From Niallia sp. FSL W8-0635 (GTDB lineage Bacteria > Bacillota > Bacilli > Bacillales > Cytobacillaceae), in assembly GCF_038007965.1 (NCBI RefSeq), contig NZ_JBBOYD010000001.1, positions 412,501 through 476,500 of the forward strand: DNA of 64,000 nucleotides, in the 5' to 3' direction. The notes beneath the pieces are model-generated. The model worked only from the letters and a program-made list of their open reading frames with translations, searched no databases and was not told where the DNA came from. Of the stretch, positions 1 to 64,000 are shown piece by piece. A program made the position numbers and the translations under genes. The stretch's first letter is position 1, and each line of letters begins with the position of its first letter.

Positions 1-65
<65 letters not shown>

Positions 66-80
66 TCAAACAATGAAAAA

Positions 81-113
81 AATCCTTAGGAAGAAACCTA
101 AGGATTTTTTTTT
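81..113 (+). terminator. terminator of the tRNA transcript
   Basis: A perfect 10-bp stem (AATCCTTAGG with CCTAAGGATT) and 6-base loop are followed by a run of nine T. It lies 15 bases after the tRNA and ends its transcript. Confidence 0.9.
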
Positions 114-271
114 GTTCGTCTAAGAAACTTTAAAATGGAGAGACTGTGGATAACTAAGTGAACAGACTGATTTAGCAAGTGATAAAAAGAAGCGAAAACA
201 TTATTAATTTGCATTTTTTTAGGAAATAGGAAGAAACTACTTAGTTTCCTCGAAAAAACAAGGAGACTACC

Positions 272-300
272 TTTAGACTCATTCGTTTATTGAGTATAAT
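272..300 (+). promoter_or_regulatory. candidate sigma-A promoter of the tsaE operon
   Basis: TTTAGA (4 of 6) and a perfect TATAAT are separated by 17 bases, 43 bases before the tsaE start. The stretch from the tRNA terminator to here shows nothing else. Confidence 0.5.
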
Positions 301-342
301 AAAAGATATTACCTTTATTAAATTTTGTATTAGGAGTAATGT

Positions 343-798
343 ATGGATAACTTTGAATGGAAGGCAGATAATGCGGAAGAAACGATTGATTTTGCAGAGC
401 GAATTGGCTTGCTTTTAGAAGCGGGAGATGTAATTACTTTAGAAGGTGATCTTGGCGCTGGCAAAACAACTTTTACAAAAGGAATAGCGAAAGGATTAGG
501 AGTAACCAAAACAGTTAATAGTCCAACCTTTACGATAATTAAGGAGTACAAAGGGAATTTACCGCTTTACCATATGGATGTTTATCGATTAAAGAATAGC
601 GAGGAAGATTTAGGCTTTGATGAGTATTTCGAAGGGGATGGAGTTACTGTTGTAGAATGGGCCCACTTAATTGAGGATCAATTGCCTATGGAGTTATTAC
701 AAATACAATTATTTTATAACAGCACTTCAGGAAGAAAAATTGTTTTAACACCTAAAGGTTCGCGCTATATGCAATTATGTAAGGAGTTATTTGAATGA
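343..798 (+). CDS. tsaE: TsaE, ATPase of tRNA t6A biosynthesis
   Basis: This small P-loop ATPase works with TsaB and TsaD to place the threonylcarbamoyl group on A37 of ANN-decoding tRNAs in the cytoplasm. A Walker A motif (GDLGAGKTT) sits at residues 35-43, followed by [10 protein letters not shown] and the [10 protein letters not shown] segment typical of the family. Length of 151 aa is normal. The ATG is preceded by TAGGAG. The gene overlaps tsaB by 4 bases and opens the tsaE-tsaB-rimI-tsaD operon. The thiL gene that precedes it in B. subtilis is absent; the operon starts right after a tRNA. Confidence 0.95.
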
Positions 799-1511
799 AG
801 ATATTAGCAATAGATACATCAAATTTTGTTTTAGGAATCGCTTTATATGAAGATGGAAAGGTAATTGGGGAATATATTACAAATCTGAAAAAAAACCATT
901 CGATTAGAGCGATGCCTGCAATTGAGCAATTAATGAAGGAATGCGAGATAAAGCCAAAAGATCTTACCAAAATTGTGGTAGCAAAAGGACCAGGATCTTA
1001 TACAGGTGTTCGGATTGGGGTAACCATTGCAAAAACACTTGCTTGGACATTAAATATTCCATTAGTAGGTGTTTCTAGTCTAGAAGTACTCGCTGCATCT
1101 GCTGGACGATATTTTGATGGTTATGTGTCGCCACTTTTCGATGCTAGAAGAGGACAGATTTATACAGGGCTTTATCAAATTACCAAAAATGACGTTGAAA
1201 TAATAAAAAATGATCAATTGATTTTATCTAAAGATTGGGTTCAGCAGCTTGCTCCATTGAAGCAATGCGTATTGTTTGTTGGGAATGATTTACCTCTTCA
1301 TGAGGAAACCTTAAAGGATGGATTAGGTGATTTTGCTTATCTAGCAGATGCAGTGGACTTTAATCCGAGACCGTCTATCCTTGCGATGTTAGGTGAATCA
1401 AAACCAGAGGAAGCGATACATACGTTTACACCTAATTATATTCGGTTAGCAGAGGCAGAGGCGAATTGGTTAAAAGCAAATAAAAAAGAGAAAAAGGAAG
1501 ACAGGGGATAA
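795..1511 (+). CDS. tsaB: TsaB, t6A synthesis scaffold protein
   Basis: TsaB is a catalytically inactive ASKHA-fold paralogue of TsaD that dimerises with TsaD in the t6A synthase. The N-terminus reads [10 protein letters not shown] and is followed by the family block GPGSYTGVRIG near residue 66, then LVGVSSLEVLA. The 238-aa length is usual. Its ATG overlaps the tsaE stop and its stop abuts the rimI start, so translational coupling along the operon is likely. The C-terminus is Lys/Glu rich. Confidence 0.95.
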   Translation: MKILAIDTSNFVLGIALYEDGKVIGEYITNLKKNHSIRAMPAIEQLMKECEIKPKDLTKIVVAKGPGSYTGVRIGVTIAKTLAWTLNIPLVGVSSLEVLAASAGRYFDGYVSPLFDARRGQIYTGLYQITKNDVEIIKNDQLILSKDWVQQLAPLKQCVLFVGNDLPLHEETLKDGLGDFAYLADAVDFNPRPSILAMLGESKPEEAIHTFTPNYIRLAEAEANWLKANKKEKKEDRG

Positions 1512-1957
1512 TGTCAGCATTTGAATTTCGATATATGACAGTAGCGGATATCGATAATGTTTTTGAAATAGAAACAATCTCATTTACTACACCTTGGAGT
1601 AAAGAGGCTTTTTATAATGAGTTAACGCAAAATCGGTTTGCAAAATATATGGTTATCCAGCATGGAAAAGAACTTGTCGGATATTGTGGAGTATGGATAG
1701 TGGTAGATGAAGCCCATATTACAAATATCGCGATTCTGCCTGAGTATAGAGGGAAGAAGCTTGGTGAAACATTGCTTACAATGATAATGGAAGAGGCAAG
1801 GAAGCTTGGTGCGATTTCTATGACTTTAGAAGTACGCGTAACAAATGTCGTGGCGCAGAATTTATATAGAAAACTAGGGTTTCAAAATGGGGCTATCAGA
1901 AAGAAGTATTATACAGATAATCAAGAAGATGCTTTAGTAATGTGGGTGAAATTATGA
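1511..1957 (+). CDS. rimI: RimI-type ribosomal protein N-acetyltransferase
   Basis: This GNAT enzyme is predicted to acetylate the N-terminal alanine of ribosomal protein S18 using acetyl-CoA. The acetyl-CoA loop appears as [15 protein letters not shown] (about residues 77-91), followed by the [19 protein letters not shown] block of RimI. The 148-aa length is normal. It sits between tsaB and tsaD, the standard position in Firmicutes, overlapping the tsaD start by four bases. The substrate is inferred from family and context. Confidence 0.9.
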
Positions 1958-2988
1958 AAAATAATAATGTGATTATAATGGGTATGGAAACAAGCTGTGA
2001 TGAAACAGCAGTTTCGATTGTGAAAAATGGAAAGGAAATTCTTTCAAATATCGTGTCATCTCAAATTGAAAGTCATAAACGATTTGGTGGGGTTGTTCCA
2101 GAAATTGCTTCGAGACATCATGTGGAGCAAATTACGCTTGTAATAGAAGAAGCACTTTCCAAGGCGGATATTACTTATGAAGAAATCGATGCTATTGCCG
2201 TAACAGAAGGACCTGGTTTAGTAGGAGCACTTTTAATAGGAGTGAATGCTGCTAAAGCGATTAGTTTTGCACAGGATATCCCCCTTATTGGTGTACATCA
2301 TATTGCGGGTCATATTTATGCCAATCAGCTTGTGGATAACTTGGAGTTTCCTTTATTAGCACTTGTGGTTTCTGGTGGGCATACAGAATTAGTATTAATG
2401 AAAGAGCATGGTCATTTTGAAGTTATTGGAGAAACAAGAGATGATGCTGCTGGAGAGGCGTATGATAAAGTTGCGAGAACACTTAATCTTCCTTATCCAG
2501 GGGGGCCTCATATTGATCGACTAGCAGCAGAAGGGAATCCTGATGCGGTTAAACTACCAAGAGCATGGATAGAAGGCACGTATGATTTTAGTTTCAGTGG
2601 ATTGAAATCAGCAGTTATTAACACTGTGCATAACGCAGAGCAACGAGGAGAAGTTATTAGACCAGAAGATTTAGCAGCTAGCTTTCAGGAAAGTGTTGTG
2701 GAAGTATTGGTTGCAAAGACTGTCGAGGCGGCAGAGCAGTACCAAGTGAAGCAGGTTGTATTAGCTGGTGGGGTTGCTGCTAATAAAGGACTTAGAACTG
2801 CACTTGTGGATAAGTTTAAAGAGCTAGATTCTGTAAAATTAACGATTCCACCATTAGCATTATGTACAGATAATGCGGCAATGATTGCTGCAGCAGGAAC
2901 TATTTTCTTTGAAAAAGGGCAGCGTGCACAATTGGATTTGAACGGAAATCCAGGATTAGATATAACAATCCACAATGGAATAGAGTAA
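1954..2988 (+). CDS. tsaD: TsaD, tRNA N6-threonylcarbamoyladenosine transferase
   Basis: TsaD transfers the threonylcarbamoyl group from threonylcarbamoyl-AMP to tRNA A37. Family motifs are METSCDET at the N-terminus, the metal-binding HHIAGH near residue 115, VVSGGHTEL, the [10 protein letters not shown] loop and [13 protein letters not shown] chose the ATG at 1954, which overlaps the rimI stop (ATGA) and follows GGTGAA, rather than an in-frame GTG at 1942; the protein is then 344 aa. It is the last gene of the operon and is followed by the DnaA-box cluster. Confidence 0.95.
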
Positions 2989-3011
2989 GACTTTTTCCCT
3001 ATATGCGTCAT

Positions 3012-3146
3012 TGTGAATAAATATGATGTTATATACACATTCTGTGGATAATGTGAGTAATTTATTATGTGTTTGTGGATAATGTGGATAAATATGTGGA
3101 AAGCTTATAATATAACTCCTTAATATGTGGATAAAAATGTGGAAAA
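3012..3146. promoter_or_regulatory. DnaA-box cluster between tsaD and the ABC-F gene
   Basis: Four exact copies of TGTGGATAA, the reverse complement of the DnaA box TTATCCACA, lie at 3043-3051, 3074-3082, 3083-3091 (directly abutting) and 3126-3134. Single-mismatch copies are at 3012-3020 and 3138-3146, and weaker ones at 3052-3060 and 3095-3103. All point the same way. From memory, B. subtilis has a DnaA-binding cluster in the equivalent gcp-ydiF gap. The likely role is DnaA titration or replication-linked control, not coding. Confidence 0.85.
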
Positions 3147-3180
3147 AAAGTACTGGGTAAATGATTACCCAGTACTTTTT
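3145..3180. terminator. bidirectional terminator between tsaD and ABC-F
   Basis: A perfect 16-bp stem with a 4-base loop is flanked by A-run and T-run ends, so it can end tsaD (+) and the convergent ABC-F gene (-). It overlaps the ABC-F stop. Confidence 0.85.
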
Positions 3181-5107
3181 ACTTATCTGATAATTCGGTC
3201 CATTCATCCATTAAACGTTCCATTTGATCTTTCAATTGCTCAAGGCTATTATTTATCTCTAGAACCTTTTCATGATCTTGGAAAATTTCAGGCTCGCATA
3301 GAAGCGTTTCATGTTCCGAAATTTTTGTTTCTATTTCTTCAATAGTTGTTTCTATTTCTTCAATTCTTCTTATTCTTTGTCGTTCTATTTTTTGTGCTTC
3401 CTTGCTCATTTGGTAAGAGCTTTTTTCTTCTGTTCCAGTATGTTGTGCTTGTTGTATAGCGTTAGTTGCTTCTAATGCTTGAATTTCTGCTTGCTCCAAC
3501 TTTTTTTCCACATAATAATCATAGTCGCCTAAGAATTCTGTGGATCCCTTCTTATCTAATTCAATCACTTTTGTCGCAATCCTATTAATAAAATAACGAT
3601 CATGTGAAACAAAAAGAATGGTACCTGGGTAGTCAATCAAGGCATTTTCAAGCACTTCTTTACTATCTAAGTCTAAATGGTTTGTAGGCTCGTCCAAGAT
3701 TAAGACATTTGGTTTTTCCATCATTAGCTTTGATAATGCGAGACGTGCCTTTTCTCCACCACTTAATGAATTTACAATTTTTAAAACATCGTCTCCTGAA
3801 AATAAGAAATTGCCAAGGACGGTCCGGATATCTTTTTCAGGTGTAAGTGGAAAATCATCCCATAACTCATTTAGTACTCGTTTATTGGAGGTTAGTTCTG
3901 CTTGTTCTTGATCGTAGTATCCAATCATGACATTTGATCCTAGTGCTATGGAGCCAGCATGCTTAGGCAGTTTATCAATGATTGTTTTTAATAGCGTTGA
4001 TTTCCCAACACCATTTGGACCAACAAGAGCAACACTATCTCCTCTATTTATTTGGAAGGAAATATGCTCAGATACCGTACTATCTTTATAACCAATGGAA
4101 AGGTCAGTAATTTTTAATACATCATTTCCTGTTTGCTTCGTAATTTCAAAGCCAAAGGATGCCGATTTTTCATTGCCGTCAGGACGATCCATTCTATCCA
4201 TTCTGTCCAATGTTTTTCTACGGCTTTGCGCTCTTTTGGTTGTTGACGCTCGCGCCAGGTTTTTTTGAATGAATGTTTCTAGTTTCGCAATTTCATCTTG
4301 TTGCTTTTCGTAAAGTTTCATTTCTCGCTCATAATTTGCCGCTTTTTGCTCAAGATAACCGCTATAGTTACCAATAAACTTTTGAATATGGTGTCTTGAT
4401 ATTTCGTACACTTGAGTTACTACTTTATCAAGGAAATAACGGTCATGGGAAACGATTAACACAGCACCATTGTAGCCTTGTAAATATTGCTCTAGCCAAG
4501 ATAATGTCTCAATATCCAGATGGTTTGTAGGCTCATCTAATATGAGAATATCTGGTGTAGTTAGCAGAAGCTTTGCTAGAGCTAATCTTGTTTTCTGACC
4601 ACCACTTAAGGTAGAGATTTTTGTACTGTAATCGAATGTATTAAAGTTAAGTCCGTGTAAAACGGAACGAATATCGGCTTCGTATTGATAGCCGCCGCTT
4701 TCTTTAAATTCAAATTGACGGTGGTCATATTCTTTTAAAATTTTCTCGAAGGCGTCTGTATTTTCGATTGTGTTAGGATCTGACATCTGTTGTTCCAGTT
4801 TTCTTAAATGCTTTTCTTTAACTTGAAGATCGTGGAAGACAGTCAGCATCTCATCCCAAATCGAAAGACTTGATTCGAGACCAGTGTTTTGAGCAAGATA
4901 GCCTATTTCGACATTTTTCGGCTTTATGATTTCACCGGAGTCATAGGATAGTTGCCCAGCAATTATTTTTAATAGGGTAGATTTACCAGCACCGTTTCTT
5001 CCCACTAGTGCGATTCGGTCTCTCGTTTGTACTTCTAATTTTATATTTGATAAGATAAGTTCAGCTCCAAAATGCTTCGATAGCTGATTTACTTGTAATA
5101 GTATCAT
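3179..5107 (-). CDS. ABC-F family ATPase (YdiF-like)
   Basis: This soluble ABC-F protein has two nucleotide-binding domains and no membrane segments. Walker A motifs are GRNGAGKST and GPNGVGKST, signatures LSGGQKTRLALAK and LSGGEKARLALSK, and Walker B regions ILILDEPTNHLD and VLILDEPTNHLD. The inter-domain P-site linker is charged (KRAQSRRKTLDRMDRMDR), and a Glu-rich C-terminal coiled coil covers roughly residues 550-640. Length is 642 aa. Family members act on the ribosome; YdiF is a housekeeping member and no resistance role is evident. The start follows GAGGTGAAG. Confidence 0.92.
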   Translation of the reverse strand: MILLQVNQLSKHFGAELILSNIKLEVQTRDRIALVGRNGAGKSTLLKIIAGQLSYDSGEIIKPKNVEIGYLAQNTGLESSLSIWDEMLTVFHDLQVKEKHLRKLEQQMSDPNTIENTDAFEKILKEYDHRQFEFKESGGYQYEADIRSVLHGLNFNTFDYSTKISTLSGGQKTRLALAKLLLTTPDILILDEPTNHLDIETLSWLEQYLQGYNGAVLIVSHDRYFLDKVVTQVYEISRHHIQKFIGNYSGYLEQKAANYEREMKLYEKQQDEIAKLETFIQKNLARASTTKRAQSRRKTLDRMDRMDRPDGNEKSASFGFEITKQTGNDVLKITDLSIGYKDSTVSEHISFQINRGDSVALVGPNGVGKSTLLKTIIDKLPKHAGSIALGSNVMIGYYDQEQAELTSNKRVLNELWDDFPLTPEKDIRTVLGNFLFSGDDVLKIVNSLSGGEKARLALSKLMMEKPNVLILDEPTNHLDLDSKEVLENALIDYPGTILFVSHDRYFINRIATKVIELDKKGSTEFLGDYDYYVEKKLEQAEIQALEATNAIQQAQHTGTEEKSSYQMSKEAQKIERQRIRRIEEIETTIEEIETKISEHETLLCEPEIFQDHEKVLEINNSLEQLKDQMERLMDEWTELSDK

Positions 5108-5246
5108 TTCTTCACCTCAGGGGATTATGTACCATAAGTGTAACCTATAAATATGTTATCCTGCAATAAAGGGGAAACGGGAAAAAAGTGATAATAAATA
5201 CACATTCTCCTTAAAATAGTGTATCATTTTGCTTAGAGGTGTTATT

Positions 5247-5732
5247 ATGGGGGAGTTTACACATTTTAATAAGGAAGGCCGTGCGAAAATGGTTGATATA
5301 TCAGAAAAAACTGAAACCGCTCGCATAGCTGTTGCTCTATCTAGTATTAAAGTAAGTAAAGAAATCTATGAGAAAATCACAAAGCGGGAAATAAAAAAAG
5401 GGGATGTACTAGCTGTTGCCCAAGTAGCAGGAATAATGGCTGCTAAAAAGACGGCTGACATCATACCTATGTGTCACCCTATTATGTTGAAGGGTGTCGA
5501 TATATCGTTTCAATGGGAAGAATATGCGGAAGATTATCAATTGATTATTACTGCAACGGTAAAGACAGTTGGAAGTACAGGCGTGGAAATGGAAGCATTG
5601 ACTGCTGCATCTGTTACAGCGTTAACGATTTATGATATGTGTAAAAGTATGGATAAAGGGATGGTAATTGGCCACACTTATTTAGTCGAGAAATCAGGTG
5701 GGAAAAGCGGCGATTACAAGAGAGAGCGTTAG
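5247..5732 (+). CDS. moaC: MoaC, cyclic pyranopterin monophosphate synthase
   Basis: MoaC converts the MoaA product into cyclic pyranopterin monophosphate in molybdenum cofactor synthesis. The family block IIPMCHPI and the C-terminal [17 protein letters not shown] are present. I chose the ATG at 5247 (GAGGTG five bases upstream, protein starting [11 protein letters not shown]) over an in-frame TTG at 5229; 161 aa matches the family. It stands between ABC-F and rex as in B. subtilis, apart from other moa genes. Confidence 0.95.
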
Positions 5733-5771
5733 AAATAACTGCAAATTTTTAAATATAGGTAGGGGATAAGT

Positions 5772-6440
5772 ATGCATAATGAGGTAATGAAAATACCGCA
5801 GGCAACAGCAAAGCGGTTACCATTATACTATCGTTTTTTGAAAAACTTACATTCATCAGGAAAGCAAAGAGTGTCTTCTGCTGAATTAAGTGAAGCGGTG
5901 AAGGTAGATTCTGCAACAATAAGAAGAGACTTCTCTTATTTTGGTGCGCTCGGAAAAAAAGGATATGGATACAATGTAAACTATTTATTGTCGTTTTTCC
6001 GTAAAACATTAGATCAAGATGAACTGACGAAGGTAGCTTTAATTGGTGTTGGTAATCTAGGGGTTGCCTTTTTGAAATATAACTTCTTAAAAAATAATAA
6101 CACAAAAATTGAAGTAGGATTCGATGTTATAGAAGAAAAGATTGGCACTTTAGTGAACGATGTGCCGATTCATCATATGGATGACTTAGAGAAGGTGCTG
6201 CAAGAAAATGGTGTTGAGGTAGCTATACTAACGGTACCGGCAAATGCAGCACAGATTATTACGGATCGTTTAGTAGAGAGCAAGATCAAAGGGATATTGA
6301 ATTTCACACCAGCACGATTAAATGTGCCAGCAAATGTGAGAGTTCATCATATTGACCTAGCTGTAGAGCTGCAATCGCTTGTTTATTTCTTAAAGCATTA
6401 TCCTACGCCGGATGTAGAGGCAGAGGAAACAGAAGAATAA
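5772..6440 (+). CDS. rex: Rex, redox-sensing transcriptional repressor
   Basis: Rex senses the NADH/NAD+ ratio and represses fermentation and respiration genes. The N-terminal winged helix reads [22 protein letters not shown] in pieces, and the Rossmann motif is GVGNLGVAF (about residues 96-104), followed by AILTVPA and FTPARLNVP. Length of 222 aa and sequence are very close to B. subtilis Rex as I recall it. AGGGGAT precedes the ATG. In B. subtilis tatAy-tatCy follow; here they are missing. Confidence 0.96.
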
Positions 6441-6445
6441 AAAGG

Positions 6446-6500
6446 AAATGCGTGTATAAGGGTGTAGATGTTAACTACATTCTTATACACGCATTTTTTT
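6446..6500 (+). terminator. terminator after rex
   Basis: A 15-bp perfect stem (6446-6460 with 6482-6496) is followed by a T run to 6500. Confidence 0.9.
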
Positions 6501-6569
6501 AGTAAAAGTTAAAGGCCGCCCGTTTTTAGGCAATTTAGTTTTCTTATTAAATTACACAAAACCTTGCGA

Positions 6570-6791
6570 TTATTGTTTCGGCTTTTTTCCAGTGGTTTGA
6601 TTTTTTTTCAAGAAAAAATGAAAGTTGATTAACTTTATTCCTGATCCGATATCAAAGGTTGCCAGGATGACTAATAAATACGTATAGAATCCCCAGTCTT
6701 GGTTTCTTTGTAAATCGTGAATTGCAAAATACGTAAAGAGAGCTCCAAAAATAATATATAGAACTCCTGAAAATAACGGTGATCTTCTCAT
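6570..6791 (-). CDS. YdiK-like small membrane protein (DUF4305)
   Basis: This 73-aa protein has two hydrophobic segments (SGVLYIIFGALFTYFAI and TYLLVILATFDIGSGI) and a basic tail, which fits the YdiK family. The start is the ATG at 6791: GGAGG lies inside the last codons of the upstream protease gene, 11 bases before it, and the two genes almost touch, so they are co-transcribed and probably coupled. The order CPBP-ydiK next to groES is conserved in Bacillus. Function unknown. Confidence 0.75.
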   Translation of the reverse strand: MRRSPLFSGVLYIIFGALFTYFAIHDLQRNQDWGFYTYLLVILATFDIGSGIKLINFHFFLKKNQTTGKKPKQ

Positions 6792-6792
6792 T

Positions 6793-7527
6793 TTATAAAA
6801 ATCCTCCAATAAATTGTGTTACGCCCGAGTACTTTTCCTGCCATTCGATAATTCTGTCATAGTTTAATTGCATAATCACTACGAGTGTATTCATTGCGAC
6901 ATGGGCGAAGATTGGCACAAGGATTCTTTTCGTTTTTACATATAAAAAGGCAAAGGTAAAGCCCATGCTTGCGTATAGTAGGATATGGACAAAATCCATA
7001 TGAGCAACTGCAAAGATAAGGGAACTAACTAGTGCAGAGATAAAAAATCCGAATCGCTTATAAAGGGAACCGAAAATGATTTTGCGGAAAACAAGTTCCT
7101 CTAATATCGGTCCAATAATACTTACTACTATAATGACAAAAGGTGCGGCATCAATTAAACGCATGATTTGTTCTGTGTTTTCTGACCCTGGTTTAATACC
7201 TATTAACTGCTCAATGATTCCGGCAAAACTTTGGGCAAATAAAGAGAGAAACACCCCGCCAATTGCCCAACCAATAGAAGAAGGCAGGCTCATCGCATCT
7301 GCACGCATGGGATTTCTCATTTCTCTTCTTAATAAAACGAGACAGATGATTAAGGCAATGATAAAACTAAATATTAGCCAAATAACGCCAGATTGGAATT
7401 GAATCGCTTTAGAAGCTGGATTGTATCCAAGCAAACCAGCGATAAAAAGAATGACTGGAACTCCAACAAAAGTGGAGAGCTGCATGGCGATGTAAGTTAT
7501 TAAGATAATCCAATATTCTTTTTTCAA
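6793..7527 (-). CDS. CPBP family intramembrane metalloprotease (YdiL-like)
   Basis: A 244-aa multi-pass membrane protein with the three CPBP (Abi/CAAX protease) motifs: EELVFRK, the FAVAH motif, and HVAMN near the end. These carry the catalytic glutamates and metal-binding histidines. Hydrophobic segments run through the whole protein. Members cleave substrates inside the membrane; the substrate here is not predictable. It is divergent from groES and shares the long upstream region, as ydiL does in B. subtilis. Confidence 0.88.
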   Translation of the reverse strand: MKKEYWIILITYIAMQLSTFVGVPVILFIAGLLGYNPASKAIQFQSGVIWLIFSFIIALIICLVLLRREMRNPMRADAMSLPSSIGWAIGGVFLSLFAQSFAGIIEQLIGIKPGSENTEQIMRLIDAAPFVIIVVSIIGPILEELVFRKIIFGSLYKRFGFFISALVSSLIFAVAHMDFVHILLYASMGFTFAFLYVKTKRILVPIFAHVAMNTLVVIMQLNYDRIIEWQEKYSGVTQFIGGFL

Positions 7528-7778
7528 AATAAATGCTCCTTTAAATAATTGATAGGTTTAAAAACTTTGTGTAAAAGGAATATATCTAGGTTAATCTGTA
7601 CTTATTATATTTGAGTAAAGAGACAATCATACTTTCTATTCTACTAATAAGCGGTGCTTTGTTTCAAATAGTAACAACTAAAATAATAGAAAGAGTGAAT
7701 ATTTGTAGCTTTAACGTATATACTTTCTAATGGCATTAGAAACTAGAAAAAAATTTACGAAAAAATAAGTCTTGTCTC

Positions 7779-7810
7779 TTGCATTATGAGAAAAGATTAA
7801 TTAATATAAT
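7779..7810 (+). promoter_or_regulatory. groESL promoter region
   Basis: TTGCAT at 7779-7784 and an AT-rich -10 (TAATAT at 7802 with 17-base spacing, or TATAAT at 7805 with 20) precede CIRCE, so HrcA bound at CIRCE would block the start. The rest of 7528-7778 is AT-rich with no other recognisable feature apart from room for the divergent protease promoter. Confidence 0.6.
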
Positions 7811-7817
7811 AATTGTG

Positions 7818-7844
7818 TTAGCACTCATAGTGATTGAGTGCTAA
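7818..7844 (+). promoter_or_regulatory. CIRCE operator for HrcA
   Basis: A perfect TTAGCACTC - 9 bases - GAGTGCTAA inverted repeat. This is the exact consensus of CIRCE, bound by the heat-shock repressor HrcA upstream of groES. Confidence 0.98.
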
Positions 7845-7885
7845 TAAGAAAATAAAATGTATATAATTTGAGGAGGTTGTTTCAC

Positions 7886-8170
7886 TTGTTAAAGCCATTA
7901 GGAGATCGCATTATTATTGAGCTTGTTGAAACAGAAGAAAAAACTGCAAGTGGTATCGTATTACCAGACTCTGCTAAAGAAAAGCCTCAAGAAGGCAAAG
8001 TAGTAGCTGTAGGAACTGGTCGCGTACTAGATAACGGAGAGCGTGTTGCGCTTGAGGTATCTGTCGATGACCGCATTATCTTCTCAAAATACTCTGGTAC
8101 TGAAGTGAAATACGAAGGGAAAGAGTACTTAATTCTTCGGGAAAGCGACATTTTAGCTATCGTTGGCTAA
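7886..8170 (+). CDS. groES: GroES co-chaperonin
   Basis: The 94-aa co-chaperonin caps the GroEL cage. The protein begins MLKPLGDRI from a TTG start at 7886, nine bases after AGGAGG; an upstream in-frame start would place the Shine-Dalgarno inside the gene. The family ending [15 protein letters not shown] is present. It is the first gene of the CIRCE-controlled groES-groEL operon. The TTG start is shared with B. subtilis groES. Confidence 0.97.
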
Positions 8171-8217
8171 TTCTATTTTAACATAAGAGATTACGTAATA
8201 AAAAATACATGAGATAA

Positions 8218-9874
<1,657 letters not shown>

Positions 9875-9956
9875 AAGCCGCTTCACCCCTTGATATAAAA
9901 GGGTTTTATGTAAGATAAGAGTGGGATGTTAACATTTTGATAATATTGAGGTTAAA

Positions 9957-10007
9957 CAAAAGAGGCTTCTCAAAAGTTTAAGTAAACTTTTGAGAAGCCT
10001 CTTTTTT
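9957..10007 (+). terminator. terminator after groEL
   Basis: A perfect stem of over 20 bp starting AGAGGCTTCTC, with a 2-3 base loop and T-run, ends the groESL transcript. A related but imperfect hairpin lies at 12617-12659 after the island. Confidence 0.9.
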
Positions 10008-10076
10008 ATTTTTTAGTGTTCTTTGTAAAAAAAGTATATTGTAATCTTTCTATAACTAGTATCGTGAAATAAAACA

Positions 10077-10099
10077 TGATAAAATAGGAACAAGTGTTC
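10077..10099 (+). promoter_or_regulatory. extended -10 promoter with LexA (SOS) box
   Basis: TGATAAAAT at 10077-10085 is an extended -10 element. GAACAAGTGTTC at 10088-10099 matches the Bacillus LexA/DinR box (GAAC-RNRY-GTTC), differing from the 14-base consensus only at the outermost base on each side. The box covers the expected start site, as a repressor site should. A TCTAGA inverted repeat at 10135-10156 lies between it and the first island gene. Confidence 0.55.
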
Positions 10100-10214
10100 T
10101 TTTTGGAGTGAGAACAGTGAGGGAGGAGTAATTATCTAGAATTGCTAAACTCTAGAGATTAGTAAAACTTAATTACTCAAGTAATAGAATTCAAATGTGG
10201 AGTGGGAGTTTAAA

Positions 10215-10721
10215 ATGCGTATAAAATATTTATGTGTTTCAAAAGGTAAAGTTGTTGAGATTCCTGTTAGTAAAATAAAAAATAGTAAAATGATAAAAAC
10301 AGAATTATCTGGGGAAACAGTACTTATGATGGAAATGATTTATGAAACAGAAAATAGAAAGCCGTTTAAAATCGGTAAAATACATTTTGATAAGGTTACT
10401 TTTAATCAAGATGGGATTTATGATATTCAAGCTACTTCAACAAAATACTTCCAGATTAAATTAGAATATGCTTTTTCTGACATTCATAACACGATTGAAT
10501 CGAAATCACTACCAATTCCAATAGCCCCCTGCATACCAACGGAAGAGGAAATTCAAGCTATTAAAATCTATATCGATAGAAAATATCCTTTTTTACTGAT
10601 AAATTCACCAAGAGTAATTGAAAATTCAATATCTAAAAGTAAAGAAATTCATAAAGATGAGATTAAAAAATTTAAAGAATCGCATAGAAATAAAGCCATG
10701 GGAAAATTGGATGAACTTTAA
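10215..10721 (+). CDS. hypothetical protein, first gene of groEL-linked island
   Basis: A 168-aa protein I do not recognise. It begins MRIKYLCVSKGKVVEIPVSK, has alternating beta-type segments through residue 100, then a likely helix TEEEIQAIKIYIDRKYPF, and a charged Lys-rich C-terminal tail. There is no signal peptide or membrane segment. GTGGGAG precedes the ATG at 10215. Base composition is very AT-rich compared with groEL, and codon use differs, both consistent with acquired DNA. It follows the LexA-box promoter and is 10 bases upstream of the next island gene, so the two form an operon. Function unknown. Confidence 0.7.
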   Translation: MRIKYLCVSKGKVVEIPVSKIKNSKMIKTELSGETVLMMEMIYETENRKPFKIGKIHFDKVTFNQDGIYDIQATSTKYFQIKLEYAFSDIHNTIESKSLPIPIAPCIPTEEEIQAIKIYIDRKYPFLLINSPRVIENSISKSKEIHKDEIKKFKESHRNKAMGKLDEL

Positions 10722-10731
10722 GGGGATAAAG

Positions 10732-11310
10732 ATGACATTATATGAAAATTTTTTAAAGCGGAAACAAAATGATGAAACACTTAACATAAAAGAACTGTCA
10801 CCAAAGAATTTAGAAATATTATTTATAGAAGAATCAATATCAGATAATATGATTGCCTCTTTATTTGGAGTGAAAAGTTCAAAAGTCAATTATCTAAGAA
10901 GGAAGAATGGAATTACGATTCGCAACTCTCACATAAAAAAATTCTTATATGATCAGTCAGATATTTTCATGGAATTGAATGCAGATATAAAAGAGGTGAT
11001 GATTCCCAATGAAAATATTACCAAAATATCTAAAGCGGTTGTCCATTTTGCTTTTTGGAATGGCCCAATTAGGATATGCATGCCGATGTAAAAAAGAATA
11101 TCACAGATGAAGATATGAAAAAACTGAATACATATGGTTAATAGAATTGCTTATATATTTATTTTAATACTAGAAGATAGATGGCTTGAATTTAATTTTT
11201 TAGTAGAGCAGCTTGATTTTATGTTCGGCAAACATTGGGATGAGGCAATTCTAGATGATGGAGGAATGAGAGAATTATTTGAAAACGAAATAAACAAATT
11301 TAGAAATTAA
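10732..11310 (+). pseudogene. frameshifted island gene, unknown family
   Basis: The ATG at 10732 (AGGGGAT upstream) opens a 119-aa frame that stops at 11091. It includes a helix-turn-helix-like stretch (IASLFGVKSSKVNYLRRKNGI). At about 11070 the frame should continue GPIEDMHAD but one base is missing; the next frame gives DMHADVKKNITDEDMKKLN and then fails. At about 11133 two more bases are missing, after which the original frame resumes (MVNRIAYIFILILEDRWLEFN) to the stop at 11310. The intact protein would be about 193 aa. Either decay or sequence error explains it; no homopolymer is at the breaks, which favours decay. Confidence 0.6.
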
Positions 11311-11340
11311 ACTTTTTTAAGTTATGTTAAAGGAATCTGT

Positions 11341-11437
11341 AGTTACCAGTCTTATAAAAAAAGTAAAAGACCACGCCTGTCAAAACGGTGACTGGGTGGT
11401 CCTTCTTAAAATAACTCCCTATCAAAACGGTGACTGG
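11341..11437 (+). ncRNA. candidate structured RNA upstream of DUF3800 gene
   Basis: A 16-base direct repeat TCAAAACGGTGACTGG occurs at 11380-11395 and 11422-11437. The first copy lies in a hairpin: GACCAC (11369-11374) pairs with GTGGTC (11396-11401), extended inside by CC/GG, a U-U mismatch and GUC/GAC. Outside it, AGTTA (11341-11345) pairs with TAACT (11412-11416), and CCAGTC (11346-11351) can pair with GACTGG of the second repeat, which would make an H-type pseudoknot. Structured RNA motifs upstream of DUF3800 genes have been published as a group; the class here cannot be assigned. Confidence 0.45.
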
Positions 11438-11507
11438 AAGTAATACATGATTTAATTTGTATAAATTATAAACAAATATTCATTTATAGTCAAGAAGGTG
11501 ATGTTTT

Positions 11508-12472
11508 TTGAAGTACTCTATTTTTTTTGTGAGTCAAATAAATTAGATACCACAAAAAAATATTCTTATTACGGTGCATATGGAGCCGACCAAACTAAGT
11601 GTGATAGTCTAGTAGTTGATATAAGCAAAATTTTAAGAATGACTGCTAAGAAGAGTGAATTTCACTTTACTGAATATAAAAATGACAAGAATATTGCCCC
11701 ATATCTATATTGTTTACAGCATTTTATAAAAACAAATTTTCAAATTAACATTTTTGTTGTGGATAATGATATTGCAATGAATTTCGCTAGGACTGCGGAT
11801 ATTTCAATTACAGAATTACGTAACTTGTTTTATGTTAAGATTCCAGAAAGGCTATTTTACGGTCTAACTAGGGGTCTGTCAGATGATTATACAACTGTTG
11901 AAATTATTGCTGATCACAGTCCAGAGTATGGAAAGATGAGAGTGTATTCAAAGCTCAAACAGCAAATGAATGCACACGCAATATATCGAGGAATGAAATA
12001 TTATGTTAATAAGGCTTGGTATAAGGATTCTCATAGATCAATTCCTCTTCAAATTGTAGATTTAATTATGGGGATTGTTGTGTTTTTAATGGAGAAGTCT
12101 TACCTGAACATTGATGACGATAAACCAATAATTAAAAGTGATCTTATTTACCGCTTTTTAATTGAAGGCCAAAATATTGATTTGTTTGAGAAACAAATCA
12201 ATATTTTTAAATGGGATGGACAAAAAGATATTATTCATGAAGTTAATATTTCAGATTATTTGTCTCAATTTATGGCATTTAAAACACAGTTTGATGTCAA
12301 TGAAATGACAAAAATATTGAACATAAAAAATTCCATTGGTTCTACTAAGGATATAAGATTAAAAATGGACTACACAAATAATCAATTAAGAATGCTACTC
12401 GGATATCTTGACCAGCTTAATGGGAAAGGGAGAAATTCATTTATAATGCAAAACTATTATAAAATATTTTAG
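11508..12472 (+). pseudogene. DUF3800 family protein, 5' reading frame broken
   Basis: The 11498-12472 frame encodes about 320 aa with DUF3800 features: a YSYYGAYGA strand, IIADHSPEYG and the late QIVDLIMGI block of this RNase H-like family. The best start is TTG 11508, with AAGGTGAT at ideal distance, giving MKYSIFFV, the normal start of the family before DES. That frame stops at 11546 unless one T is added to the T8 run at 11521-11528. In the long frame the motif reads FFCESNK, with Cys where the conserved Asp is expected. The alternative GTG/ATG starts at 11498/11501 overlap the Shine-Dalgarno. The gene is therefore probably inactive or off. Confidence 0.55.
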
Positions 12473-12571
12473 TTTTAAAAGCGGAAAATTAAAAAATGCT
12501 AACATTTTGCTAATGCAATCCCATAAAAAACAGTAAATTCCTGTTAAAGATGTTACACTCTCAGAGCTTAC

Positions 12572-12588
12572 GGTCGGCATGATGTAAT
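12572..12588 (+). repeat. right copy of 17-bp groEL-end repeat (att-like)
   Basis: GGTCGGCATGATGTAAT matches the groEL 3' end at 9858-9874 in 16 of 17 bases, outside any gene, 100 bases after the DUF3800 stop. The most direct reading is the far junction of an inserted element. Confidence 0.6.
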
Positions 12589-12616
12589 CTGCCCTCTCAA
12601 TTTTCCTTAAATAATG

Positions 12617-12659
12617 AAAGCCTCTTAAAAATTCACTCGACTTTTTGAGAGGCTTTTTT
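12617..12659 (+). terminator. terminator after the island
   Basis: AAAGCCTCTTAAAAA pairs with TTTTTGAGAGGCTTT apart from one wobble position, followed by a T run. It resembles the groEL terminator at 9957-10007 and may be the original groEL terminator displaced by the island. The rest of 12473-12803 is AT-rich without other clear signals. Confidence 0.75.
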
Positions 12660-12803
12660 GCTTTGTTAAAAGAAGAGAAGCTGGTTTTTATTGACTTAGA
12701 GAATCATAAATATACTTCAGAAATCTAGAGCGTAGCATCGATGAATAGACAACCAAATCAATCTTTCATCATTTCGAAAATATTGTGAATTTCCCCAGAG
12801 TAT

Positions 12804-12831
12804 TTGCTTATAGCAAAAAAACACGTATAAT
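12804..12831 (+). promoter_or_regulatory. promoter of manO
   Basis: TTGCTT and TATAAT are separated by 16 bases, 36 bases before the manO start. It makes manO a separate transcript from the PTS operon. Confidence 0.6.
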
Positions 12832-12866
12832 TATTGTATTAAAAGATAGAAATGGAGTTTAAACAA

Positions 12867-13238
12867 ATGGTCCAATCAATCAATACAAAAGTCGATTTAG
12901 TTATTAATGCAACTTCACATACGGGAATTTCAGAATATGGGAAGATTATGATTGGAGACAAAGGGTTTGAATTTTTTAATAGTCGTGATGCTCGAAAGTT
13001 TATTCAAATTCCTTGGGAGGAAGTGGACTACGTGATTGCTTCCATTATGTTCAAGGGGAAATGGATTCCGCGTTATTCTATCCAAACGAAGAAAAATGGC
13101 ACATATACCTTTTCTTCTAAAGAGCCGAAAAAAGTTTTGCGGGCAATCCGTGAATATGTGGATCCGAAGCATATGGTTCAATCATTAAGCTTCTTTGATG
13201 TAATCAAACGTGGCTTGAAGATAAAGTCTAAAAAATAA
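12867..13238 (+). CDS. manO: DUF956 family protein (ManO-like)
   Basis: A 123-aa protein with the DUF956 pattern: VDLVINATSHTGISEYGKIMIGDKG in parts, then IPWEEVDYVIASI and FSSKEPKKVLRAI. DUF956 genes usually follow manX-manY-manZ of mannose-family PTS operons and are thought to modulate them. Here the gene comes before the PTS genes with its own promoter and a 526-base gap. I chose the ATG at 12867 because GGAG (12855-12858) is well spaced for it; the ATG at 12852 overlaps that site. Confidence 0.8.
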   Translation: MVQSINTKVDLVINATSHTGISEYGKIMIGDKGFEFFNSRDARKFIQIPWEEVDYVIASIMFKGKWIPRYSIQTKKNGTYTFSSKEPKKVLRAIREYVDPKHMVQSLSFFDVIKRGLKIKSKK

Positions 13239-13400
13239 TAGCCTTTAAAAGAAGAATCGTAGAAGAGTAGGTTGATAAGAAAAGAGCTGAGGATTGGGTC
13301 TCTTGTCATTCGGATTTTCCATCATCTCCATGATGGAATGGAAGGCATATCTCTAGTTCTGATAGGGACGAAGGCAGAAAAATTAATAGTAATTTATTTG

Positions 13401-13429
13401 TTGAAAGCGTATATGCATTGTGCTATAAT
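13401..13429 (+). promoter_or_regulatory. strong sigma-A promoter upstream of the mannose PTS operon
   Basis: TTGAAA and TATAAT are separated by 17 bases with an extended TGC before the -10, close to consensus. It is 336 bases before manX, so the transcript has a long leader. No sigma-54 -24/-12 element of the LevR/ManR type was found. Confidence 0.75.
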
Positions 13430-13477
13430 CTCTGGTAGAAGCTCATTAAAGCAAAACTAACTATTGAAACACTTCGT

Positions 13478-13491
13478 TTAAAGCGTTTACA
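13478..13491 (+). promoter_or_regulatory. cre site (CcpA)
   Basis: TTAAAGCGTTTACA matches the cre consensus at 13 of 14 positions (only the second base differs). It lies about 40 bases downstream of the expected transcription start, where CcpA would act as a roadblock. Confidence 0.6.
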
Positions 13492-13545
13492 AAATAAATT
13501 TAAATAGATATCGTCTTTATTTTTTACGTGTTACTGATTCGATCA

Positions 13546-13637
13546 GGCATGAGTGAAAAGTATGATTAAAGGTAGAATAAGGGGCATTCTATACCCATTT
13601 TTATCTTTGGATCAGCTTTTTCCTCATGCCTTTTTTG
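13546..13637 (+). terminator. leader terminator or attenuator before manX
   Basis: GGCATGAG (13546-13553) pairs with CTCATGCC (13623-13630), followed by six T. Within the 69-base loop, GGTAGAAT pairs with ATTCTATACC apart from one bulge, giving a branched structure. Transcripts from 13401 would stop here unless read-through is regulated. Two weak cre-like sequences lie at about 13642 and 13655. Confidence 0.5.
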
Positions 13638-13764
13638 TTTTTTATGGGTTTTGTAACCGTTTTATGTAATCGCTTTTAATGAGCTGGAAAATGCAGCTGA
13701 AAACACACTGTAGTAGATTATGAATGTTTACTTAGCTGCAAAAATAATAATAGGAGGTAAAAAG

Positions 13765-14736
13765 ATGGTAGGAATCATCATTGCTAGTCACGGTGAATTT
13801 GCTAGTGGTATCTTGCAATCTGGAACGATGATCTTTGGAGAGCAAGAAAATGTAAAAGCTGTTACATTGATGCCAAGTGAAGGACCGGATAATGTAAAGG
13901 CCAAAATGAAAGAAGCAATTTCCACTTTCGACAATCAAGACGAAGTATTATTCTTAGTCGATCTTTGGGGTGGAACCCCTTTCAATCAAGCGACCGGCTT
14001 AATTGAAGAACATAAAGACAAATGGGCAATCGTTGCAGGCTTGAATTTACCAATGCTGATTGAAGCTTTTGCATCACGCTTCTCCATGAACACAGCGCAT
14101 GAAATTGCCGCACATATTTTGGATACAGCTAGAGAAGGGATTAAAGTAAGCCCTGAAAATCTAGAGCCAGTAACGGCATCTGCTCCAACTGCTGCTAAAT
14201 CAGTAAATGCAGGGGCTCCTGGGAAATTTGAATATGTATTAGCACGTATCGATTCCCGTTTACTTCACGGACAAGTAGCAACGGCTTGGACAAAGACAAC
14301 ACAGCCTACTCGTATTATCGTTGTATCGGATGAAGTAGCAAAGGATGAACTTCGAAAGAAATTGATCCAACAAGCTGCTCCTCCAGGGGTGAAAGCGCAC
14401 GTTGTTCCTGTGAAAAAAATGATCGAGCTTGCGAAAGATGATCAACACTTTGGCGGTCAGCGCGCATTGCTTCTATTTGAAAACCCACAAGATGCACTTA
14501 GAGCAGTTGAGGGTGGTGTTCCATTGAAGACAATCAACGTAGGTTCGATGGCACACTCACTAGGTAAAGTTCAACCAAATAAGGTATTGGCTTTTAACCA
14601 AGACGATATTAATGCATTTGCTAAGTTAAAAGAAGCTGGTTTAAGCTTCGACGTACGTAAAGTTCCAAACGATTCAAAAGGTAACATGGATGAAATTATT
14701 AAGAGAGCTCAAGAAGAGCTGGCCAAACGAAAATAA
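13765..14736 (+). CDS. manX: PTS mannose-family EIIAB component
   Basis: A cytoplasmic phosphotransferase of 323 aa with fused IIA and IIB domains. IIA starts MVGIIIASHGEF with the phospho-accepting His9, and IIB has RIDSRLLHGQVATAW around residue 160 with its active His. A Pro/Ala-rich linker (about 133-151) joins them. AGGAGG precedes the ATG at 13765. It heads manX-manY-manZ, which take up and phosphorylate mannose or a similar hexose; the actual sugar is not certain. Confidence 0.93.
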   Translation: MVGIIIASHGEFASGILQSGTMIFGEQENVKAVTLMPSEGPDNVKAKMKEAISTFDNQDEVLFLVDLWGGTPFNQATGLIEEHKDKWAIVAGLNLPMLIEAFASRFSMNTAHEIAAHILDTAREGIKVSPENLEPVTASAPTAAKSVNAGAPGKFEYVLARIDSRLLHGQVATAWTKTTQPTRIIVVSDEVAKDELRKKLIQQAAPPGVKAHVVPVKKMIELAKDDQHFGGQRALLLFENPQDALRAVEGGVPLKTINVGSMAHSLGKVQPNKVLAFNQDDINAFAKLKEAGLSFDVRKVPNDSKGNMDEIIKRAQEELAKRK

Positions 14737-14769
14737 TCCTATTATCAAAGAAAAAGGAGGCTTAACAGC

Positions 14770-15576
14770 ATGGATTTGAATATGATTCAAATATTATTAG
14801 TCATTATTGTCGCATTTTTAGCTGGTGTGGAAGGAATCCTAGATGAATTTCACTTTCATCAACCAATCATTGCCTGTACGTTAATCGGTTTAGTTACAGG
14901 AGAATTGGTTCCATGTTTAATCTTAGGTGGTACCCTTCAAATGATTGCTCTAGGTTGGGCAAACATTGGAGCGGCTGTTGCTCCTGATGCTGCGTTAGCA
15001 TCTGTTGCATCTGCTATTATTTTAGTCTTAAGTGGTCAAGGGGATGCAGGGGTATCTTCTGCTATTGCGATTGCTGTTCCACTTGCAGTTGCAGGTTTAT
15101 TATTAACAATCATCGTTCGTACAATTGCTACAGGATTAGCGCATTTAATGGATGCTGCTGCAAAAGAAGGAAACATCAGAAAAGTGGAGTTATGGCATAT
15201 TGTCGCGATCTGCTTGCAAGGTTTACGTATTGCGATTCCAGCTGCATTAATTATTGCGATTGGTGCAGGTCCGGTGAGCGACTTACTTACTGCTATGCCA
15301 GCTTGGTTAACAAACGGTTTAGCAATCGGTGGAGGAATGGTAGTAGCAGTTGGTTATGCAATGGTTATTAACATGATGGCTACAAAAGAAGTATGGCCGT
15401 TCTTTGCAATTGGTTTTGTATTAGCAACTGTTTCACAAATCACACTTATTGGTCTTGGTGCTATCGGTGTTGCTCTTGCCCTTATCTATATAGCTCTTTC
15501 TAACAAAGGCGGTTCTGGTAATGGCGGAAATGGAAACACTGGTGACCCGTTAGGCGATATTATCGATAATTACTAA
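14770..15576 (+). CDS. manY: PTS mannose-family EIIC component
   Basis: The 268-aa membrane permease subunit has the family features FLAGVEGILDEFHFHQP near the N-terminus and IACTLIGLVTGE, with hydrophobic segments throughout and a Gly/Asn-rich cytoplasmic tail. AAAGGAGG precedes the ATG. It sits between EIIAB and EIID with short gaps, so one operon. Confidence 0.94.
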   Translation: MDLNMIQILLVIIVAFLAGVEGILDEFHFHQPIIACTLIGLVTGELVPCLILGGTLQMIALGWANIGAAVAPDAALASVASAIILVLSGQGDAGVSSAIAIAVPLAVAGLLLTIIVRTIATGLAHLMDAAAKEGNIRKVELWHIVAICLQGLRIAIPAALIIAIGAGPVSDLLTAMPAWLTNGLAIGGGMVVAVGYAMVINMMATKEVWPFFAIGFVLATVSQITLIGLGAIGVALALIYIALSNKGGSGNGGNGNTGDPLGDIIDNY

Positions 15577-15593
15577 GAAGGAGGGGACAAAAA

Positions 15594-16505
15594 ATGGAAA
15601 AAACATTCAAATTATCAAAAAGAGATCGTATTTCAGTTTGGTGGCGTTCTACTTTTATCCAAGGCTCTTGGAACTATGAACGTATGCAAAACGGTGGTTG
15701 GGCATTCTCTATGATTCCTGCCATTAAAAGATTATATAAAACGAAAGAAGACCGTGCTGAAGCACTAAAACGTCACTTAGAATTCTTTAACACACATCCT
15801 TATGTAGCTTCACCAATTCTTGGTGTAACTTTAGCACTTGAGGAAGAACGTGCAAATGGTGCGCCGGTTGATGATAAAGCAATCCAAGGGGTTAAAGTTG
15901 GAATGATGGGACCATTAGCTGGTATTGGTGATCCTGTTTTCTGGTTCACGGTTAAACCAATCCTTGGTGCATTAGCAGCTTCTCTTGCTTTGACTGGTAA
16001 TATCCTTGGTCCAATTATTTACTTCTTTGCATGGAACCTTATTCGAATGGGCTTCACTTGGTATACACAAGAGGTTGGTTACAAAGCTGGTTCTAAGATT
16101 ACAGATGATTTATCTGGTGGATTACTACAAAACATTACAAAGGGTGCTTCCATTCTGGGGATGTTTATCCTTGGTGCGCTAGTAAATCGGTGGGTATCGG
16201 TTAAATTTACGCCTGTCGTCTCCTCGGTTGAGCTGGACGACGGTGCCTTTATCGATTGGGATAAGCTACCTGATGGAGCGGAAGGAATGAAAATGGCCTT
16301 GGAACAGCAGGCCGCCGGGCTTTCATTAGATCCAGTTAAAGTAACAACTTTACAAAGCAATTTAGATAGCTTAATTCCTGGTTTAGCAGGATTGTTATTA
16401 ACACTTCTTTGCATGTGGTTACTTAAGAAGAAAGTTTCTCCGATTGTTATGATTCTTGGATTATTTGCAGTAGGTATTGTATTCCATTTACTTCACTTAA
16501 TGTAA
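15594..16505 (+). CDS. manZ: PTS mannose-family EIID component
   Basis: The 303-aa EIID subunit pairs with EIIC to form the sugar channel. Markers are the N-terminal RSTFIQGSWNYERMQNGGW (residues 18-36), MGPLAGIGDPVFW, and a hydrophobic C-terminus. A soluble insert (about 200-255) precedes the last membrane segments. AAGGAGGGG precedes the ATG, 17 bases after manY. The operon ends at the terminator that follows. Confidence 0.94.
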   Translation: MEKTFKLSKRDRISVWWRSTFIQGSWNYERMQNGGWAFSMIPAIKRLYKTKEDRAEALKRHLEFFNTHPYVASPILGVTLALEEERANGAPVDDKAIQGVKVGMMGPLAGIGDPVFWFTVKPILGALAASLALTGNILGPIIYFFAWNLIRMGFTWYTQEVGYKAGSKITDDLSGGLLQNITKGASILGMFILGALVNRWVSVKFTPVVSSVELDDGAFIDWDKLPDGAEGMKMALEQQAAGLSLDPVKVTTLQSNLDSLIPGLAGLLLTLLCMWLLKKKVSPIVMILGLFAVGIVFHLLHLM

Positions 16506-16561
16506 GGATAAAGGTGTTATCATCGCTGCGCTTTTCCTTTAAATAATTCATGCAAAATCGA

Positions 16562-16612
16562 GAAGCACCTCCTAATATAGGGTTAACCTATTGTTTTTAG
16601 GAGGTGCTTTTT
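16562..16612 (+). terminator. terminator of the mannose PTS operon
   Basis: AAGCACCTCCTAA pairs with TTAGGAGGTGCTT, with an inner AT-rich extension, followed by TTTT. Confidence 0.85.
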
Positions 16613-16681
16613 AGATGACAAGGTGCTAGAAAAACAGGTTTAATAAGAATAAATACTAAATAAATATTTAGGGGGACCCAC

Positions 16682-17698
16682 ATGCTTACAATTGGTTATA
16701 TTGGAAATGGAAAAAGCACGAATAGATACCATCTTCCGTTTGTACTGCAAAGAGAGAATATAAAGGTAAAAACCATTTATCAAAGAAATCCTAAGAATGA
16801 GAGTTGGGATCGAATTGCAGGAGTAAATTATACATCGGATTTAGATGAACTATTAAATGACAAGGACATTCAACTTGTTGTTATCTGCACAAGACATGAC
16901 AGTCATTATGAATACACAAAATTAGCGCTAGAACATAATAAGCACTGTTTAGTTGAAAAGCCTTTTATGGAAACTTCCGAACAGGCAAAAGAAATATTTG
17001 CAATGGCAAGAGAGAAAGGTTTAATTGTACAGGCCTATCAAAACAGACGCTTTGATAGTGATTTTCTAACCGTTCAAAAAGTGATCGAAGAGGGAAAACT
17101 AGGGGACTTGCTGGAAGTGGAAATGCATTATGATTATTATCGTCCCGAAGTACCAGAATCTTCCCAGTCTTATAATCCAGCAGAGTCATTTTTATATGGA
17201 CATGGCTGTCATACACTTGATCAGGTTATCAGTTATTTTGGCAAGCCAGATCAAATTCATTATGATGTAAGACAATTATTAGGACAAGGAAGAATGAATG
17301 ACTACTTTGATTTAGACTTGTATTATGGAAAGTTAAAGGTTTCTGTGAAATCTAGTTATTTTAGATTGAAAGAAAGACCTAGCTTTGTTGTTCATGGGAA
17401 AAAGGGATGCTTTATAAAAGAAACAAAGGATCGTCAAGAGGAGCATTTAAAGTTATTTTACATGCCTGCTAACAAAGATTTTGGTGTGGATACTATAAAA
17501 CACTATGGAGTACTAACATATATGGATGAAGAGGGAACAATCCATGAAGAATCAGTGAAATCCGTAAATGGCGATTATGGAAGAGTATATGATGATTTAT
17601 ATAAAGCAATCATCAATGGGGAAGAGAAGACGATAACGGATGACCAGATTCTTTTACAAATGGAAATATTAGAAACAGGTGTTAAGAACTTAAAGTGA
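16682..17698 (+). CDS. Gfo/Idh/MocA family oxidoreductase (YhhX-like)
   Basis: A 338-aa NAD(P)-dependent dehydrogenase with an N-terminal Rossmann motif (GYIGNGKSTNRYHLPFVL), the VVICTRHDSHYEY strand, and the catalytic LVEKPF near residue 92, then the C-terminal beta-sheet domain. The sequence resembles E. coli YhhX as I recall it. It stands alone between two terminator-like structures. It may oxidise a sugar or inositol-type substrate; which one is unknown. Confidence 0.85.
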   Translation: MLTIGYIGNGKSTNRYHLPFVLQRENIKVKTIYQRNPKNESWDRIAGVNYTSDLDELLNDKDIQLVVICTRHDSHYEYTKLALEHNKHCLVEKPFMETSEQAKEIFAMAREKGLIVQAYQNRRFDSDFLTVQKVIEEGKLGDLLEVEMHYDYYRPEVPESSQSYNPAESFLYGHGCHTLDQVISYFGKPDQIHYDVRQLLGQGRMNDYFDLDLYYGKLKVSVKSSYFRLKERPSFVVHGKKGCFIKETKDRQEEHLKLFYMPANKDFGVDTIKHYGVLTYMDEEGTIHEESVKSVNGDYGRVYDDLYKAIINGEEKTITDDQILLQMEILETGVKNLK

Positions 17699-17705
17699 AA
17701 AATTT

Positions 17706-17750
17706 AGGCTTTAGCCGAGAACCCTCGTGACTTCAGTAGTGGGTTGTTGA
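17706..17750 (+). repeat. hairpin resembling an IS200/IS605 right end (remnant?)
   Basis: AACCC and GGGTT flank TCGTGACTTCAGTAGT, preceded by GGCTTTAGCCGAG. This arrangement resembles the 3' hairpin of IS200/IS605-type elements and their TnpB guide RNAs in Firmicutes as I remember them. No transposase or tnpB is near, so it would be a solo remnant. Confidence 0.3.
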
Positions 17751-17856
17751 AAATAGATCCAATAAGCTGAATATGATGAAGCAAAAGATATAAAAATCAG
17801 TTGGACAGTATCTATTTAATTAAACGAAGAGAAAGCCGAGGATTCTTCCGATTATT

Positions 17857-17936
17857 ATTGGGATTTAGAGATAAAAGAGATATATTTCAAGGTATCATTG
17901 GGATTTAGAGATAAAAGAGATATATTTCAAGGTATC
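17857..17936. repeat. perfect 40-bp tandem duplication
   Basis: The 40-base unit beginning ATTGGGATTTAGAGATAAAA at 17857-17896 is repeated without change at 17897-17936. The exact identity suggests a recent duplication. No coding function is seen. Confidence 0.95.
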
Positions 17937-17945
17937 TTATTTATT

Positions 17946-17997
17946 TGTCCTAAAAGCAATGGAAGCTATCATTTAAGCTCCCATTGTTTTTAGGACA
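17946..17997. terminator. hairpin between convergent genes
   Basis: TGTCCTAAAAGCAATGG pairs with CCATTGTTTTTAGGACA with one unpaired or wobble site. There is no clear T run on either side, so termination is plausible but not strong. It lies between the oxidoreductase (+) and the flavoenzyme gene (-). Confidence 0.5.
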
Positions 17998-18078
17998 GAT
18001 TTCAACTAACAGGGGACATTATGTTTACCCATTCATTCTACCTGCATCCACCAATCTCAATCCAGTTTACAAACAAAT

Positions 18079-19350
18079 TCACTCCCCTACACCAAATACA
18101 TATCTACTCAAAAATTCATTCCGAAACTTCCCATTTGGGTCATACTTCAATAGCAGTTGCTGAAAGTCAGGCATTTTTTCATACAGTGATTGTATTTTTG
18201 CTGGAGAGGTTGTAAATAGTTTTCCCCAATGTGGCTTTGCTTGGAAAGGTTCAAGCTGGGCTTCGATTAGTGGCAGCACCTTTTGAACTTCTTCCCATTT
18301 ATCCTGCCATGTAAAGTGAAAGGCAACGGAATCTTGCTTATAGGATGGACTTAACCAAAGTTCGTCTTGGGCAATTGTCCTTACTTCGGATATAAATAAA
18401 TGTGGTGCGATTTGTTCGCGGATTTCGCTTATTGCACAAAGTGCTTCGTAGGCATGCTCTCGAGCCATTATATATTCACTTTGCAGCTCTTGTCCTTTAC
18501 TTGGCATGAAGTCCATTCGGAAGTGTGGCATGCGGTCAAGCCAGTCCCCTGGCACACCAAGCTGGGCTGTACAATTCTCTGCGCCGACTCCTGGTACGGG
18601 ATGGAGATTTTCTTTGGCAGCTTTTGCCCCATAGAACTCCTGTCCTAATGAAAAAGCCTGACCATCTGTTAGTTTGCTCTTCAACCATACCTGATTAAAT
18701 GTTTCGTTCTGCCAATCCGTAAACAGGCTGACACTATAGGCACTAGAATAAATGGCGTCAAAATCGTGTGCTAGCTGTGCTAGCGGAAGATTTTCATATA
18801 CATCTTGTCTCATTTGATGAGTTGGCTGTATATCTAGTGTTAGTTTTGTGACAACACCAATCCCGCCTAGTCCCACAACAGCGCCATGTAATTCCTCTTC
18901 TGATTTTTCTCTTGAAAAGTTTACAATACTACCATCAGCAGTAACAACCTCTATAGAGCGCACCGCTGTAGCTAAATTTTGGTTGTGATTACCGGAACCG
19001 TGTGTTGCTGTTGCACAGGCTCCAGCAACCGAAATATGGGGAAGGGAAGCAAGATTATGTAAGGCATAGCCATGTTGATGAAGAACATGACAAAGGTCTC
19101 CGTACTTTATTCCAGCTTCTACGGTTGCGCTTTCATTTTCGCGGTCAATGTGTAAGACCTTGTTAAGCTTTTGCAAGGATACTATATTCTCATTCGAATC
19201 TGCAATACTATTAAACGAGTGACGCGTTCCGATGACACGAAGTTTTGTTAACCTTGAAACTAGTTGTTGAACCTCTTCAACCGATTCTGGTCCATGCCAG
19301 TTAGACGTGCTATATTGAAAGTTACCTGCCCAATTTCTTTTTAAAGCCAT
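18079..19350 (-). CDS. FAD-linked alditol/aldonolactone oxidase-like protein
   Basis: A 423-aa oxidase of the VAO/ALO type. The N-terminal FAD domain holds GTRHSFNSIAD, where the His is the usual site of covalent FAD attachment, then LPHISVAGACATATHGSG and GLGGIGVVTKLTL. The ALO substrate domain ends with KYDPNGKFRNEFL. Family members oxidise alditols such as xylitol or sugar lactones with oxygen, giving H2O2. AAGGAG is correctly placed for the ATG at 19350 rather than the GTG three codons earlier. Monocistronic by appearance. Confidence 0.85.
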   Translation of the reverse strand: MALKRNWAGNFQYSTSNWHGPESVEEVQQLVSRLTKLRVIGTRHSFNSIADSNENIVSLQKLNKVLHIDRENESATVEAGIKYGDLCHVLHQHGYALHNLASLPHISVAGACATATHGSGNHNQNLATAVRSIEVVTADGSIVNFSREKSEEELHGAVVGLGGIGVVTKLTLDIQPTHQMRQDVYENLPLAQLAHDFDAIYSSAYSVSLFTDWQNETFNQVWLKSKLTDGQAFSLGQEFYGAKAAKENLHPVPGVGAENCTAQLGVPGDWLDRMPHFRMDFMPSKGQELQSEYIMAREHAYEALCAISEIREQIAPHLFISEVRTIAQDELWLSPSYKQDSVAFHFTWQDKWEEVQKVLPLIEAQLEPFQAKPHWGKLFTTSPAKIQSLYEKMPDFQQLLLKYDPNGKFRNEFLSRYVFGVGE

Positions 19351-19509
19351 GGGTTCCACTCCTTTTGCTATTATTTAGTTTAACTATATACCTTAGAAGA
19401 AAGAATTTTCAATTATTAAGGTCTGCGACAGCAGGATGAGATAAAAAAGTTCATCAAAACAGGACAATCTGTTAAGTAGGGTATCTTCGTTTACCAGGAT
19501 ACGTGGAGC

Positions 19510-19547
19510 TCTATATGAACCTTCCTTTTCATATAGATACTTTTTTT
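19510..19547 (+). terminator. orphan terminator upstream of the malate sensor gene
   Basis: TCTATATGAA pairs perfectly with TTCATATAGA (loop of 8) and is followed by seven T shortly after. No gene on the + strand ends here, so a short upstream RNA or a leader in 19360-19509 is possible. Confidence 0.6.
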
Positions 19548-19750
19548 AATTACAAAAAAACTTCCTACTATATTTAGTATTATAATAAACTTAAAAAACT
19601 TTTTCTAAAAAGAGAAAGTTTCTGAAAGAGTTAGTTCATGCAGGTAACGAATCCTATCGCTACTTTTACTGTCGTTTTGGATATGTTAATCTTCTATAAT
19701 CTTATTAATATAGCATATGCCGTTTTGCTAATTTCATGATATATATAATC

Positions 19751-19790
19751 AAGGCTGCTTGTATCTCTTTTTTGAGCTTAGCAGTCTTTT
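19751..19790 (+). terminator. second orphan hairpin upstream of the sensor gene
   Basis: AAGGCTGCT pairs with AGCAGTCTT (one G-U), followed by TTTATCTTTTT. Together with the hairpin at 19510 it means the 498-base gap holds two terminator-like structures but no recognisable gene or known riboswitch. Confidence 0.5.
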
Positions 19791-19848
19791 ATCTTTTTGC
19801 CAAATCTCTTATACATACTATAACTATTAGAAAATGACGGAGGAAAAT

Positions 19849-21453
19849 ATGAAAAAAGGCAAATTTAGTTTACAGGCCATCATTATTATTTTTGTATGTA
19901 TTGTTGTTGTGTTATCTCTTGGAATAACCGATTTGATTATAAGTAATGGTATTACCTCTAGTGTAGAAGGAACGCAGAAAGAAAAAGCATTGGATGTTGC
20001 TAGGATGATGGCTGTTACTCCACAGGTGAAAGAGGTTCTCGAAGGAAAAGCTAGCCAGACAGAAATTCAAGCTTTTGCAAATCAAATAAAAGAACAAACC
20101 AATGTTAACTTTGTTGTTGTGATGGATATGAACGGAAATCGTTTATCCCATCCGGAGCCTAGTAAAGTGGGAAAGCACTTTAGCGGAGGAGATGAAGGTC
20201 CTGTTCTGAAGGGAAAGGAGTATGTTTCCATTTCCAAAGGGACGCTTGGCCACTCTATGCGAGCGTTTACTCCTATAAAGAATGCACGGGGAGAACAAAT
20301 CGGTGCGGTTGCTGTAGGGATTTCTTTAAAGAGTGTGACAGAGGCTGTCCATAAGGGACGGATGGGCATCTTTATGGGAACATTGATTGGGACTTTAATT
20401 GGTGTAATCGGGGCAGTGGCTCTGGCTAGATACTTCAAAAAAATTCTTTTAGGACTCGAGCCGTTTGCCATTGCTAAGCTTCTGGAAGAGCGTAGTTCTA
20501 TGCTTCAGTCTGTACGCGAGGGAATTATAGCCATTGATCAGGAGGGCAAAATCACCCTTGTTAATAAGGCAGCTAGTAAGCTTTTTCAAAAAGCGGGTCT
20601 TGATGAGAGTGCTATTGGGAAGAACATTGAAGGATATTTGCCAGATACTCGGTTAACACGCATTATAAAATCGGGTGAAATGGATTTGGACCAAGAGCAG
20701 AACTTGCATGGAGTAACTATTTTAGTAAACCGAGTACCAGTAGTGGTGGAAAATCAAGTGGTGGGTGCGATTGCAACCTTCCGTGATAAAACAGAGGTCC
20801 AGCAAATGGCTGAACAGCTAACAGGTGTACGTAATTATGCCGATGCTCTCCGTGCTCAAGCACATGAATTTATGAATAAGCTCCATGTTATTCTTGGTCT
20901 CGTTCGAACGGAACAATACGATACACTTGCCAATTATATAAGTGAAACGGTTAATCGCCGGGAAACAGAGGTTGGCTTTGTTACAAAGCAAGTCCAAGAC
21001 CCTGTTCTTGCTGGATTTCTGATTGGAAAGCTAAGCTTTGCCAGAGAGTCTGGGGTTTGTCTTTCCTTTCATTGTGAAAATAAACTTCCTAAGCCTGTAC
21101 ACTCAGAAATCACTCATGAACTAATCACAATTATTGGGAATATCTTTGATAATGCAATTGAGGCAATTGTAGATAGCGTAAACAAAAAGGTACATCTACA
21201 ATTGGATTACGCAGAAGATATTTTGACTATTGAAGTCAAGGATACAGGAATGGGAATGACGAATTCCCTTCAAAATAAAATTCTCGATAAAGGCTTCTCC
21301 ACCAAAGGAAATAATCGTGGGTTTGGTTTGTTTCTTATGGCGCAGGCGATAGAGAGATTGGAAGGTGACCTCATTATTTCGTCCAAGCCGGGAAAGGGGA
21401 CAACTTTTGCCGTGTATATACCTTATAAAGCAGAGGTGAGTAAAAATGATTAA
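19849..21453 (+). CDS. DcuS/CitA-family sensor histidine kinase (MalK-like)
   Basis: A 534-aa membrane sensor: N-terminal TM (about 9-31), an extracellular sensor domain with the NFVVVMDMNGNRLSHP strand, a second TM (about 170-195), a PAS domain (RSSMLQSVREGIIAIDQEGKI), then the kinase core. The histidine box is QAHEFMNKLH, followed by NIFDNAIEA, DTGMGM and GFGLFL. Family members sense C4-dicarboxylates or citrate; the malic enzyme downstream points to malate. GGAGG is 5 bases before the ATG at 19849, so I prefer it to the ATG at 19834. It overlaps the regulator gene by 8 bases. Confidence 0.88.
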   Translation: MKKGKFSLQAIIIIFVCIVVVLSLGITDLIISNGITSSVEGTQKEKALDVARMMAVTPQVKEVLEGKASQTEIQAFANQIKEQTNVNFVVVMDMNGNRLSHPEPSKVGKHFSGGDEGPVLKGKEYVSISKGTLGHSMRAFTPIKNARGEQIGAVAVGISLKSVTEAVHKGRMGIFMGTLIGTLIGVIGAVALARYFKKILLGLEPFAIAKLLEERSSMLQSVREGIIAIDQEGKITLVNKAASKLFQKAGLDESAIGKNIEGYLPDTRLTRIIKSGEMDLDQEQNLHGVTILVNRVPVVVENQVVGAIATFRDKTEVQQMAEQLTGVRNYADALRAQAHEFMNKLHVILGLVRTEQYDTLANYISETVNRRETEVGFVTKQVQDPVLAGFLIGKLSFARESGVCLSFHCENKLPKPVHSEITHELITIIGNIFDNAIEAIVDSVNKKVHLQLDYAEDILTIEVKDTGMGMTNSLQNKILDKGFSTKGNNRGFGLFLMAQAIERLEGDLIISSKPGKGTTFAVYIPYKAEVSKND

Positions 21454-22153
21454 TGTGCTGATTGTAGAAGATGATCCGATGGTAGCGGAAATTAATAAAC
21501 GGTACCTTTCGCAAATTGATGGATTCCAATTGGCTACAACAGCCAATTCTGTAGAGGAAGCGATCAATTTATTGAAAAAAGAAAAAATCCAGTTGATTCT
21601 TTTAGATATATTTATGCCAGGCAAGCTCGGGCTGGAATTGTTACCCTATCTAAGGAAAAATGAACTGGAAATTGATGTTATCATTATTTCGGCAGCCTCG
21701 GATCTAGAACGAATTAAGAAAGCCTTAAGGCATGGTGTTGTCGACTATTTAATTAAGCCTTTTGAGTTTGAAAGGTTTCATGTTGCTCTCACTAGTTACC
21801 TTGAGAAAACGAGGATTACGGATAAGCGGGAGTCCATTAGTCAACAAGAACTGGATTCTTTGCTTTTACATAGAGAAGAGACTGTAACCGTTGAGGAATT
21901 GCCAAAAGGATTAACAAAGGATACTTTGAGGCAAATATGGGATGCAATTCAGAAATTAAAGGAGGCACCTTTCTCGACTGATGATGTGGCAAATGTTGTT
22001 GGAATTTCAAGAGTATCGGCTAGAAAGTATCTTAATTTCCTGAAAGAGTTAGAAATACTCGAAGTGAAGGTTATCTATGGAACGATTGGAAGGCCTGTTT
22101 ATCAACATGAATATAATCAATGGAAAGAACACTTAATAAAAAACTTTCTGTAA
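21446..22153 (+). CDS. CitB/DcuR-type response regulator (MalR-like)
   Basis: A 235-aa regulator with an N-terminal receiver domain: acidic pocket EDDPM, phospho-acceptor Asp in LILLDIFMPG near residue 54, and the conserved Lys in YLIKPFEFERF. The C-terminal DNA-binding region contains STDDVANVVGISRVSARKYLNFL, a helix-turn-helix typical of the CitB/DcuR group. It is co-transcribed with the overlapping kinase gene and probably activates the permease and malic enzyme genes that follow. Confidence 0.9.
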   Translation: MINVLIVEDDPMVAEINKRYLSQIDGFQLATTANSVEEAINLLKKEKIQLILLDIFMPGKLGLELLPYLRKNELEIDVIIISAASDLERIKKALRHGVVDYLIKPFEFERFHVALTSYLEKTRITDKRESISQQELDSLLLHREETVTVEELPKGLTKDTLRQIWDAIQKLKEAPFSTDDVANVVGISRVSARKYLNFLKELEILEVKVIYGTIGRPVYQHEYNQWKEHLIKNFL

Positions 22154-22184
22154 GCAGGTAAGAATACTGCTTACTTTTTTTATT
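22150..22184 (+). terminator. terminator of the two-component operon
   Basis: GTAAGCAG pairs with CTGCTTAC, loop of 10, followed by a run of T. Confidence 0.8.
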
Positions 22185-22215
22185 TACAAAAAAAATGATT
22201 AAACTTACATAAACT

Positions 22216-22243
22216 TTGAAAGCGTTTAACTGAGGGGTATGAT
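22216..22243 (+). promoter_or_regulatory. permease promoter with overlapping cre
   Basis: TTGAAA (22216) and TATGAT (22238) are separated by 16 bases. TGAAAGCGTTTAAC at 22217-22230 matches cre except at the last two positions and covers the -35 box, so CcpA would repress. A weaker cre-like GAAGCGTTTC lies on the other strand near 22306. Confidence 0.6.
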
Positions 22244-22339
22244 GAACATGTAAAAAACATAAGGGGATGATTCATGGCGTAATACGAAATATTTAGAAAC
22301 GCTTCCCTAAAGTATAAAACTTGTTTAGGAGGATTAATT

Positions 22340-23308
22340 ATGCATATTCCCATTAAGAAGACGCTTGATAAAATACCAGGTGGGATGATGGTTGTTCCAC
22401 TATTTTTAGGGGTATTAACAAACACATTTTTCCCGCAATTTTTAGAAATTGGTCATTTTACAACGGCATTATTTAGTAAAGAAGCATCATCAACCATTTT
22501 GGCATGTTTTATGTTTTTAATTGGCTCGCAAATTAATTTTAAATTAGCTCCAAAGGCAATTAAAAAAGGGGCAATCTTACTATCTGGAAAATTTATAGTA
22601 GGTGCTGGTATAGGTATTGCAGTAGCCATGATATTTGGACCTGCTGGAATATTGGGATTATCTCCTTTAGCCATTCTTGCAGCATTATTAAATGCTAATG
22701 GAGGTTTGTACGCATCGCTTGCTTCATCATATGGTGACGAAACTGATGTAGGAGCATATGCGTTATTTTCTTTAAAAGACGGTCCATTTTTTACATTAGT
22801 TGCATTAGGAGCATCAGGTCTTGCTTCCATTCCTTTTCATGCACTTGTAGGCGTATTAATTCCGATTGTAATAGGAATGATTTTAGGAAATATTGATCCT
22901 GATATGAGAAAGTTCCTTGGAAGCAGTAAGTTATTATTAATCCCATTCTTCTCCTTCCCATTAGGTGCAGGAATGAATCTTAAAACGATTGTCGAAGCGG
23001 GAGGTCCTGGCCTATTACTAGGCTTAATAGCTGCATTCACTGGAATTGGAGCTTACTTGCTGTTGAAATTATTTAAAGAAAATCCGATCGTTGGTTTAGC
23101 AACAGGGTCAACTGCGGGAAATGCTGTAGCTACGCCAGCTGTTGTTGCAGCAGCAGATCCAACTCTATCTTCCATTGCACCAGCAGCTACTGCCCAAGTT
23201 GCAGCAGCATGTGTAGTATCGGCAATCGTCTGCCCAATTATTGTTAGCTATGTATTTAAAAGATTGGAAAAGAAAAAAGCTAAAAATTCTATAGCAAGAG
23301 CAGCATGA
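22340..23308 (+). CDS. KdgT-family permease
   Basis: A 322-aa multi-spanning transporter whose sequence fits the 2-keto-3-deoxygluconate permease family (MHIPIKKTLDKIPGGMMVVP, LLNANGGLYASL, GSTAGNAVATPAVVAAADP). The name KdgT reflects the family only. No KDG or pectin catabolic gene is nearby; the gene lies between a DcuS/CitA-type system and a malic enzyme, so malate or another C4 acid is a reasonable alternative substrate. AGGAGG precedes the ATG. The gap after it (23309-23541) shows no strong signal. Confidence 0.85.
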   Translation: MHIPIKKTLDKIPGGMMVVPLFLGVLTNTFFPQFLEIGHFTTALFSKEASSTILACFMFLIGSQINFKLAPKAIKKGAILLSGKFIVGAGIGIAVAMIFGPAGILGLSPLAILAALLNANGGLYASLASSYGDETDVGAYALFSLKDGPFFTLVALGASGLASIPFHALVGVLIPIVIGMILGNIDPDMRKFLGSSKLLLIPFFSFPLGAGMNLKTIVEAGGPGLLLGLIAAFTGIGAYLLLKLFKENPIVGLATGSTAGNAVATPAVVAAADPTLSSIAPAATAQVAAACVVSAIVCPIIVSYVFKRLEKKKAKNSIARAA

Positions 23309-23541
23309 TAAGGAAAGGGATGGATAGAGATTCTATAGTTTCTAAGTTAATTGGTAATGAAATAAAGATGAAAGCAAGCCTTTCACTCCAGCTACATTGT
23401 TTAGTTACAAAATAGTGAATTTAAGTTAAATAACCTAGTGGAAAATAGCAATCGGTATTAATATGAGAAGAATAGAAATCTATTTTTTTTTAGAATGTAA
23501 GATTAGTATTTTAATTTATATAGAAAGAAGGACCTACCACT

Positions 23542-25245
23542 ATGAGTGTGTCAGAGAATGTAATTATCACAACATTAAAAGGAAAGGAAATTCTCTCTAA
23601 TCCCTTTTTAAATAAAGGAGTAGCCTTTACGAAAGAGGAAAGAGAAGATCTTGGACTTGACGGTCTGTTGCCACCACAAGTGCTTACACTTGATGAACAA
23701 GTAAACAGAGCCTATGAGCAATATTCGATGCGGACCACCAATCTTTTTAAAAACGGTTTGCTTAATGATTTATATAATCGAAATGTCGTTCTGTATTACC
23801 GACTTTTAAAAGAACATCTAGCAGAAATGCTCCCAATCGTCTACACTCCTACAGTCGGTGATGCTATCCAGTCATACTCTCATAGCTACCATCGTCCAGG
23901 AGGATTGTATCTTTCCATAGATCATCCTGAAGGTGTTGAAAAGGCATTTTATAATCTTGGCAAGTCTAGAAATGACATTGACTTAATCGTTGTCACGGAC
24001 TCAGAAAGTATTCTTGGCATTGGGGATCAAGGGGTAGGTGGTATTAATATTGCGATAGGTAAACTCGCAGTATATACAGCGGCAGCTGGTATTGATCCAA
24101 GCCGTGTTCTGCCAGTTGTATTGGATGTTGGTACGAACAATCAATCTTTAATTGAAGACCCTATCTATATTGGTAACAAATTCCCTCGTGTCCGCGGTGA
24201 ACGTTATGACGATTTCATTGATTTATTTGTTCATACTGCAAGAAAGTTTTTCCCAGAAGTGCTTCTTCATTGGGAAGATCTTGGCAATGTAAATGCACGA
24301 AATATCTTGGAAAAATATGGCGATAAAATCCTTACCTTTAATGATGACATCCAAGGAACAGGTGCTGTGACGCTTGCTGCTGTTATGTCTGCGTTAAAAG
24401 TTACAGGAGCTTCTCTGAAGGATCAACGTATTATTGTCTTTGGACCGGGTGCTGGTGGTCTCGGTAATGCAGACCAAATAGTTGATGCCATGGAAAATCA
24501 AGGGCTAACAAAGGAAGAGGCTTATGATCATTTTTGGGCAATTGACTATCGAGGCTTATTAACAGATGAAACACCAGATGTTCTGAATTTCCAAATGCCT
24601 TATGTGAGAAAAGGGGAGGAAGTAAAGGACTGGGATAGAAATGAGGACGGAATCATTTCATTACTGGAGGTAGTGAAAAGGGTGAAACCAACCATTCTAA
24701 TTGGCACTTCTGGCCAAGCTGGCGCCTTTACGGAGGAAATTGTGAAGGAAATGGCAAAGCATGTGGAGCGTCCAATTATCATGCCAATGTCCAATCCTAC
24801 TATACTTGCTGAAGCAGTTCCCGAAAACCTGATTAAATGGACGGATGGCAAGGCATTAATTGCAACGGGAAGTCCTTTTGCTAATGTAGAATATAACGGT
24901 ATTACCTATGAAATTGGGCAGTCAAATAACGCATTTGTATTTCCAGGTCTGGGACTTGGTGCTATTGTTTCAAAAGCACAAGTTATTTCAAAAGGAATGT
25001 TTGCGGCGGCAGCAAATGCTGTTGCTGAGATGTGCGAAGCCAACCAGCCTGGTGCTTCCTTGCTTCCTTCGATTGAGAAATTGCATGATGTATCTATTTA
25101 TGTTGCCGTTGAAGTAGCAAAGGCTGCTCTATACGAAGGGATTGCAAGAGCGAACCTTACAGATGTTCCAAAAGCTGTGATTGATGCAGTTTGGCAGCCT
25201 GAGTATAAGGAAATAAAAAGTGTCGGTATTTGGGCACATGTTTAA
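23542..25245 (+). CDS. NAD-dependent malic enzyme
   Basis: A 567-aa cytoplasmic enzyme, decarboxylating malate to pyruvate. Motifs: [31 protein letters not shown] with the catalytic Lys-containing region, metal-site EDLGNVNA and NDDIQGTG, and NAD-binding [11 protein letters not shown]. The length and the FNDDIQGT region fit the large-subunit NAD malic/malolactic family; pyruvate formation is more likely than direct malolactic conversion but sequence reading alone cannot separate them. It follows the permease and probably belongs to the same regulon. Confidence 0.9.
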
Positions 25246-25275
25246 CGATATAATAATAGCTTAGTAAATAATAAG

Positions 25276-25331
25276 CCTGTTCCTTCTAGCTAATAGTCGA
25301 ACTTTCGACATTTTAGGAGGAAGGGGTTTTT
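25276..25331 (+). terminator. terminator after malic enzyme gene
   Basis: CCTGTTCCTTCT pairs imperfectly with AGGAGGAAGGGG, with an inner GTCGA/TCGAC stem, followed by TTTTT. Confidence 0.6.
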
Positions 25332-25425
25332 AATTTGTCAGATTGTTTATTTTGTGTCTGTTAAATCAAGTAGAGTAATTAGTCCTATTTTTGCCTATTT
25401 AATGCAAAAGAAAAAAATACAGCTA

Positions 25426-25454
25426 TCGACAAAAAATGACCAGTTCTTTATAAT
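25426..25454 (+). promoter_or_regulatory. promoter of the c-di-GMP-controlled signalling operon
   Basis: TCGACA (5 of 6) and TATAAT are spaced by 17 bases, about 53 bases before the riboswitch. This is a sigma-A promoter, not a sigma-D motility promoter. Confidence 0.7.
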
Positions 25455-25506
25455 AGTATAGTAAAATGTGTTCGTGATATTAGTCCTATTTTTTCTAAAA
25501 TTGAAA

Positions 25507-25584
25507 AAGGCAAACTTATCGAAAGGTAAGGACGCAAAGCTACGAGTCTAAAATCCTCTAGGATAATGATAGTCGGGTTGCCAG
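25507..25584 (+). ncRNA. cyclic-di-GMP-I (GEMM) riboswitch
   Basis: The GEMM-I core is clear: GGCAAAC, a hairpin CTTAT-CGAAAG-GTAAG with GAAA tetraloop, the invariant GGACGCAAAGC, a second hairpin, and TAGTCGGGTTGCC closing P1 against the 5' GGCAA. It is followed by a terminator (25608-25645), so control is at transcription termination. Whether ligand turns the operon on or off is not decided here. Confidence 0.93.
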
Positions 25585-25607
25585 AAATATCCCCTAATGA
25601 TTATTTG

Positions 25608-25645
25608 GCTATCCCTGTCTATTCCTGGGATAGCTTTATTTATTT
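25608..25645 (+). terminator. riboswitch expression platform terminator
   Basis: GCTATCCC pairs with GGGATAGC, followed by TTTATTTATTTT, 24 bases after the c-di-GMP aptamer. Confidence 0.75.
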
Positions 25646-25699
25646 TGAACTCTTTTGAAAAAAGATGAAAATATGGATTAATGGAAAAGGAGAATAGAG

Positions 25700-26068
25700 A
25701 TGATTGTAGTAGACAAAAAGAAGTATAAAATGGCGATTAATGAAAGCTCGAAAGAAATTCATGTTCAGGTCCATGGATTGATGAGAGAGGAAGACGTAGA
25801 GGAATATATGGTAGATTTGCAAGAGACGATTAATAAAGTATCAAGACGAGATTATACCTTTGTTGTGGATGCTACTCACCAAACACCAGTCCCATCAAAA
25901 GTTGTGCCACAATTGGAACAAACGATGCAATTTTACTCTAGCTTAGGATTTAAGGATGTCCTTGTTGTGAAACCTTCTTCTAAAATTGCCCAAGTTCAAA
26001 TTAGAAATGCCCTAGAAAGAATTGAGTTCACAGGTAAAATTATTGATCGTGTATCTCATTCTATGTAA
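25700..26068 (+). CDS. small STAS-like protein
   Basis: A 122-aa soluble protein (MIVVDKKKYKMAINESSKEI start). Its beta-strand/helix pattern, with YTFVVDATHQTPVP and a central VLVVKP strand, resembles the STAS/SpoIIAA-like fold, but no phospho-acceptor serine is obvious. It is the first gene behind a c-di-GMP-I riboswitch and is followed by an acetyltransferase-like gene and a chemoreceptor signalling gene in the same direction. The exact family is uncertain. Confidence 0.6.
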   Translation: MIVVDKKKYKMAINESSKEIHVQVHGLMREEDVEEYMVDLQETINKVSRRDYTFVVDATHQTPVPSKVVPQLEQTMQFYSSLGFKDVLVVKPSSKIAQVQIRNALERIEFTGKIIDRVSHSM

Positions 26069-26128
26069 GGGTAGGCATAGCTTATTTTAAAGAGAGATAT
26101 ATTTTAATGAAAAGGGAGGCGTTATCAA

Positions 26129-26839
26129 GTGCAACAAGTGCAAACATTATATACATGTGAAATTCTATCAAAAGAACAAACGGCTTTGATTGAAAAGGCA
26201 GCTGACTGTCTTGCAAGCTCATTTATAGGATTGCATGTAGCGGGGAAATTAGTTCAAGAGCCGATGGTAGGTCTATTAAATATAGGTTATGAAGATTTTT
26301 ATCAGTTTACGAAAGAGTATATCGAATCTACTGTGGAGCAAGGGTATTGTGCAGTCGCTTTAGATAGTAATCAACAGATTGTTGGTGTACTAGCTGGAGA
26401 TATAAATGCGCCAGAGATTATTGGAGAAGATGTGTTTGAAGGTTCTTTTTCTGATATGAATGTTATTCTACATGTTTTAGAAGATGTAGATAAGCGTTTC
26501 CTAGCAGATTATAAAGAACGAAATGGAAGTGAGCTAAAGGATGGAGAAATATTGCATTTATTCATGTTAGGTGTAACTGCCGAACAGGAACGTCATGATG
26601 TTATTAAGCAATTAGGAAGCACACTAATAACGAAAGCCTCTTCACAAGGATTGAAGGCTGTTTTAGCAGAAGCGACAAATCCAAAATCTATACGTGTGAT
26701 GGAGAAATATTTCGAGATGGAAAAATATAAAGATGTAGAAGGAAATTATATTGTTCATAAATATCAAGAGAATAGTAGATTAAAAGATATTCCTACAACG
26801 ATTGCTGACGGCACTTATATAATTATTAAAGAGCTTTAA
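26129..26839 (+). CDS. GNAT-like acyltransferase, c-di-GMP operon
   Basis: A 236-aa protein with GNAT-like features: YCAVALDSNQQIVGVLAGDI strand pair, LHLFMLGVTAEQERHDV, and KAVLAEATNPKSIRVMEKYF, which resembles the last strand-helix of the fold. The acetyl-CoA loop is not canonical (no RGxGxG). The start is GTG, nine bases after GGGAGG. It lies between the STAS-like and chemoreceptor genes; a role in modifying a signalling molecule or receptor is speculation. Confidence 0.6.
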   Translation: MQQVQTLYTCEILSKEQTALIEKAADCLASSFIGLHVAGKLVQEPMVGLLNIGYEDFYQFTKEYIESTVEQGYCAVALDSNQQIVGVLAGDINAPEIIGEDVFEGSFSDMNVILHVLEDVDKRFLADYKERNGSELKDGEILHLFMLGVTAEQERHDVIKQLGSTLITKASSQGLKAVLAEATNPKSIRVMEKYFEMEKYKDVEGNYIVHKYQENSRLKDIPTTIADGTYIIIKEL

Positions 26840-26886
26840 ACTTTTAGCAGTCAAATTAAATTTTATAAATAGGAGAGTTATTTATT

Positions 26887-28080
26887 ATGGAGGCTATATT
26901 ATTAGCTATTATTGTTATCTTATTGGTGACAACAGTGTATTTTGCTTACCGATATTTTTCGCTGAAACATCATCCATCTATTAACAAAGAAATAATAAAC
27001 GGGATGAAAGAAATAGCTGCAGGAAATAGAAGTGGCAAAGTAGATGGGACAAGCTCTTATCATATTACATTTAATGAACTAATTGCGTTTTTAGATCAAG
27101 TAAGGGAAAAGTTTTTTTCTTTTTCAAAAAATGTCCATACAAAAGGAGAAAATCTAGCTGGAATTGGTGAAAATGCCATGGAGAAAGCTGATATTGTCCG
27201 AGCAGCAATTGATGAGGTAGGTAGAGGATTACAAAAACAATTAGTAGCAACAGAGGAAAGCGCCCTATCGATGGAAGAAATGGCTCAGGCTATTGAAGAT
27301 TTATCAATAAGATCTAATCAAATTTCCGAACAGTCTAATACGACTTTAGAATTGACACAAGAAGGAAATGTGAAGTTAAAGGATTCATTAGAAAAAATGG
27401 AGCAGTTTAACCAAACAATCAATACAACCTTTCATGCCATTAATAAGCTTGGAGAAAAGTCTCAAGAAATTGGTACAATTGTAAAAGTAATTACCGGAAT
27501 ATCTGAGCAAATTAACTTATTGGCATTGAATGCAGCGATAGAAGCAGCTCGTGCGGGGGAACATGGTAAAGGTTTTGCAGTCGTAGCAGATGAGGTGCGA
27601 AAACTGGCTGAACAGTCTCGTCAATCATCTTCTGAAGTATCAAATATTGTAAGAAATATTCAAGAGGAAACAGGGATAGTTGTGAATTCAATGCAGCAAG
27701 GTACAGAAGAGTTTAAAGACACGAACACGAATATTTTAGAAGTTGGTACGATGTTCGAACAAATTCTCTCTACTACAAAGGTCATTGCTGAAAATAATGA
27801 AAATTCTTCTGCGAGCACAGAAGAATTATCCTCGGCTTCTCAACAAATCATGACAACGATTGTTCAGATAGCGGCTATTTCGCGAGAATCTGTTGAAATG
27901 TTTGAGGAATTAATCGGGATTAGTGATGGAGAGCTACAAACGATTCAAAAACTAGTTCAGGAAGCGGAGAATCTTTTGGAATTGAAAAATGATGTAGACA
28001 AACTACTTTCGACGTGGAATCAGGGTGTTGAAACAGAAGTGGGTCAACAAATTGAAGGTAAGAGTAGTGTAGCCAGTTAA
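26887..28080 (+). CDS. methyl-accepting chemotaxis signalling protein, single TM
   Basis: A 397-aa protein with one N-terminal TM (about 3-23) and then a long coiled-coil MCP signalling domain. The hairpin tip reads [38 protein letters not shown] in pieces, the CheA/CheW contact region. There is no extracellular sensor domain and no clear HAMP, so it either senses at the membrane or cytoplasm or takes input from a partner, perhaps the two proteins encoded upstream. Its mRNA carries the c-di-GMP riboswitch at 25507. Confidence 0.88.
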
Positions 28081-28090
28081 GTTGGAAACT

Positions 28091-28127
28091 GCTTCTCATA
28101 GGTGATTAAACTTGTGAGAAGCTTTCA
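28091..28127 (+). terminator. terminator of the signalling operon
   Basis: GCTTCTCA pairs with TGAGAAGC (28115-28122), followed by TTCATTT. Confidence 0.65.
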
Positions 28128-28180
28128 TTTGTAGATTAATAGAAATAATTTATTTTAATAAAGTATTTTGTAATATTCCT

Positions 28181-28262
28181 TCGAAAATAGCAAACTCATT
28201 GAAAGATGAGGACGCAAAGCTGCGGGCCTAAAGAAGTACTTCTATGGTAGCCGGGTTTCCGA
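28181..28262 (+). ncRNA. second cyclic-di-GMP-I (GEMM) riboswitch
   Basis: The same core as at 25507: GCAAAC, hairpin CTCATT-GAAA-GATGAG, the invariant GGACGCAAAGC, GCGGGCCTAAA, a third hairpin and GGTAGCCGGGTTTCCGA. A short perfect terminator hairpin follows at 28285. It controls the transporter-decarboxylase pair. No strong -35/-10 pair was identified in the 60 bases upstream. Confidence 0.93.
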
Positions 28263-28284
28263 AAAGGTTGGATAGTTACTAATC

Positions 28285-28304
28285 AAGCAATATATTGCTT
28301 TTTT
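28285..28304 (+). terminator. terminator of the second c-di-GMP riboswitch
   Basis: AAGCAA-TATA-TTGCTT hairpin followed by TTTT, 22 bases after the aptamer and 84 bases before the transporter start. Confidence 0.7.
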
Positions 28305-28387
28305 ACGTCCTCCTTGGTGTGGACTTTTTTTATTTGGATTTGTCTATCGTAGCAGAAGGATAGTATTCAAAAGGAAAGGGAGTAGAA

Positions 28388-29755
28388 ATGGCACAACAAG
28401 AGCAATGGAGATCAAAAATAGGATTTGTTTTAGCGGCAGCTGGATCAGCGATAGGATTAGGAGCTATATGGAAATTCCCTTATGTTGCTGGAACAGGTGG
28501 CGGCGGAGCCTTTCTCTTATTATTTTTAGTTTTTACATTAGTATTGGGAATGCCCTTATTATTAGGAGAATTTATGATTGGGAGAATGGGACAAAGTAAT
28601 CCGGTTCAAACATATGGCAAGCTAGCATTAAATCCAAAGTGGAACTTTATCGGGAAACTCGGTGTTTTTACAAGCTTTTTACTGCTATCATTTTATAGCG
28701 TTGTTGGTGGCTGGATTATTTTATACATTGTGAAGCTTTTGAGCGGTGGATTAGCTGGATTGACTCAGGATCAATATGGAGAGCTTTTTGGCGACATTAT
28801 TTCTAACCCATATCCGACTATTGCGGCACAGCTTGTATTTATGCTTGTCACAATCCTTGTCGTTGCTCAAGGGATTCAAAAAGGGATTGAGTTAGCAAGT
28901 AAAGTCATGATGCCAGCGTTATTGCTTTTGTTTTTAATATTAGTGATTCGTTCTTTAAGCTTGGATGGAGCAATGGAGGGTGTGAAATTTTTACTTGTAC
29001 CAGATTTTTCAAAGCTGACATCTGAGAGTATCCTATTTGCCCTTGGGCAGGCATTTTTCACATTATCTTTAGGTGTTTCGGTTATGCTTACATATGCTTC
29101 TTATTTACCTAAAACACAAAATCTACCTCAATCAGCTATTTCTATTATTATCTTAAATATTGTTATAGCTTTATTAGCAGGATTAGCTATTTTTCCAGGT
29201 GTTTTCTCCTTTGGCATGGAACCGAATGCAGGGCCGGTTTTAATATTCTCGGTTTTACCTGCAGTGTTTGCCCATATGCCTTTTGGGATGCTTTTCTTCT
29301 TGGCATTTTTACTATTATTCTTATTTGCCGCTTTCACTTCAGCATTCTCTATGATTGAAATTATAGTATCAGCAGTTACGAAAAATGATGCAAGTAAACG
29401 GAAGAAAAGTACATGGATAATTGGGATGCTGATTTTTATTGTTGGTGTTCCATCCTGTCTATCTTATGGTGTACTTGCAGATGTCCATCTTTTTAATAAG
29501 ACTATTTTTGATTTGATGGATTACACGGTTAGTAATATTTTAATGCCATTAGGTGCCTTATTAATCGCGATTTTTGTATCGCGAAAAATTCCAAGAGAAG
29601 ATTTATTTGCGGAATTAAAGCAAGGATCGAATGTAAGATACACATTCTTTTCCATTTGTTATTTTCTGTTGAAGTACATCGTTCCCATTGCGATTATTGT
29701 CGTTTTCTTAGATGCGGCAGGATTATCAGATTGGATTATAGCTTTGTTTAAATAA
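28388..29755 (+). CDS. SNF family sodium-dependent amino-acid transporter
   Basis: A 455-aa neurotransmitter:sodium symporter (SNF, LeuT/TnaT/MhsT-like). The N-terminal [21 protein letters not shown] contains the unwound TM1 site for Na+ and substrate, followed by [15 protein letters not shown] (TM2); about eleven to twelve hydrophobic segments follow. Bacterial members carry hydrophobic or aromatic amino acids. It is co-transcribed with the decarboxylase 38 bases downstream and sits under the c-di-GMP riboswitch. Confidence 0.9.
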
Positions 29756-29792
29756 AAGCTACTTCTAGCAAGAACATCACGGAGGTTAAATA

Positions 29793-31430
29793 ATGAAGGA
29801 AATACAACAATTGTTCCCAAGCATGGACGGGAACAACTTTCAAAGAGAGGAATTATTGTCCTACTTTAAAACCATTTTAACGAAAATAGATGAATTAAAG
29901 GATCCTAACAAACTAACGCTAGGAGAAATGCCAGAATACACAGAGGACTACTATAATCGTGTTATTGAAAAGGCAGATGTTCCGAAAACGGGTGTATCCA
30001 TGGAGGAAGTGATGCAGAAGCTTCTAAAATTAGTGGAAGGACATCGATATGTAAATCGAAACTATGTAGCCAATGCGGCGCCCCTTCCGAATATTGCTAG
30101 TATCATTGGGAATTTAGTGATGGTGCTTGTCAATGGGAACAACCTTTGGGATGTAGAAGGTCCGGCGGCCGCTACAGCGGAGGTAGAAATAACAAGTATG
30201 CTGTCCAAGCTAATTGGCTATGATGAAAACCTAAGTGCTGGATATACAACTTGGGGAGGACAAGGAGCGGTGTTTAATTCTTTACGCCTTGCAATTGCCC
30301 GTTATGCACCTTCCTCTAATCAAAAGGGGATTCCGAAAAATCTTTATTGCTTCTGTTCAGAGTTATCCCACTACAGCTTGTATAAATCTGTAGAAGCATC
30401 GGGGCTTGGGGTAGAAAACATGATTCGTGTGAAGGTGAATCAGGATCATTCTATGAATCTCCAAGATTTAAAAGAAAAAATGGAGCAGGTAATTTCAAAA
30501 GGCGGTGTTCCACTTTATATACTTGCAACAATGGGAACAACTGATACATTTGGGATTGATGATATAGAGGCCATGAAGCATCTAGCGGAAGAGCTAGAGC
30601 GCAAGCATGGTCTAAGCCCCATCTATATTCATGCCGACTCAGCAATGGGAGGAATGTACACCTTCTTTAATGCGTACGACTTTGATAATAACCCACTTCA
30701 ATTGGAAGACAATGTTAAGGTAGTATTGAAATCCTATCAGCAGAAGTTTAAGCAGATCAAGCTTGCAGATAGTATGGTCTTTGATTTTCATAAGCTAGGT
30801 CAAACTCCGTATATTACGAGTTTATTTTTAATTAAAAATAGAGAGAATCTGAAGTATGTTGATTTAGACGAAGAGGAAACTCCGTATGTTGGGAATCGTG
30901 GTTATGGAAGTTATCATACAGGCTACACATTAGAATGTTCGCGAATGGGAAGTGCTCTTTCCATTTATGCATCTTTATTAGCATTTGGGATAGAAGGGTA
31001 TCAAAAGCTTCTAGCCAACTATCTTCGCGTTAATATGAAATTTAGAGAGACGTTAACAAGGGAAATTTCAAATGTGGCAATTACGAATGAAGTTTCGCCG
31101 ATTACAACATTCCGCTTTTATCCTGAAACTTCTAAATGGAAGGATGAATCAGGTGGACTTTTAACAGTGGAAGAAATAAATGAAATTAATCAATTTAATG
31201 ACGAGTTTGCCGAAATAATTGGTGCTGAACGAGATACCGTCTTCTTTGGAAATACAAAAAAACAGCGTCTTGTAGAAGCAGCCGATTCCAATAAGCGAGT
31301 ATCTATATATGCACATAAGTTTTTCACAATCTCTCCTTATTCAACGATGGAAGAGGTAGATCGTTATGTTGAATTTTTAAAAGAGCATCTCGTCTTTTTC
31401 CAGAAAACAAAAACAGTGGTTTTTCATTAA
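29793..31430 (+). CDS. PLP-dependent group II amino-acid decarboxylase
   Basis: A 545-aa aminotransferase-fold decarboxylase. The PLP lysine is in DFHKLGQTPY, the PLP-ring Asp in YIHADSAMGG, and the cofactor-holding TTWGGQGAVFNSL segment is present. The lengthy form and sequence are nearest to the pyridoxal-dependent tyrosine/glutamate decarboxylase group, but I cannot assign the substrate. Paired with an SNF transporter it likely takes up an aromatic or other amino acid and releases the amine. GGAGG precedes the ATG. Confidence 0.85.
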   Translation: MKEIQQLFPSMDGNNFQREELLSYFKTILTKIDELKDPNKLTLGEMPEYTEDYYNRVIEKADVPKTGVSMEEVMQKLLKLVEGHRYVNRNYVANAAPLPNIASIIGNLVMVLVNGNNLWDVEGPAAATAEVEITSMLSKLIGYDENLSAGYTTWGGQGAVFNSLRLAIARYAPSSNQKGIPKNLYCFCSELSHYSLYKSVEASGLGVENMIRVKVNQDHSMNLQDLKEKMEQVISKGGVPLYILATMGTTDTFGIDDIEAMKHLAEELERKHGLSPIYIHADSAMGGMYTFFNAYDFDNNPLQLEDNVKVVLKSYQQKFKQIKLADSMVFDFHKLGQTPYITSLFLIKNRENLKYVDLDEEETPYVGNRGYGSYHTGYTLECSRMGSALSIYASLLAFGIEGYQKLLANYLRVNMKFRETLTREISNVAITNEVSPITTFRFYPETSKWKDESGGLLTVEEINEINQFNDEFAEIIGAERDTVFFGNTKKQRLVEAADSNKRVSIYAHKFFTISPYSTMEEVDRYVEFLKEHLVFFQKTKTVVFH

Positions 31431-31474
31431 AAAAGGGAATAGAAACGTGATTCCAGCATTATAAAGTAAAATTT

Positions 31475-31506
31475 AAATCCTCCTGCCATAGCAGGGGGAT
31501 TTTTTT
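31475..31506 (+). terminator. terminator of the transporter-decarboxylase operon
   Basis: AAATCCTCCTGC pairs with GCAGGGGGATTT with one wobble and is followed by T6. The remaining 31507-31770 is AT-rich with no clear signal beyond room for a promoter. Confidence 0.88.
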
Positions 31507-31770
31507 CGCTGTAAATATCTAGATTAAAAAAATGCTAAAAAAAATCATTCTCATAAATAGTGGTGAATTTTAAGGGAATGTAAAATATTTACTCTCCCTT
31601 TACAAAAAATCTCTTTCATGTTGATAAATCAAGTATCCCTCTAAAAACATTCTGAAACTTGTTAATAATAACTTTACATTACTCCCCAAAGTAGCTTTAT
31701 ATTTATTTTCTAAAATTTAATTAGTAGAAGAAACCATATTGATACTAATTTCTATTAAAAGGAGTGAGGG

Positions 31771-32559
31771 ATGGTTATGCATTTTGCTTCAACGTTAGCT
31801 TGGGCTTATCCGGTAGACGAAGTGGTACAGCTTGCCAAACAGAGCGAACTATCAGGACTGGAGATTTGGGCGGAACAGGTCTGGTTTCACGGGACAAACC
31901 CAGAAAAAATCCGTAAAGCGAATCGAGATCAGTCTATCAACCTGACTATGCATGCCGCAAGCTGGGACTTGAACATTTGCTCTATAGAAAAAGAAATAAG
32001 AGAAAGCTCTGTAAGGCAAATTCAACATTCCATTAAGCTAGCAGATGAGATAGGTGCAGACTCTATTACATTCCACCCAGGGAGGCTGACTCTTCCCCAG
32101 ATGAAACAGGAAATATATGAGACTTTAATGATGGAATCTATTTTTACTTTAATAGAAACAGCGAAGCAGTATAAGAAAACCCTTAGCATAGAATTAATGG
32201 AGGTAAAAGCAAAGGAATTTGTGACAAGCCCTGATACGATGAATCGATTGATTGCAAGCTTTATACCGGAACTGAAAACAACCTTTGATGTTGCTCATAT
32301 TTCGGAGGGAGCTCCCGAGCGTGCCTTTGCCGACTTAATAAATGTGGACAAAATTCATGTTAGTGATAATACCGAAAGTCAGCTACATGTTCCCCTTGGT
32401 ACTGGCATACTAGATCGTAATATGCTGAGAGAGTTTTTTGCTATCACATCTCTCCCCGTAGTGGTCGAAGGTTTCGATGCATCGGAAAATCTAAATTGGT
32501 GGAAGCATAATCTTCACTATTTAAAAAGCCTGGCAATGCAGAAGGAGGTGCCTCAATGA
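31771..32559 (+). CDS. TIM-barrel sugar isomerase/epimerase-like (AP endonuclease 2 family)
   Basis: A 262-aa xylose isomerase-like TIM barrel. Visible metal-site candidates are the Glu of LSGLEIWAEQVWFHG, the His of SITFHPGRLT, the Glu of LSIELMEVKA, TTFDVAHIS and VVVEGFD near the end. It opens a six-gene operon, overlapping surE by four bases (ATGA). AAAAGGAG precedes the ATG at 31771. The function is unknown; the family includes isomerases, epimerases and endonucleases, and the context suggests work on an imported sugar or polyol phosphate. Confidence 0.8.
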   Translation: MVMHFASTLAWAYPVDEVVQLAKQSELSGLEIWAEQVWFHGTNPEKIRKANRDQSINLTMHAASWDLNICSIEKEIRESSVRQIQHSIKLADEIGADSITFHPGRLTLPQMKQEIYETLMMESIFTLIETAKQYKKTLSIELMEVKAKEFVTSPDTMNRLIASFIPELKTTFDVAHISEGAPERAFADLINVDKIHVSDNTESQLHVPLGTGILDRNMLREFFAITSLPVVVEGFDASENLNWWKHNLHYLKSLAMQKEVPQ

Positions 32560-33365
32560 AGATTCTAGTGACAAACGATGATGGCATTTTTGCTCCTGGT
32601 CTTCAGGCGTTGGTTGAAGTGTTGCAGCATTTTGCTGATGTATATGTGGTCTGTCCAGATCAGGAAAGAAGCGCAGTCAGTCATTCGATTACGTTGAGAG
32701 TGCCTTTAAAGGCAAAGCCGCTTCCCCTTTTTCCTGGTGTAAAAGGTTGTTGGGCAGTTAATGGAACACCAGCAGATTGTGTGAAGCTGGGGATTGAAGT
32801 ACTAATGAAGCAGCAGCCTGACTTTGTTATTTCCGGAATAAATCTTGGACCAAATCTAGGTCGTGACCTTTATTACTCAGGAACAATGGCTGGGGCTATA
32901 GAAGGATTACTTTACGGCATTCCTGCTGTGGCAGTATCATTAAATGCCTTTTCTGACATGGACATTAATTATGAAAAAGTAAAAAGGCTATTTTATCCTA
33001 TTATGGAGGTGCTTTTGCAGAACAAGATTCCAAAGGGGATTTTCTTGAATGTAAATTTACCTTATTTATCAAGGGAGATGTGTAAGGGAGTCCGTATTGT
33101 TCCACTTGATATGAAGGTTGCTCGCTATTCCTATGTCGGTTTAAACGACCCCCATGGACAAGTTTACTATTGGTTAAAGGATCAGCTACATAATATGAAA
33201 GATTTTGAGGAGGATAGTGACTTTCTTTTACTAAGAACAGGGTTTGTCACTGTATCACCGATTGAGTTTAGGACGTTTCATAAAAGAAAACAAGAACAAA
33301 TTGAACGATGGTTTTCCCATTTAAATTTTGCTAGTACAGATGAGGAGGAAATAGATTATGCGTAA
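32556..33365 (+). CDS. surE: SurE 5'/3'-nucleotidase
   Basis: A 269-aa SurE-type metal-dependent phosphatase. The start MKILVTNDDGIFAPG holds the metal-binding Asp8-Asp9, CPDQERSAVSHSIT carries the conserved Ser, and ISGINLGPNLGRDLYYSGTMAGA holds the Asn. Family members remove phosphate from nucleotides and short polyphosphates. It overlaps both neighbours, so it is translated with the upstream TIM-barrel gene and the binding-protein gene. B. subtilis lacks a surE in this position. Confidence 0.9.
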   Translation: MKILVTNDDGIFAPGLQALVEVLQHFADVYVVCPDQERSAVSHSITLRVPLKAKPLPLFPGVKGCWAVNGTPADCVKLGIEVLMKQQPDFVISGINLGPNLGRDLYYSGTMAGAIEGLLYGIPAVAVSLNAFSDMDINYEKVKRLFYPIMEVLLQNKIPKGIFLNVNLPYLSREMCKGVRIVPLDMKVARYSYVGLNDPHGQVYYWLKDQLHNMKDFEEDSDFLLLRTGFVTVSPIEFRTFHKRKQEQIERWFSHLNFASTDEEEIDYA

Positions 33366-34398
33366 ATGGATGCTTGTATTAATGTTTGGAATATTGATGG
33401 CTTTTGCTGCAGGCTGCGGTAGTAAGGAAAGCAGTGAGACAAGTAATGCTTCAGAAGATACGAATAATACAGAGGCGAAGGTAGAGGGATCTCTCCATTT
33501 TTATACTTCTCAGCCGGATGCAGATGCGGCCAAATTGGTAGAAGGATTTCAAGCTAAATATCCTGATGTAAAGGTAGAAACCTTCCGCTCTGGTACAGAA
33601 GAAGTAATCTCAAAAATTAAAGCAGAAAAAATGGCTGGAAAGATTCAGGCTGATGTACTGTTGGTTGCGGATGCAGTAACATTTGAAAGCTTAAAGGAAG
33701 AAGATATGCTTCAAGCATATGAAACAGAAGAAGCTACTGAAATCCCTTCAGAGCTTATTGATCCAGACCATACTTACTTTGGAACAAAGGTTATGGCTAC
33801 AGGCTTAGTAGTAAATACGGAAAATGTTAAAGAAATGCCTACGAGTTGGAATGCGCTGACTTCTAAAGAGGTAAAAGGAAAAATTATTATGCCAAGTCCG
33901 TTATACTCTGGTGCTGCTGCTTATAATTTAGGTGTGTTTACACGTCAAGATACATTTGGCTGGGATTTTTATAAAAATATTGCTGCAAACGATGTAACAG
34001 TAACAAAGGGGAATGGCGATGTACTTAAAGGTGTTGCCGGCGGAGAAAAGGACTATGGAATGATTGTTGACTATCTCGTTACACGTGCTAAAGCAGAGGG
34101 ATCTCCAGTTGAGCTCATTTATCCAGAAGAGGGTGTGCCAGTTATTACGGAACCAATTGGAATCATGAAGGACGCACAAAATGTAGAAGCAGCAAAGGCT
34201 TTTGTTGATTTCGTTCTTTCAGAAGATGGTCAAAAGCTTGCTGCAGAGCTTGGCTATACTCCAATTCGTAAAGGGATAGAAGCTCCTGAAGGACTAAAAA
34301 CAATTGATGAAATAAAGGTCCTTTCGGCAGATGTGCAGGAATTGTATAAGACAAGAGATGCTGATAAAAAAGAATTTGAAACAGTTATCAGCGAATAG
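33358..34398 (+). CDS. ABC transporter solute-binding lipoprotein (iron/phosphonate class)
   Basis: A 346-aa lipoprotein: signal peptide with lipobox FAAGC (Cys20), a Ser/Asn/Glu-rich linker, then the binding domain (GSLHFYTSQPDADAAKLVEGF, ADVLLVADAVTFESL, VPVITEPIGIMKDA). It belongs to the group 1 family that binds ferric iron, putrescine, 2-aminoethylphosphonate or phosphate esters. No tyrosine cluster typical of ferric-binding proteins is evident. The operon genes favour a phosphorylated organic ligand. It overlaps surE by eight bases. Confidence 0.85.
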   Translation: MRKWMLVLMFGILMAFAAGCGSKESSETSNASEDTNNTEAKVEGSLHFYTSQPDADAAKLVEGFQAKYPDVKVETFRSGTEEVISKIKAEKMAGKIQADVLLVADAVTFESLKEEDMLQAYETEEATEIPSELIDPDHTYFGTKVMATGLVVNTENVKEMPTSWNALTSKEVKGKIIMPSPLYSGAAAYNLGVFTRQDTFGWDFYKNIAANDVTVTKGNGDVLKGVAGGEKDYGMIVDYLVTRAKAEGSPVELIYPEEGVPVITEPIGIMKDAQNVEAAKAFVDFVLSEDGQKLAAELGYTPIRKGIEAPEGLKTIDEIKVLSADVQELYKTRDADKKEFETVISE

Positions 34399-34425
34399 AA
34401 CACTTTTTAAGAAGGAGTGGACAGA

Positions 34426-36156
34426 ATGAACTCACATGTTCAGAGTTCAGAAAGGAAAACGGAAGCTTTATCTCCGTTCTCCTTTTCTTATTTTACCCGT
34501 AATTGGTGGGGCGTTCCCGGCTTTCTGTTGCTTATCTTTGTATTTTTGCTTCCTGTTTGTCGTCTTGTTTGGCTGAGTGTTTCCAATGGAGAAGAAGTTG
34601 GTCTCATGCTTTATCAGGAAGTACTATTAGAAAAAGCAACCTGGAGGACGATTCAAAATACCATTATTATTACGATTTCCAGTACAGTACTTTCCTTAGT
34701 TATAGGAGTAGGGCTTGCCTTTACAATGGCTTATATGAATATCCGGGCAAAAAAATGGCTGCAATTGCTTATCTTTTTACCGTTTTTAATCCCCTCCTAT
34801 ATCTCAACACTTGCTTGGGTTCAGTTTTTTGGAGGAAATGGTCCCATCCAGTTTCTATTTAATGAATCTGTTAATTTGTACAGTATGGGAGGAATTATTT
34901 TTGTACTTGGGCTTTCTCATTATCCCCTTGTGTATTTGATGAGTGTGGAGGTATTTCGTCGTATTCCAAGAGAGCTGAAATATGCTGCCAGCACTTCCGG
35001 AGCGTCTGGTGGAGTTGTATTTCGAAAAGTTATCCTTCCAATGGCGCTGCCAGGGATTGCTAGTGGTGGTATTCTTGCTTTTCTATCTAATATTGATAAC
35101 TTTGGCATTCCTGCTTTTCTTGGTATTCCAGCAAATATTCGTGTATTAAGTACTTATATTTATGAACAAATAATTGGATATGGACCATCTGCCTTTTCCA
35201 GAGCCGCTGTACTTTCCGTTATTCTTGGCGTGATCGCGTTAATTGGTACAGTGGTGCAATGGGCGATTATTAGAAAAAGTAATGTAAGTGAAACAACTGC
35301 AAGAGATACAGAGCCAAGATATTATCTCACGCGGGGGTGGAGGAACGTTGCGGAGTCAGCGCTATGGATTTTCTTGTTGCTCACAACCCTTGTGCCGTTG
35401 ATTGTTATGGCTTCTACCTCCTTTATCAGGGCATATGGATTATCGCTTTCGTGGGAAAATCTTTCTTTGAAAAATTACCGATATCTGCTATTTGAAGATG
35501 CTAAAACCGGTTCAGCGATAGGGAATAGCGTAACCCTAGCACTTGCTACTATGTTAATCTGTATGGTTATTGGAACAGTGATTGCCTATATTCGCTTTAA
35601 AAAGCCATCCTTTTTTGTGAAGGCTTCGGAAATCATTGTTACTATTCCGTATGCTTTGCCAGGAACGGTATTTGCCTTGGCGATTATTTTAATGTGGCTT
35701 CAGCCATTACCAGGTGTGCAACCAGGAGTCTATGGAACGATATGGATTTTATTGATTGCTTATATAACTAGATTTACGGTTCTACAAATGAGAGGAAGCC
35801 TGACTGCCTTTTCGCAAATTGATCCTTCTATGGAGGAAGCAGCAAGAACTTCAGGAGCAAGGGCGTATGTTAAATGGAAAAGTATCCTTTTTCCACTACT
35901 TATGCCTGGAGTATTAAGCGGGGCTGCTCTTGTGTTTTTGACTGCTCTAACGGAGCTTACGGTTTCAAGTCTTTTATGGTCAAGCGGCTCTGAAACGATT
36001 GGTGTTGTCATCTTTAGTTTTGAGCAAGCTGGATACTCCACTTATTCCACAGCATTTTCAACATTGATTGTAACAGCAGTATTAACAATGGGGATTTTGT
36101 TTGTTCTTTTCGAAAAAATATGGAAGAAGAGGGTGATGAAGAGTGATTCGAATTGA
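34426..36156 (+). CDS. fused ABC permease (FbpB/PhnU-V type)
   Basis: A 576-aa permease with two six-helix halves fused in one chain. Each half carries an EAA loop contacting the ATPase: ELKYAASTSGASGGVVFRKV in the first and MEEAARTSGARAYVKWKSIL in the second. Such fused permeases are typical of Fe3+ and 2-aminoethylphosphonate-type importers. I chose the ATG at 34426, eight bases after GGAG, over the GTG at 34417. It overlaps the ATPase gene by 14 bases. Confidence 0.9.
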   Translation: MNSHVQSSERKTEALSPFSFSYFTRNWWGVPGFLLLIFVFLLPVCRLVWLSVSNGEEVGLMLYQEVLLEKATWRTIQNTIIITISSTVLSLVIGVGLAFTMAYMNIRAKKWLQLLIFLPFLIPSYISTLAWVQFFGGNGPIQFLFNESVNLYSMGGIIFVLGLSHYPLVYLMSVEVFRRIPRELKYAASTSGASGGVVFRKVILPMALPGIASGGILAFLSNIDNFGIPAFLGIPANIRVLSTYIYEQIIGYGPSAFSRAAVLSVILGVIALIGTVVQWAIIRKSNVSETTARDTEPRYYLTRGWRNVAESALWIFLLLTTLVPLIVMASTSFIRAYGLSLSWENLSLKNYRYLLFEDAKTGSAIGNSVTLALATMLICMVIGTVIAYIRFKKPSFFVKASEIIVTIPYALPGTVFALAIILMWLQPLPGVQPGVYGTIWILLIAYITRFTVLQMRGSLTAFSQIDPSMEEAARTSGARAYVKWKSILFPLLMPGVLSGAALVFLTALTELTVSSLLWSSGSETIGVVIFSFEQAGYSTYSTAFSTLIVTAVLTMGILFVLFEKIWKKRVMKSDSN

Positions 36157-37219
36157 TGGGTTAAAAAAGAATTATGGAAATTATACGGCTCTTGAGAATA
36201 TTGATTTGGAGCTATTAAACGGAGAATTTATCGCTATACTTGGTCCTTCTGGATGTGGGAAGACTACATTGCTACGGCTTTTGGCAGGATTCATGAAACC
36301 AACAGAAGGAACAATTTCCATAGACGATGAAATAGCAGCAAGCTCCAGTAAACTTGTCCCACCTGAAAAAAGGAATATTAGTATGGTATTTCAATCTTTT
36401 GCATTATGGCCGCATATGACAGTAGAAGAGCATATTCGATTTCCCCTAAAGCATCATCGATTTGGCAAAACAAATGCGAAGGAGGAGCAGGAAAAAAGGG
36501 TCTCTGAAGCATTAGAAATGGTAGGACTTTCTCATTTGAAAGATCGTTATCCTGCTGAACTTTCCGGTGGACAAAAACAACGTGTTGCACTAGCACGGGC
36601 AATCGTTCCAAAGCCGTCTCTTCTCTTGATGGATGAGCCGTTAAGTGCGCTTGATGCAGAACTTCGAATGGAAATGAGAAGAGAGATTGGCGCGATTCAC
36701 CGAAAAATGGGTACAACAATTATCTATGTTACTCATGATCAAGGGGAAGCATTGGCGATGGCCGATAGAATTGTTGTAATGAACCATGGGAAGATAGAGC
36801 AGATAGGTACACCTGAAAGTATTTATAATACTCCGCAGTCCGTATTTGTGTCCACTTTTGTTGGGAAAGGCAATCTAATAAAAGGGGAGTGGGTGAATGA
36901 GGATAAATTTATTCCAGCTGATTTTCCTGCTGTTTCTTGGACAGATATTGGCATAGCAAAGGAAATAAAAGCTCAAAATCTTTATCCTGTTCGCCCGGAG
37001 CAATGGAAGCTTGGCGAGGTGGATCAGAATCAGATGACTGGAATTGTTCAATTTGCCCAATTTCAAGGGAATGAAATCCATTACAGCATTCAGTCTGGTG
37101 AAGAGATGATTAATGTTTATGCTTCTGTTTTTGAAAAAAGATTCCTACCAGGTGACTCTGTTTCATTAAAAATATATACTGGCACAGCCCAAAAAGCTGT
37201 TTTAGTAGGTAGCAGGTAG
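36143..37219 (+). CDS. ABC importer ATP-binding protein
   Basis: A 358-aa ATPase: Walker A GPSGCGKTT, Q-loop FQSFALWPHM, signature LSGGQKQRVALARA, Walker B LLLMDEPLSALD, H-loop VTHDQ. A C-terminal TOBE-type regulatory domain follows residue 240. It energises the permease just upstream. Start GTG at 36143 inside the permease gene. The TOBE domain is often a site of substrate or regulator contact. Confidence 0.92.
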   Translation: MIRIDGLKKNYGNYTALENIDLELLNGEFIAILGPSGCGKTTLLRLLAGFMKPTEGTISIDDEIAASSSKLVPPEKRNISMVFQSFALWPHMTVEEHIRFPLKHHRFGKTNAKEEQEKRVSEALEMVGLSHLKDRYPAELSGGQKQRVALARAIVPKPSLLLMDEPLSALDAELRMEMRREIGAIHRKMGTTIIYVTHDQGEALAMADRIVVMNHGKIEQIGTPESIYNTPQSVFVSTFVGKGNLIKGEWVNEDKFIPADFPAVSWTDIGIAKEIKAQNLYPVRPEQWKLGEVDQNQMTGIVQFAQFQGNEIHYSIQSGEEMINVYASVFEKRFLPGDSVSLKIYTGTAQKAVLVGSR

Positions 37220-37231
37220 GGAGGAAATAGG

Positions 37232-38044
37232 ATGATTGATTTGCATATTCATTCTGAATACTCAGATGGTTCCTGGAATCCTCGAGAGATAGTAGAAGAT
37301 AGTATAAAAAAGGGGCTAAAAATCATTTCGATTACCGATCATGATGTATTGGCGGGTTATGAAGAGGCTCTATTCTATAGAAATAATAGCTTGAAAATTA
37401 TTCCTGGGATTGAATTGAATACAGATGGTCCTTTAGGAGAGCTGCATATTTTAGGCTACAACTTTGATCCAGAGAATCCAAGCTTAAGAGAACATGTCTC
37501 TTGGAGAGTGGAGGATCGGTTGCAATGGGGGAAAAGAATTGTAGCGAAATTGAAGATGCTTGGTTTTAATATTTCTTTTGAGAATTGTCTTGCACGTGTA
37601 GGGAAGGGAGTTCTTGTTAGAACACATATTGCAGATGAGTTAGTGGAAGCTGGATACTTTCACAGCAGTAAACAGGCGTATGAGGAACTTTTAAAAAAAG
37701 GGAAAACAGGATTTGTAGAAAGAGGAAACTTTTCCGCAGTGGACGCCATTAAGCTAATCCATGAGGCTGGTGGTCTTGCCTTTCTTGCTCATCCTGGAAT
37801 TTATAAGCATAAATTTAATGTTCAGCACTTAATCGATTCTGGATTGGATGGAATCGAAGTCTATCACTCCAAACATTCTAAGGAGGACCAAGAATATTGG
37901 AGGGGATTAGCGGTAGAAAGGAATCTCCTGATTTCTGGAGGAAGTGATTTTCATGGACCAGAATCGCGGAATCCGTTTCCGATTGGGAGTGTGGAGATAG
38001 AAGATCCTCAGATTCTAGTGCGGTTTGATGATATGGTTCCTTAA
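37232..38044 (+). CDS. PHP domain phosphoesterase
   Basis: A 270-aa PHP (polymerase and histidinol phosphatase) metal hydrolase. Metal-site blocks are DLHIHSEYSDGS, ITDHDVLAG, IPGIELN, LAHPGIY and GGSDFHG. Related proteins (YciV/TrpH) remove phosphate from nucleotides or short RNA. It is 12 bases downstream of the ATPase and ends the operon at a terminator, so it probably acts on the imported substrate with SurE. Confidence 0.88.
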   Translation: MIDLHIHSEYSDGSWNPREIVEDSIKKGLKIISITDHDVLAGYEEALFYRNNSLKIIPGIELNTDGPLGELHILGYNFDPENPSLREHVSWRVEDRLQWGKRIVAKLKMLGFNISFENCLARVGKGVLVRTHIADELVEAGYFHSSKQAYEELLKKGKTGFVERGNFSAVDAIKLIHEAGGLAFLAHPGIYKHKFNVQHLIDSGLDGIEVYHSKHSKEDQEYWRGLAVERNLLISGGSDFHGPESRNPFPIGSVEIEDPQILVRFDDMVP

Positions 38045-38097
38045 CATCAAAATAAATTATAGTGTTGTTTATAGAAAAATTTAATTGCATTTTGGTG

Positions 38098-38130
38098 AAG
38101 CTTTGCTTTAAATAAAAGTAAAGCTTTTTT
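38098..38130 (+). terminator. terminator of the ABC/SurE/PHP operon
   Basis: AAGCTTTGCTTT pairs with AAAGTAAAGCTT (one G-U), followed by TTTT. Confidence 0.8.
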
Positions 38131-38204
38131 ACGTTTTTAGGTAGAATACTTTTGGGGAATTTATTTGCATTTGCAATAATTTAAAGAAAAGGTACGGTGG
38201 ACAA

Positions 38205-38759
38205 ATGGCATTATTAAAACTAAATGAATTAAAAAAAGAACTTAAGACTTTGGAACAAAAAGAACTAATTCAGTTAATTTCAGATGTGTATAAGGTCAAT
38301 AAAGATGTCCAGCACTACTTATCTAGTAGGTTTAAAGGAGAAGAAGCAATTAAAGATTTATATGAAAAAACAAAAAAAATAGTAGAGAATGAATTCTTTC
38401 CAAATCGTGGTTTTGCGAAAATGCGATTGGGAGTTGCAAGAGATGCAATTTCAAATTTTAAGAAACTTTCCTCTGATGACGGTAAAACAATAGATTTGAT
38501 GCTTTACTATGTTGAAACTGGAACAAAATTTACCAATACATACGGTGATATAGAGGGAAAATTCTATAATAGTATGGTTTCAATGTATAACAAAGTAGTG
38601 AATGAATGCAATAAGAGCGAGGAATTTTACAACATTTTTAAAGATCGTCTTTATTTGATTGTCAGTGAAACAGATGGAATTGGATGGGGATATCATGATG
38701 ATATTTGTGCTATTTATTATTCTTTAGATTGGTTGGAAGAGGATGAAGATGATGAATAA
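38205..38759 (+). CDS. DUF6155 family protein
   Basis: A 184-aa predicted all-helical soluble protein beginning MALLKLNELKKELKTLEQKEL, with an acidic C-terminus (WLEEDEDDE). The N-terminal block and length fit the DUF6155 family; I hold this at moderate confidence. It is a single gene between two terminators. Function unknown. Confidence 0.65.
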   Translation: MALLKLNELKKELKTLEQKELIQLISDVYKVNKDVQHYLSSRFKGEEAIKDLYEKTKKIVENEFFPNRGFAKMRLGVARDAISNFKKLSSDDGKTIDLMLYYVETGTKFTNTYGDIEGKFYNSMVSMYNKVVNECNKSEEFYNIFKDRLYLIVSETDGIGWGYHDDICAIYYSLDWLEEDEDDE

Positions 38760-38918
38760 AATAGAATCATGGTAAATCATTATTATTAAGGGGCATTTTT
38801 AATCTTGAGGATGATGTCTGTTTACATAGGTTCCATTATTATGCTTTATAGACTTCAGAAGTATTTAGTTTTGTTTGCACAGAACTGGAAGGCTTACGAA
38901 GCTGTGGAAAGTAATAGA

Positions 38919-38965
38919 AAAGAGGTTTCTTCGTCGTTTAAAGCAAGGAGAAACCTCTTCTTTTA
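38919..38965. terminator. terminator between DUF6155 and DUF4317 genes
   Basis: AGAGGTTTCT (38921) pairs with AGAAACCTCT (38949), with TCTTTT on one side and the rc T-rich tract on the other. It serves mainly the minus-strand DUF4317 gene. Confidence 0.7.
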
Positions 38966-38966
38966 A

Positions 38967-40154
38967 CTATTCTTCTTCGGGACTCCCGCCGCCAAAAGCT
39001 TCGGGAATCATCGTAAATCCTTCGATGACGGTATCTTCCTCGACCTCAATCATCAAGTAGCGTTTTCCGCTAAATTCGATTTGTTTCACATATCGTAAAT
39101 CTGGTGGACTGATGGCGATATTGGCGATTTTGGTGCTGATCTTAATCGACTTTGATGTGAATTTTGGCAAAATATTACTTGCTTTTAACTCATACTTATC
39201 ATCATCAATAATCTTTTTGAAGGCAAATTCAACCTTTTCTGGACTGATATCCTCCACACCACTCATTTTCAAGACCTTCTCGACATCCTTGGAGTCCAGT
39301 TTTGGAACTTCTTCCTCTTCATTTTCCACAATCATCCGATTAATTTCCTCATACACATTGGAAAGAGTAGAGGTGCTTAATTGATCACCGGTGACATCTT
39401 TAATAATTTCTTCAAATACAATTTTATCATCTTGAGCAGTCATCATTTCTTCGCCGTTGAGCACTTCTTCGATAAATTGGTAATCTGGTTCATGAATCTT
39501 GCCTGCCGCATAGAGAATATGGTTAACATCTGCGGCATTATCTGAGAAGCTAGGGAAAAGAAATCCGCCCATCGGTGCATTAAGATTTATAATGGGATCA
39601 ACAACAATATTGTATTTAAATTCTTTCTCTACATAATCAAAAAGCAATTCTTTTTTCGGCTCTTGTGTGTTGTTGATGCTGCATAAAATGAAAGGATGGG
39701 AGAAAACCGTATCTCGGTCACTTTCCTCAGACTCTTCACTGCGACGTTTCTTCGGCTTTAAATATTCTCCGCGAATGAAGGTGATGACAATATCTTTATC
39801 ATATTGTCTGCTGTTAAGCATCTTGTCCACAATCTGTAGCATTTGCTCTTTCCAATCTTCTACTTCAGAGCTAAGTAGTCCTTTATGTAAGATAAGCTGG
39901 CTATTATTTTCTGCATCCCTTTGAAATCTTAATTCAAAGAGCTTTTCATCTAAATTGCCGGCAAGTAATTTTTTGAAATTATGTAAAAATAACTCTTGTT
40001 GATCTTGGTCAAGCATACCAAAGGGTTGGCTTTGATAATGGAATATATCACTCGATTCCTTCATGACATAGACATTAAACATGTCTGTAATTCTAAGTAA
40101 ATCGTTGTTCATTTTGAATTGTTTTCGAATGTTTGCTATATCTTTTTTGTTCAT
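38967..40154 (-). CDS. DUF4317 family protein
   Basis: A 395-aa soluble protein beginning MNKKDIANIRKQFKMNNDLL, the characteristic opening of DUF4317, with FLFPSFSDNAADVNHILYA in the middle and a Glu-rich tail (GGGSPEEE). AGGAGTG precedes the ATG. No enzyme motif is visible. It is a single transcript in opposite orientation to its neighbours. Function unknown. Confidence 0.8.
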   Translation of the reverse strand: MNKKDIANIRKQFKMNNDLLRITDMFNVYVMKESSDIFHYQSQPFGMLDQDQQELFLHNFKKLLAGNLDEKLFELRFQRDAENNSQLILHKGLLSSEVEDWKEQMLQIVDKMLNSRQYDKDIVITFIRGEYLKPKKRRSEESEESDRDTVFSHPFILCSINNTQEPKKELLFDYVEKEFKYNIVVDPIINLNAPMGGFLFPSFSDNAADVNHILYAAGKIHEPDYQFIEEVLNGEEMMTAQDDKIVFEEIIKDVTGDQLSTSTLSNVYEEINRMIVENEEEEVPKLDSKDVEKVLKMSGVEDISPEKVEFAFKKIIDDDKYELKASNILPKFTSKSIKISTKIANIAISPPDLRYVKQIEFSGKRYLMIEVEEDTVIEGFTMIPEAFGGGSPEEE

Positions 40155-40396
40155 TCTAAGTACACTCCTAAGTTACTTTGAAAGTAAGTGATGGATGCTT
40201 TGTTAAGCTTTAGCTATATATATTCACACTCATTTTAGTCATTTATCCATTTTATCATATTTAGTTTCTCTATTATAAGAAAGAAAATAGAGCTTTGGGA
40301 AAACAAGTTTGTTTTAACGGTGAGAAAGAGGTCTAGTCAATATGATTCCTGTGTGCTTAAATAGAAGATAATCTAAGAAACAGGTGGGGAAACGAA

Positions 40397-41299
40397 ATGA
40401 ATGAGAAGGATTGCTTGCTGCTCATCTACTTACAAAAGGAGCAAAATATAACGAAAGCAGCAGAACATCTATTTATGACGCAGCCTGCCTTGACATATCG
40501 TATACGGCAACTTGAAAAGGAATTTCAGGTTGAAATCCTTTCTAAGAATGGAAAAAATATAAGACTGACGTCAGCTGGTGAACATTTAGTGGAATATGCG
40601 AACAGAATTCTTATTGATTTACGCAAGACGAAAGAATTTCTGCTGAATATGGAAAATGAACTGATTGGAAGCTTGAAAATTGGGGTGAATAGTCATTTTG
40701 GCTTATACAATTTGCCTTCTATATTAAAGGATTATATAAAAATGTTTCCCAAAGTGGAATTGAATGTGGATACTGGATTTAGTACGGAAATGATGGATTT
40801 ATTAGTGGATGGGCAAATTGATGTAGCGATTGTAAGAGGAGATTATAATTGGTCGGATGCTAAATATCTTCTAAGTGAAGAAAATGTCTGTATTATTGCG
40901 AATGAACCGATTGATGTGGATAAACTGCCCCAAATGTCGATGATCAATAGAAAAGAGCCTAAAGTACTTCTAAAATATAAGACAAGTCCTTATAATCCTT
41001 ACGAACAAAGCATCGAATATTGGTGGAATCAAAGGTTTATCGATCCACCTTTAGTAACGATGCAAGTAGATAGCTATGAAACATGTAAGGAAATGGTGAA
41101 AAAGGGGCTTGGTTATGCAATTATCCCTAATGTTTTTCTGAAGAAGGCGGACAATTTATATTATGCTCCTCTTGTTTTTAAAAACGGTCAGGAAATGAAA
41201 AGAAGAACGTGGGTGTATTATCGAGAGGCATCGATGCGCCTTGCAACAGTAGCTGAGTTTGTTCGATATATGAAAAAAGCGGAAGAAGAGAGGAGATAA
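40397..41299 (+). CDS. LysR-family transcriptional regulator
   Basis: A 300-aa LTTR. The N-terminal helix-turn-helix (NITKAAEHLFMTQPALTYRIRQLEKEF in pieces) is followed by an effector-binding domain (LKIGVNSHFGLYNLPSIL and later VDVAIVRGDY-like strand). It stands 200 bases upstream of, and in the same direction as, an M20 hydrolase-transporter-M28 operon that has a clear LTTR operator, so it probably controls that operon. Confidence 0.9.
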   Translation: MNEKDCLLLIYLQKEQNITKAAEHLFMTQPALTYRIRQLEKEFQVEILSKNGKNIRLTSAGEHLVEYANRILIDLRKTKEFLLNMENELIGSLKIGVNSHFGLYNLPSILKDYIKMFPKVELNVDTGFSTEMMDLLVDGQIDVAIVRGDYNWSDAKYLLSEENVCIIANEPIDVDKLPQMSMINRKEPKVLLKYKTSPYNPYEQSIEYWWNQRFIDPPLVTMQVDSYETCKEMVKKGLGYAIIPNVFLKKADNLYYAPLVFKNGQEMKRRTWVYYREASMRLATVAEFVRYMKKAEEERR

Positions 41300-41302
41300 A
41301 AA

Positions 41303-41331
41303 GGAGAATGATTTTATGATTCTCTTTTTTT
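41303..41331 (+). terminator. terminator after the LysR gene
   Basis: GAGAAT pairs with ATTCTC across a short loop and is followed by seven T. It separates the regulator transcript from the operon. Confidence 0.75.
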
Positions 41332-41382
41332 GTGTGTGTAATTGTATAATTATAAATTTATATTTATAGATGGATTTCTGGT

Positions 41383-41405
41383 ATCTATAAAAAAATTTTA
41401 TAGAT
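41383..41405. promoter_or_regulatory. LysR-type operator palindrome
   Basis: ATCTATAAAA and TTTTATAGAT form a perfect inverted repeat with a 3-base centre; the inner part fits T-N11-A. An extra half-site TTATAGAT lies at 41364-41371. The centre is about 65 bases upstream of the predicted start site of the promoter at 41424, the textbook position for LTTR activation. Confidence 0.7.
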
Positions 41406-41423
41406 AGTGAAAAAAAGCTTGAT

Positions 41424-41452
41424 TTTACATATTTTAATAGGGCTATTACAAT
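41424..41452 (+). promoter_or_regulatory. promoter of the M20-YfcC-M28 operon
   Basis: TTTACA (5 of 6) and TACAAT (5 of 6), 17-base spacing, 48 bases before the first start codon. Confidence 0.65.
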
Positions 41453-41500
41453 GAGGGATATACTTATAATTGTTCAGAATATTTCGGAGGTTGTATATTT

Positions 41501-42700
41501 ATGTATTTAGAAAGAGTTGAAGAAAAACAAGCGCTTATCGATAAGATAGATGCGTTGGATAAACAATTACGTGAATTAGCGTTAAAGATTCATCAGAATC
41601 CAGAAGTGAGTTTTCACGAGCATAAAGCGATGAACTGGTTGACAGAACCGCTTGAAAAAGCAGGATTTGTCATAGAAAAAGGAATTGCGACATTAGAAAC
41701 GTCCTTTAGGGCAACTTGGGAAGGGACTTCTGATGGTCCAACGATTGCGTTACTTGCAGAATATGATGCCCTGGCAGGATTAGGGCATGGTTGTGGGCAT
41801 AATATTATCGGAACCTCTGCTGTAGGTGCTGCAATAGCACTAAAAGAGACCATTCCAAATTTGAAAGGGAAAATTGTTGTGCTTGGAACACCTGCTGAAG
41901 AGTTAGGTGGCGGAAAAATTATTATGGTGGAACAAGGTGTTTTTGATCAAGTGGATGTTGCTATGATGTGTCATCCCCATAAGAAATCGATGGTTTTGCG
42001 GGGAGGATTGGCTTGTGTAGATGCAACATTTAAATATTATGGCAAGGCAGCTCATGCTGCTGCTAGTCCTGAACAGGGAATCAGTGCGTTGGACGCTGTA
42101 ATCCATACGTTTGTCGCAGTTAATTCCTTACGTCAGTTCTTTAAGGATGATGTGAGAATTCACGGAATCATCACAAAGGGTGGGGAGGCTACAAATGTTG
42201 TGCCAGCTTATTGTGAAGCAGAATTTTTACTAAGGGCAGAAAATGTAGAACAGTTGGAACTTGTTCGAGAGAAGGTCTATGCTGCAGCTCGATATTCAGC
42301 AGAGGCTGTAGGTGCTGCTCTAGAAATTGAAGAGGGACTTATTTATGCGGAAAGAAATAATAATCACGCGCTTGCCCATTTATTCAAAGATAATTTAGAG
42401 CTCTTGGATGAAGACGTGTGTGACCCTCCTAAAAAAGGTGGAATCGGTTCCTCTGATATTGGCAACGTTGGCCAAGTAACAGCGACGATTCATCCTTATA
42501 TTAAAATTACGGATTCAGCCAATACACATACACCAGAGTTTGTGGAGGCTGCCAGTTCAGAAGAAGGAATGAGAGGATTAAATAAAGCTGCAAAAGCATT
42601 AGCGCTAACGGTATTTGATATTTGTACGAACGGACAATCCCTCCAAGCTATTCGTAATGAGTTTGAGGAATGGAAGAAAAGCAAACAGCAAGTGAAATAA
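41501..42700 (+). CDS. M20 family amidohydrolase (AbgB-like)
   Basis: A 399-aa zinc/manganese hydrolase with the metal-site HGCGHNI (about residue 90), VVLGTPAEELGGGK, MCHPHK, and the dimerisation lid domain. The sequence fits the AbgB/p-aminobenzoyl-glutamate hydrolase-like M20D group, which cuts amide bonds of N-acyl amino acids or aminobenzoyl-glutamate. It starts the LysR-controlled operon. The substrate is not known. Confidence 0.85.
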   Translation: MYLERVEEKQALIDKIDALDKQLRELALKIHQNPEVSFHEHKAMNWLTEPLEKAGFVIEKGIATLETSFRATWEGTSDGPTIALLAEYDALAGLGHGCGHNIIGTSAVGAAIALKETIPNLKGKIVVLGTPAEELGGGKIIMVEQGVFDQVDVAMMCHPHKKSMVLRGGLACVDATFKYYGKAAHAAASPEQGISALDAVIHTFVAVNSLRQFFKDDVRIHGIITKGGEATNVVPAYCEAEFLLRAENVEQLELVREKVYAAARYSAEAVGAALEIEEGLIYAERNNNHALAHLFKDNLELLDEDVCDPPKKGGIGSSDIGNVGQVTATIHPYIKITDSANTHTPEFVEAASSEEGMRGLNKAAKALALTVFDICTNGQSLQAIRNEFEEWKKSKQQVK

Positions 42701-42730
42701 TAGATGAATAAAAAGTAAAGGGTGAATAGG

Positions 42731-44167
42731 TTGAAAACAAATAAACTAGCCTCCAATGTGGTATCTCCAATAACAAATTCAAAGGCAAAGAAACTTCGAA
42801 TGCCACATACATTTGTCATCATTTTATGTATGGTTTTATTTGCTGCTGTTCTTACTTACATACTTCCTGCAGGGGAATTTGATCGTGTGGAAGATGTAAA
42901 CTCAGGAAATACAGTGGTTGTACAGGATTCCTACCATCATGTTGAACAGAATCCTATTAGTCTATTTAATTTGCCTTTAGCAGTTGTACAAGGTTTAGTA
43001 AGTGCAAGCGATACAGTCTTTTTTATCTTTATTGTTGGTGGTGTTTTCCAAATTATCAATTCTACAGGAACAATTGAAGCAGTCGCTGGAAGAGTCGGAA
43101 AAACCTTTATGAACCGTGGCCTGGTTATCATTCCAATTTTCTTGACCCTGTTTTCATTCGGTGGATTTACAATTGGGATGTCAGCAGAGGTAATGGCGTT
43201 TGTACCGATTGGAATCGCGATTGCAAGAGCGTTAGGATATGATGCGTTAACCGGAACAGCTATGGTTATGTTAGGTGCTGCGACAGGTTTTACAGCAGGG
43301 TTACTAAATCCTTTTAATGTAGGGATTGCCCAGTCGATTGCTGAAATTCCAATGTTTTCAGGAATGTGGCTACGTGCCATTATTTTAGTTGTCCTGCTAA
43401 TTGCTACTAGTTATTATATTATTCGTTATGCAAAAAAGGTGAAAAAAGATCCATCCTTGAGCATTGTTGTCCAACTTGAAAAAGAAGAAGGACATAAAAA
43501 TGTGGACATGTCTTCCTTACCATCCATGAAAGTAAGTCATTATTTAACCATCATTGCTGTACTAGCTGGTTTTGGTCTACTCATTTGGGGAGTTTCTGAA
43601 AAGGGTTGGTGGATGCAGGAATTGGCCGCATTTTTCTTAGCTTTAGGTGTTATAGTAGGTTTCTTATCCAAGTTTGGACCTAGCAAAATAGCAAGTGAAT
43701 TTGTAATAGGTGCAAAAGATATCACTTTTGGTGCCTTTATCGTTGGATTGGCAAAAGGGATTGTAATTGTGTTAGAGCAAGGGCATGTTATTGATTCCGT
43801 TGTTAATGGGCTAGCGATAATGGTTGACCATTTACCAAGTTACATTCAGGTTCTTGGCATGTATTTCTTTCAAACAATTATGAATGTCTTTATTACTTCT
43901 GGAACAGGGTTAGCTGCAACAACTATGCCGATTATGGTTCCGTTGGCTGATTTAATTGACGTTACTAGACAAACGGCTGTATTAGCCTATCAGCTAGGAG
44001 ATGGGTTATCTAATTGTATCCTGCCTACCTCTGCAATGTTAATGGGTAGTTTAGCAGTTTCTAAAATAAAATACCAAGAATGGGTGAAGTTCTTTTGGCC
44101 ATTATTGTTGATATGGCTTGTTATTGGCGGAGTTTTTGTTATCATCGCAGATGTTATTCACTACTAA
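42731..44167 (+). CDS. YfcC-family membrane transporter
   Basis: A 478-aa membrane carrier of the YfcC family (related to ArcD-like and DcuC carriers), with LPAGEFDRVED after TM1, FGGFTIGMSAEVMAFVPIGIAIARALGYD and the C-terminal PTSAMLMGSLAVSKI. About twelve hydrophobic segments. I prefer the TTG at 42731, eight bases after AAGGG, over the GTG at 42722, which overlaps that site. It likely imports the peptide or acyl-amino acid substrate of the flanking hydrolases. Confidence 0.82.
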   Translation: MKTNKLASNVVSPITNSKAKKLRMPHTFVIILCMVLFAAVLTYILPAGEFDRVEDVNSGNTVVVQDSYHHVEQNPISLFNLPLAVVQGLVSASDTVFFIFIVGGVFQIINSTGTIEAVAGRVGKTFMNRGLVIIPIFLTLFSFGGFTIGMSAEVMAFVPIGIAIARALGYDALTGTAMVMLGAATGFTAGLLNPFNVGIAQSIAEIPMFSGMWLRAIILVVLLIATSYYIIRYAKKVKKDPSLSIVVQLEKEEGHKNVDMSSLPSMKVSHYLTIIAVLAGFGLLIWGVSEKGWWMQELAAFFLALGVIVGFLSKFGPSKIASEFVIGAKDITFGAFIVGLAKGIVIVLEQGHVIDSVVNGLAIMVDHLPSYIQVLGMYFFQTIMNVFITSGTGLAATTMPIMVPLADLIDVTRQTAVLAYQLGDGLSNCILPTSAMLMGSLAVSKIKYQEWVKFFWPLLLIWLVIGGVFVIIADVIHY

Positions 44168-44182
44168 TTAAGGGGATGAGAA

Positions 44183-45874
44183 ATGTTGAAATCCCAGCTT
44201 ATTGAATTAATTAATAAAAATCTTTTAAACCGACATGTTAAGGAGCTTTCTGCATATGAACGTTTAACGGGAGAGGAAGAGGCTGAGAGAGCGGTAGATT
44301 ATATAGTAGAAAATTTGCAGCAGCATTATATTCCATATGATCGTTACCAATTCGATGGGTACTTTAGTGATCCTATCCATGGAGAAGTGTTCGTAACAGC
44401 ACCTATGAAACTAGCTATTCGTGCAAAAACAAGATCGTTTGGCGCCAATCTCCCACAAGGGGTAAAAGGAAAGCTTCTTTATGATTTCTTTAGTGAAAAA
44501 TCAAGCGGGATTAGAGGACCAATTGAGCGTTATGAAAATATGAAAAATAAAATTATTATCAGCTGGAACTATTATGAGGATTATGTGAAGAAAATAGAAA
44601 GTGCAGGAGCAATTGGTCTAATTCATATATGGCCATCTAAGGAAAAAGCGCTCCATGAAGAAACGGTGGGGACAATTTGGGGAACGCCTACGATGGAAAA
44701 TGTGGACCAACTGACGAAAATTCCTGTTGTTGGCATAAAACACGAGGATGGAGTAAATTTGCTCGAATGGATAAAAGAGGAGCATTCTGTAGAAGTTGTA
44801 TTGAAAACAGAGATGAGAAATTCTGTTAAAAAGACTAGTTTACCAGTCGCTACTATTCAAGGGGAATTAGAAGAGTATATTTTGGTTTCCGGACATTATG
44901 ATTCCTGGCATAAAGGGGCAACAGATAATGCAACAGCTAATTCTTTGATGCTGGAATTAGCACGGCTATTTTCTACTCAACAATGTAAGCGAAGCATTAA
45001 AATAGCTTGGTGGCCAGGACACTCAAATGGTAGATATGCAGGTTCTTCTTGGTATTGTGATCAATTTTGGGAGGAAATCAATGAGAAGTGTGTAGCACAT
45101 ATTAATATTGATTTTCCAGGTACAAAAGGAAATGTCCAAGTTGTACCAAGATCAACTGCTATGGAAAGTGAGGAGTTTTTAACGGATATTATTCGGGATT
45201 ATACAAAGAAGGAACCGTCTCGATTGGATTATTTGCCGCGGGGAGCGGATCAATCCTTTTGGGGAACAAATATACCTATCCATCTAATGCTAAAGTATGA
45301 ACCACTTGATCAAGAAAAAAGATATCAGACACCAGGAGGAAACTGGTGGTGGCATACGGAAGAGGATCTTGTCGATAAAGTAGATAGTGATTTATTGGTC
45401 AGAGATACAGGGATGCATATAGAGCTAGTGAATCACTTAGTAAATGTACCGATCTTGCCAATTAACCTTCTCCGCTTTTTAGCAAAAAGTAAAGAGATTA
45501 TGAATGAGTTAGACAATCATTCTGATAAAGCTTTCGATTTCACTAAAATTCATCAAACCTTTGAAAAGGTTTCGATAAAGGTGGAAGAGCTATTGGGAAT
45601 GGAAGGAACAGATATAACATCCTATAATAAGCTTTTAAAATCGATTGGCGGAAAACTGAATAGACTTAAGTTCTCTTATTCTAGTAAATATGATTATGAT
45701 AATACATATCCTTTTCATCCATATCCTGGCTTAGCTAAGGTGAAAGACGTCTATCAGAGTAACTCGACACAAGAAGAATTCCTATTTATTAGCACCCATT
45801 TCGTACGACAACGAAATCGGATAGTAAATGAGATAAAAGAAGTAATCGTGGAGATAGAAAGATATTTAGAATAA
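44183..45874 (+). CDS. M28 family metallopeptidase
   Basis: A 563-aa aminopeptidase-like enzyme. The catalytic domain has SGHYDSWHKGATDNATANS, where His and Asp bind metal, and WWWHTEEDLVDKVD near residue 400. A PA-type insert lies between residues 60 and 210. No signal peptide is seen, so it is cytoplasmic. The expected Glu-Glu catalytic pair is replaced around WWPGHSNGRYAGSSWY, so the active site may be unusual. Last gene of the operon. Confidence 0.8.
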   Translation: MLKSQLIELINKNLLNRHVKELSAYERLTGEEEAERAVDYIVENLQQHYIPYDRYQFDGYFSDPIHGEVFVTAPMKLAIRAKTRSFGANLPQGVKGKLLYDFFSEKSSGIRGPIERYENMKNKIIISWNYYEDYVKKIESAGAIGLIHIWPSKEKALHEETVGTIWGTPTMENVDQLTKIPVVGIKHEDGVNLLEWIKEEHSVEVVLKTEMRNSVKKTSLPVATIQGELEEYILVSGHYDSWHKGATDNATANSLMLELARLFSTQQCKRSIKIAWWPGHSNGRYAGSSWYCDQFWEEINEKCVAHINIDFPGTKGNVQVVPRSTAMESEEFLTDIIRDYTKKEPSRLDYLPRGADQSFWGTNIPIHLMLKYEPLDQEKRYQTPGGNWWWHTEEDLVDKVDSDLLVRDTGMHIELVNHLVNVPILPINLLRFLAKSKEIMNELDNHSDKAFDFTKIHQTFEKVSIKVEELLGMEGTDITSYNKLLKSIGGKLNRLKFSYSSKYDYDNTYPFHPYPGLAKVKDVYQSNSTQEEFLFISTHFVRQRNRIVNEIKEVIVEIERYLE

Positions 45875-45881
45875 ACGATAT

Positions 45882-45926
45882 CAAGGTTTTTACTCGTTCT
45901 TATGGTCGAGTGGAAGCCTTTTTTTT
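45882..45926 (+). terminator. terminator of the M20-YfcC-M28 operon
   Basis: AAGG...ACTCG pairs with CGAGT...CCTT across a small loop, with an internal mismatch, followed by seven to eight T. Confidence 0.8.
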
Positions 45927-46003
45927 ATAAGCGCCTTATTTGAAATGAAAAAGACCAAATGAAATAATAATAGTAGAAAATATAGCGGAAAGGAGTTTTT
46001 ACT

Positions 46004-46648
46004 ATGAAAGTATTAGTGGTGGGAGCGAATGGGCAAATAGGGAAACAGGTAGTATCGTTATTGCAAGAGAGCGATGAATATTCTGTTAGGGCGTTAGTTA
46101 GAACGGAAGAGCAGTTAACAGCATTTGAACAAAGTGGAGTAGAAGCAGTGTTGGGTAATTTGGAGGGGTCAGTGGAGCAGTTAGAGAGTGTTGCTCGAGA
46201 CTGTGAGGCAGTCATTTTTACTGCAGGTTCAGGCGGGAAAACCGGATATGATAAAACATTGCTAATTGATCTTGATGGTGCGGTTAAAATGATAGAAGCA
46301 ACAAAGAATATTGGTGTCCAACGTTTTGTAATGGTTAGCGCGTTACAAGCACATAATCGAGAGAATTGGAATGAACAAATAAAGCCATATTATGTAGCAA
46401 AGCATTATGCAGATCGAATCCTTGTGGAAAGTGGATTAACGTATACGATTATTCGTCCAGGTGGGCTTTTAAATGAAGCTGGAACAGGCATGGTGGCGAT
46501 TGGGGAGAATCTTGAAAGAGGGATGATTCCGCGAGAGGATGTAGCGAAGACGGTAGTTGCGTCATTAAAGGAAACAAACGTGTTTAATAAAGCCTTTGAT
46601 TTAGTTTCCGGTGAAACGACGATTGCGGATGCAGTGGGGGGATTATAG
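46004..46648 (+). CDS. NAD(P)-binding atypical short-chain dehydrogenase (YhfK-like)
   Basis: A 214-aa Rossmann protein: MKVLVVGANGQIGKQVV nucleotide motif, GNLEGS, and VMVSALQAHNRENW then the tyrosine of YYVAKHYADRILVESGL in the atypical SDR arrangement. The family is NAD(P)H-binding protein YhfK-like; function unknown. AAAGGAG precedes the ATG. A tandem repeat array begins 38 bases after its stop. Confidence 0.85.
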   Translation: MKVLVVGANGQIGKQVVSLLQESDEYSVRALVRTEEQLTAFEQSGVEAVLGNLEGSVEQLESVARDCEAVIFTAGSGGKTGYDKTLLIDLDGAVKMIEATKNIGVQRFVMVSALQAHNRENWNEQIKPYYVAKHYADRILVESGLTYTIIRPGGLLNEAGTGMVAIGENLERGMIPREDVAKTVVASLKETNVFNKAFDLVSGETTIADAVGGL

Positions 46649-46685
46649 AGATTAATTAGAGAAGAAGCGTCTGGGTATGCAGGTT

Positions 46686-47010
46686 GTTTTGGCTGATAAA
46701 GCAGAAGTTTGGCTGATAAAGCGGAAGTTTGGCTGATAAAACAGAAGTTTGGCTGATAACCCGGAAGTTTTGGCTGATAAAACAGAAGTTTGGCTGATAA
46801 AGCAGAAGTTTGGCTGATAAAGCGGAAGTTTTGGCTGATAAAACAGAAGTTTGGCTGATAAAACAGAAGTTTGGCTGATAAAGCGGAAGTTTGGCTGATA
46901 AAACAGAAGTTTGGCTGATAAAGCGGAAGTTTGGCTGATAAAGCGGAAGTTTGGCTGATAAAACAGAAGTTTGGCTGATAAAGCAAAAGTTTTGGCTGAT
47001 ATATCGAAAA
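46686..47010. repeat. 20-bp tandem repeat array, 16 copies
   Basis: The unit GTTTGGCTGATAAAGCGGAA or its variants (AAACAG, AAGCAG, AACCCG) repeats about 16 times. Most units are 20 bp and a few are 21 bp with an extra T. Variation is confined mainly to the last six bases. There are no spacers, so it is not CRISPR. An antisense reading frame through it is a result of the 20-bp period. Confidence 0.95.
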
Positions 47011-47018
47011 CTTTTGCT
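46982..47018. repeat. inverted repeat closing the tandem array
   Basis: AGCAAAAGTTTT at 46982-46993 pairs perfectly with AAAACTTTTGCT at 47007-47018 across 13 bases, using the last repeat unit as its loop. No T run follows. Confidence 0.7.
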
Positions 47019-47061
47019 GTAACAGGGTAGACGCTCTCTCTAATCCTTGCGATTAAAAGAA

Positions 47062-47610
47062 TTATTGAAACAAATTTTTTCTCTTTTTTAATGCATGAAT
47101 TTTTTTAGTAAGTGGAAATCCAAGAATAAGGAAGAAGATTCCTATTATAACGAAAACAGTATTTAGGATCATTTCAAAAGTATGGATGTCTCTAAAGAGA
47201 AAAACTTGAGAAATTCCAGAATAAATAAAGATGAAAGCCAGAATATACCAGATGAAATTAATTCTTTGGTAATGCTCTATTTGGGAATCAATATCAGAAT
47301 AGATTTCAAATTCACCTAAGGAAGCATCTCTTCTGAAATAATGCCATCTTTTGTTGGAGGCAACTTTCTCTACTTTTAACTCCTGCATTAATGCTACATA
47401 TTCATCCTTTTCTTTTTGAAAAACTTCCTGTTTAAGAAATTCAATTCGGTATATATACCTGCTTGGTGTACTTGCTTCGAAAACGTAGTATCCATCAGAA
47501 ATTTCTTGTAGGGCATAGCCTTTTTTGCACATATGGTTTAACCATGCCTCTTCTTTTTCAATATGGATAAAGAAATTTTTGAACGTATTTTTTTTCACTT
47601 TCTTAATCAT
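47062..47610 (-). CDS. DUF2812 membrane protein
   Basis: A 182-aa protein with a soluble N-terminal half (FFIHIEKEEAWLNHMCKKGYAL, the DUF2812 pattern) and two hydrophobic segments near residues 120-165 (FIWYILAFIFIYSGI and MILNTVFVIIGIFFLILGF). Its start overlaps the PadR gene by 8 bases. DUF2812 genes often follow PadR regulators, and repression by that regulator is likely. Function unknown. Confidence 0.85.
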   Translation of the reverse strand: MIKKVKKNTFKNFFIHIEKEEAWLNHMCKKGYALQEISDGYYVFEASTPSRYIYRIEFLKQEVFQKEKDEYVALMQELKVEKVASNKRWHYFRRDASLGEFEIYSDIDSQIEHYQRINFIWYILAFIFIYSGISQVFLFRDIHTFEMILNTVFVIIGIFFLILGFPLTKKIHALKKRKNLFQ

Positions 47611-47947
47611 TTGTTTCGCCTCTCATCCTTACTAATCCGTTTTGATACAACTCTTTTAGTCTTACAATTTCAGATTGAAGCACTTGATGGCCTTCACTAG
47701 TTAAGATATACACTTTTTTTCTTTTCTCCGTATCCTCATCCTTTGAAAATTCTATCCAGCCTTTTTCTAAGAGAGCCTTAATTGCACCATAAAGTGTACC
47801 GGGAGCTAATGTTAAACGTCCATTACTCATTTTTTGAACATCCTGCATAATTCCATATCCATGCTGAGGGGTAAGAAGAGAGAGTAGGATATAGTAGGTT
47901 GATTCAGATAAGGCATTGTAATTATTATTTTCTGAGATAGTAATCAC
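47603..47947 (-). CDS. PadR-family transcriptional regulator
   Basis: A 114-aa winged-helix regulator: YYILLSLLTPQHGYGIMQDV, LAPGTLYGAIKALLEKGWIEF and the KKVYILTSEGHQVL wing. The likely start is GTG at 47947; the Shine-Dalgarno is poor there. It is cotranscribed with the DUF2812 gene and probably represses its own operon through the palindromes at 47972-47993. Confidence 0.88.
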   Translation of the reverse strand: MITISENNNYNALSESTYYILLSLLTPQHGYGIMQDVQKMSNGRLTLAPGTLYGAIKALLEKGWIEFSKDEDTEKRKKVYILTSEGHQVLQSEIVRLKELYQNGLVRMRGETND

Positions 47948-47971
47948 TTCCCAATTATGTCATATCCGTTG

Positions 47972-47993
47972 ACGATATATCGTTTGGCGATAT
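47972..47993. promoter_or_regulatory. candidate PadR operator
   Basis: The perfect palindrome ACGATATATCGT (47972-47983) overlaps ATATCG-5-CGATAT (47977-47993). On the minus strand a TATAAT -10 lies at 48004-48009, so the operator covers the start site of the PadR-DUF2812 operon. Confidence 0.55.
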
Positions 47994-48215
47994 AGTTTAT
48001 TTGATTATACCTTAAGAAAAGAAAAATTTCTATATAAAATAATTGAAAATTATAATAACTAAAATATACTTAAAGCTTTTTTAAAAGAGGCTTCAGGTGC
48101 AACTGGTAAAAATTGAAATGTCGAAATTTGAAGAAAAATGTTGCCTTATTAAAAATTATATAATAGTATTTATTTATAGAATTTTCTAAAAATAACGATA
48201 AAAGGGGCAACTTGT

Positions 48216-49649
48216 ATGTTCATCGTAGACTTTTTTAATAATATCCTTTGGTCGTATGTAGTGATTTATGGCTTGATAGGAATTGGCATTTACTTTACTT
48301 ATAAAACTGGATTTATTCAGTTTCGCTATATAAAAGAAATGATTAGAGTCATTTTTGAGAAAACACCAGCAAATGCAGCTGGCGAAAAATCGATTTCTGC
48401 CTTTAAGTCTTTTTGTATCGGCTCTGCTACTCGTATTGGAACTGGAAACTTAGCGGGTGTTGCAGTTGCAATTACGGTTGGAGGACCTGGTGCAGTATTT
48501 TGGATGTGGCTCGTAGCTCTATTAGGCGGAGCAACAAGCTTTGTAGAAAGTACATTGGCTCAAGTATATAAAGCAAAGGATCCAGAAAAGCCAGGTACCT
48601 TCCGAGGGGGACCCGCTTATTACATTACAAAAGGATTAAATAAAAAATGGTTAGGTATCATATTTGCTGTTTTAATTGCCTTTACATTTGGCCTAATTTT
48701 TAACTCTGTGCAAAGTAATACAATTTCCGCTGCATTTGAAACAGCCTTTGGTTTCAATACTGCTATTACTGGTATTGTATTAGCAGCTGTAACAGGCGTA
48801 ATAATTTTTGGTGGGGTACATCGTATTGCGAATTTCTCTAGTGTTATCGTACCAATAATGGCTGTTTGTTATATTGCTGTAGCGTTTTTTGTCATTATCA
48901 CAAACATTACACACTTACCAGCAGTGCTAGCCTTAATTGTAAAAAATGCCTTTGGATTTGAACAAGCAATTGGTGGAGGTATTGGTGTTGCCATAATGCA
49001 AGGGGTAAGAAGAGGTTTGTTTTCAAATGAAGCTGGAATGGGGAGTGCGCCGAACGCAGCAGCAACAGCACATGTATCGCATCCTGCGAAACAAGGATTT
49101 ATTCAAACATTAGGTGTTTATGTGGATACAATAATTGTTTGTACTGCTACAGCGTTTGTTATCTTAGTTTCGACAGATATTTTTAACGCTGGTCAATATG
49201 AAGGGATCAATCTACTTCAAGCATCATTAAGCGCTCAAGTGGGAAGTTGGGCGAACATCTTTATCGCTGTTTCCATTTTACTTTTTGCTTTCAGTTCAAT
49301 TGTAGGGAGTTACTATTATGGGGAAACAAATATTCAGTTTATTACGAAGAATAAAGCTGTGTTAAATATATTCCGATTTGCAACGATTGCTTTTGTAATT
49401 ATCGGTGCAGTAGCAAAACTAGGAATGGTTTGGAATGTAGCTGATTTATTTATGGGGTTAATGACGGTAATCAATTTAATAGCTATCTTTGCTTTAAGTA
49501 AGGTTGCATTTAAGGTGTTAAAGGATTATGAAGGAAAAAGAAAGCAGGGATTAGATCCAGTATTTAATCCAAAAGAATTAGGAATTGAAAATACAGAATG
49601 CTGGGAAAGGGAAGAACTTGAACAAGAACGCCAGGTGAAAATTAGTTAA
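48216..49649 (+). CDS. AGCS family sodium:alanine symporter
   Basis: A 477-aa transporter with the AGCS pattern: SAFKSFCIGSATRIGTGNLAGVA, GGPGAVFWMWLVALLGGATSFVES, FRGGPAYYI and GVRRGLFSNEAGMGSAPNAAATA. Substrates of the family are alanine and glycine with Na+ (or H+). About ten or more hydrophobic segments. AAAGGGG precedes the ATG. It is monocistronic. No glycine riboswitch is visible in the upstream gap. Confidence 0.93.
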   Translation: MFIVDFFNNILWSYVVIYGLIGIGIYFTYKTGFIQFRYIKEMIRVIFEKTPANAAGEKSISAFKSFCIGSATRIGTGNLAGVAVAITVGGPGAVFWMWLVALLGGATSFVESTLAQVYKAKDPEKPGTFRGGPAYYITKGLNKKWLGIIFAVLIAFTFGLIFNSVQSNTISAAFETAFGFNTAITGIVLAAVTGVIIFGGVHRIANFSSVIVPIMAVCYIAVAFFVIITNITHLPAVLALIVKNAFGFEQAIGGGIGVAIMQGVRRGLFSNEAGMGSAPNAAATAHVSHPAKQGFIQTLGVYVDTIIVCTATAFVILVSTDIFNAGQYEGINLLQASLSAQVGSWANIFIAVSILLFAFSSIVGSYYYGETNIQFITKNKAVLNIFRFATIAFVIIGAVAKLGMVWNVADLFMGLMTVINLIAIFALSKVAFKVLKDYEGKRKQGLDPVFNPKELGIENTECWEREELEQERQVKIS

Positions 49650-49786
49650 TATAACTCAATAATTGATAGTGAAGAGAAGGAGCCGTGTGATAGGCTTCTT
49701 CTTTTCATTTGGAAAAATAGTAGATGGAAAAGTTATGGTAGTAATAAGGAGGCTTAAACGTAGTCAATAAGGAGTTAGTTTATCTA

Positions 49787-50365
49787 TTATAATACTTGGT
49801 TAAACCTTACTAGTCCTTGATGATGATGGTCATTCGTTTCTATAGGCAACTCATCATTTTTCAGCATATAAGAAAATCCTGTTAGAAGGATAAGTCCAAG
49901 ACTTAAGGTAGCTGAAACGATTAAAAGATTGGAAGTATATCTTCTTTTACTAGACTGATACTTCTTCACAATATGATAGATAAGGAAACTACTTAGCAGA
50001 AAAATAGCGTCTACCATAATAATTATTAAGACTGCTTCTCCTTCTTTAAGCATTACTCCTAACATGGCCCCCATTAAGGCTCCCATAAAACTAGCTGCCC
50101 CAGCTTCTATCATGGCAACCATCGGGCTTTTTAAAAATAGTAAAAGAATAAAGGAGAAACTCACGATAATAGAAAGCATTGTAGCCATTCCTAATTCGTT
50201 AGGCATAATGGTTCCGAATAAGACACCGATGGCAACACTAGAAGACATTCCATACAGCATAGGCAAGCATTTCGCCGTCATTTGATTTTCTGGTAGGTCT
50301 TGTATCTGTGAATAGATAAAGAAGCTAAATCCTATAAGGATAAGTGCACTTAGAATCCAAAGCAT
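49787..50365 (-). CDS. hypothetical membrane protein
   Basis: A 192-aa protein with about six hydrophobic segments, including a Gly/Ala/Met-rich one (AGAASFMGALMGAMLGVML), and a His/Asn tail (ETNDHHHQG). I prefer the ATG at 50365 because GGGAGG lies six bases upstream; an earlier in-frame start would put 16 residues before it. I do not recognise the family. Confidence 0.65.
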   Translation of the reverse strand: MLWILSALILIGFSFFIYSQIQDLPENQMTAKCLPMLYGMSSSVAIGVLFGTIMPNELGMATMLSIIVSFSFILLLFLKSPMVAMIEAGAASFMGALMGAMLGVMLKEGEAVLIIIMVDAIFLLSSFLIYHIVKKYQSSKRRYTSNLLIVSATLSLGLILLTGFSYMLKNDELPIETNDHHHQGLVRFNQVL

Positions 50366-50488
50366 ATACTTCCTCCCATATTCAGTTTTGATTCTTAACG
50401 TAAGTATTTGCACATTGTATACCTTATGATGAAGGGAAATGATATATAACTAGTTCGGCATTAACATTTATATAGTTTTTAAATAATA

Positions 50489-50523
50489 AAGTTACCTCTA
50501 TCAGTATAGAAAAGAGGTAACTT
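50489..50523 (-). terminator. terminator of the minus-strand 6-phospho-beta-glucosidase gene
   Basis: AAGTTACCTCT pairs with AGAGGTAACTT, T-rich on the minus-strand exit. Confidence 0.75.
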
Positions 50524-50558
50524 CATAAAAAAGCATTCTTTAAAGGACTTTTGGATTT

Positions 50559-52040
<1,482 letters not shown>

Positions 52041-52053
52041 TCATATAAAGAAA

Positions 52054-52138
52054 AAAACCTAAACCACATAAGCTAAGAACAGAATAGTCCTATAACTTTT
52101 TGTGATTTAGGTTTTGCCTGCATAACCAGTAACAACCC
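52054..52138 (-). promoter_or_regulatory. RAT antiterminator and overlapping terminator (minus strand)
   Basis: On the minus strand, GGTTGTTACTGGTTATGC and then AGGCAAAACC (rc of 52111-52138) matches the LicT/SacT-type RNA antiterminator. Its 3' part AAAACCTAAATCACA pairs with TGTGGTTTAGGTTTT (52054-52068), giving a terminator with a T run. LicT binding would prevent the terminator and allow expression of the GH1 gene. Confidence 0.85.
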
Positions 52139-52168
52139 TATGTAGGTGTGCTATTTATTATTGTTTTT

Positions 52169-52197
52169 ACTATAACACCATTTTTTTTCTCAATCAA
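52169..52197 (-). promoter_or_regulatory. promoter of minus-strand GH1 gene
   Basis: TTGATT (rc of 52192-52197) and TATAGT (rc of 52169-52174), 17-base spacing, upstream of the RAT leader. Confidence 0.7.
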
Positions 52198-52203
52198 GAA
52201 ATT

Positions 52204-52217
52204 TGTAAACGTTATTT
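52204..52217. promoter_or_regulatory. cre site between the divergent bgl units
   Basis: TGTAAACGTTATTT matches cre except at the penultimate base. It is just upstream of the minus-strand promoter. Confidence 0.55.
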
Positions 52218-52291
52218 TCATCTATATTTTCAGCATAAACACTTAATATGATAGATTTAGAAAATCGACAAAAAAATTCAATTTTTCTAAA

Positions 52292-52328
52292 AGAAAGCGT
52301 TGACACTTATTTTGAGACATGATAAATT
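52292..52328 (+). promoter_or_regulatory. bgl operon promoter with overlapping cre
   Basis: TTGACA at 52300-52305, 17 bases, TAAATT at 52323-52328. AGAAAGCGTTGACA (52292-52305) is a cre with two mismatches that covers the -35, so CcpA would block it. Confidence 0.65.
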
Positions 52329-52363
52329 ACAGGTATCAAATAACAAAACTTAAAAGTTCCGTT

Positions 52364-54403
<2,040 letters not shown>

Positions 54404-54421
54404 TGACTACGAAAAAGATAG

Positions 54422-55864
<1,443 letters not shown>

Positions 55865-55874
55865 AAAGGGAAAT

Positions 55875-55905
55875 AGGAAAGTTGATTTTTCAACTTTCCT
55901 TCTTT
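55875..55905 (+). terminator. hairpin after the second GH1 gene
   Basis: GGAAAGTTGA pairs with TCAACTTTCC; the T-rich tail is interrupted by C, so it may attenuate rather than end transcription before licT. Confidence 0.6.
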
Positions 55906-55982
55906 CCAATTTTAAATGATACTATCACGATCACTTATCCATTATAATAAATGTAAAGCCATATTAAACTACAGGTGGTCTA

Positions 55983-56813
55983 ATGAAAATAGAAAAAGTT
56001 TATAACAATAATGTTATAGGGACATTTAATGAAAAAAAAGAAGAGCTAGTAGTCATGGGAAGAGGCATTGCCTTTCAAAAAAAGCCTGGTGATTTAGTGG
56101 ATAATGCGAAAATCGAGAAAATATTTGCTTTAAAAAATAATGATATGTCTGAAAAATTTAAAACCCTTTTATATGAAGTACCTGTTGAATATATCGAAAT
56201 AACAGAAGAAACATTAAAGATTGCTAGCAGTCGGCTAGGAAGAAAACTAAATGATAGTTTTTATATCTCGCTAACAGACCATTTGCATTTTGCTGTACAA
56301 AGAATTGAAAAAGGGTATGAAATTAAAAACGCTTTATTATGGGAAATAAAACGATTTTATAAGGAAGAGTTTTCTATTGCGATGGAGACAGTTCAACTAA
56401 TTAAGGATAAATTAGGTGTGGAGCTTCCAGAAGATGAAGCTGGGTTTATCGCTATGCATATCGTGAATTCAGATTTAAATCAGGAAATGCCCAATGTTGC
56501 AAACATAACAAAGGTAATGCAAAACATATTAAATATCGTAAAATATCATTATAAAATGGAATTTGATGAGGAATCATTAAATTATTTTCGATTTATTACT
56601 CATTTGAAGTTCTTTGCTCAAAGACTCTATAGTAAAACTTATATGGATGATGATGATCCTTATCTTTATGAAATGGTGAAACTTAAGCATCAGGAAGCAT
56701 TTAAATGTACGGAAAAAATAAATGAATATATTGAAAATCAATTCGATTATTCTTTAACAGATAATGAAAAATTATATTTAGCTATTCATATACAAAGGGT
56801 AGTGAATCGTTAG
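55983..56813 (+). CDS. licT: LicT/BglG-family antiterminator
   Basis: A 276-aa transcriptional antiterminator. The N-terminal RNA-binding CAT domain (MKIEKVYNNNVIGTFNEKKEEL to about residue 55) is followed by two PRD domains with PTS-phosphorylated histidines (SLTDHLHFAV and AMHIVNS in PRD1, ITHLKFFAQRL and LAIHIQRV in PRD2). It closes the bgl operon and should act on the RAT leaders at 52054-52138 and 52364-52454. Confidence 0.93.
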   Translation: MKIEKVYNNNVIGTFNEKKEELVVMGRGIAFQKKPGDLVDNAKIEKIFALKNNDMSEKFKTLLYEVPVEYIEITEETLKIASSRLGRKLNDSFYISLTDHLHFAVQRIEKGYEIKNALLWEIKRFYKEEFSIAMETVQLIKDKLGVELPEDEAGFIAMHIVNSDLNQEMPNVANITKVMQNILNIVKYHYKMEFDEESLNYFRFITHLKFFAQRLYSKTYMDDDDPYLYEMVKLKHQEAFKCTEKINEYIENQFDYSLTDNEKLYLAIHIQRVVNR

Positions 56814-56838
56814 TGATAGAAGGGGAAAAATCTTCATT

Positions 56839-56960
56839 TAGGCTTTGTTGAATATAATGTTAAGCATCGGCAGAGAGATACGTAATAAGTGCTGGAGGTA
56901 AATGATAAGAAGGATAATTTTCTTCGGCGCTACAAAAACAGTATATTTAACAAAGCCCTA
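56839..56960. mobile_element. MITE-like element with terminal inverted repeats
   Basis: TAGGCTTTGTTGAATATAATG at the left and the reverse complement TAGGGCTTTGTTAAATATACTG at the right form terminal inverted repeats of about 22-24 bases around a 122-bp non-coding unit. This size and build fit a MITE that moves with an absent transposase. An outer AATCTTCAT inverted repeat also flanks it (56829 and about 56975). Confidence 0.5.
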
Positions 56961-57013
56961 ATATTATGGAGAAATGAAGATTATGTGAGGAAAACTTTTT
57001 CTATATCAAATGA

Positions 57014-57190
57014 TTACTGATTCAATGATTGATCAGATGTATCTTTTTCTTCTATATGTTCCTCTATGGTATCTTCTTGTTTTTTCTCGTATTCTTTTCT
57101 TACATCTCCGCAAGTAATACATATTCCACTGTAATAATAATTATATTTATGATATTTTCGTATTTTACATATAAGTGAACCAAATAACAA
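57014..57190 (-). CDS. small hypothetical protein with CxxC
   Basis: A 58-aa frame starting at TTG 57190, nine bases after AAAGGAG on the minus strand. It has a hydrophobic N-terminus (MLFGSLI), a basic region, CITC and an acidic tail (EEHIEEKDTSD). The site spacing supports it but size and composition allow chance. No family recognised. The rest of 56961-57514 is AT-rich. Confidence 0.35.
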   Translation of the reverse strand: MLFGSLICKIRKYHKYNYYYSGICITCGDVRKEYEKKQEDTIEEHIEEKDTSDQSLNQ

Positions 57191-57371
57191 AAGTAACAAC
57201 TCCTTTACTTATCCATTCTACAATATATATATTCATTCTTCGGTTAAATAATAGTTACGAACCTACCAAAATCATTACAAACATGTCTTCTTTATCTTTT
57301 TTATGACAATCCTCCAAAAAACATTACAATTTACTAGAAGAATAGCAAAAATGCAAAAAAAGGAAAAAGTA

Positions 57372-57397
57372 GAAACTTTTTCGCGTGTAGTTTCGTA
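57372..57397 (+). promoter_or_regulatory. candidate ECF-sigma promoter of the terD-like gene
   Basis: GAAAC and CGTA are separated by 17 bases, the pattern of sigma-W/M/X promoters. It lies 118 bases before the start codon. In B. subtilis the terD-like yce genes are ECF-sigma controlled, which supports the reading. Confidence 0.45.
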
Positions 57398-57514
57398 AGA
57401 GGTATAGTTGTAATACAAATGTAATTGAATATACGTACAAATACCTAGATAATGCTGTAAAATAATAGGTAATACATGGTTGGAACAATAAGAGTGTAAA
57501 AGGAGAGATTCTTT

Positions 57515-58918
57515 GTGGGGGTTATATTAAGCAAAGGTCAAAAAGTAGATTTGACGAAAGCGTATCCTGAGTTAAGCAATGTAGTTATTGGTTTAGGCTG
57601 GGATATCAATCAACAAGGTGCCAACTATGATTTAGATGCTTCGGCTTTTTTGTTAGGAGACAATCATAAAGTATGGAGCGATGATGATTTTATTTTTTAT
57701 AATAATCCCACTGGTCCTAATGGTTCGGTAATATACAGTGGAGATAACCGGACGGGACATGGTAGATTGGACGATGAACAAATTAGAGTGAATTTGTCCC
57801 AAGTACCAAACACTATTCAACGTATCGCTTTTACTATTACAATCCATGATGCTTATGAAAAAGGACAAAATTTTGGACAAATATCTAATGCCTATGTCAG
57901 AGTATATAATGAGGGAGAGCAAGTAGAGCTTATTCGTTTCAATCTTGGAAGAGACTATACAATCGAAACGGCGATTGTGGCAGCAGAGCTATATCGCCAT
58001 CAAGGAGAATGGAAGTTTAATGCAGTTGGCAGTGGCTTTCAGGGTGGATTAGCTGCCTTATGTCGCAATTTCGGAGTGACTGTTGATGAGGAGCCAGTAG
58101 CTCCTGCTTATCCTAATCAATCGATCCAACAAGCCTATCAAGAACCTAATAGACCGCCCTTCCAGTCGTTTGAAACACCAACTTATTCCGCTTCTGCTAA
58201 TAGTGGGGCTTATCAGCCAACTGGGCAAGCGGCATATTCAAATAATCCGCAAACGTATGGACAAGCTTCTGCATACCATCATTCTAGTGAGCATTTGCAG
58301 TGTAATAGATGCCATAGTACCAATGTCCGTACAGGTGAAAAAGGATTTGGAATTGGAAAAGCAGCTATTGGCGGATTGATTTTAGGACCTGTTGGACTAC
58401 TAGGCGGCTTTATTGGAAAAGGACAATTAAAAATTAGCTGCAATAGTTGTGGTTATAGTTGGTCTCCTTCTCAGACAGATTATGCAGAATGGGGCAGACA
58501 ACAGAAACAACGCGCGAAAGACCTCTTTATGCGATATAAAAATCCAGAAGTATTAGACGCGGTTGTTGCTGCATGTGCATTAGTAGGTATGGCAGATGGA
58601 AGATTAGATCCTTCAGAAGAACGAAAAATGATGGAGTTTATCCATCAAAGCGAAGAATTACGTGTTTTTGATACAAACAAAGTAATTCAGCAATTTAATC
58701 ATTTTGTTCGCAAAATAGAATATGATCAAATTATTGGTCAGACCGAGTGTTTTCGTGCATTAGGGAAAATGCGCTCTAAGCCAGAGGTTGCAAGACTTGT
58801 AGCTCGATATTGCATTGCGATTGGCTATGCAGACGGTCATTTTGATCAAAGAGAAAAACAAGTAGTGACGGAAATATGCCGCGAACTAGGATTAAATCCG
58901 CATGAATTTTTATCTTAA
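57515..58918 (+). CDS. TerD-zinc ribbon-TerB fusion protein
   Basis: A 467-aa protein in three parts. Residues 1-190 are a TerD domain (GVILSKGQKVDLTKAYPELS, GLGWDINQ, YDLDASAFLL, and GDNRTGHG with Ca-binding Asp residues). A Pro/Gln/Tyr-rich linker is followed by a zinc ribbon (CNRCHSTN and CNSCGYSW). The C-terminal part (about 345-467) is a TerB-like helical domain with two similar halves (LVGMADGRLDPSEERKM and IAIGYADGHFDQREKQV). The GTG start follows AAGGAGAG. It is likely a stress or tellurite-type protein at the membrane. Confidence 0.85.
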   Translation: MGVILSKGQKVDLTKAYPELSNVVIGLGWDINQQGANYDLDASAFLLGDNHKVWSDDDFIFYNNPTGPNGSVIYSGDNRTGHGRLDDEQIRVNLSQVPNTIQRIAFTITIHDAYEKGQNFGQISNAYVRVYNEGEQVELIRFNLGRDYTIETAIVAAELYRHQGEWKFNAVGSGFQGGLAALCRNFGVTVDEEPVAPAYPNQSIQQAYQEPNRPPFQSFETPTYSASANSGAYQPTGQAAYSNNPQTYGQASAYHHSSEHLQCNRCHSTNVRTGEKGFGIGKAAIGGLILGPVGLLGGFIGKGQLKISCNSCGYSWSPSQTDYAEWGRQQKQRAKDLFMRYKNPEVLDAVVAACALVGMADGRLDPSEERKMMEFIHQSEELRVFDTNKVIQQFNHFVRKIEYDQIIGQTECFRALGKMRSKPEVARLVARYCIAIGYADGHFDQREKQVVTEICRELGLNPHEFLS

Positions 58919-59073
58919 AATAAGGTCATAATAGAATAGAAGATAGTATTAATAGAATAGTTTTTAGAGAAAATGATTTCGAGAGATTTATAGTTTATAG
59001 TACCAATCAGGCAGTAGTCAAAATTGCTCGTTGTGTGCTTGCGATTTAATAGAAATACAACAGGAGGAGAAGC

Positions 59074-60027
59074 ATGGCAGGAAATCATAGTTTGGTAATT
59101 GACAGAATAATCGGTAATATTGAAAAGGTAATGATTGGGAAAAGAGACGTGGCAGAACTTAGTTTGATTGCTTTACTTGCCCAAGGTCATGTTTTATTAG
59201 AAGACGTACCTGGAGTTGGGAAAACGATGATGGTACGAGCTTTAGCGAAATCAGTTGGTGCTAATTTCCGTAGAATTCAATTCACCCCAGACCTATTGCC
59301 CTCTGATGTAACAGGAGTTTCCATTTATAATCCGAAAGAGCTGGAATTTCAATTTGTTCCAGGTCCGATTATGGGGAATATCATCCTTGCAGATGAAATC
59401 AATCGAACATCTCCGAAAACGCAATCAGCCCTTTTGGAAGCGATGGAAGAAAGTAGTGTAACGATTGATGGAATTACCCATCATTTACAAAAGCCATTCT
59501 TTGTTATGGCAACCCAGAATCCCATTGAATATGAAGGAACGTACCCTCTTCCTGAAGCGCAGCTAGATCGCTTTTTATTAAAAATGCAAATGGGCTATCC
59601 AACTGTAGAAGAAGAAATGGAAGTGTTAACAAGAGTCCAAGTCGCCGCGCCTATTGAAAAACTAGAGTCTGTTGTAACCTTGGATGAATTACTTACTCTT
59701 CAATATGAAGTTAGACAAGTGTATGTTGATGACACAATAAAGAAATATATAGTGGAGCTTGCTACTGCAACGAGAGAACATGGGGGTATCTATTTAGGAG
59801 TAAGTCCTAGGGGTTCTATTGCGTTAATGAGAGCATCACAAAGTTATGCTTTTATCCAAGGAAGAGATTATGTTATTCCTGATGATGTGCAATTTTTAGT
59901 GAAAGCTGTATTTGCCCATCGAATTATTTTGAAATCAGAAACGAAATTCGATGGAATATCAGCTGAGGAAATTATCAATCGAATTGTTGGGAAAGTTCCT
60001 GTACCGGTGCAAAGGTTAGTGAAGTAA
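59074..60027 (+). CDS. MoxR-family AAA ATPase (YeaC-like)
   Basis: A 317-aa MoxR ATPase: Walker A LEDVPGVGKTMM, Walker B ILADEINRTSPKTQSALLEAMEE, sensor 1 ATQNPIEYEGTYPLPEAQLDRF. MoxR proteins act as chaperones for metal or cell-envelope complexes. It heads a moxR-DUF58-transglutaminase operon, the common pair with VWA-like DUF58 proteins. GGAGGAG precedes the ATG. The stop overlaps the next start by one base. Confidence 0.92.
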   Translation: MAGNHSLVIDRIIGNIEKVMIGKRDVAELSLIALLAQGHVLLEDVPGVGKTMMVRALAKSVGANFRRIQFTPDLLPSDVTGVSIYNPKELEFQFVPGPIMGNIILADEINRTSPKTQSALLEAMEESSVTIDGITHHLQKPFFVMATQNPIEYEGTYPLPEAQLDRFLLKMQMGYPTVEEEMEVLTRVQVAAPIEKLESVVTLDELLTLQYEVRQVYVDDTIKKYIVELATATREHGGIYLGVSPRGSIALMRASQSYAFIQGRDYVIPDDVQFLVKAVFAHRIILKSETKFDGISAEEIINRIVGKVPVPVQRLVK

Positions 60028-61232
60028 TGAAAAGATTTTTGCAAAAATTAAATCGGATTTGGAAACTAATCTTGCTATTTTTACTAATAGCGATGGTTTT
60101 TTCTTATGCTATGTTCCAAGGTGGATTTGTTAGCTGGTTTTTATTCTATAGTTTTTTACCATTTGCATTATATGGACTGCTGGTTGCTGCTTATCCAATT
60201 AGAGAATGGCAAGTGAAAAGAAAAATTCATAAATATGAATTTAGTGCAAAAGAAGAAATGCAAGTGGAAATTGAATTAACGAGAAGAACTTTTTTTCCTA
60301 TTTTCTATGTAATGATAGAAGATTCCTTTAGCTCCACTATAGGGGAAACGATAATGGGCAAGAAAATGCTAATGCCTGGATTCAGGCGTAGCCTCACCTT
60401 TAAATATACAGTGAAAGAATTACCAAGGGGAGAACATATATTTGATCAGCTTTCTCTACAAATGGGAGATCCTTTAGGGCTTATTGAAAAGGAGAAGGCT
60501 TTTATACAAGTTGATCGAGTTCTTGTTTATCCTCCTTATGAAGAGATGGTGTACAAGCCGTTGGAAAATCACTATGAACAAGGAATGACCTCTTCAAAGG
60601 AACGAGTACAACGAGATACGACAATGGCTGTTGGCATTAGAGAATATCAGCCGGGGGATCGCTTTTCCTGGATTAACTGGAAAGCGAGTGCAAGACGAAA
60701 TAATATGATGACAAAAGAGTTTGAACAAAAGCAGACTCATGACATTATGATTGTTATGGATTGCGAGGTGCATAAGAGGTTTGAAGCAGTAGTTTCTTTT
60801 ACCGCTTCAGCAATTCGTGCTATTTTAAAAAAAGGTGCTCAGGTAGGATTTTTATCAGTTGATACAGATCGAACAGTTTTTCCTATAAGAGGAGGCGAAA
60901 GTCAGCAACAGCTGCTACTCTATCATTTAGCGAAGGTTCGTACGACAAAGGAAGTAACACTTGCAGAGGTTTTGGATAATGACAGTAGTCAGCTACAGCA
61001 ACAGGCAACTGTCATGCTAATTACGTCGAAGTTAACGAGAGAGCTAGTAGATAAAGCTGGGTGGCTGACTAGTAAAAGGTATAATCTAGTATTATTTGTC
61101 GTTACAGGTAAGAATGAAGGTCTTTCAAGTGGAGAAAAAACATTAAGTGCTTTTGCAATAAAAAGAGGGATTCGAATTATCCATGTTTCTGAAGGAAGAT
61201 TTAAAGAGGCTTTTGGGGAGGTGGTGTCTTAA
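60027..61232 (+). CDS. DUF58 domain protein (YeaD-like)
   Basis: A 401-aa protein with two N-terminal hydrophobic segments (LILLFLLIAMVFSYAMF and FLFYSFLPFALYGLLVAAYP) and a DUF58 domain (REYQPGDRFSWINWKASARR) near residues 205-225, then a VWA-like region (HDIMIVMDCEVH). It is translated from the ATG overlapping the moxR stop. It is expected to act with MoxR. Confidence 0.9.
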   Translation: MKRFLQKLNRIWKLILLFLLIAMVFSYAMFQGGFVSWFLFYSFLPFALYGLLVAAYPIREWQVKRKIHKYEFSAKEEMQVEIELTRRTFFPIFYVMIEDSFSSTIGETIMGKKMLMPGFRRSLTFKYTVKELPRGEHIFDQLSLQMGDPLGLIEKEKAFIQVDRVLVYPPYEEMVYKPLENHYEQGMTSSKERVQRDTTMAVGIREYQPGDRFSWINWKASARRNNMMTKEFEQKQTHDIMIVMDCEVHKRFEAVVSFTASAIRAILKKGAQVGFLSVDTDRTVFPIRGGESQQQLLLYHLAKVRTTKEVTLAEVLDNDSSQLQQQATVMLITSKLTRELVDKAGWLTSKRYNLVLFVVTGKNEGLSSGEKTLSAFAIKRGIRIIHVSEGRFKEAFGEVVS

Positions 61233-63470
61233 ATGAGTACATCATTTAGCAGAAAACACATCACAGTATCCAATTTTCTATTATACGTTTTAGGTTTTTT
61301 ATTAATATGGGAATGGCTAAGACCGTTAGAGGAATTGACGAATACAGAGAATGTCATTGTTTTTAACCTGTTCCTAGCGCTTTCTTTATTACTAGCATTT
61401 TTGCGGGCGCCAAGCTTATTAAGTGGAACGTTAAAGACTGTTTATATTGTCTTTATTCTTCAATATTTATATTATGAAGAATCTTTTTTTACTTTCCAGT
61501 GGATACAGCCCTTTGTTGCTGAATTTATTGATAATTTGGCATTAGTATTTGATACAAATTGGCCAGAAATGACTAATATGTTCAAAAGTTGTCTCTGTTT
61601 TATTTTGCTATGGCTTATGGCATATTTAATTGATTACTGGTTAATTAAGCGAAGAAAGATTTTTACTTTCTTTTTATTGACACTTATCTTTATTACAGTA
61701 TTAGATACTTTTACAATTTATAGTGCTAATAGCGCCATTATTCGAACGGTCATAATCGGTTTTACAGCAATGGGGATGTTGACATTCTTTCGTTTAAACG
61801 ACAAAGATGGGTCGTCGGGCAATAATAATAGTTCTATTTTGAAATGGATGATCCCTTTGCTTTTATTTGTAGTAGTGAGTGCTGGAATTGGCTATTTATC
61901 TCCAAAAGCAAATCCTATATGGCCTGATCCTGTTCCTTTCATTCAAACAATGGGGAATAAAGGTGGCGATGATGAAGGCGTCGGTGCTGGGAATGGTGTT
62001 CATCGGGTTGGATATAGCGTAGATGATTCTAGATTAGGTGGGGACTTTATTGGTGATCCCTCCTTGGTATTTGTTGCAGAAGTGGAAGAGCCTCATTATT
62101 GGAAAGTAGAAACGAAAGATACGTATACAGGTAAAGGATGGATACAATCAGAGGAATCATTAAGATTAAGTAGAGAGAACTTTGAGGTATTGGACCACGG
62201 CGGAGATATTCCATTTATGTCCTTTATAGAAGGGGAAAATGTGAAGCGAACGGAGTCAGAAAGCACGGTACAATTTGCTAATGCTTTTTCTTACTTTCTC
62301 TATCCGTTAGGAGTAAAAGAACTATCCGCTACTAATTCCTATATGGAAATCGAAAGCGGAAATGAACGTGGTGTTTTTAACGGATATGTAGAAAGCTACT
62401 CTGTTAAATATGATATACCGGAATACAGTTTGGATGCATTAACTACTGCAGATATGGATGCCTTTGTAATGAATAACCCAGAAGTTGCGCATCGTTATCT
62501 TCAGCTTCCTGATTCGTTACCACAAAGAGTGAAAGATCTTGCTGCAGATATAACCAAAAATGATGAAAATGTATTTGCGAAAGTAAGAGCGATAGAAACT
62601 TATTTCTCTTCTAATGGATTTGTCTATAGCCAAAGTAATGTTGCCGTTCCGGATGGGAATGAAGACTATGTGGATCAATTTCTATTTGAAACAAAGCTTG
62701 GGTACTGTGATAACTATTCTACTTCAATGGTTACCTTGCTGCGTTCTATCGGTATTCCATCTCGCTGGGTAAAGGGCTTTACGGAAGGAGACTTTTTAGA
62801 GGTTGATGGTGATGTTCGTCGTTATGAAGTAACAAATAACAATGCGCATTCCTGGGTAGAGGTTTATTTCCCAGAGGTTGGCTGGGTTTCTTTTGAACCG
62901 ACACAAGGTTTCTCCAATGCCAATACGTATATTAATGATGTACAAAATGATCAAAATACCGATAATACAGAAACGCAAACCCCAGAGGCGCAGGAGCCAC
63001 AACAAGAAACTGCTGAAAATAAACCAGAAGAGCAAGAGCAAGCTTTAGAACCAACAACACCGCCTACGGAGGGATGGAGTAATTATACAGCTGCAGTCAA
63101 AGGAAATTGGCAGTGGATTACCCTTGTTCTAGTTATCGTTGTTCTGTTAGGACTTGCTATTTATAAATTTCGATATAAATGGCTTCCATATTATTATATT
63201 TGGAAATTCAAAAATGCTGCCGGTGAAAATAACTTTCCTAAAGCGTATATCCTCTTGTTACATTTATTAGAGATTGCAGGGCTTCAGAAAAAGGAAGAAG
63301 TTACCTTAAGAGAGTATGCAAAGCAAATTGATCATATTTATTCAAGCAATGAAATGAGCTTATTGACTGCTAAATATGAGGAATATCTGTATAAAGGTCA
63401 GATGCCAAAAGGCACTTGGAATGATTTGAAGGAATTGTGGGAAAATTTAATTAAAAAAACAACAGCTTGA
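61233..63470 (+). CDS. membrane transglutaminase-like protein (YebA-like)
   Basis: A 745-aa protein with about six N-terminal TM segments, an extracellular transglutaminase-like domain and a C-terminal TM (about 620-640) before a cytoplasmic tail. The catalytic triad is Cys in KLGYCDNYSTSM, His in NNNAHSWVEVYFP, and the following Asp/Glu of VSFEPTQGF region. A Glu/Pro/Gln-rich linker separates it from the last TM. It closes the moxR operon. Such proteins may cross-link or cleave cell-envelope proteins. Confidence 0.88.
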   Translation: MSTSFSRKHITVSNFLLYVLGFLLIWEWLRPLEELTNTENVIVFNLFLALSLLLAFLRAPSLLSGTLKTVYIVFILQYLYYEESFFTFQWIQPFVAEFIDNLALVFDTNWPEMTNMFKSCLCFILLWLMAYLIDYWLIKRRKIFTFFLLTLIFITVLDTFTIYSANSAIIRTVIIGFTAMGMLTFFRLNDKDGSSGNNNSSILKWMIPLLLFVVVSAGIGYLSPKANPIWPDPVPFIQTMGNKGGDDEGVGAGNGVHRVGYSVDDSRLGGDFIGDPSLVFVAEVEEPHYWKVETKDTYTGKGWIQSEESLRLSRENFEVLDHGGDIPFMSFIEGENVKRTESESTVQFANAFSYFLYPLGVKELSATNSYMEIESGNERGVFNGYVESYSVKYDIPEYSLDALTTADMDAFVMNNPEVAHRYLQLPDSLPQRVKDLAADITKNDENVFAKVRAIETYFSSNGFVYSQSNVAVPDGNEDYVDQFLFETKLGYCDNYSTSMVTLLRSIGIPSRWVKGFTEGDFLEVDGDVRRYEVTNNNAHSWVEVYFPEVGWVSFEPTQGFSNANTYINDVQNDQNTDNTETQTPEAQEPQQETAENKPEEQEQALEPTTPPTEGWSNYTAAVKGNWQWITLVLVIVVLLGLAIYKFRYKWLPYYYIWKFKNAAGENNFPKAYILLLHLLEIAGLQKKEEVTLREYAKQIDHIYSSNEMSLLTAKYEEYLYKGQMPKGTWNDLKELWENLIKKTTA

Positions 63471-63496
63471 CCATCGATTCGACATGTTGTTACAAT
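63467..63496 (+). promoter_or_regulatory. guaA promoter
   Basis: TTGACC (63467, overlapping the yebA-like stop) and TACAAT (63491) with 18-base spacing, directly before the riboswitch. Confidence 0.6.
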
Positions 63497-63516
63497 ATTC
63501 TCATCTATATATAATT

Positions 63517-63587
63517 CCTTCATATATCCTCGATGATATGGTTCGAGAGTCTCTACCGGGTCGCCTTAAATGATCTGACTATGAAGG
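63517..63587 (+). ncRNA. guanine-type purine riboswitch
   Basis: The aptamer is complete: P1 CCTTCAT/ATGAAGG, ATATGG after P2, GTCTCTACCGGG, CCTTAAA and GACTATG. The C in GACTATG is the purine-contacting base of guanine-sensing members (T in adenine-sensing ones). It should lower guaA when guanine or hypoxanthine is plentiful. The 3' strand of P1 also pairs with CTGCCTTC (63640-63647) as antiterminator. Confidence 0.93.
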
Positions 63588-63625
63588 CAGATAAGTCTTT
63601 CCAGTTTAGCTTCTTAATGGAATCC

Positions 63626-63680
63626 AAAAGACTAGAATTCTGCCTTCGTTTTTATTTGAGGCCGATTCTAGTCTTTTTTT
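63626..63680 (+). terminator. riboswitch terminator ahead of guaA
   Basis: AAAAGACTAGAAT pairs with ATTCTAGTCTTTT, with a T run to 63680. It is exclusive with the antiterminator formed by GAAGGCAG (63583) and CTGCCTTC (63640). Confidence 0.85.
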
Positions 63681-63781
63681 CTTAAAAAAGTCTGTGAATT
63701 AGAGATAAGAAGCATGAATGATGAAGGTGTTTGGCAATAGTAATAAGAGAAATTCAAATAGATTAATTGGGGTGAATAGGA

Positions 63782-64000
63782 ATGGGGAAAGCGCATATAG
63801 AAGGTCAGGAAATGATTGTTGTCCTAGACTTTGGTAGTCAATACAATCAATTGATTACAAGAAGAATAAGAGAATTTGGTGTATATAGTGAGTTGCATCC
63901 ACATACCATTACTGCTGAAGAGATTAAGGAATTAAACCCTACAGGAATAATTTTCTCAGGTGGCCCTAACAGTGTATACGATGAAAATGCATTTGGCGTA
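63782..64000 (+). CDS. guaA: GMP synthase (glutamine-hydrolysing), 5' part
   Basis: The first 73 residues of GuaA are seen before the window ends. The GATase domain start [21 protein letters not shown] and [13 protein letters not shown] match GMP synthase very closely; the catalytic Cys lies beyond the window. It converts XMP to GMP. The ATG at 63782 follows GGGGTGAAT. Controlled by the guanine riboswitch above. Confidence 0.97.

Follow-up and report, generated by a model that had tools for sequence, protein, structure and literature searches.

Gene content of the locus

The window (the whole stretch of DNA analysed, 64,000 nucleotides of contig NZ_JBBOYD010000001.1 from Niallia sp. FSL W8-0635) carries two neighbouring units on the same strand, each headed by a class-I c-di-GMP (GEMM-I) aptamer. 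The upstream unit contains x122, x236 and a chemoreceptor gene, and the downstream unit contains a symporter and a predicted decarboxylase. Features are listed in order of position.

25499..25585, + strand: upstream c-di-GMP-I riboswitch heading x122-x236-MCP, with G at the G20 equivalent (RF01051, 89.6 bits)
25700..26068, + strand: x122, a conserved 122-aa protein without a Pfam family, STAS-like by eye only
26129..26839, + strand: x236, a protein with a GNAT fold, closest to arylalkylamine/polyamine N-acetyltransferases and to Ebony
26887..28080, + strand: MCP-type chemoreceptor (PF00015, E 1.4e-40)
28091..28122, + strand: terminator hairpin separating the MCP gene from the SNF-decarboxylase unit (terminator scan)
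28179..28263, + strand: c-di-GMP-I (GEMM-I) aptamer of the SNF-decarboxylase unit (RF01051, 81.5 bits)
28264..28315, + strand: candidate antiterminator, 28264-28273 with 28307-28315 (from pairing, as a hypothesis only)
28285..28300, + strand: T1, weak AAGCAA/TTGCTT hairpin with a T run behind it (from the sequence)
28307..28324, + strand: T2, GTCC/GGAC hairpin followed by T7 (from the sequence; kept in 9 leaders)
28388..29755, + strand: SNF-family Na+-dependent symporter, 455 aa (ORF, PF00209, PDB match)
29793..31430, + strand: predicted group II PLP-dependent decarboxylase, 545 aa (ORF, PF00282)
31475..31502, + strand: intrinsic terminator 3' of the decarboxylase gene (terminator scan)

The preliminary description had placed a GEMM-I riboswitch before an SNF symporter and a PLP decarboxylase, directly behind another c-di-GMP-type operon, and this outline is borne out. 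Rfam cmscan assigns RF01051 to 28179-28263 on the plus strand (81.5 bits, E 1.8e-14; the gathering score is 35), two bases from the start noted earlier; both ORFs belong to the families named, and the second RF01051 aptamer lies at 25499-25585. A chance match at 28179-28263 was rejected on its score and on covariation. The SNF-decarboxylase unit is set apart from the upstream MCP gene by the hairpin/T-tract terminator at 28091-28122, and a sigma-70 scan listed no promoter in the interval from the MCP gene to position 28179.

The symporter exceeds the cut-offs of Pfam SNF PF00209 (187.1 bits vs 27, E 7.3e-55) and NF037979 (146 bits vs 50). Its closest solved relative is PDB 4us3 (E 2.1e-101), which we take to be MhsT, a transporter of hydrophobic amino acids; the substrates of the window symporter are probably hydrophobic amino acids as well. 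The two proteins share the SNF fold, whereas the window symporter has Ala26 in place of the Asn of 4us3 and is linked to a decarboxylase. Its TM1 motif has Gly at a position where Asp is presumably a trait of monoamine transporters. The 545-aa protein exceeds the Pyridoxal_deC PF00282 cut-off (97.7 bits vs 27, E 7.7e-28) and misses every cut-off of the NCBIfam decarboxylase equivalogs PanP, DABA-DC, TyrDC and GAD (best 94.5 bits vs 606.1). K334, H193 and D282 are invariant across 11 sequences; we take these to be the catalytic Lys, the PLP-stacking His and the Asp of group II PLP decarboxylases, respectively, and the protein would act as a decarboxylase.

In the upstream operon, x122 has no Pfam match over cut-off in a search at E up to 1 and no significant match in a PDB profile search. 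The sole Pfam match of x236 (E up to 1) is a sub-threshold GNAT match, and the protein folds like insect arylalkylamine N-acetyltransferase and Ebony. The glycine P-loop for acetyl-CoA is absent from x236 and is replaced by R-[HRK]-[DE], both in 10 orthologs and relative to the compared relatives; the P-loop is also absent from Ebony in the compared alignment. Unlike the insect arylalkylamine/dopamine N-acetyltransferases and the Ebony C-terminal domain, x236 is bacterial and is encoded in a chemoreceptor operon. The chemoreceptor has one N-terminal hydrophobic segment, and therefore no outside sensor domain is expected.

Aptamer and hairpins of the symporter-decarboxylase leader

Alignments and pair counts reveal P1, P2 with a GAAA loop, the conserved GACGCAAA core and the C92 equivalent in the 28179-28263 aptamer; we place the equivalent of Vc2 C92 at C28259 from the alignment. 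A28189 stands where Vc2 has its selectivity nucleotide, G20, so that the usual G of RF01051 is absent there. The 5.14-Mb genome has 10 class-I aptamer matches, of which nine have G at Rfam model position 11 and only the 28179-28263 aptamer has A. In published work, G11 of Cd1 and of Bc1 corresponds to Vc2 G20 and C81 to C92, and the second of the two ligand guanines is expected to be bound at the G20 position (PMC9262584, PMC11218506); G at this position is treated as a selectivity factor rather than a hard filter (PMC9262584).

Related loci were collected by scanning a collection of genome contigs with a decarboxylase alignment. This identified 125 relatives, and the analysis covered the best 80; among these 80, the named relatives closest to the window decarboxylase come from Bacillus sp. 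522_BSPC (98%) and from Niallia sp. (97%). An aptamer search of the best 80 of 125 loci, with a 22-sequence model some of whose members were drawn from these loci, produced 44 matches. Nine leaders are of the SNF type: those of the window, L052, L054, L056 (in which SNF itself is gone), L058, L065, L066, L073 and L074. A occupies the G20 position in all nine and in 2 of 35 other plus-strand leaders (best 80 of 125 loci plus the window), although shared descent and overlap of the two sets mean that Fisher values overstate independence. The two exceptions are the x122 leader of L056 and L102; the set of 35 omits a minus-strand match in L112 and the window's own x122 leader, both of which have G. 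A strict pattern applied to 61 genomes picked out 11 aptamers of the A type and 295 of the G type (the latter a sum over both strands), and SNF-type leaders make up five of the 11. Of the 20 aptamer leaders before x122 among the best 80 of 125 loci, 19 have retained G. A20 has thus been preserved in the SNF-type leader lineage across several genera while the adjacent x122 leader kept G. The window aptamer also has U at 28258, a position occupied by G or A in the SNF-type leaders of the eight other loci.

Aligned across the nine SNF-type leaders, P1, P2, T1 and T2 (P3 left out) pair in 95.4% of cells, and five pairs change on both sides (one in P1, two in P2, two in T1). Neither value was matched by any of 500 shuffles; further pair types, by contrast, are as numerous in shuffles (287/500). 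Sliding the structures lowers pairing to 36–62%. Both-sided changes affect two of the six T1 pairs, and T2 pairs in 100% of cells with one-sided changes only. T1 and T2 lie outside the thresholds of the terminator scan and are hence unlisted by it.

The candidate antiterminator overlaps the outer P1 pairs. Its arms pair in 95.6% of cells across the nine leaders, without covariation, and in five of them no other segment pairs better with the T2 arm; shuffle fractions for the duplex range from 0.008 to 0.144, with 0.072 for the window (7.2% of shuffles do better). The whole-leader fold is no better than shuffles (z 0.18), and a duplex scan that included long-range pairs found no consistent alternative structure. 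The antiterminator is a weak candidate, put forward as a hypothesis only. If it forms, its overlap with outer P1 would make the leader an OFF switch by our reading of Cd1, a direction that is suggested at little better than even odds. In Cd1, an antiterminator that competes with the aptamer 3' side controls transcription, with OFF being our reading (PMC9262584); the window differs in that its antiterminator is only predicted and in the genes that follow.

A close published parallel is Bc1-mcpE of the Bacillus cereus group, which has a class-I aptamer, a long platform, a weak T1 with a stronger T2 and a link to a chemoreceptor gene, as here; Bc1 has G11 and heads an MCP gene, whereas the window leader has A and heads a symporter and decarboxylase (PMC11218506). 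The silence of Bc1 toward c-di-GMP in vivo, reported in the same text, is a warning for the window leader (PMC11218506). The latter could be a degenerate or locked riboswitch that binds its ligand weakly or not in the cell, with tandem hairpins that merely attenuate the genes behind them, as in Bc1-mcpE. The weak-strong dual terminator before an MCP gene in B. thuringiensis, which did not respond to c-di-GMP in vivo (PMC11218506), points that way. So do the A at the G20 position and, in the window alone of nine leaders, the U at 28258, and the half-deleted aptamers of L068 and L069, where by eye the 3' half and T2 remain. Conservation of the aptamer and P1 with compensatory changes over at least six genera is unexpected for a dead aptamer, however, and we consider a locked leader improbable.

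Recurrence and history of the gene association

MCP genes near the decarboxylase were sought by tblastn with two MCP queries and a 4-kb reach. A chemoreceptor gene lies within 4 kb of the decarboxylase in 69 of the best 80 of 125 loci and none is in reach in 11; it is on the same strand upstream in 22 and downstream in 36, convergent in five and divergent in five. With 23 MCP matches over cut-off in the 5.14-Mb window genome, the chance that a random gene has an MCP gene within 4 kb is, on a rough estimate, about 5%. The unit had initially been contrasted with the motility genes that GEMM-I riboswitches usually control; this frequency brings it near the usual GEMM theme instead. The proximity, seen in most of the related loci examined, suggests a signal-controlled amine tied to movement.

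Other components are less constant. Among the same best 80 of 125 loci, the x122-x236 module occurs in 29 and SNF lies directly upstream of the decarboxylase in 18, with L055 retaining it as fragments only. A class-I aptamer heads x122 in 20 loci, SNF in seven and the decarboxylase itself in 13, so that 37 of the 80 have an aptamer at one of these positions and 43 have none found before x122, SNF or the decarboxylase. The 43 include 12 of 14 Lysinibacillus records and seven SNF-decarboxylase loci (L088-L093 and L100). L037, a locus of the genus Niallia, has no aptamer between its MCP and decarboxylase genes. The order aptamer-transporter-decarboxylase recurs in Robertmurraya, Heyndrickxia, Halalkalibacter, Oceanobacillus, Ornithinibacillus and Niallia-like genomes.

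Gene spacing was read in 16 loci with a downstream MCP gene. Taken from its first possible start, the MCP frame opens 8–47 nt before the decarboxylase stop in 11 of these and 0–31 nt past it in five. A hairpin with a T tract lies between MCP and decarboxylase genes in seven of eight gaps judged by eye and also in L037; a stricter terminator script, run on 19 MCP-decarboxylase gaps, reported an MCP-end hairpin in L037 only. These hairpins speak against a simple operon that would join MCP and decarboxylase genes across those gaps.

A tree of 81 decarboxylases has two deep groups of 32 and 49 rows. The 32-row group has a downstream MCP gene throughout and an aptamer leader in 11 rows, and members of the 49-row group have the module, SNF, both or neither. 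The changes needed on the tree number 10 for SNF, three for the module, four for the downstream MCP gene and seven for the aptamer leader. The window belongs to a 27-row group with an A-type leader and SNF at its base (L073/L074, L065/L066). Many lines of this group show decay of SNF: L056 has kept the aptamer and lost SNF, L055 has SNF fragments, and in L068 and L069 the 3' half of the aptamer and T2 are left, as judged by eye. L065, L066 and L073 lack the module within 13.6 kb and have a different MCP gene behind the decarboxylase. Amino acid import had been presented as central to the unit; with SNF upstream of the decarboxylase in 18 of the best 80 of 125 loci and lost or a relic in others, that emphasis is not sustained, and SNF as the core of the system was rejected.

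Loci L088-L093 and L100, which pair SNF with the decarboxylase and have neither MCP gene nor aptamer, fit a rival account of ordinary amino acid catabolism or pH homeostasis, in which the nutrient amino acid itself would be what an adjacent chemoreceptor senses, with no amine serving as a signal. A decarboxylase with an uptake system is a known acid-stress layout. The ORFs of the SNF-decarboxylase unit, however, include no amino acid/amine antiporter gene, and aptamer leaders occur in several gene arrangements. The amine idea gains support because the conserved neighbour x236 has an arylalkylamine N-acyltransferase fold, which likewise counts against ordinary catabolism; we judge this account unlikely.

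Ligand and proposed mechanism

The preliminary description took c-di-GMP as the ligand outright, a claim that must be softened given the A at the selectivity nucleotide in all nine SNF-type leaders. The genome has 15 GGDEF matches and no match to a SMODS nucleotidyltransferase. Thirteen of the 15 GGDEF domains are readable by pattern and two are unread; at the place in the motif that we take to be that of the Hypr serine, 12 have Asp, one has Asn and none has serine. Geobacter GEMM-Ib cGAMP riboswitches presumably have A at the Vc2 G20 position, as the window aptamer does. Because there are 15 GGDEF matches, no SMODS synthase and no Hypr serine in the 13 domains read, c-di-GMP would be the likeliest ligand of the A20 leader, perhaps with weaker, altered or relaxed affinity owing to A20. 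Hypr enzymes, which make cGAMP, have serine instead of aspartate (PMC6456294). A class-I aptamer with G20A is described as binding cGAMP (PMC6274999, PMC7288161, PMC11352751), while Cd1 with G11A or G11C bound c-di-GMP without large change (PMC9262584). Cognate cGAMP is considered unlikely, and the Geobacter systems (PMC6456294, PMC8835794) differ from a Bacillales host that has no recognised cGAMP synthase and places other genes behind its aptamer. A change of ligand in the SNF-type aptamers, to 3',3'-cGAMP as in Geobacter GEMM-Ib or to a different dinucleotide, would explain their uniform A and agrees with the cGAMP binding of a G20A aptamer. The lack of a SMODS match, the lack of the Hypr serine in the 13 of 15 GGDEF domains read and the absence of a large effect of the same change in Cd1 make it highly improbable.

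Starting from the aptamer, hairpins, gene families, recurrent gene association and x236 fold established here, we favour, with a probability of about 0.5, a Bacillales amine-and-chemoreceptor cassette under class-I riboswitches, of which the SNF-decarboxylase unit is one half. In such a cassette, an A20 class-I cyclic-dinucleotide riboswitch would control read-through of tandem terminator-like hairpins before the symporter and decarboxylase. An amino acid, cellular or imported by SNF where present, would be decarboxylated to an amine. The second c-di-GMP-I riboswitch next door would control x236, the small protein x122 and the chemoreceptor; the amine may be modified (perhaps N-acylated) or sensed via x236, and the linked chemoreceptor may read the amine or its precursor. 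A change in c-di-GMP would then co-ordinate amine production with chemotaxis. Several observations weigh against this reading: the 43 of 80 loci in which no aptamer was found before x122, SNF or the decarboxylase, the 11 with no MCP gene in reach, the hairpins between MCP and decarboxylase genes, the missing glycine loop of x236, U28258, the antiterminator's lack of covariation, the whole-leader fold and the decarboxylase scores below all NCBIfam cut-offs.

A bolder and rather doubtful extension is that these genes form an unreported Bacillales small-molecule signalling cassette, with an amine made or read by the decarboxylase together with the Ebony/AANAT-like protein and a chemoreceptor dedicated to it. 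Two differently tuned class-I riboswitches, G20 for the receptor module and A20 for the importer-decarboxylase, would then bring the halves into play at different c-di-GMP levels. The open literature searched yielded no paper on the cassette or on a riboswitch-decarboxylase pairing; the parts are of known kinds, and what looks new is their combination, together with the A20 lineage. If the cassette reading is correct, the second messenger that governs the choice to swim or settle would have a direct link to an enzyme that makes an amine, and that enzyme would in turn be linked, by its gene order in many genera, to a chemoreceptor; c-di-GMP could in this way act on a diffusible compound. The presence of both a G20 and an A20 aptamer in one genome also constitutes a natural experiment on how a single nucleotide tunes affinity or ligand choice.

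Class-I aptamers elsewhere in the genome

Two further class-I aptamers in the genome that holds the window each have a SinI-like anti-repressor gene of 46-48 aa immediately 3' of them. The matches of these two genes to PF08671 lie on either side of the cut-off.

L006:1501-1758 (G000:C1:3817480), class-I aptamer and SinI-like gene, PF08671 just under cut-off
L007:1502-1758 (G000:C1:640806), class-I aptamer and SinI-like gene, PF08671 over cut-off

A putative c-di-GMP riboswitch upstream of sinI is described for Bacillus methanolicus in PMC4342826. Three other class-I aptamers of the genome, listed below in matching order, lie ahead of a gene for a GGDEF protein, one for a WxL surface protein and one for a dCache/HAMP chemoreceptor-like protein.

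L004 (G000:C1:745231), class-I aptamer
L009 (G000:C1:960319), class-I aptamer
L005 (G000:C1:726468), class-I aptamer

The GGC variant RF03167 is the top-scoring model for the aptamers of L007 and L009.

Related loci and decayed elements

At L150:1490-3011, in a different genome of the same genus, an A-type class-I aptamer (with A at the Vc2 G20 position) leads a ketoacyl-ACP-synthase-III-like gene, and the gene that follows encodes a protein that, by eye, resembles the conserved 122-aa protein x122. Decayed riboswitches occur at L068:5731-6003 and L069:5721-6003, where visual inspection indicates that the aptamer 3' half and the T2 hairpin are left between the chemoreceptor (MCP) gene and the decarboxylase, with the aptamer 5' half and the SNF symporter lost. 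At L050:5873-9228, genome G001 carries a second decarboxylase copy interrupted by a stop; downstream of this copy the MCP frame is in two pieces.

Symporter residue and a purine riboswitch in the window

Symporter Ala26 (window 28463-28465) aligns with an Asn in the chain of 4us3, a sodium-dependent transporter; this Asn contributes to sodium ion binding. The window also holds another riboswitch aptamer.

63500-63601, purine riboswitch aptamer, 82.6 bits
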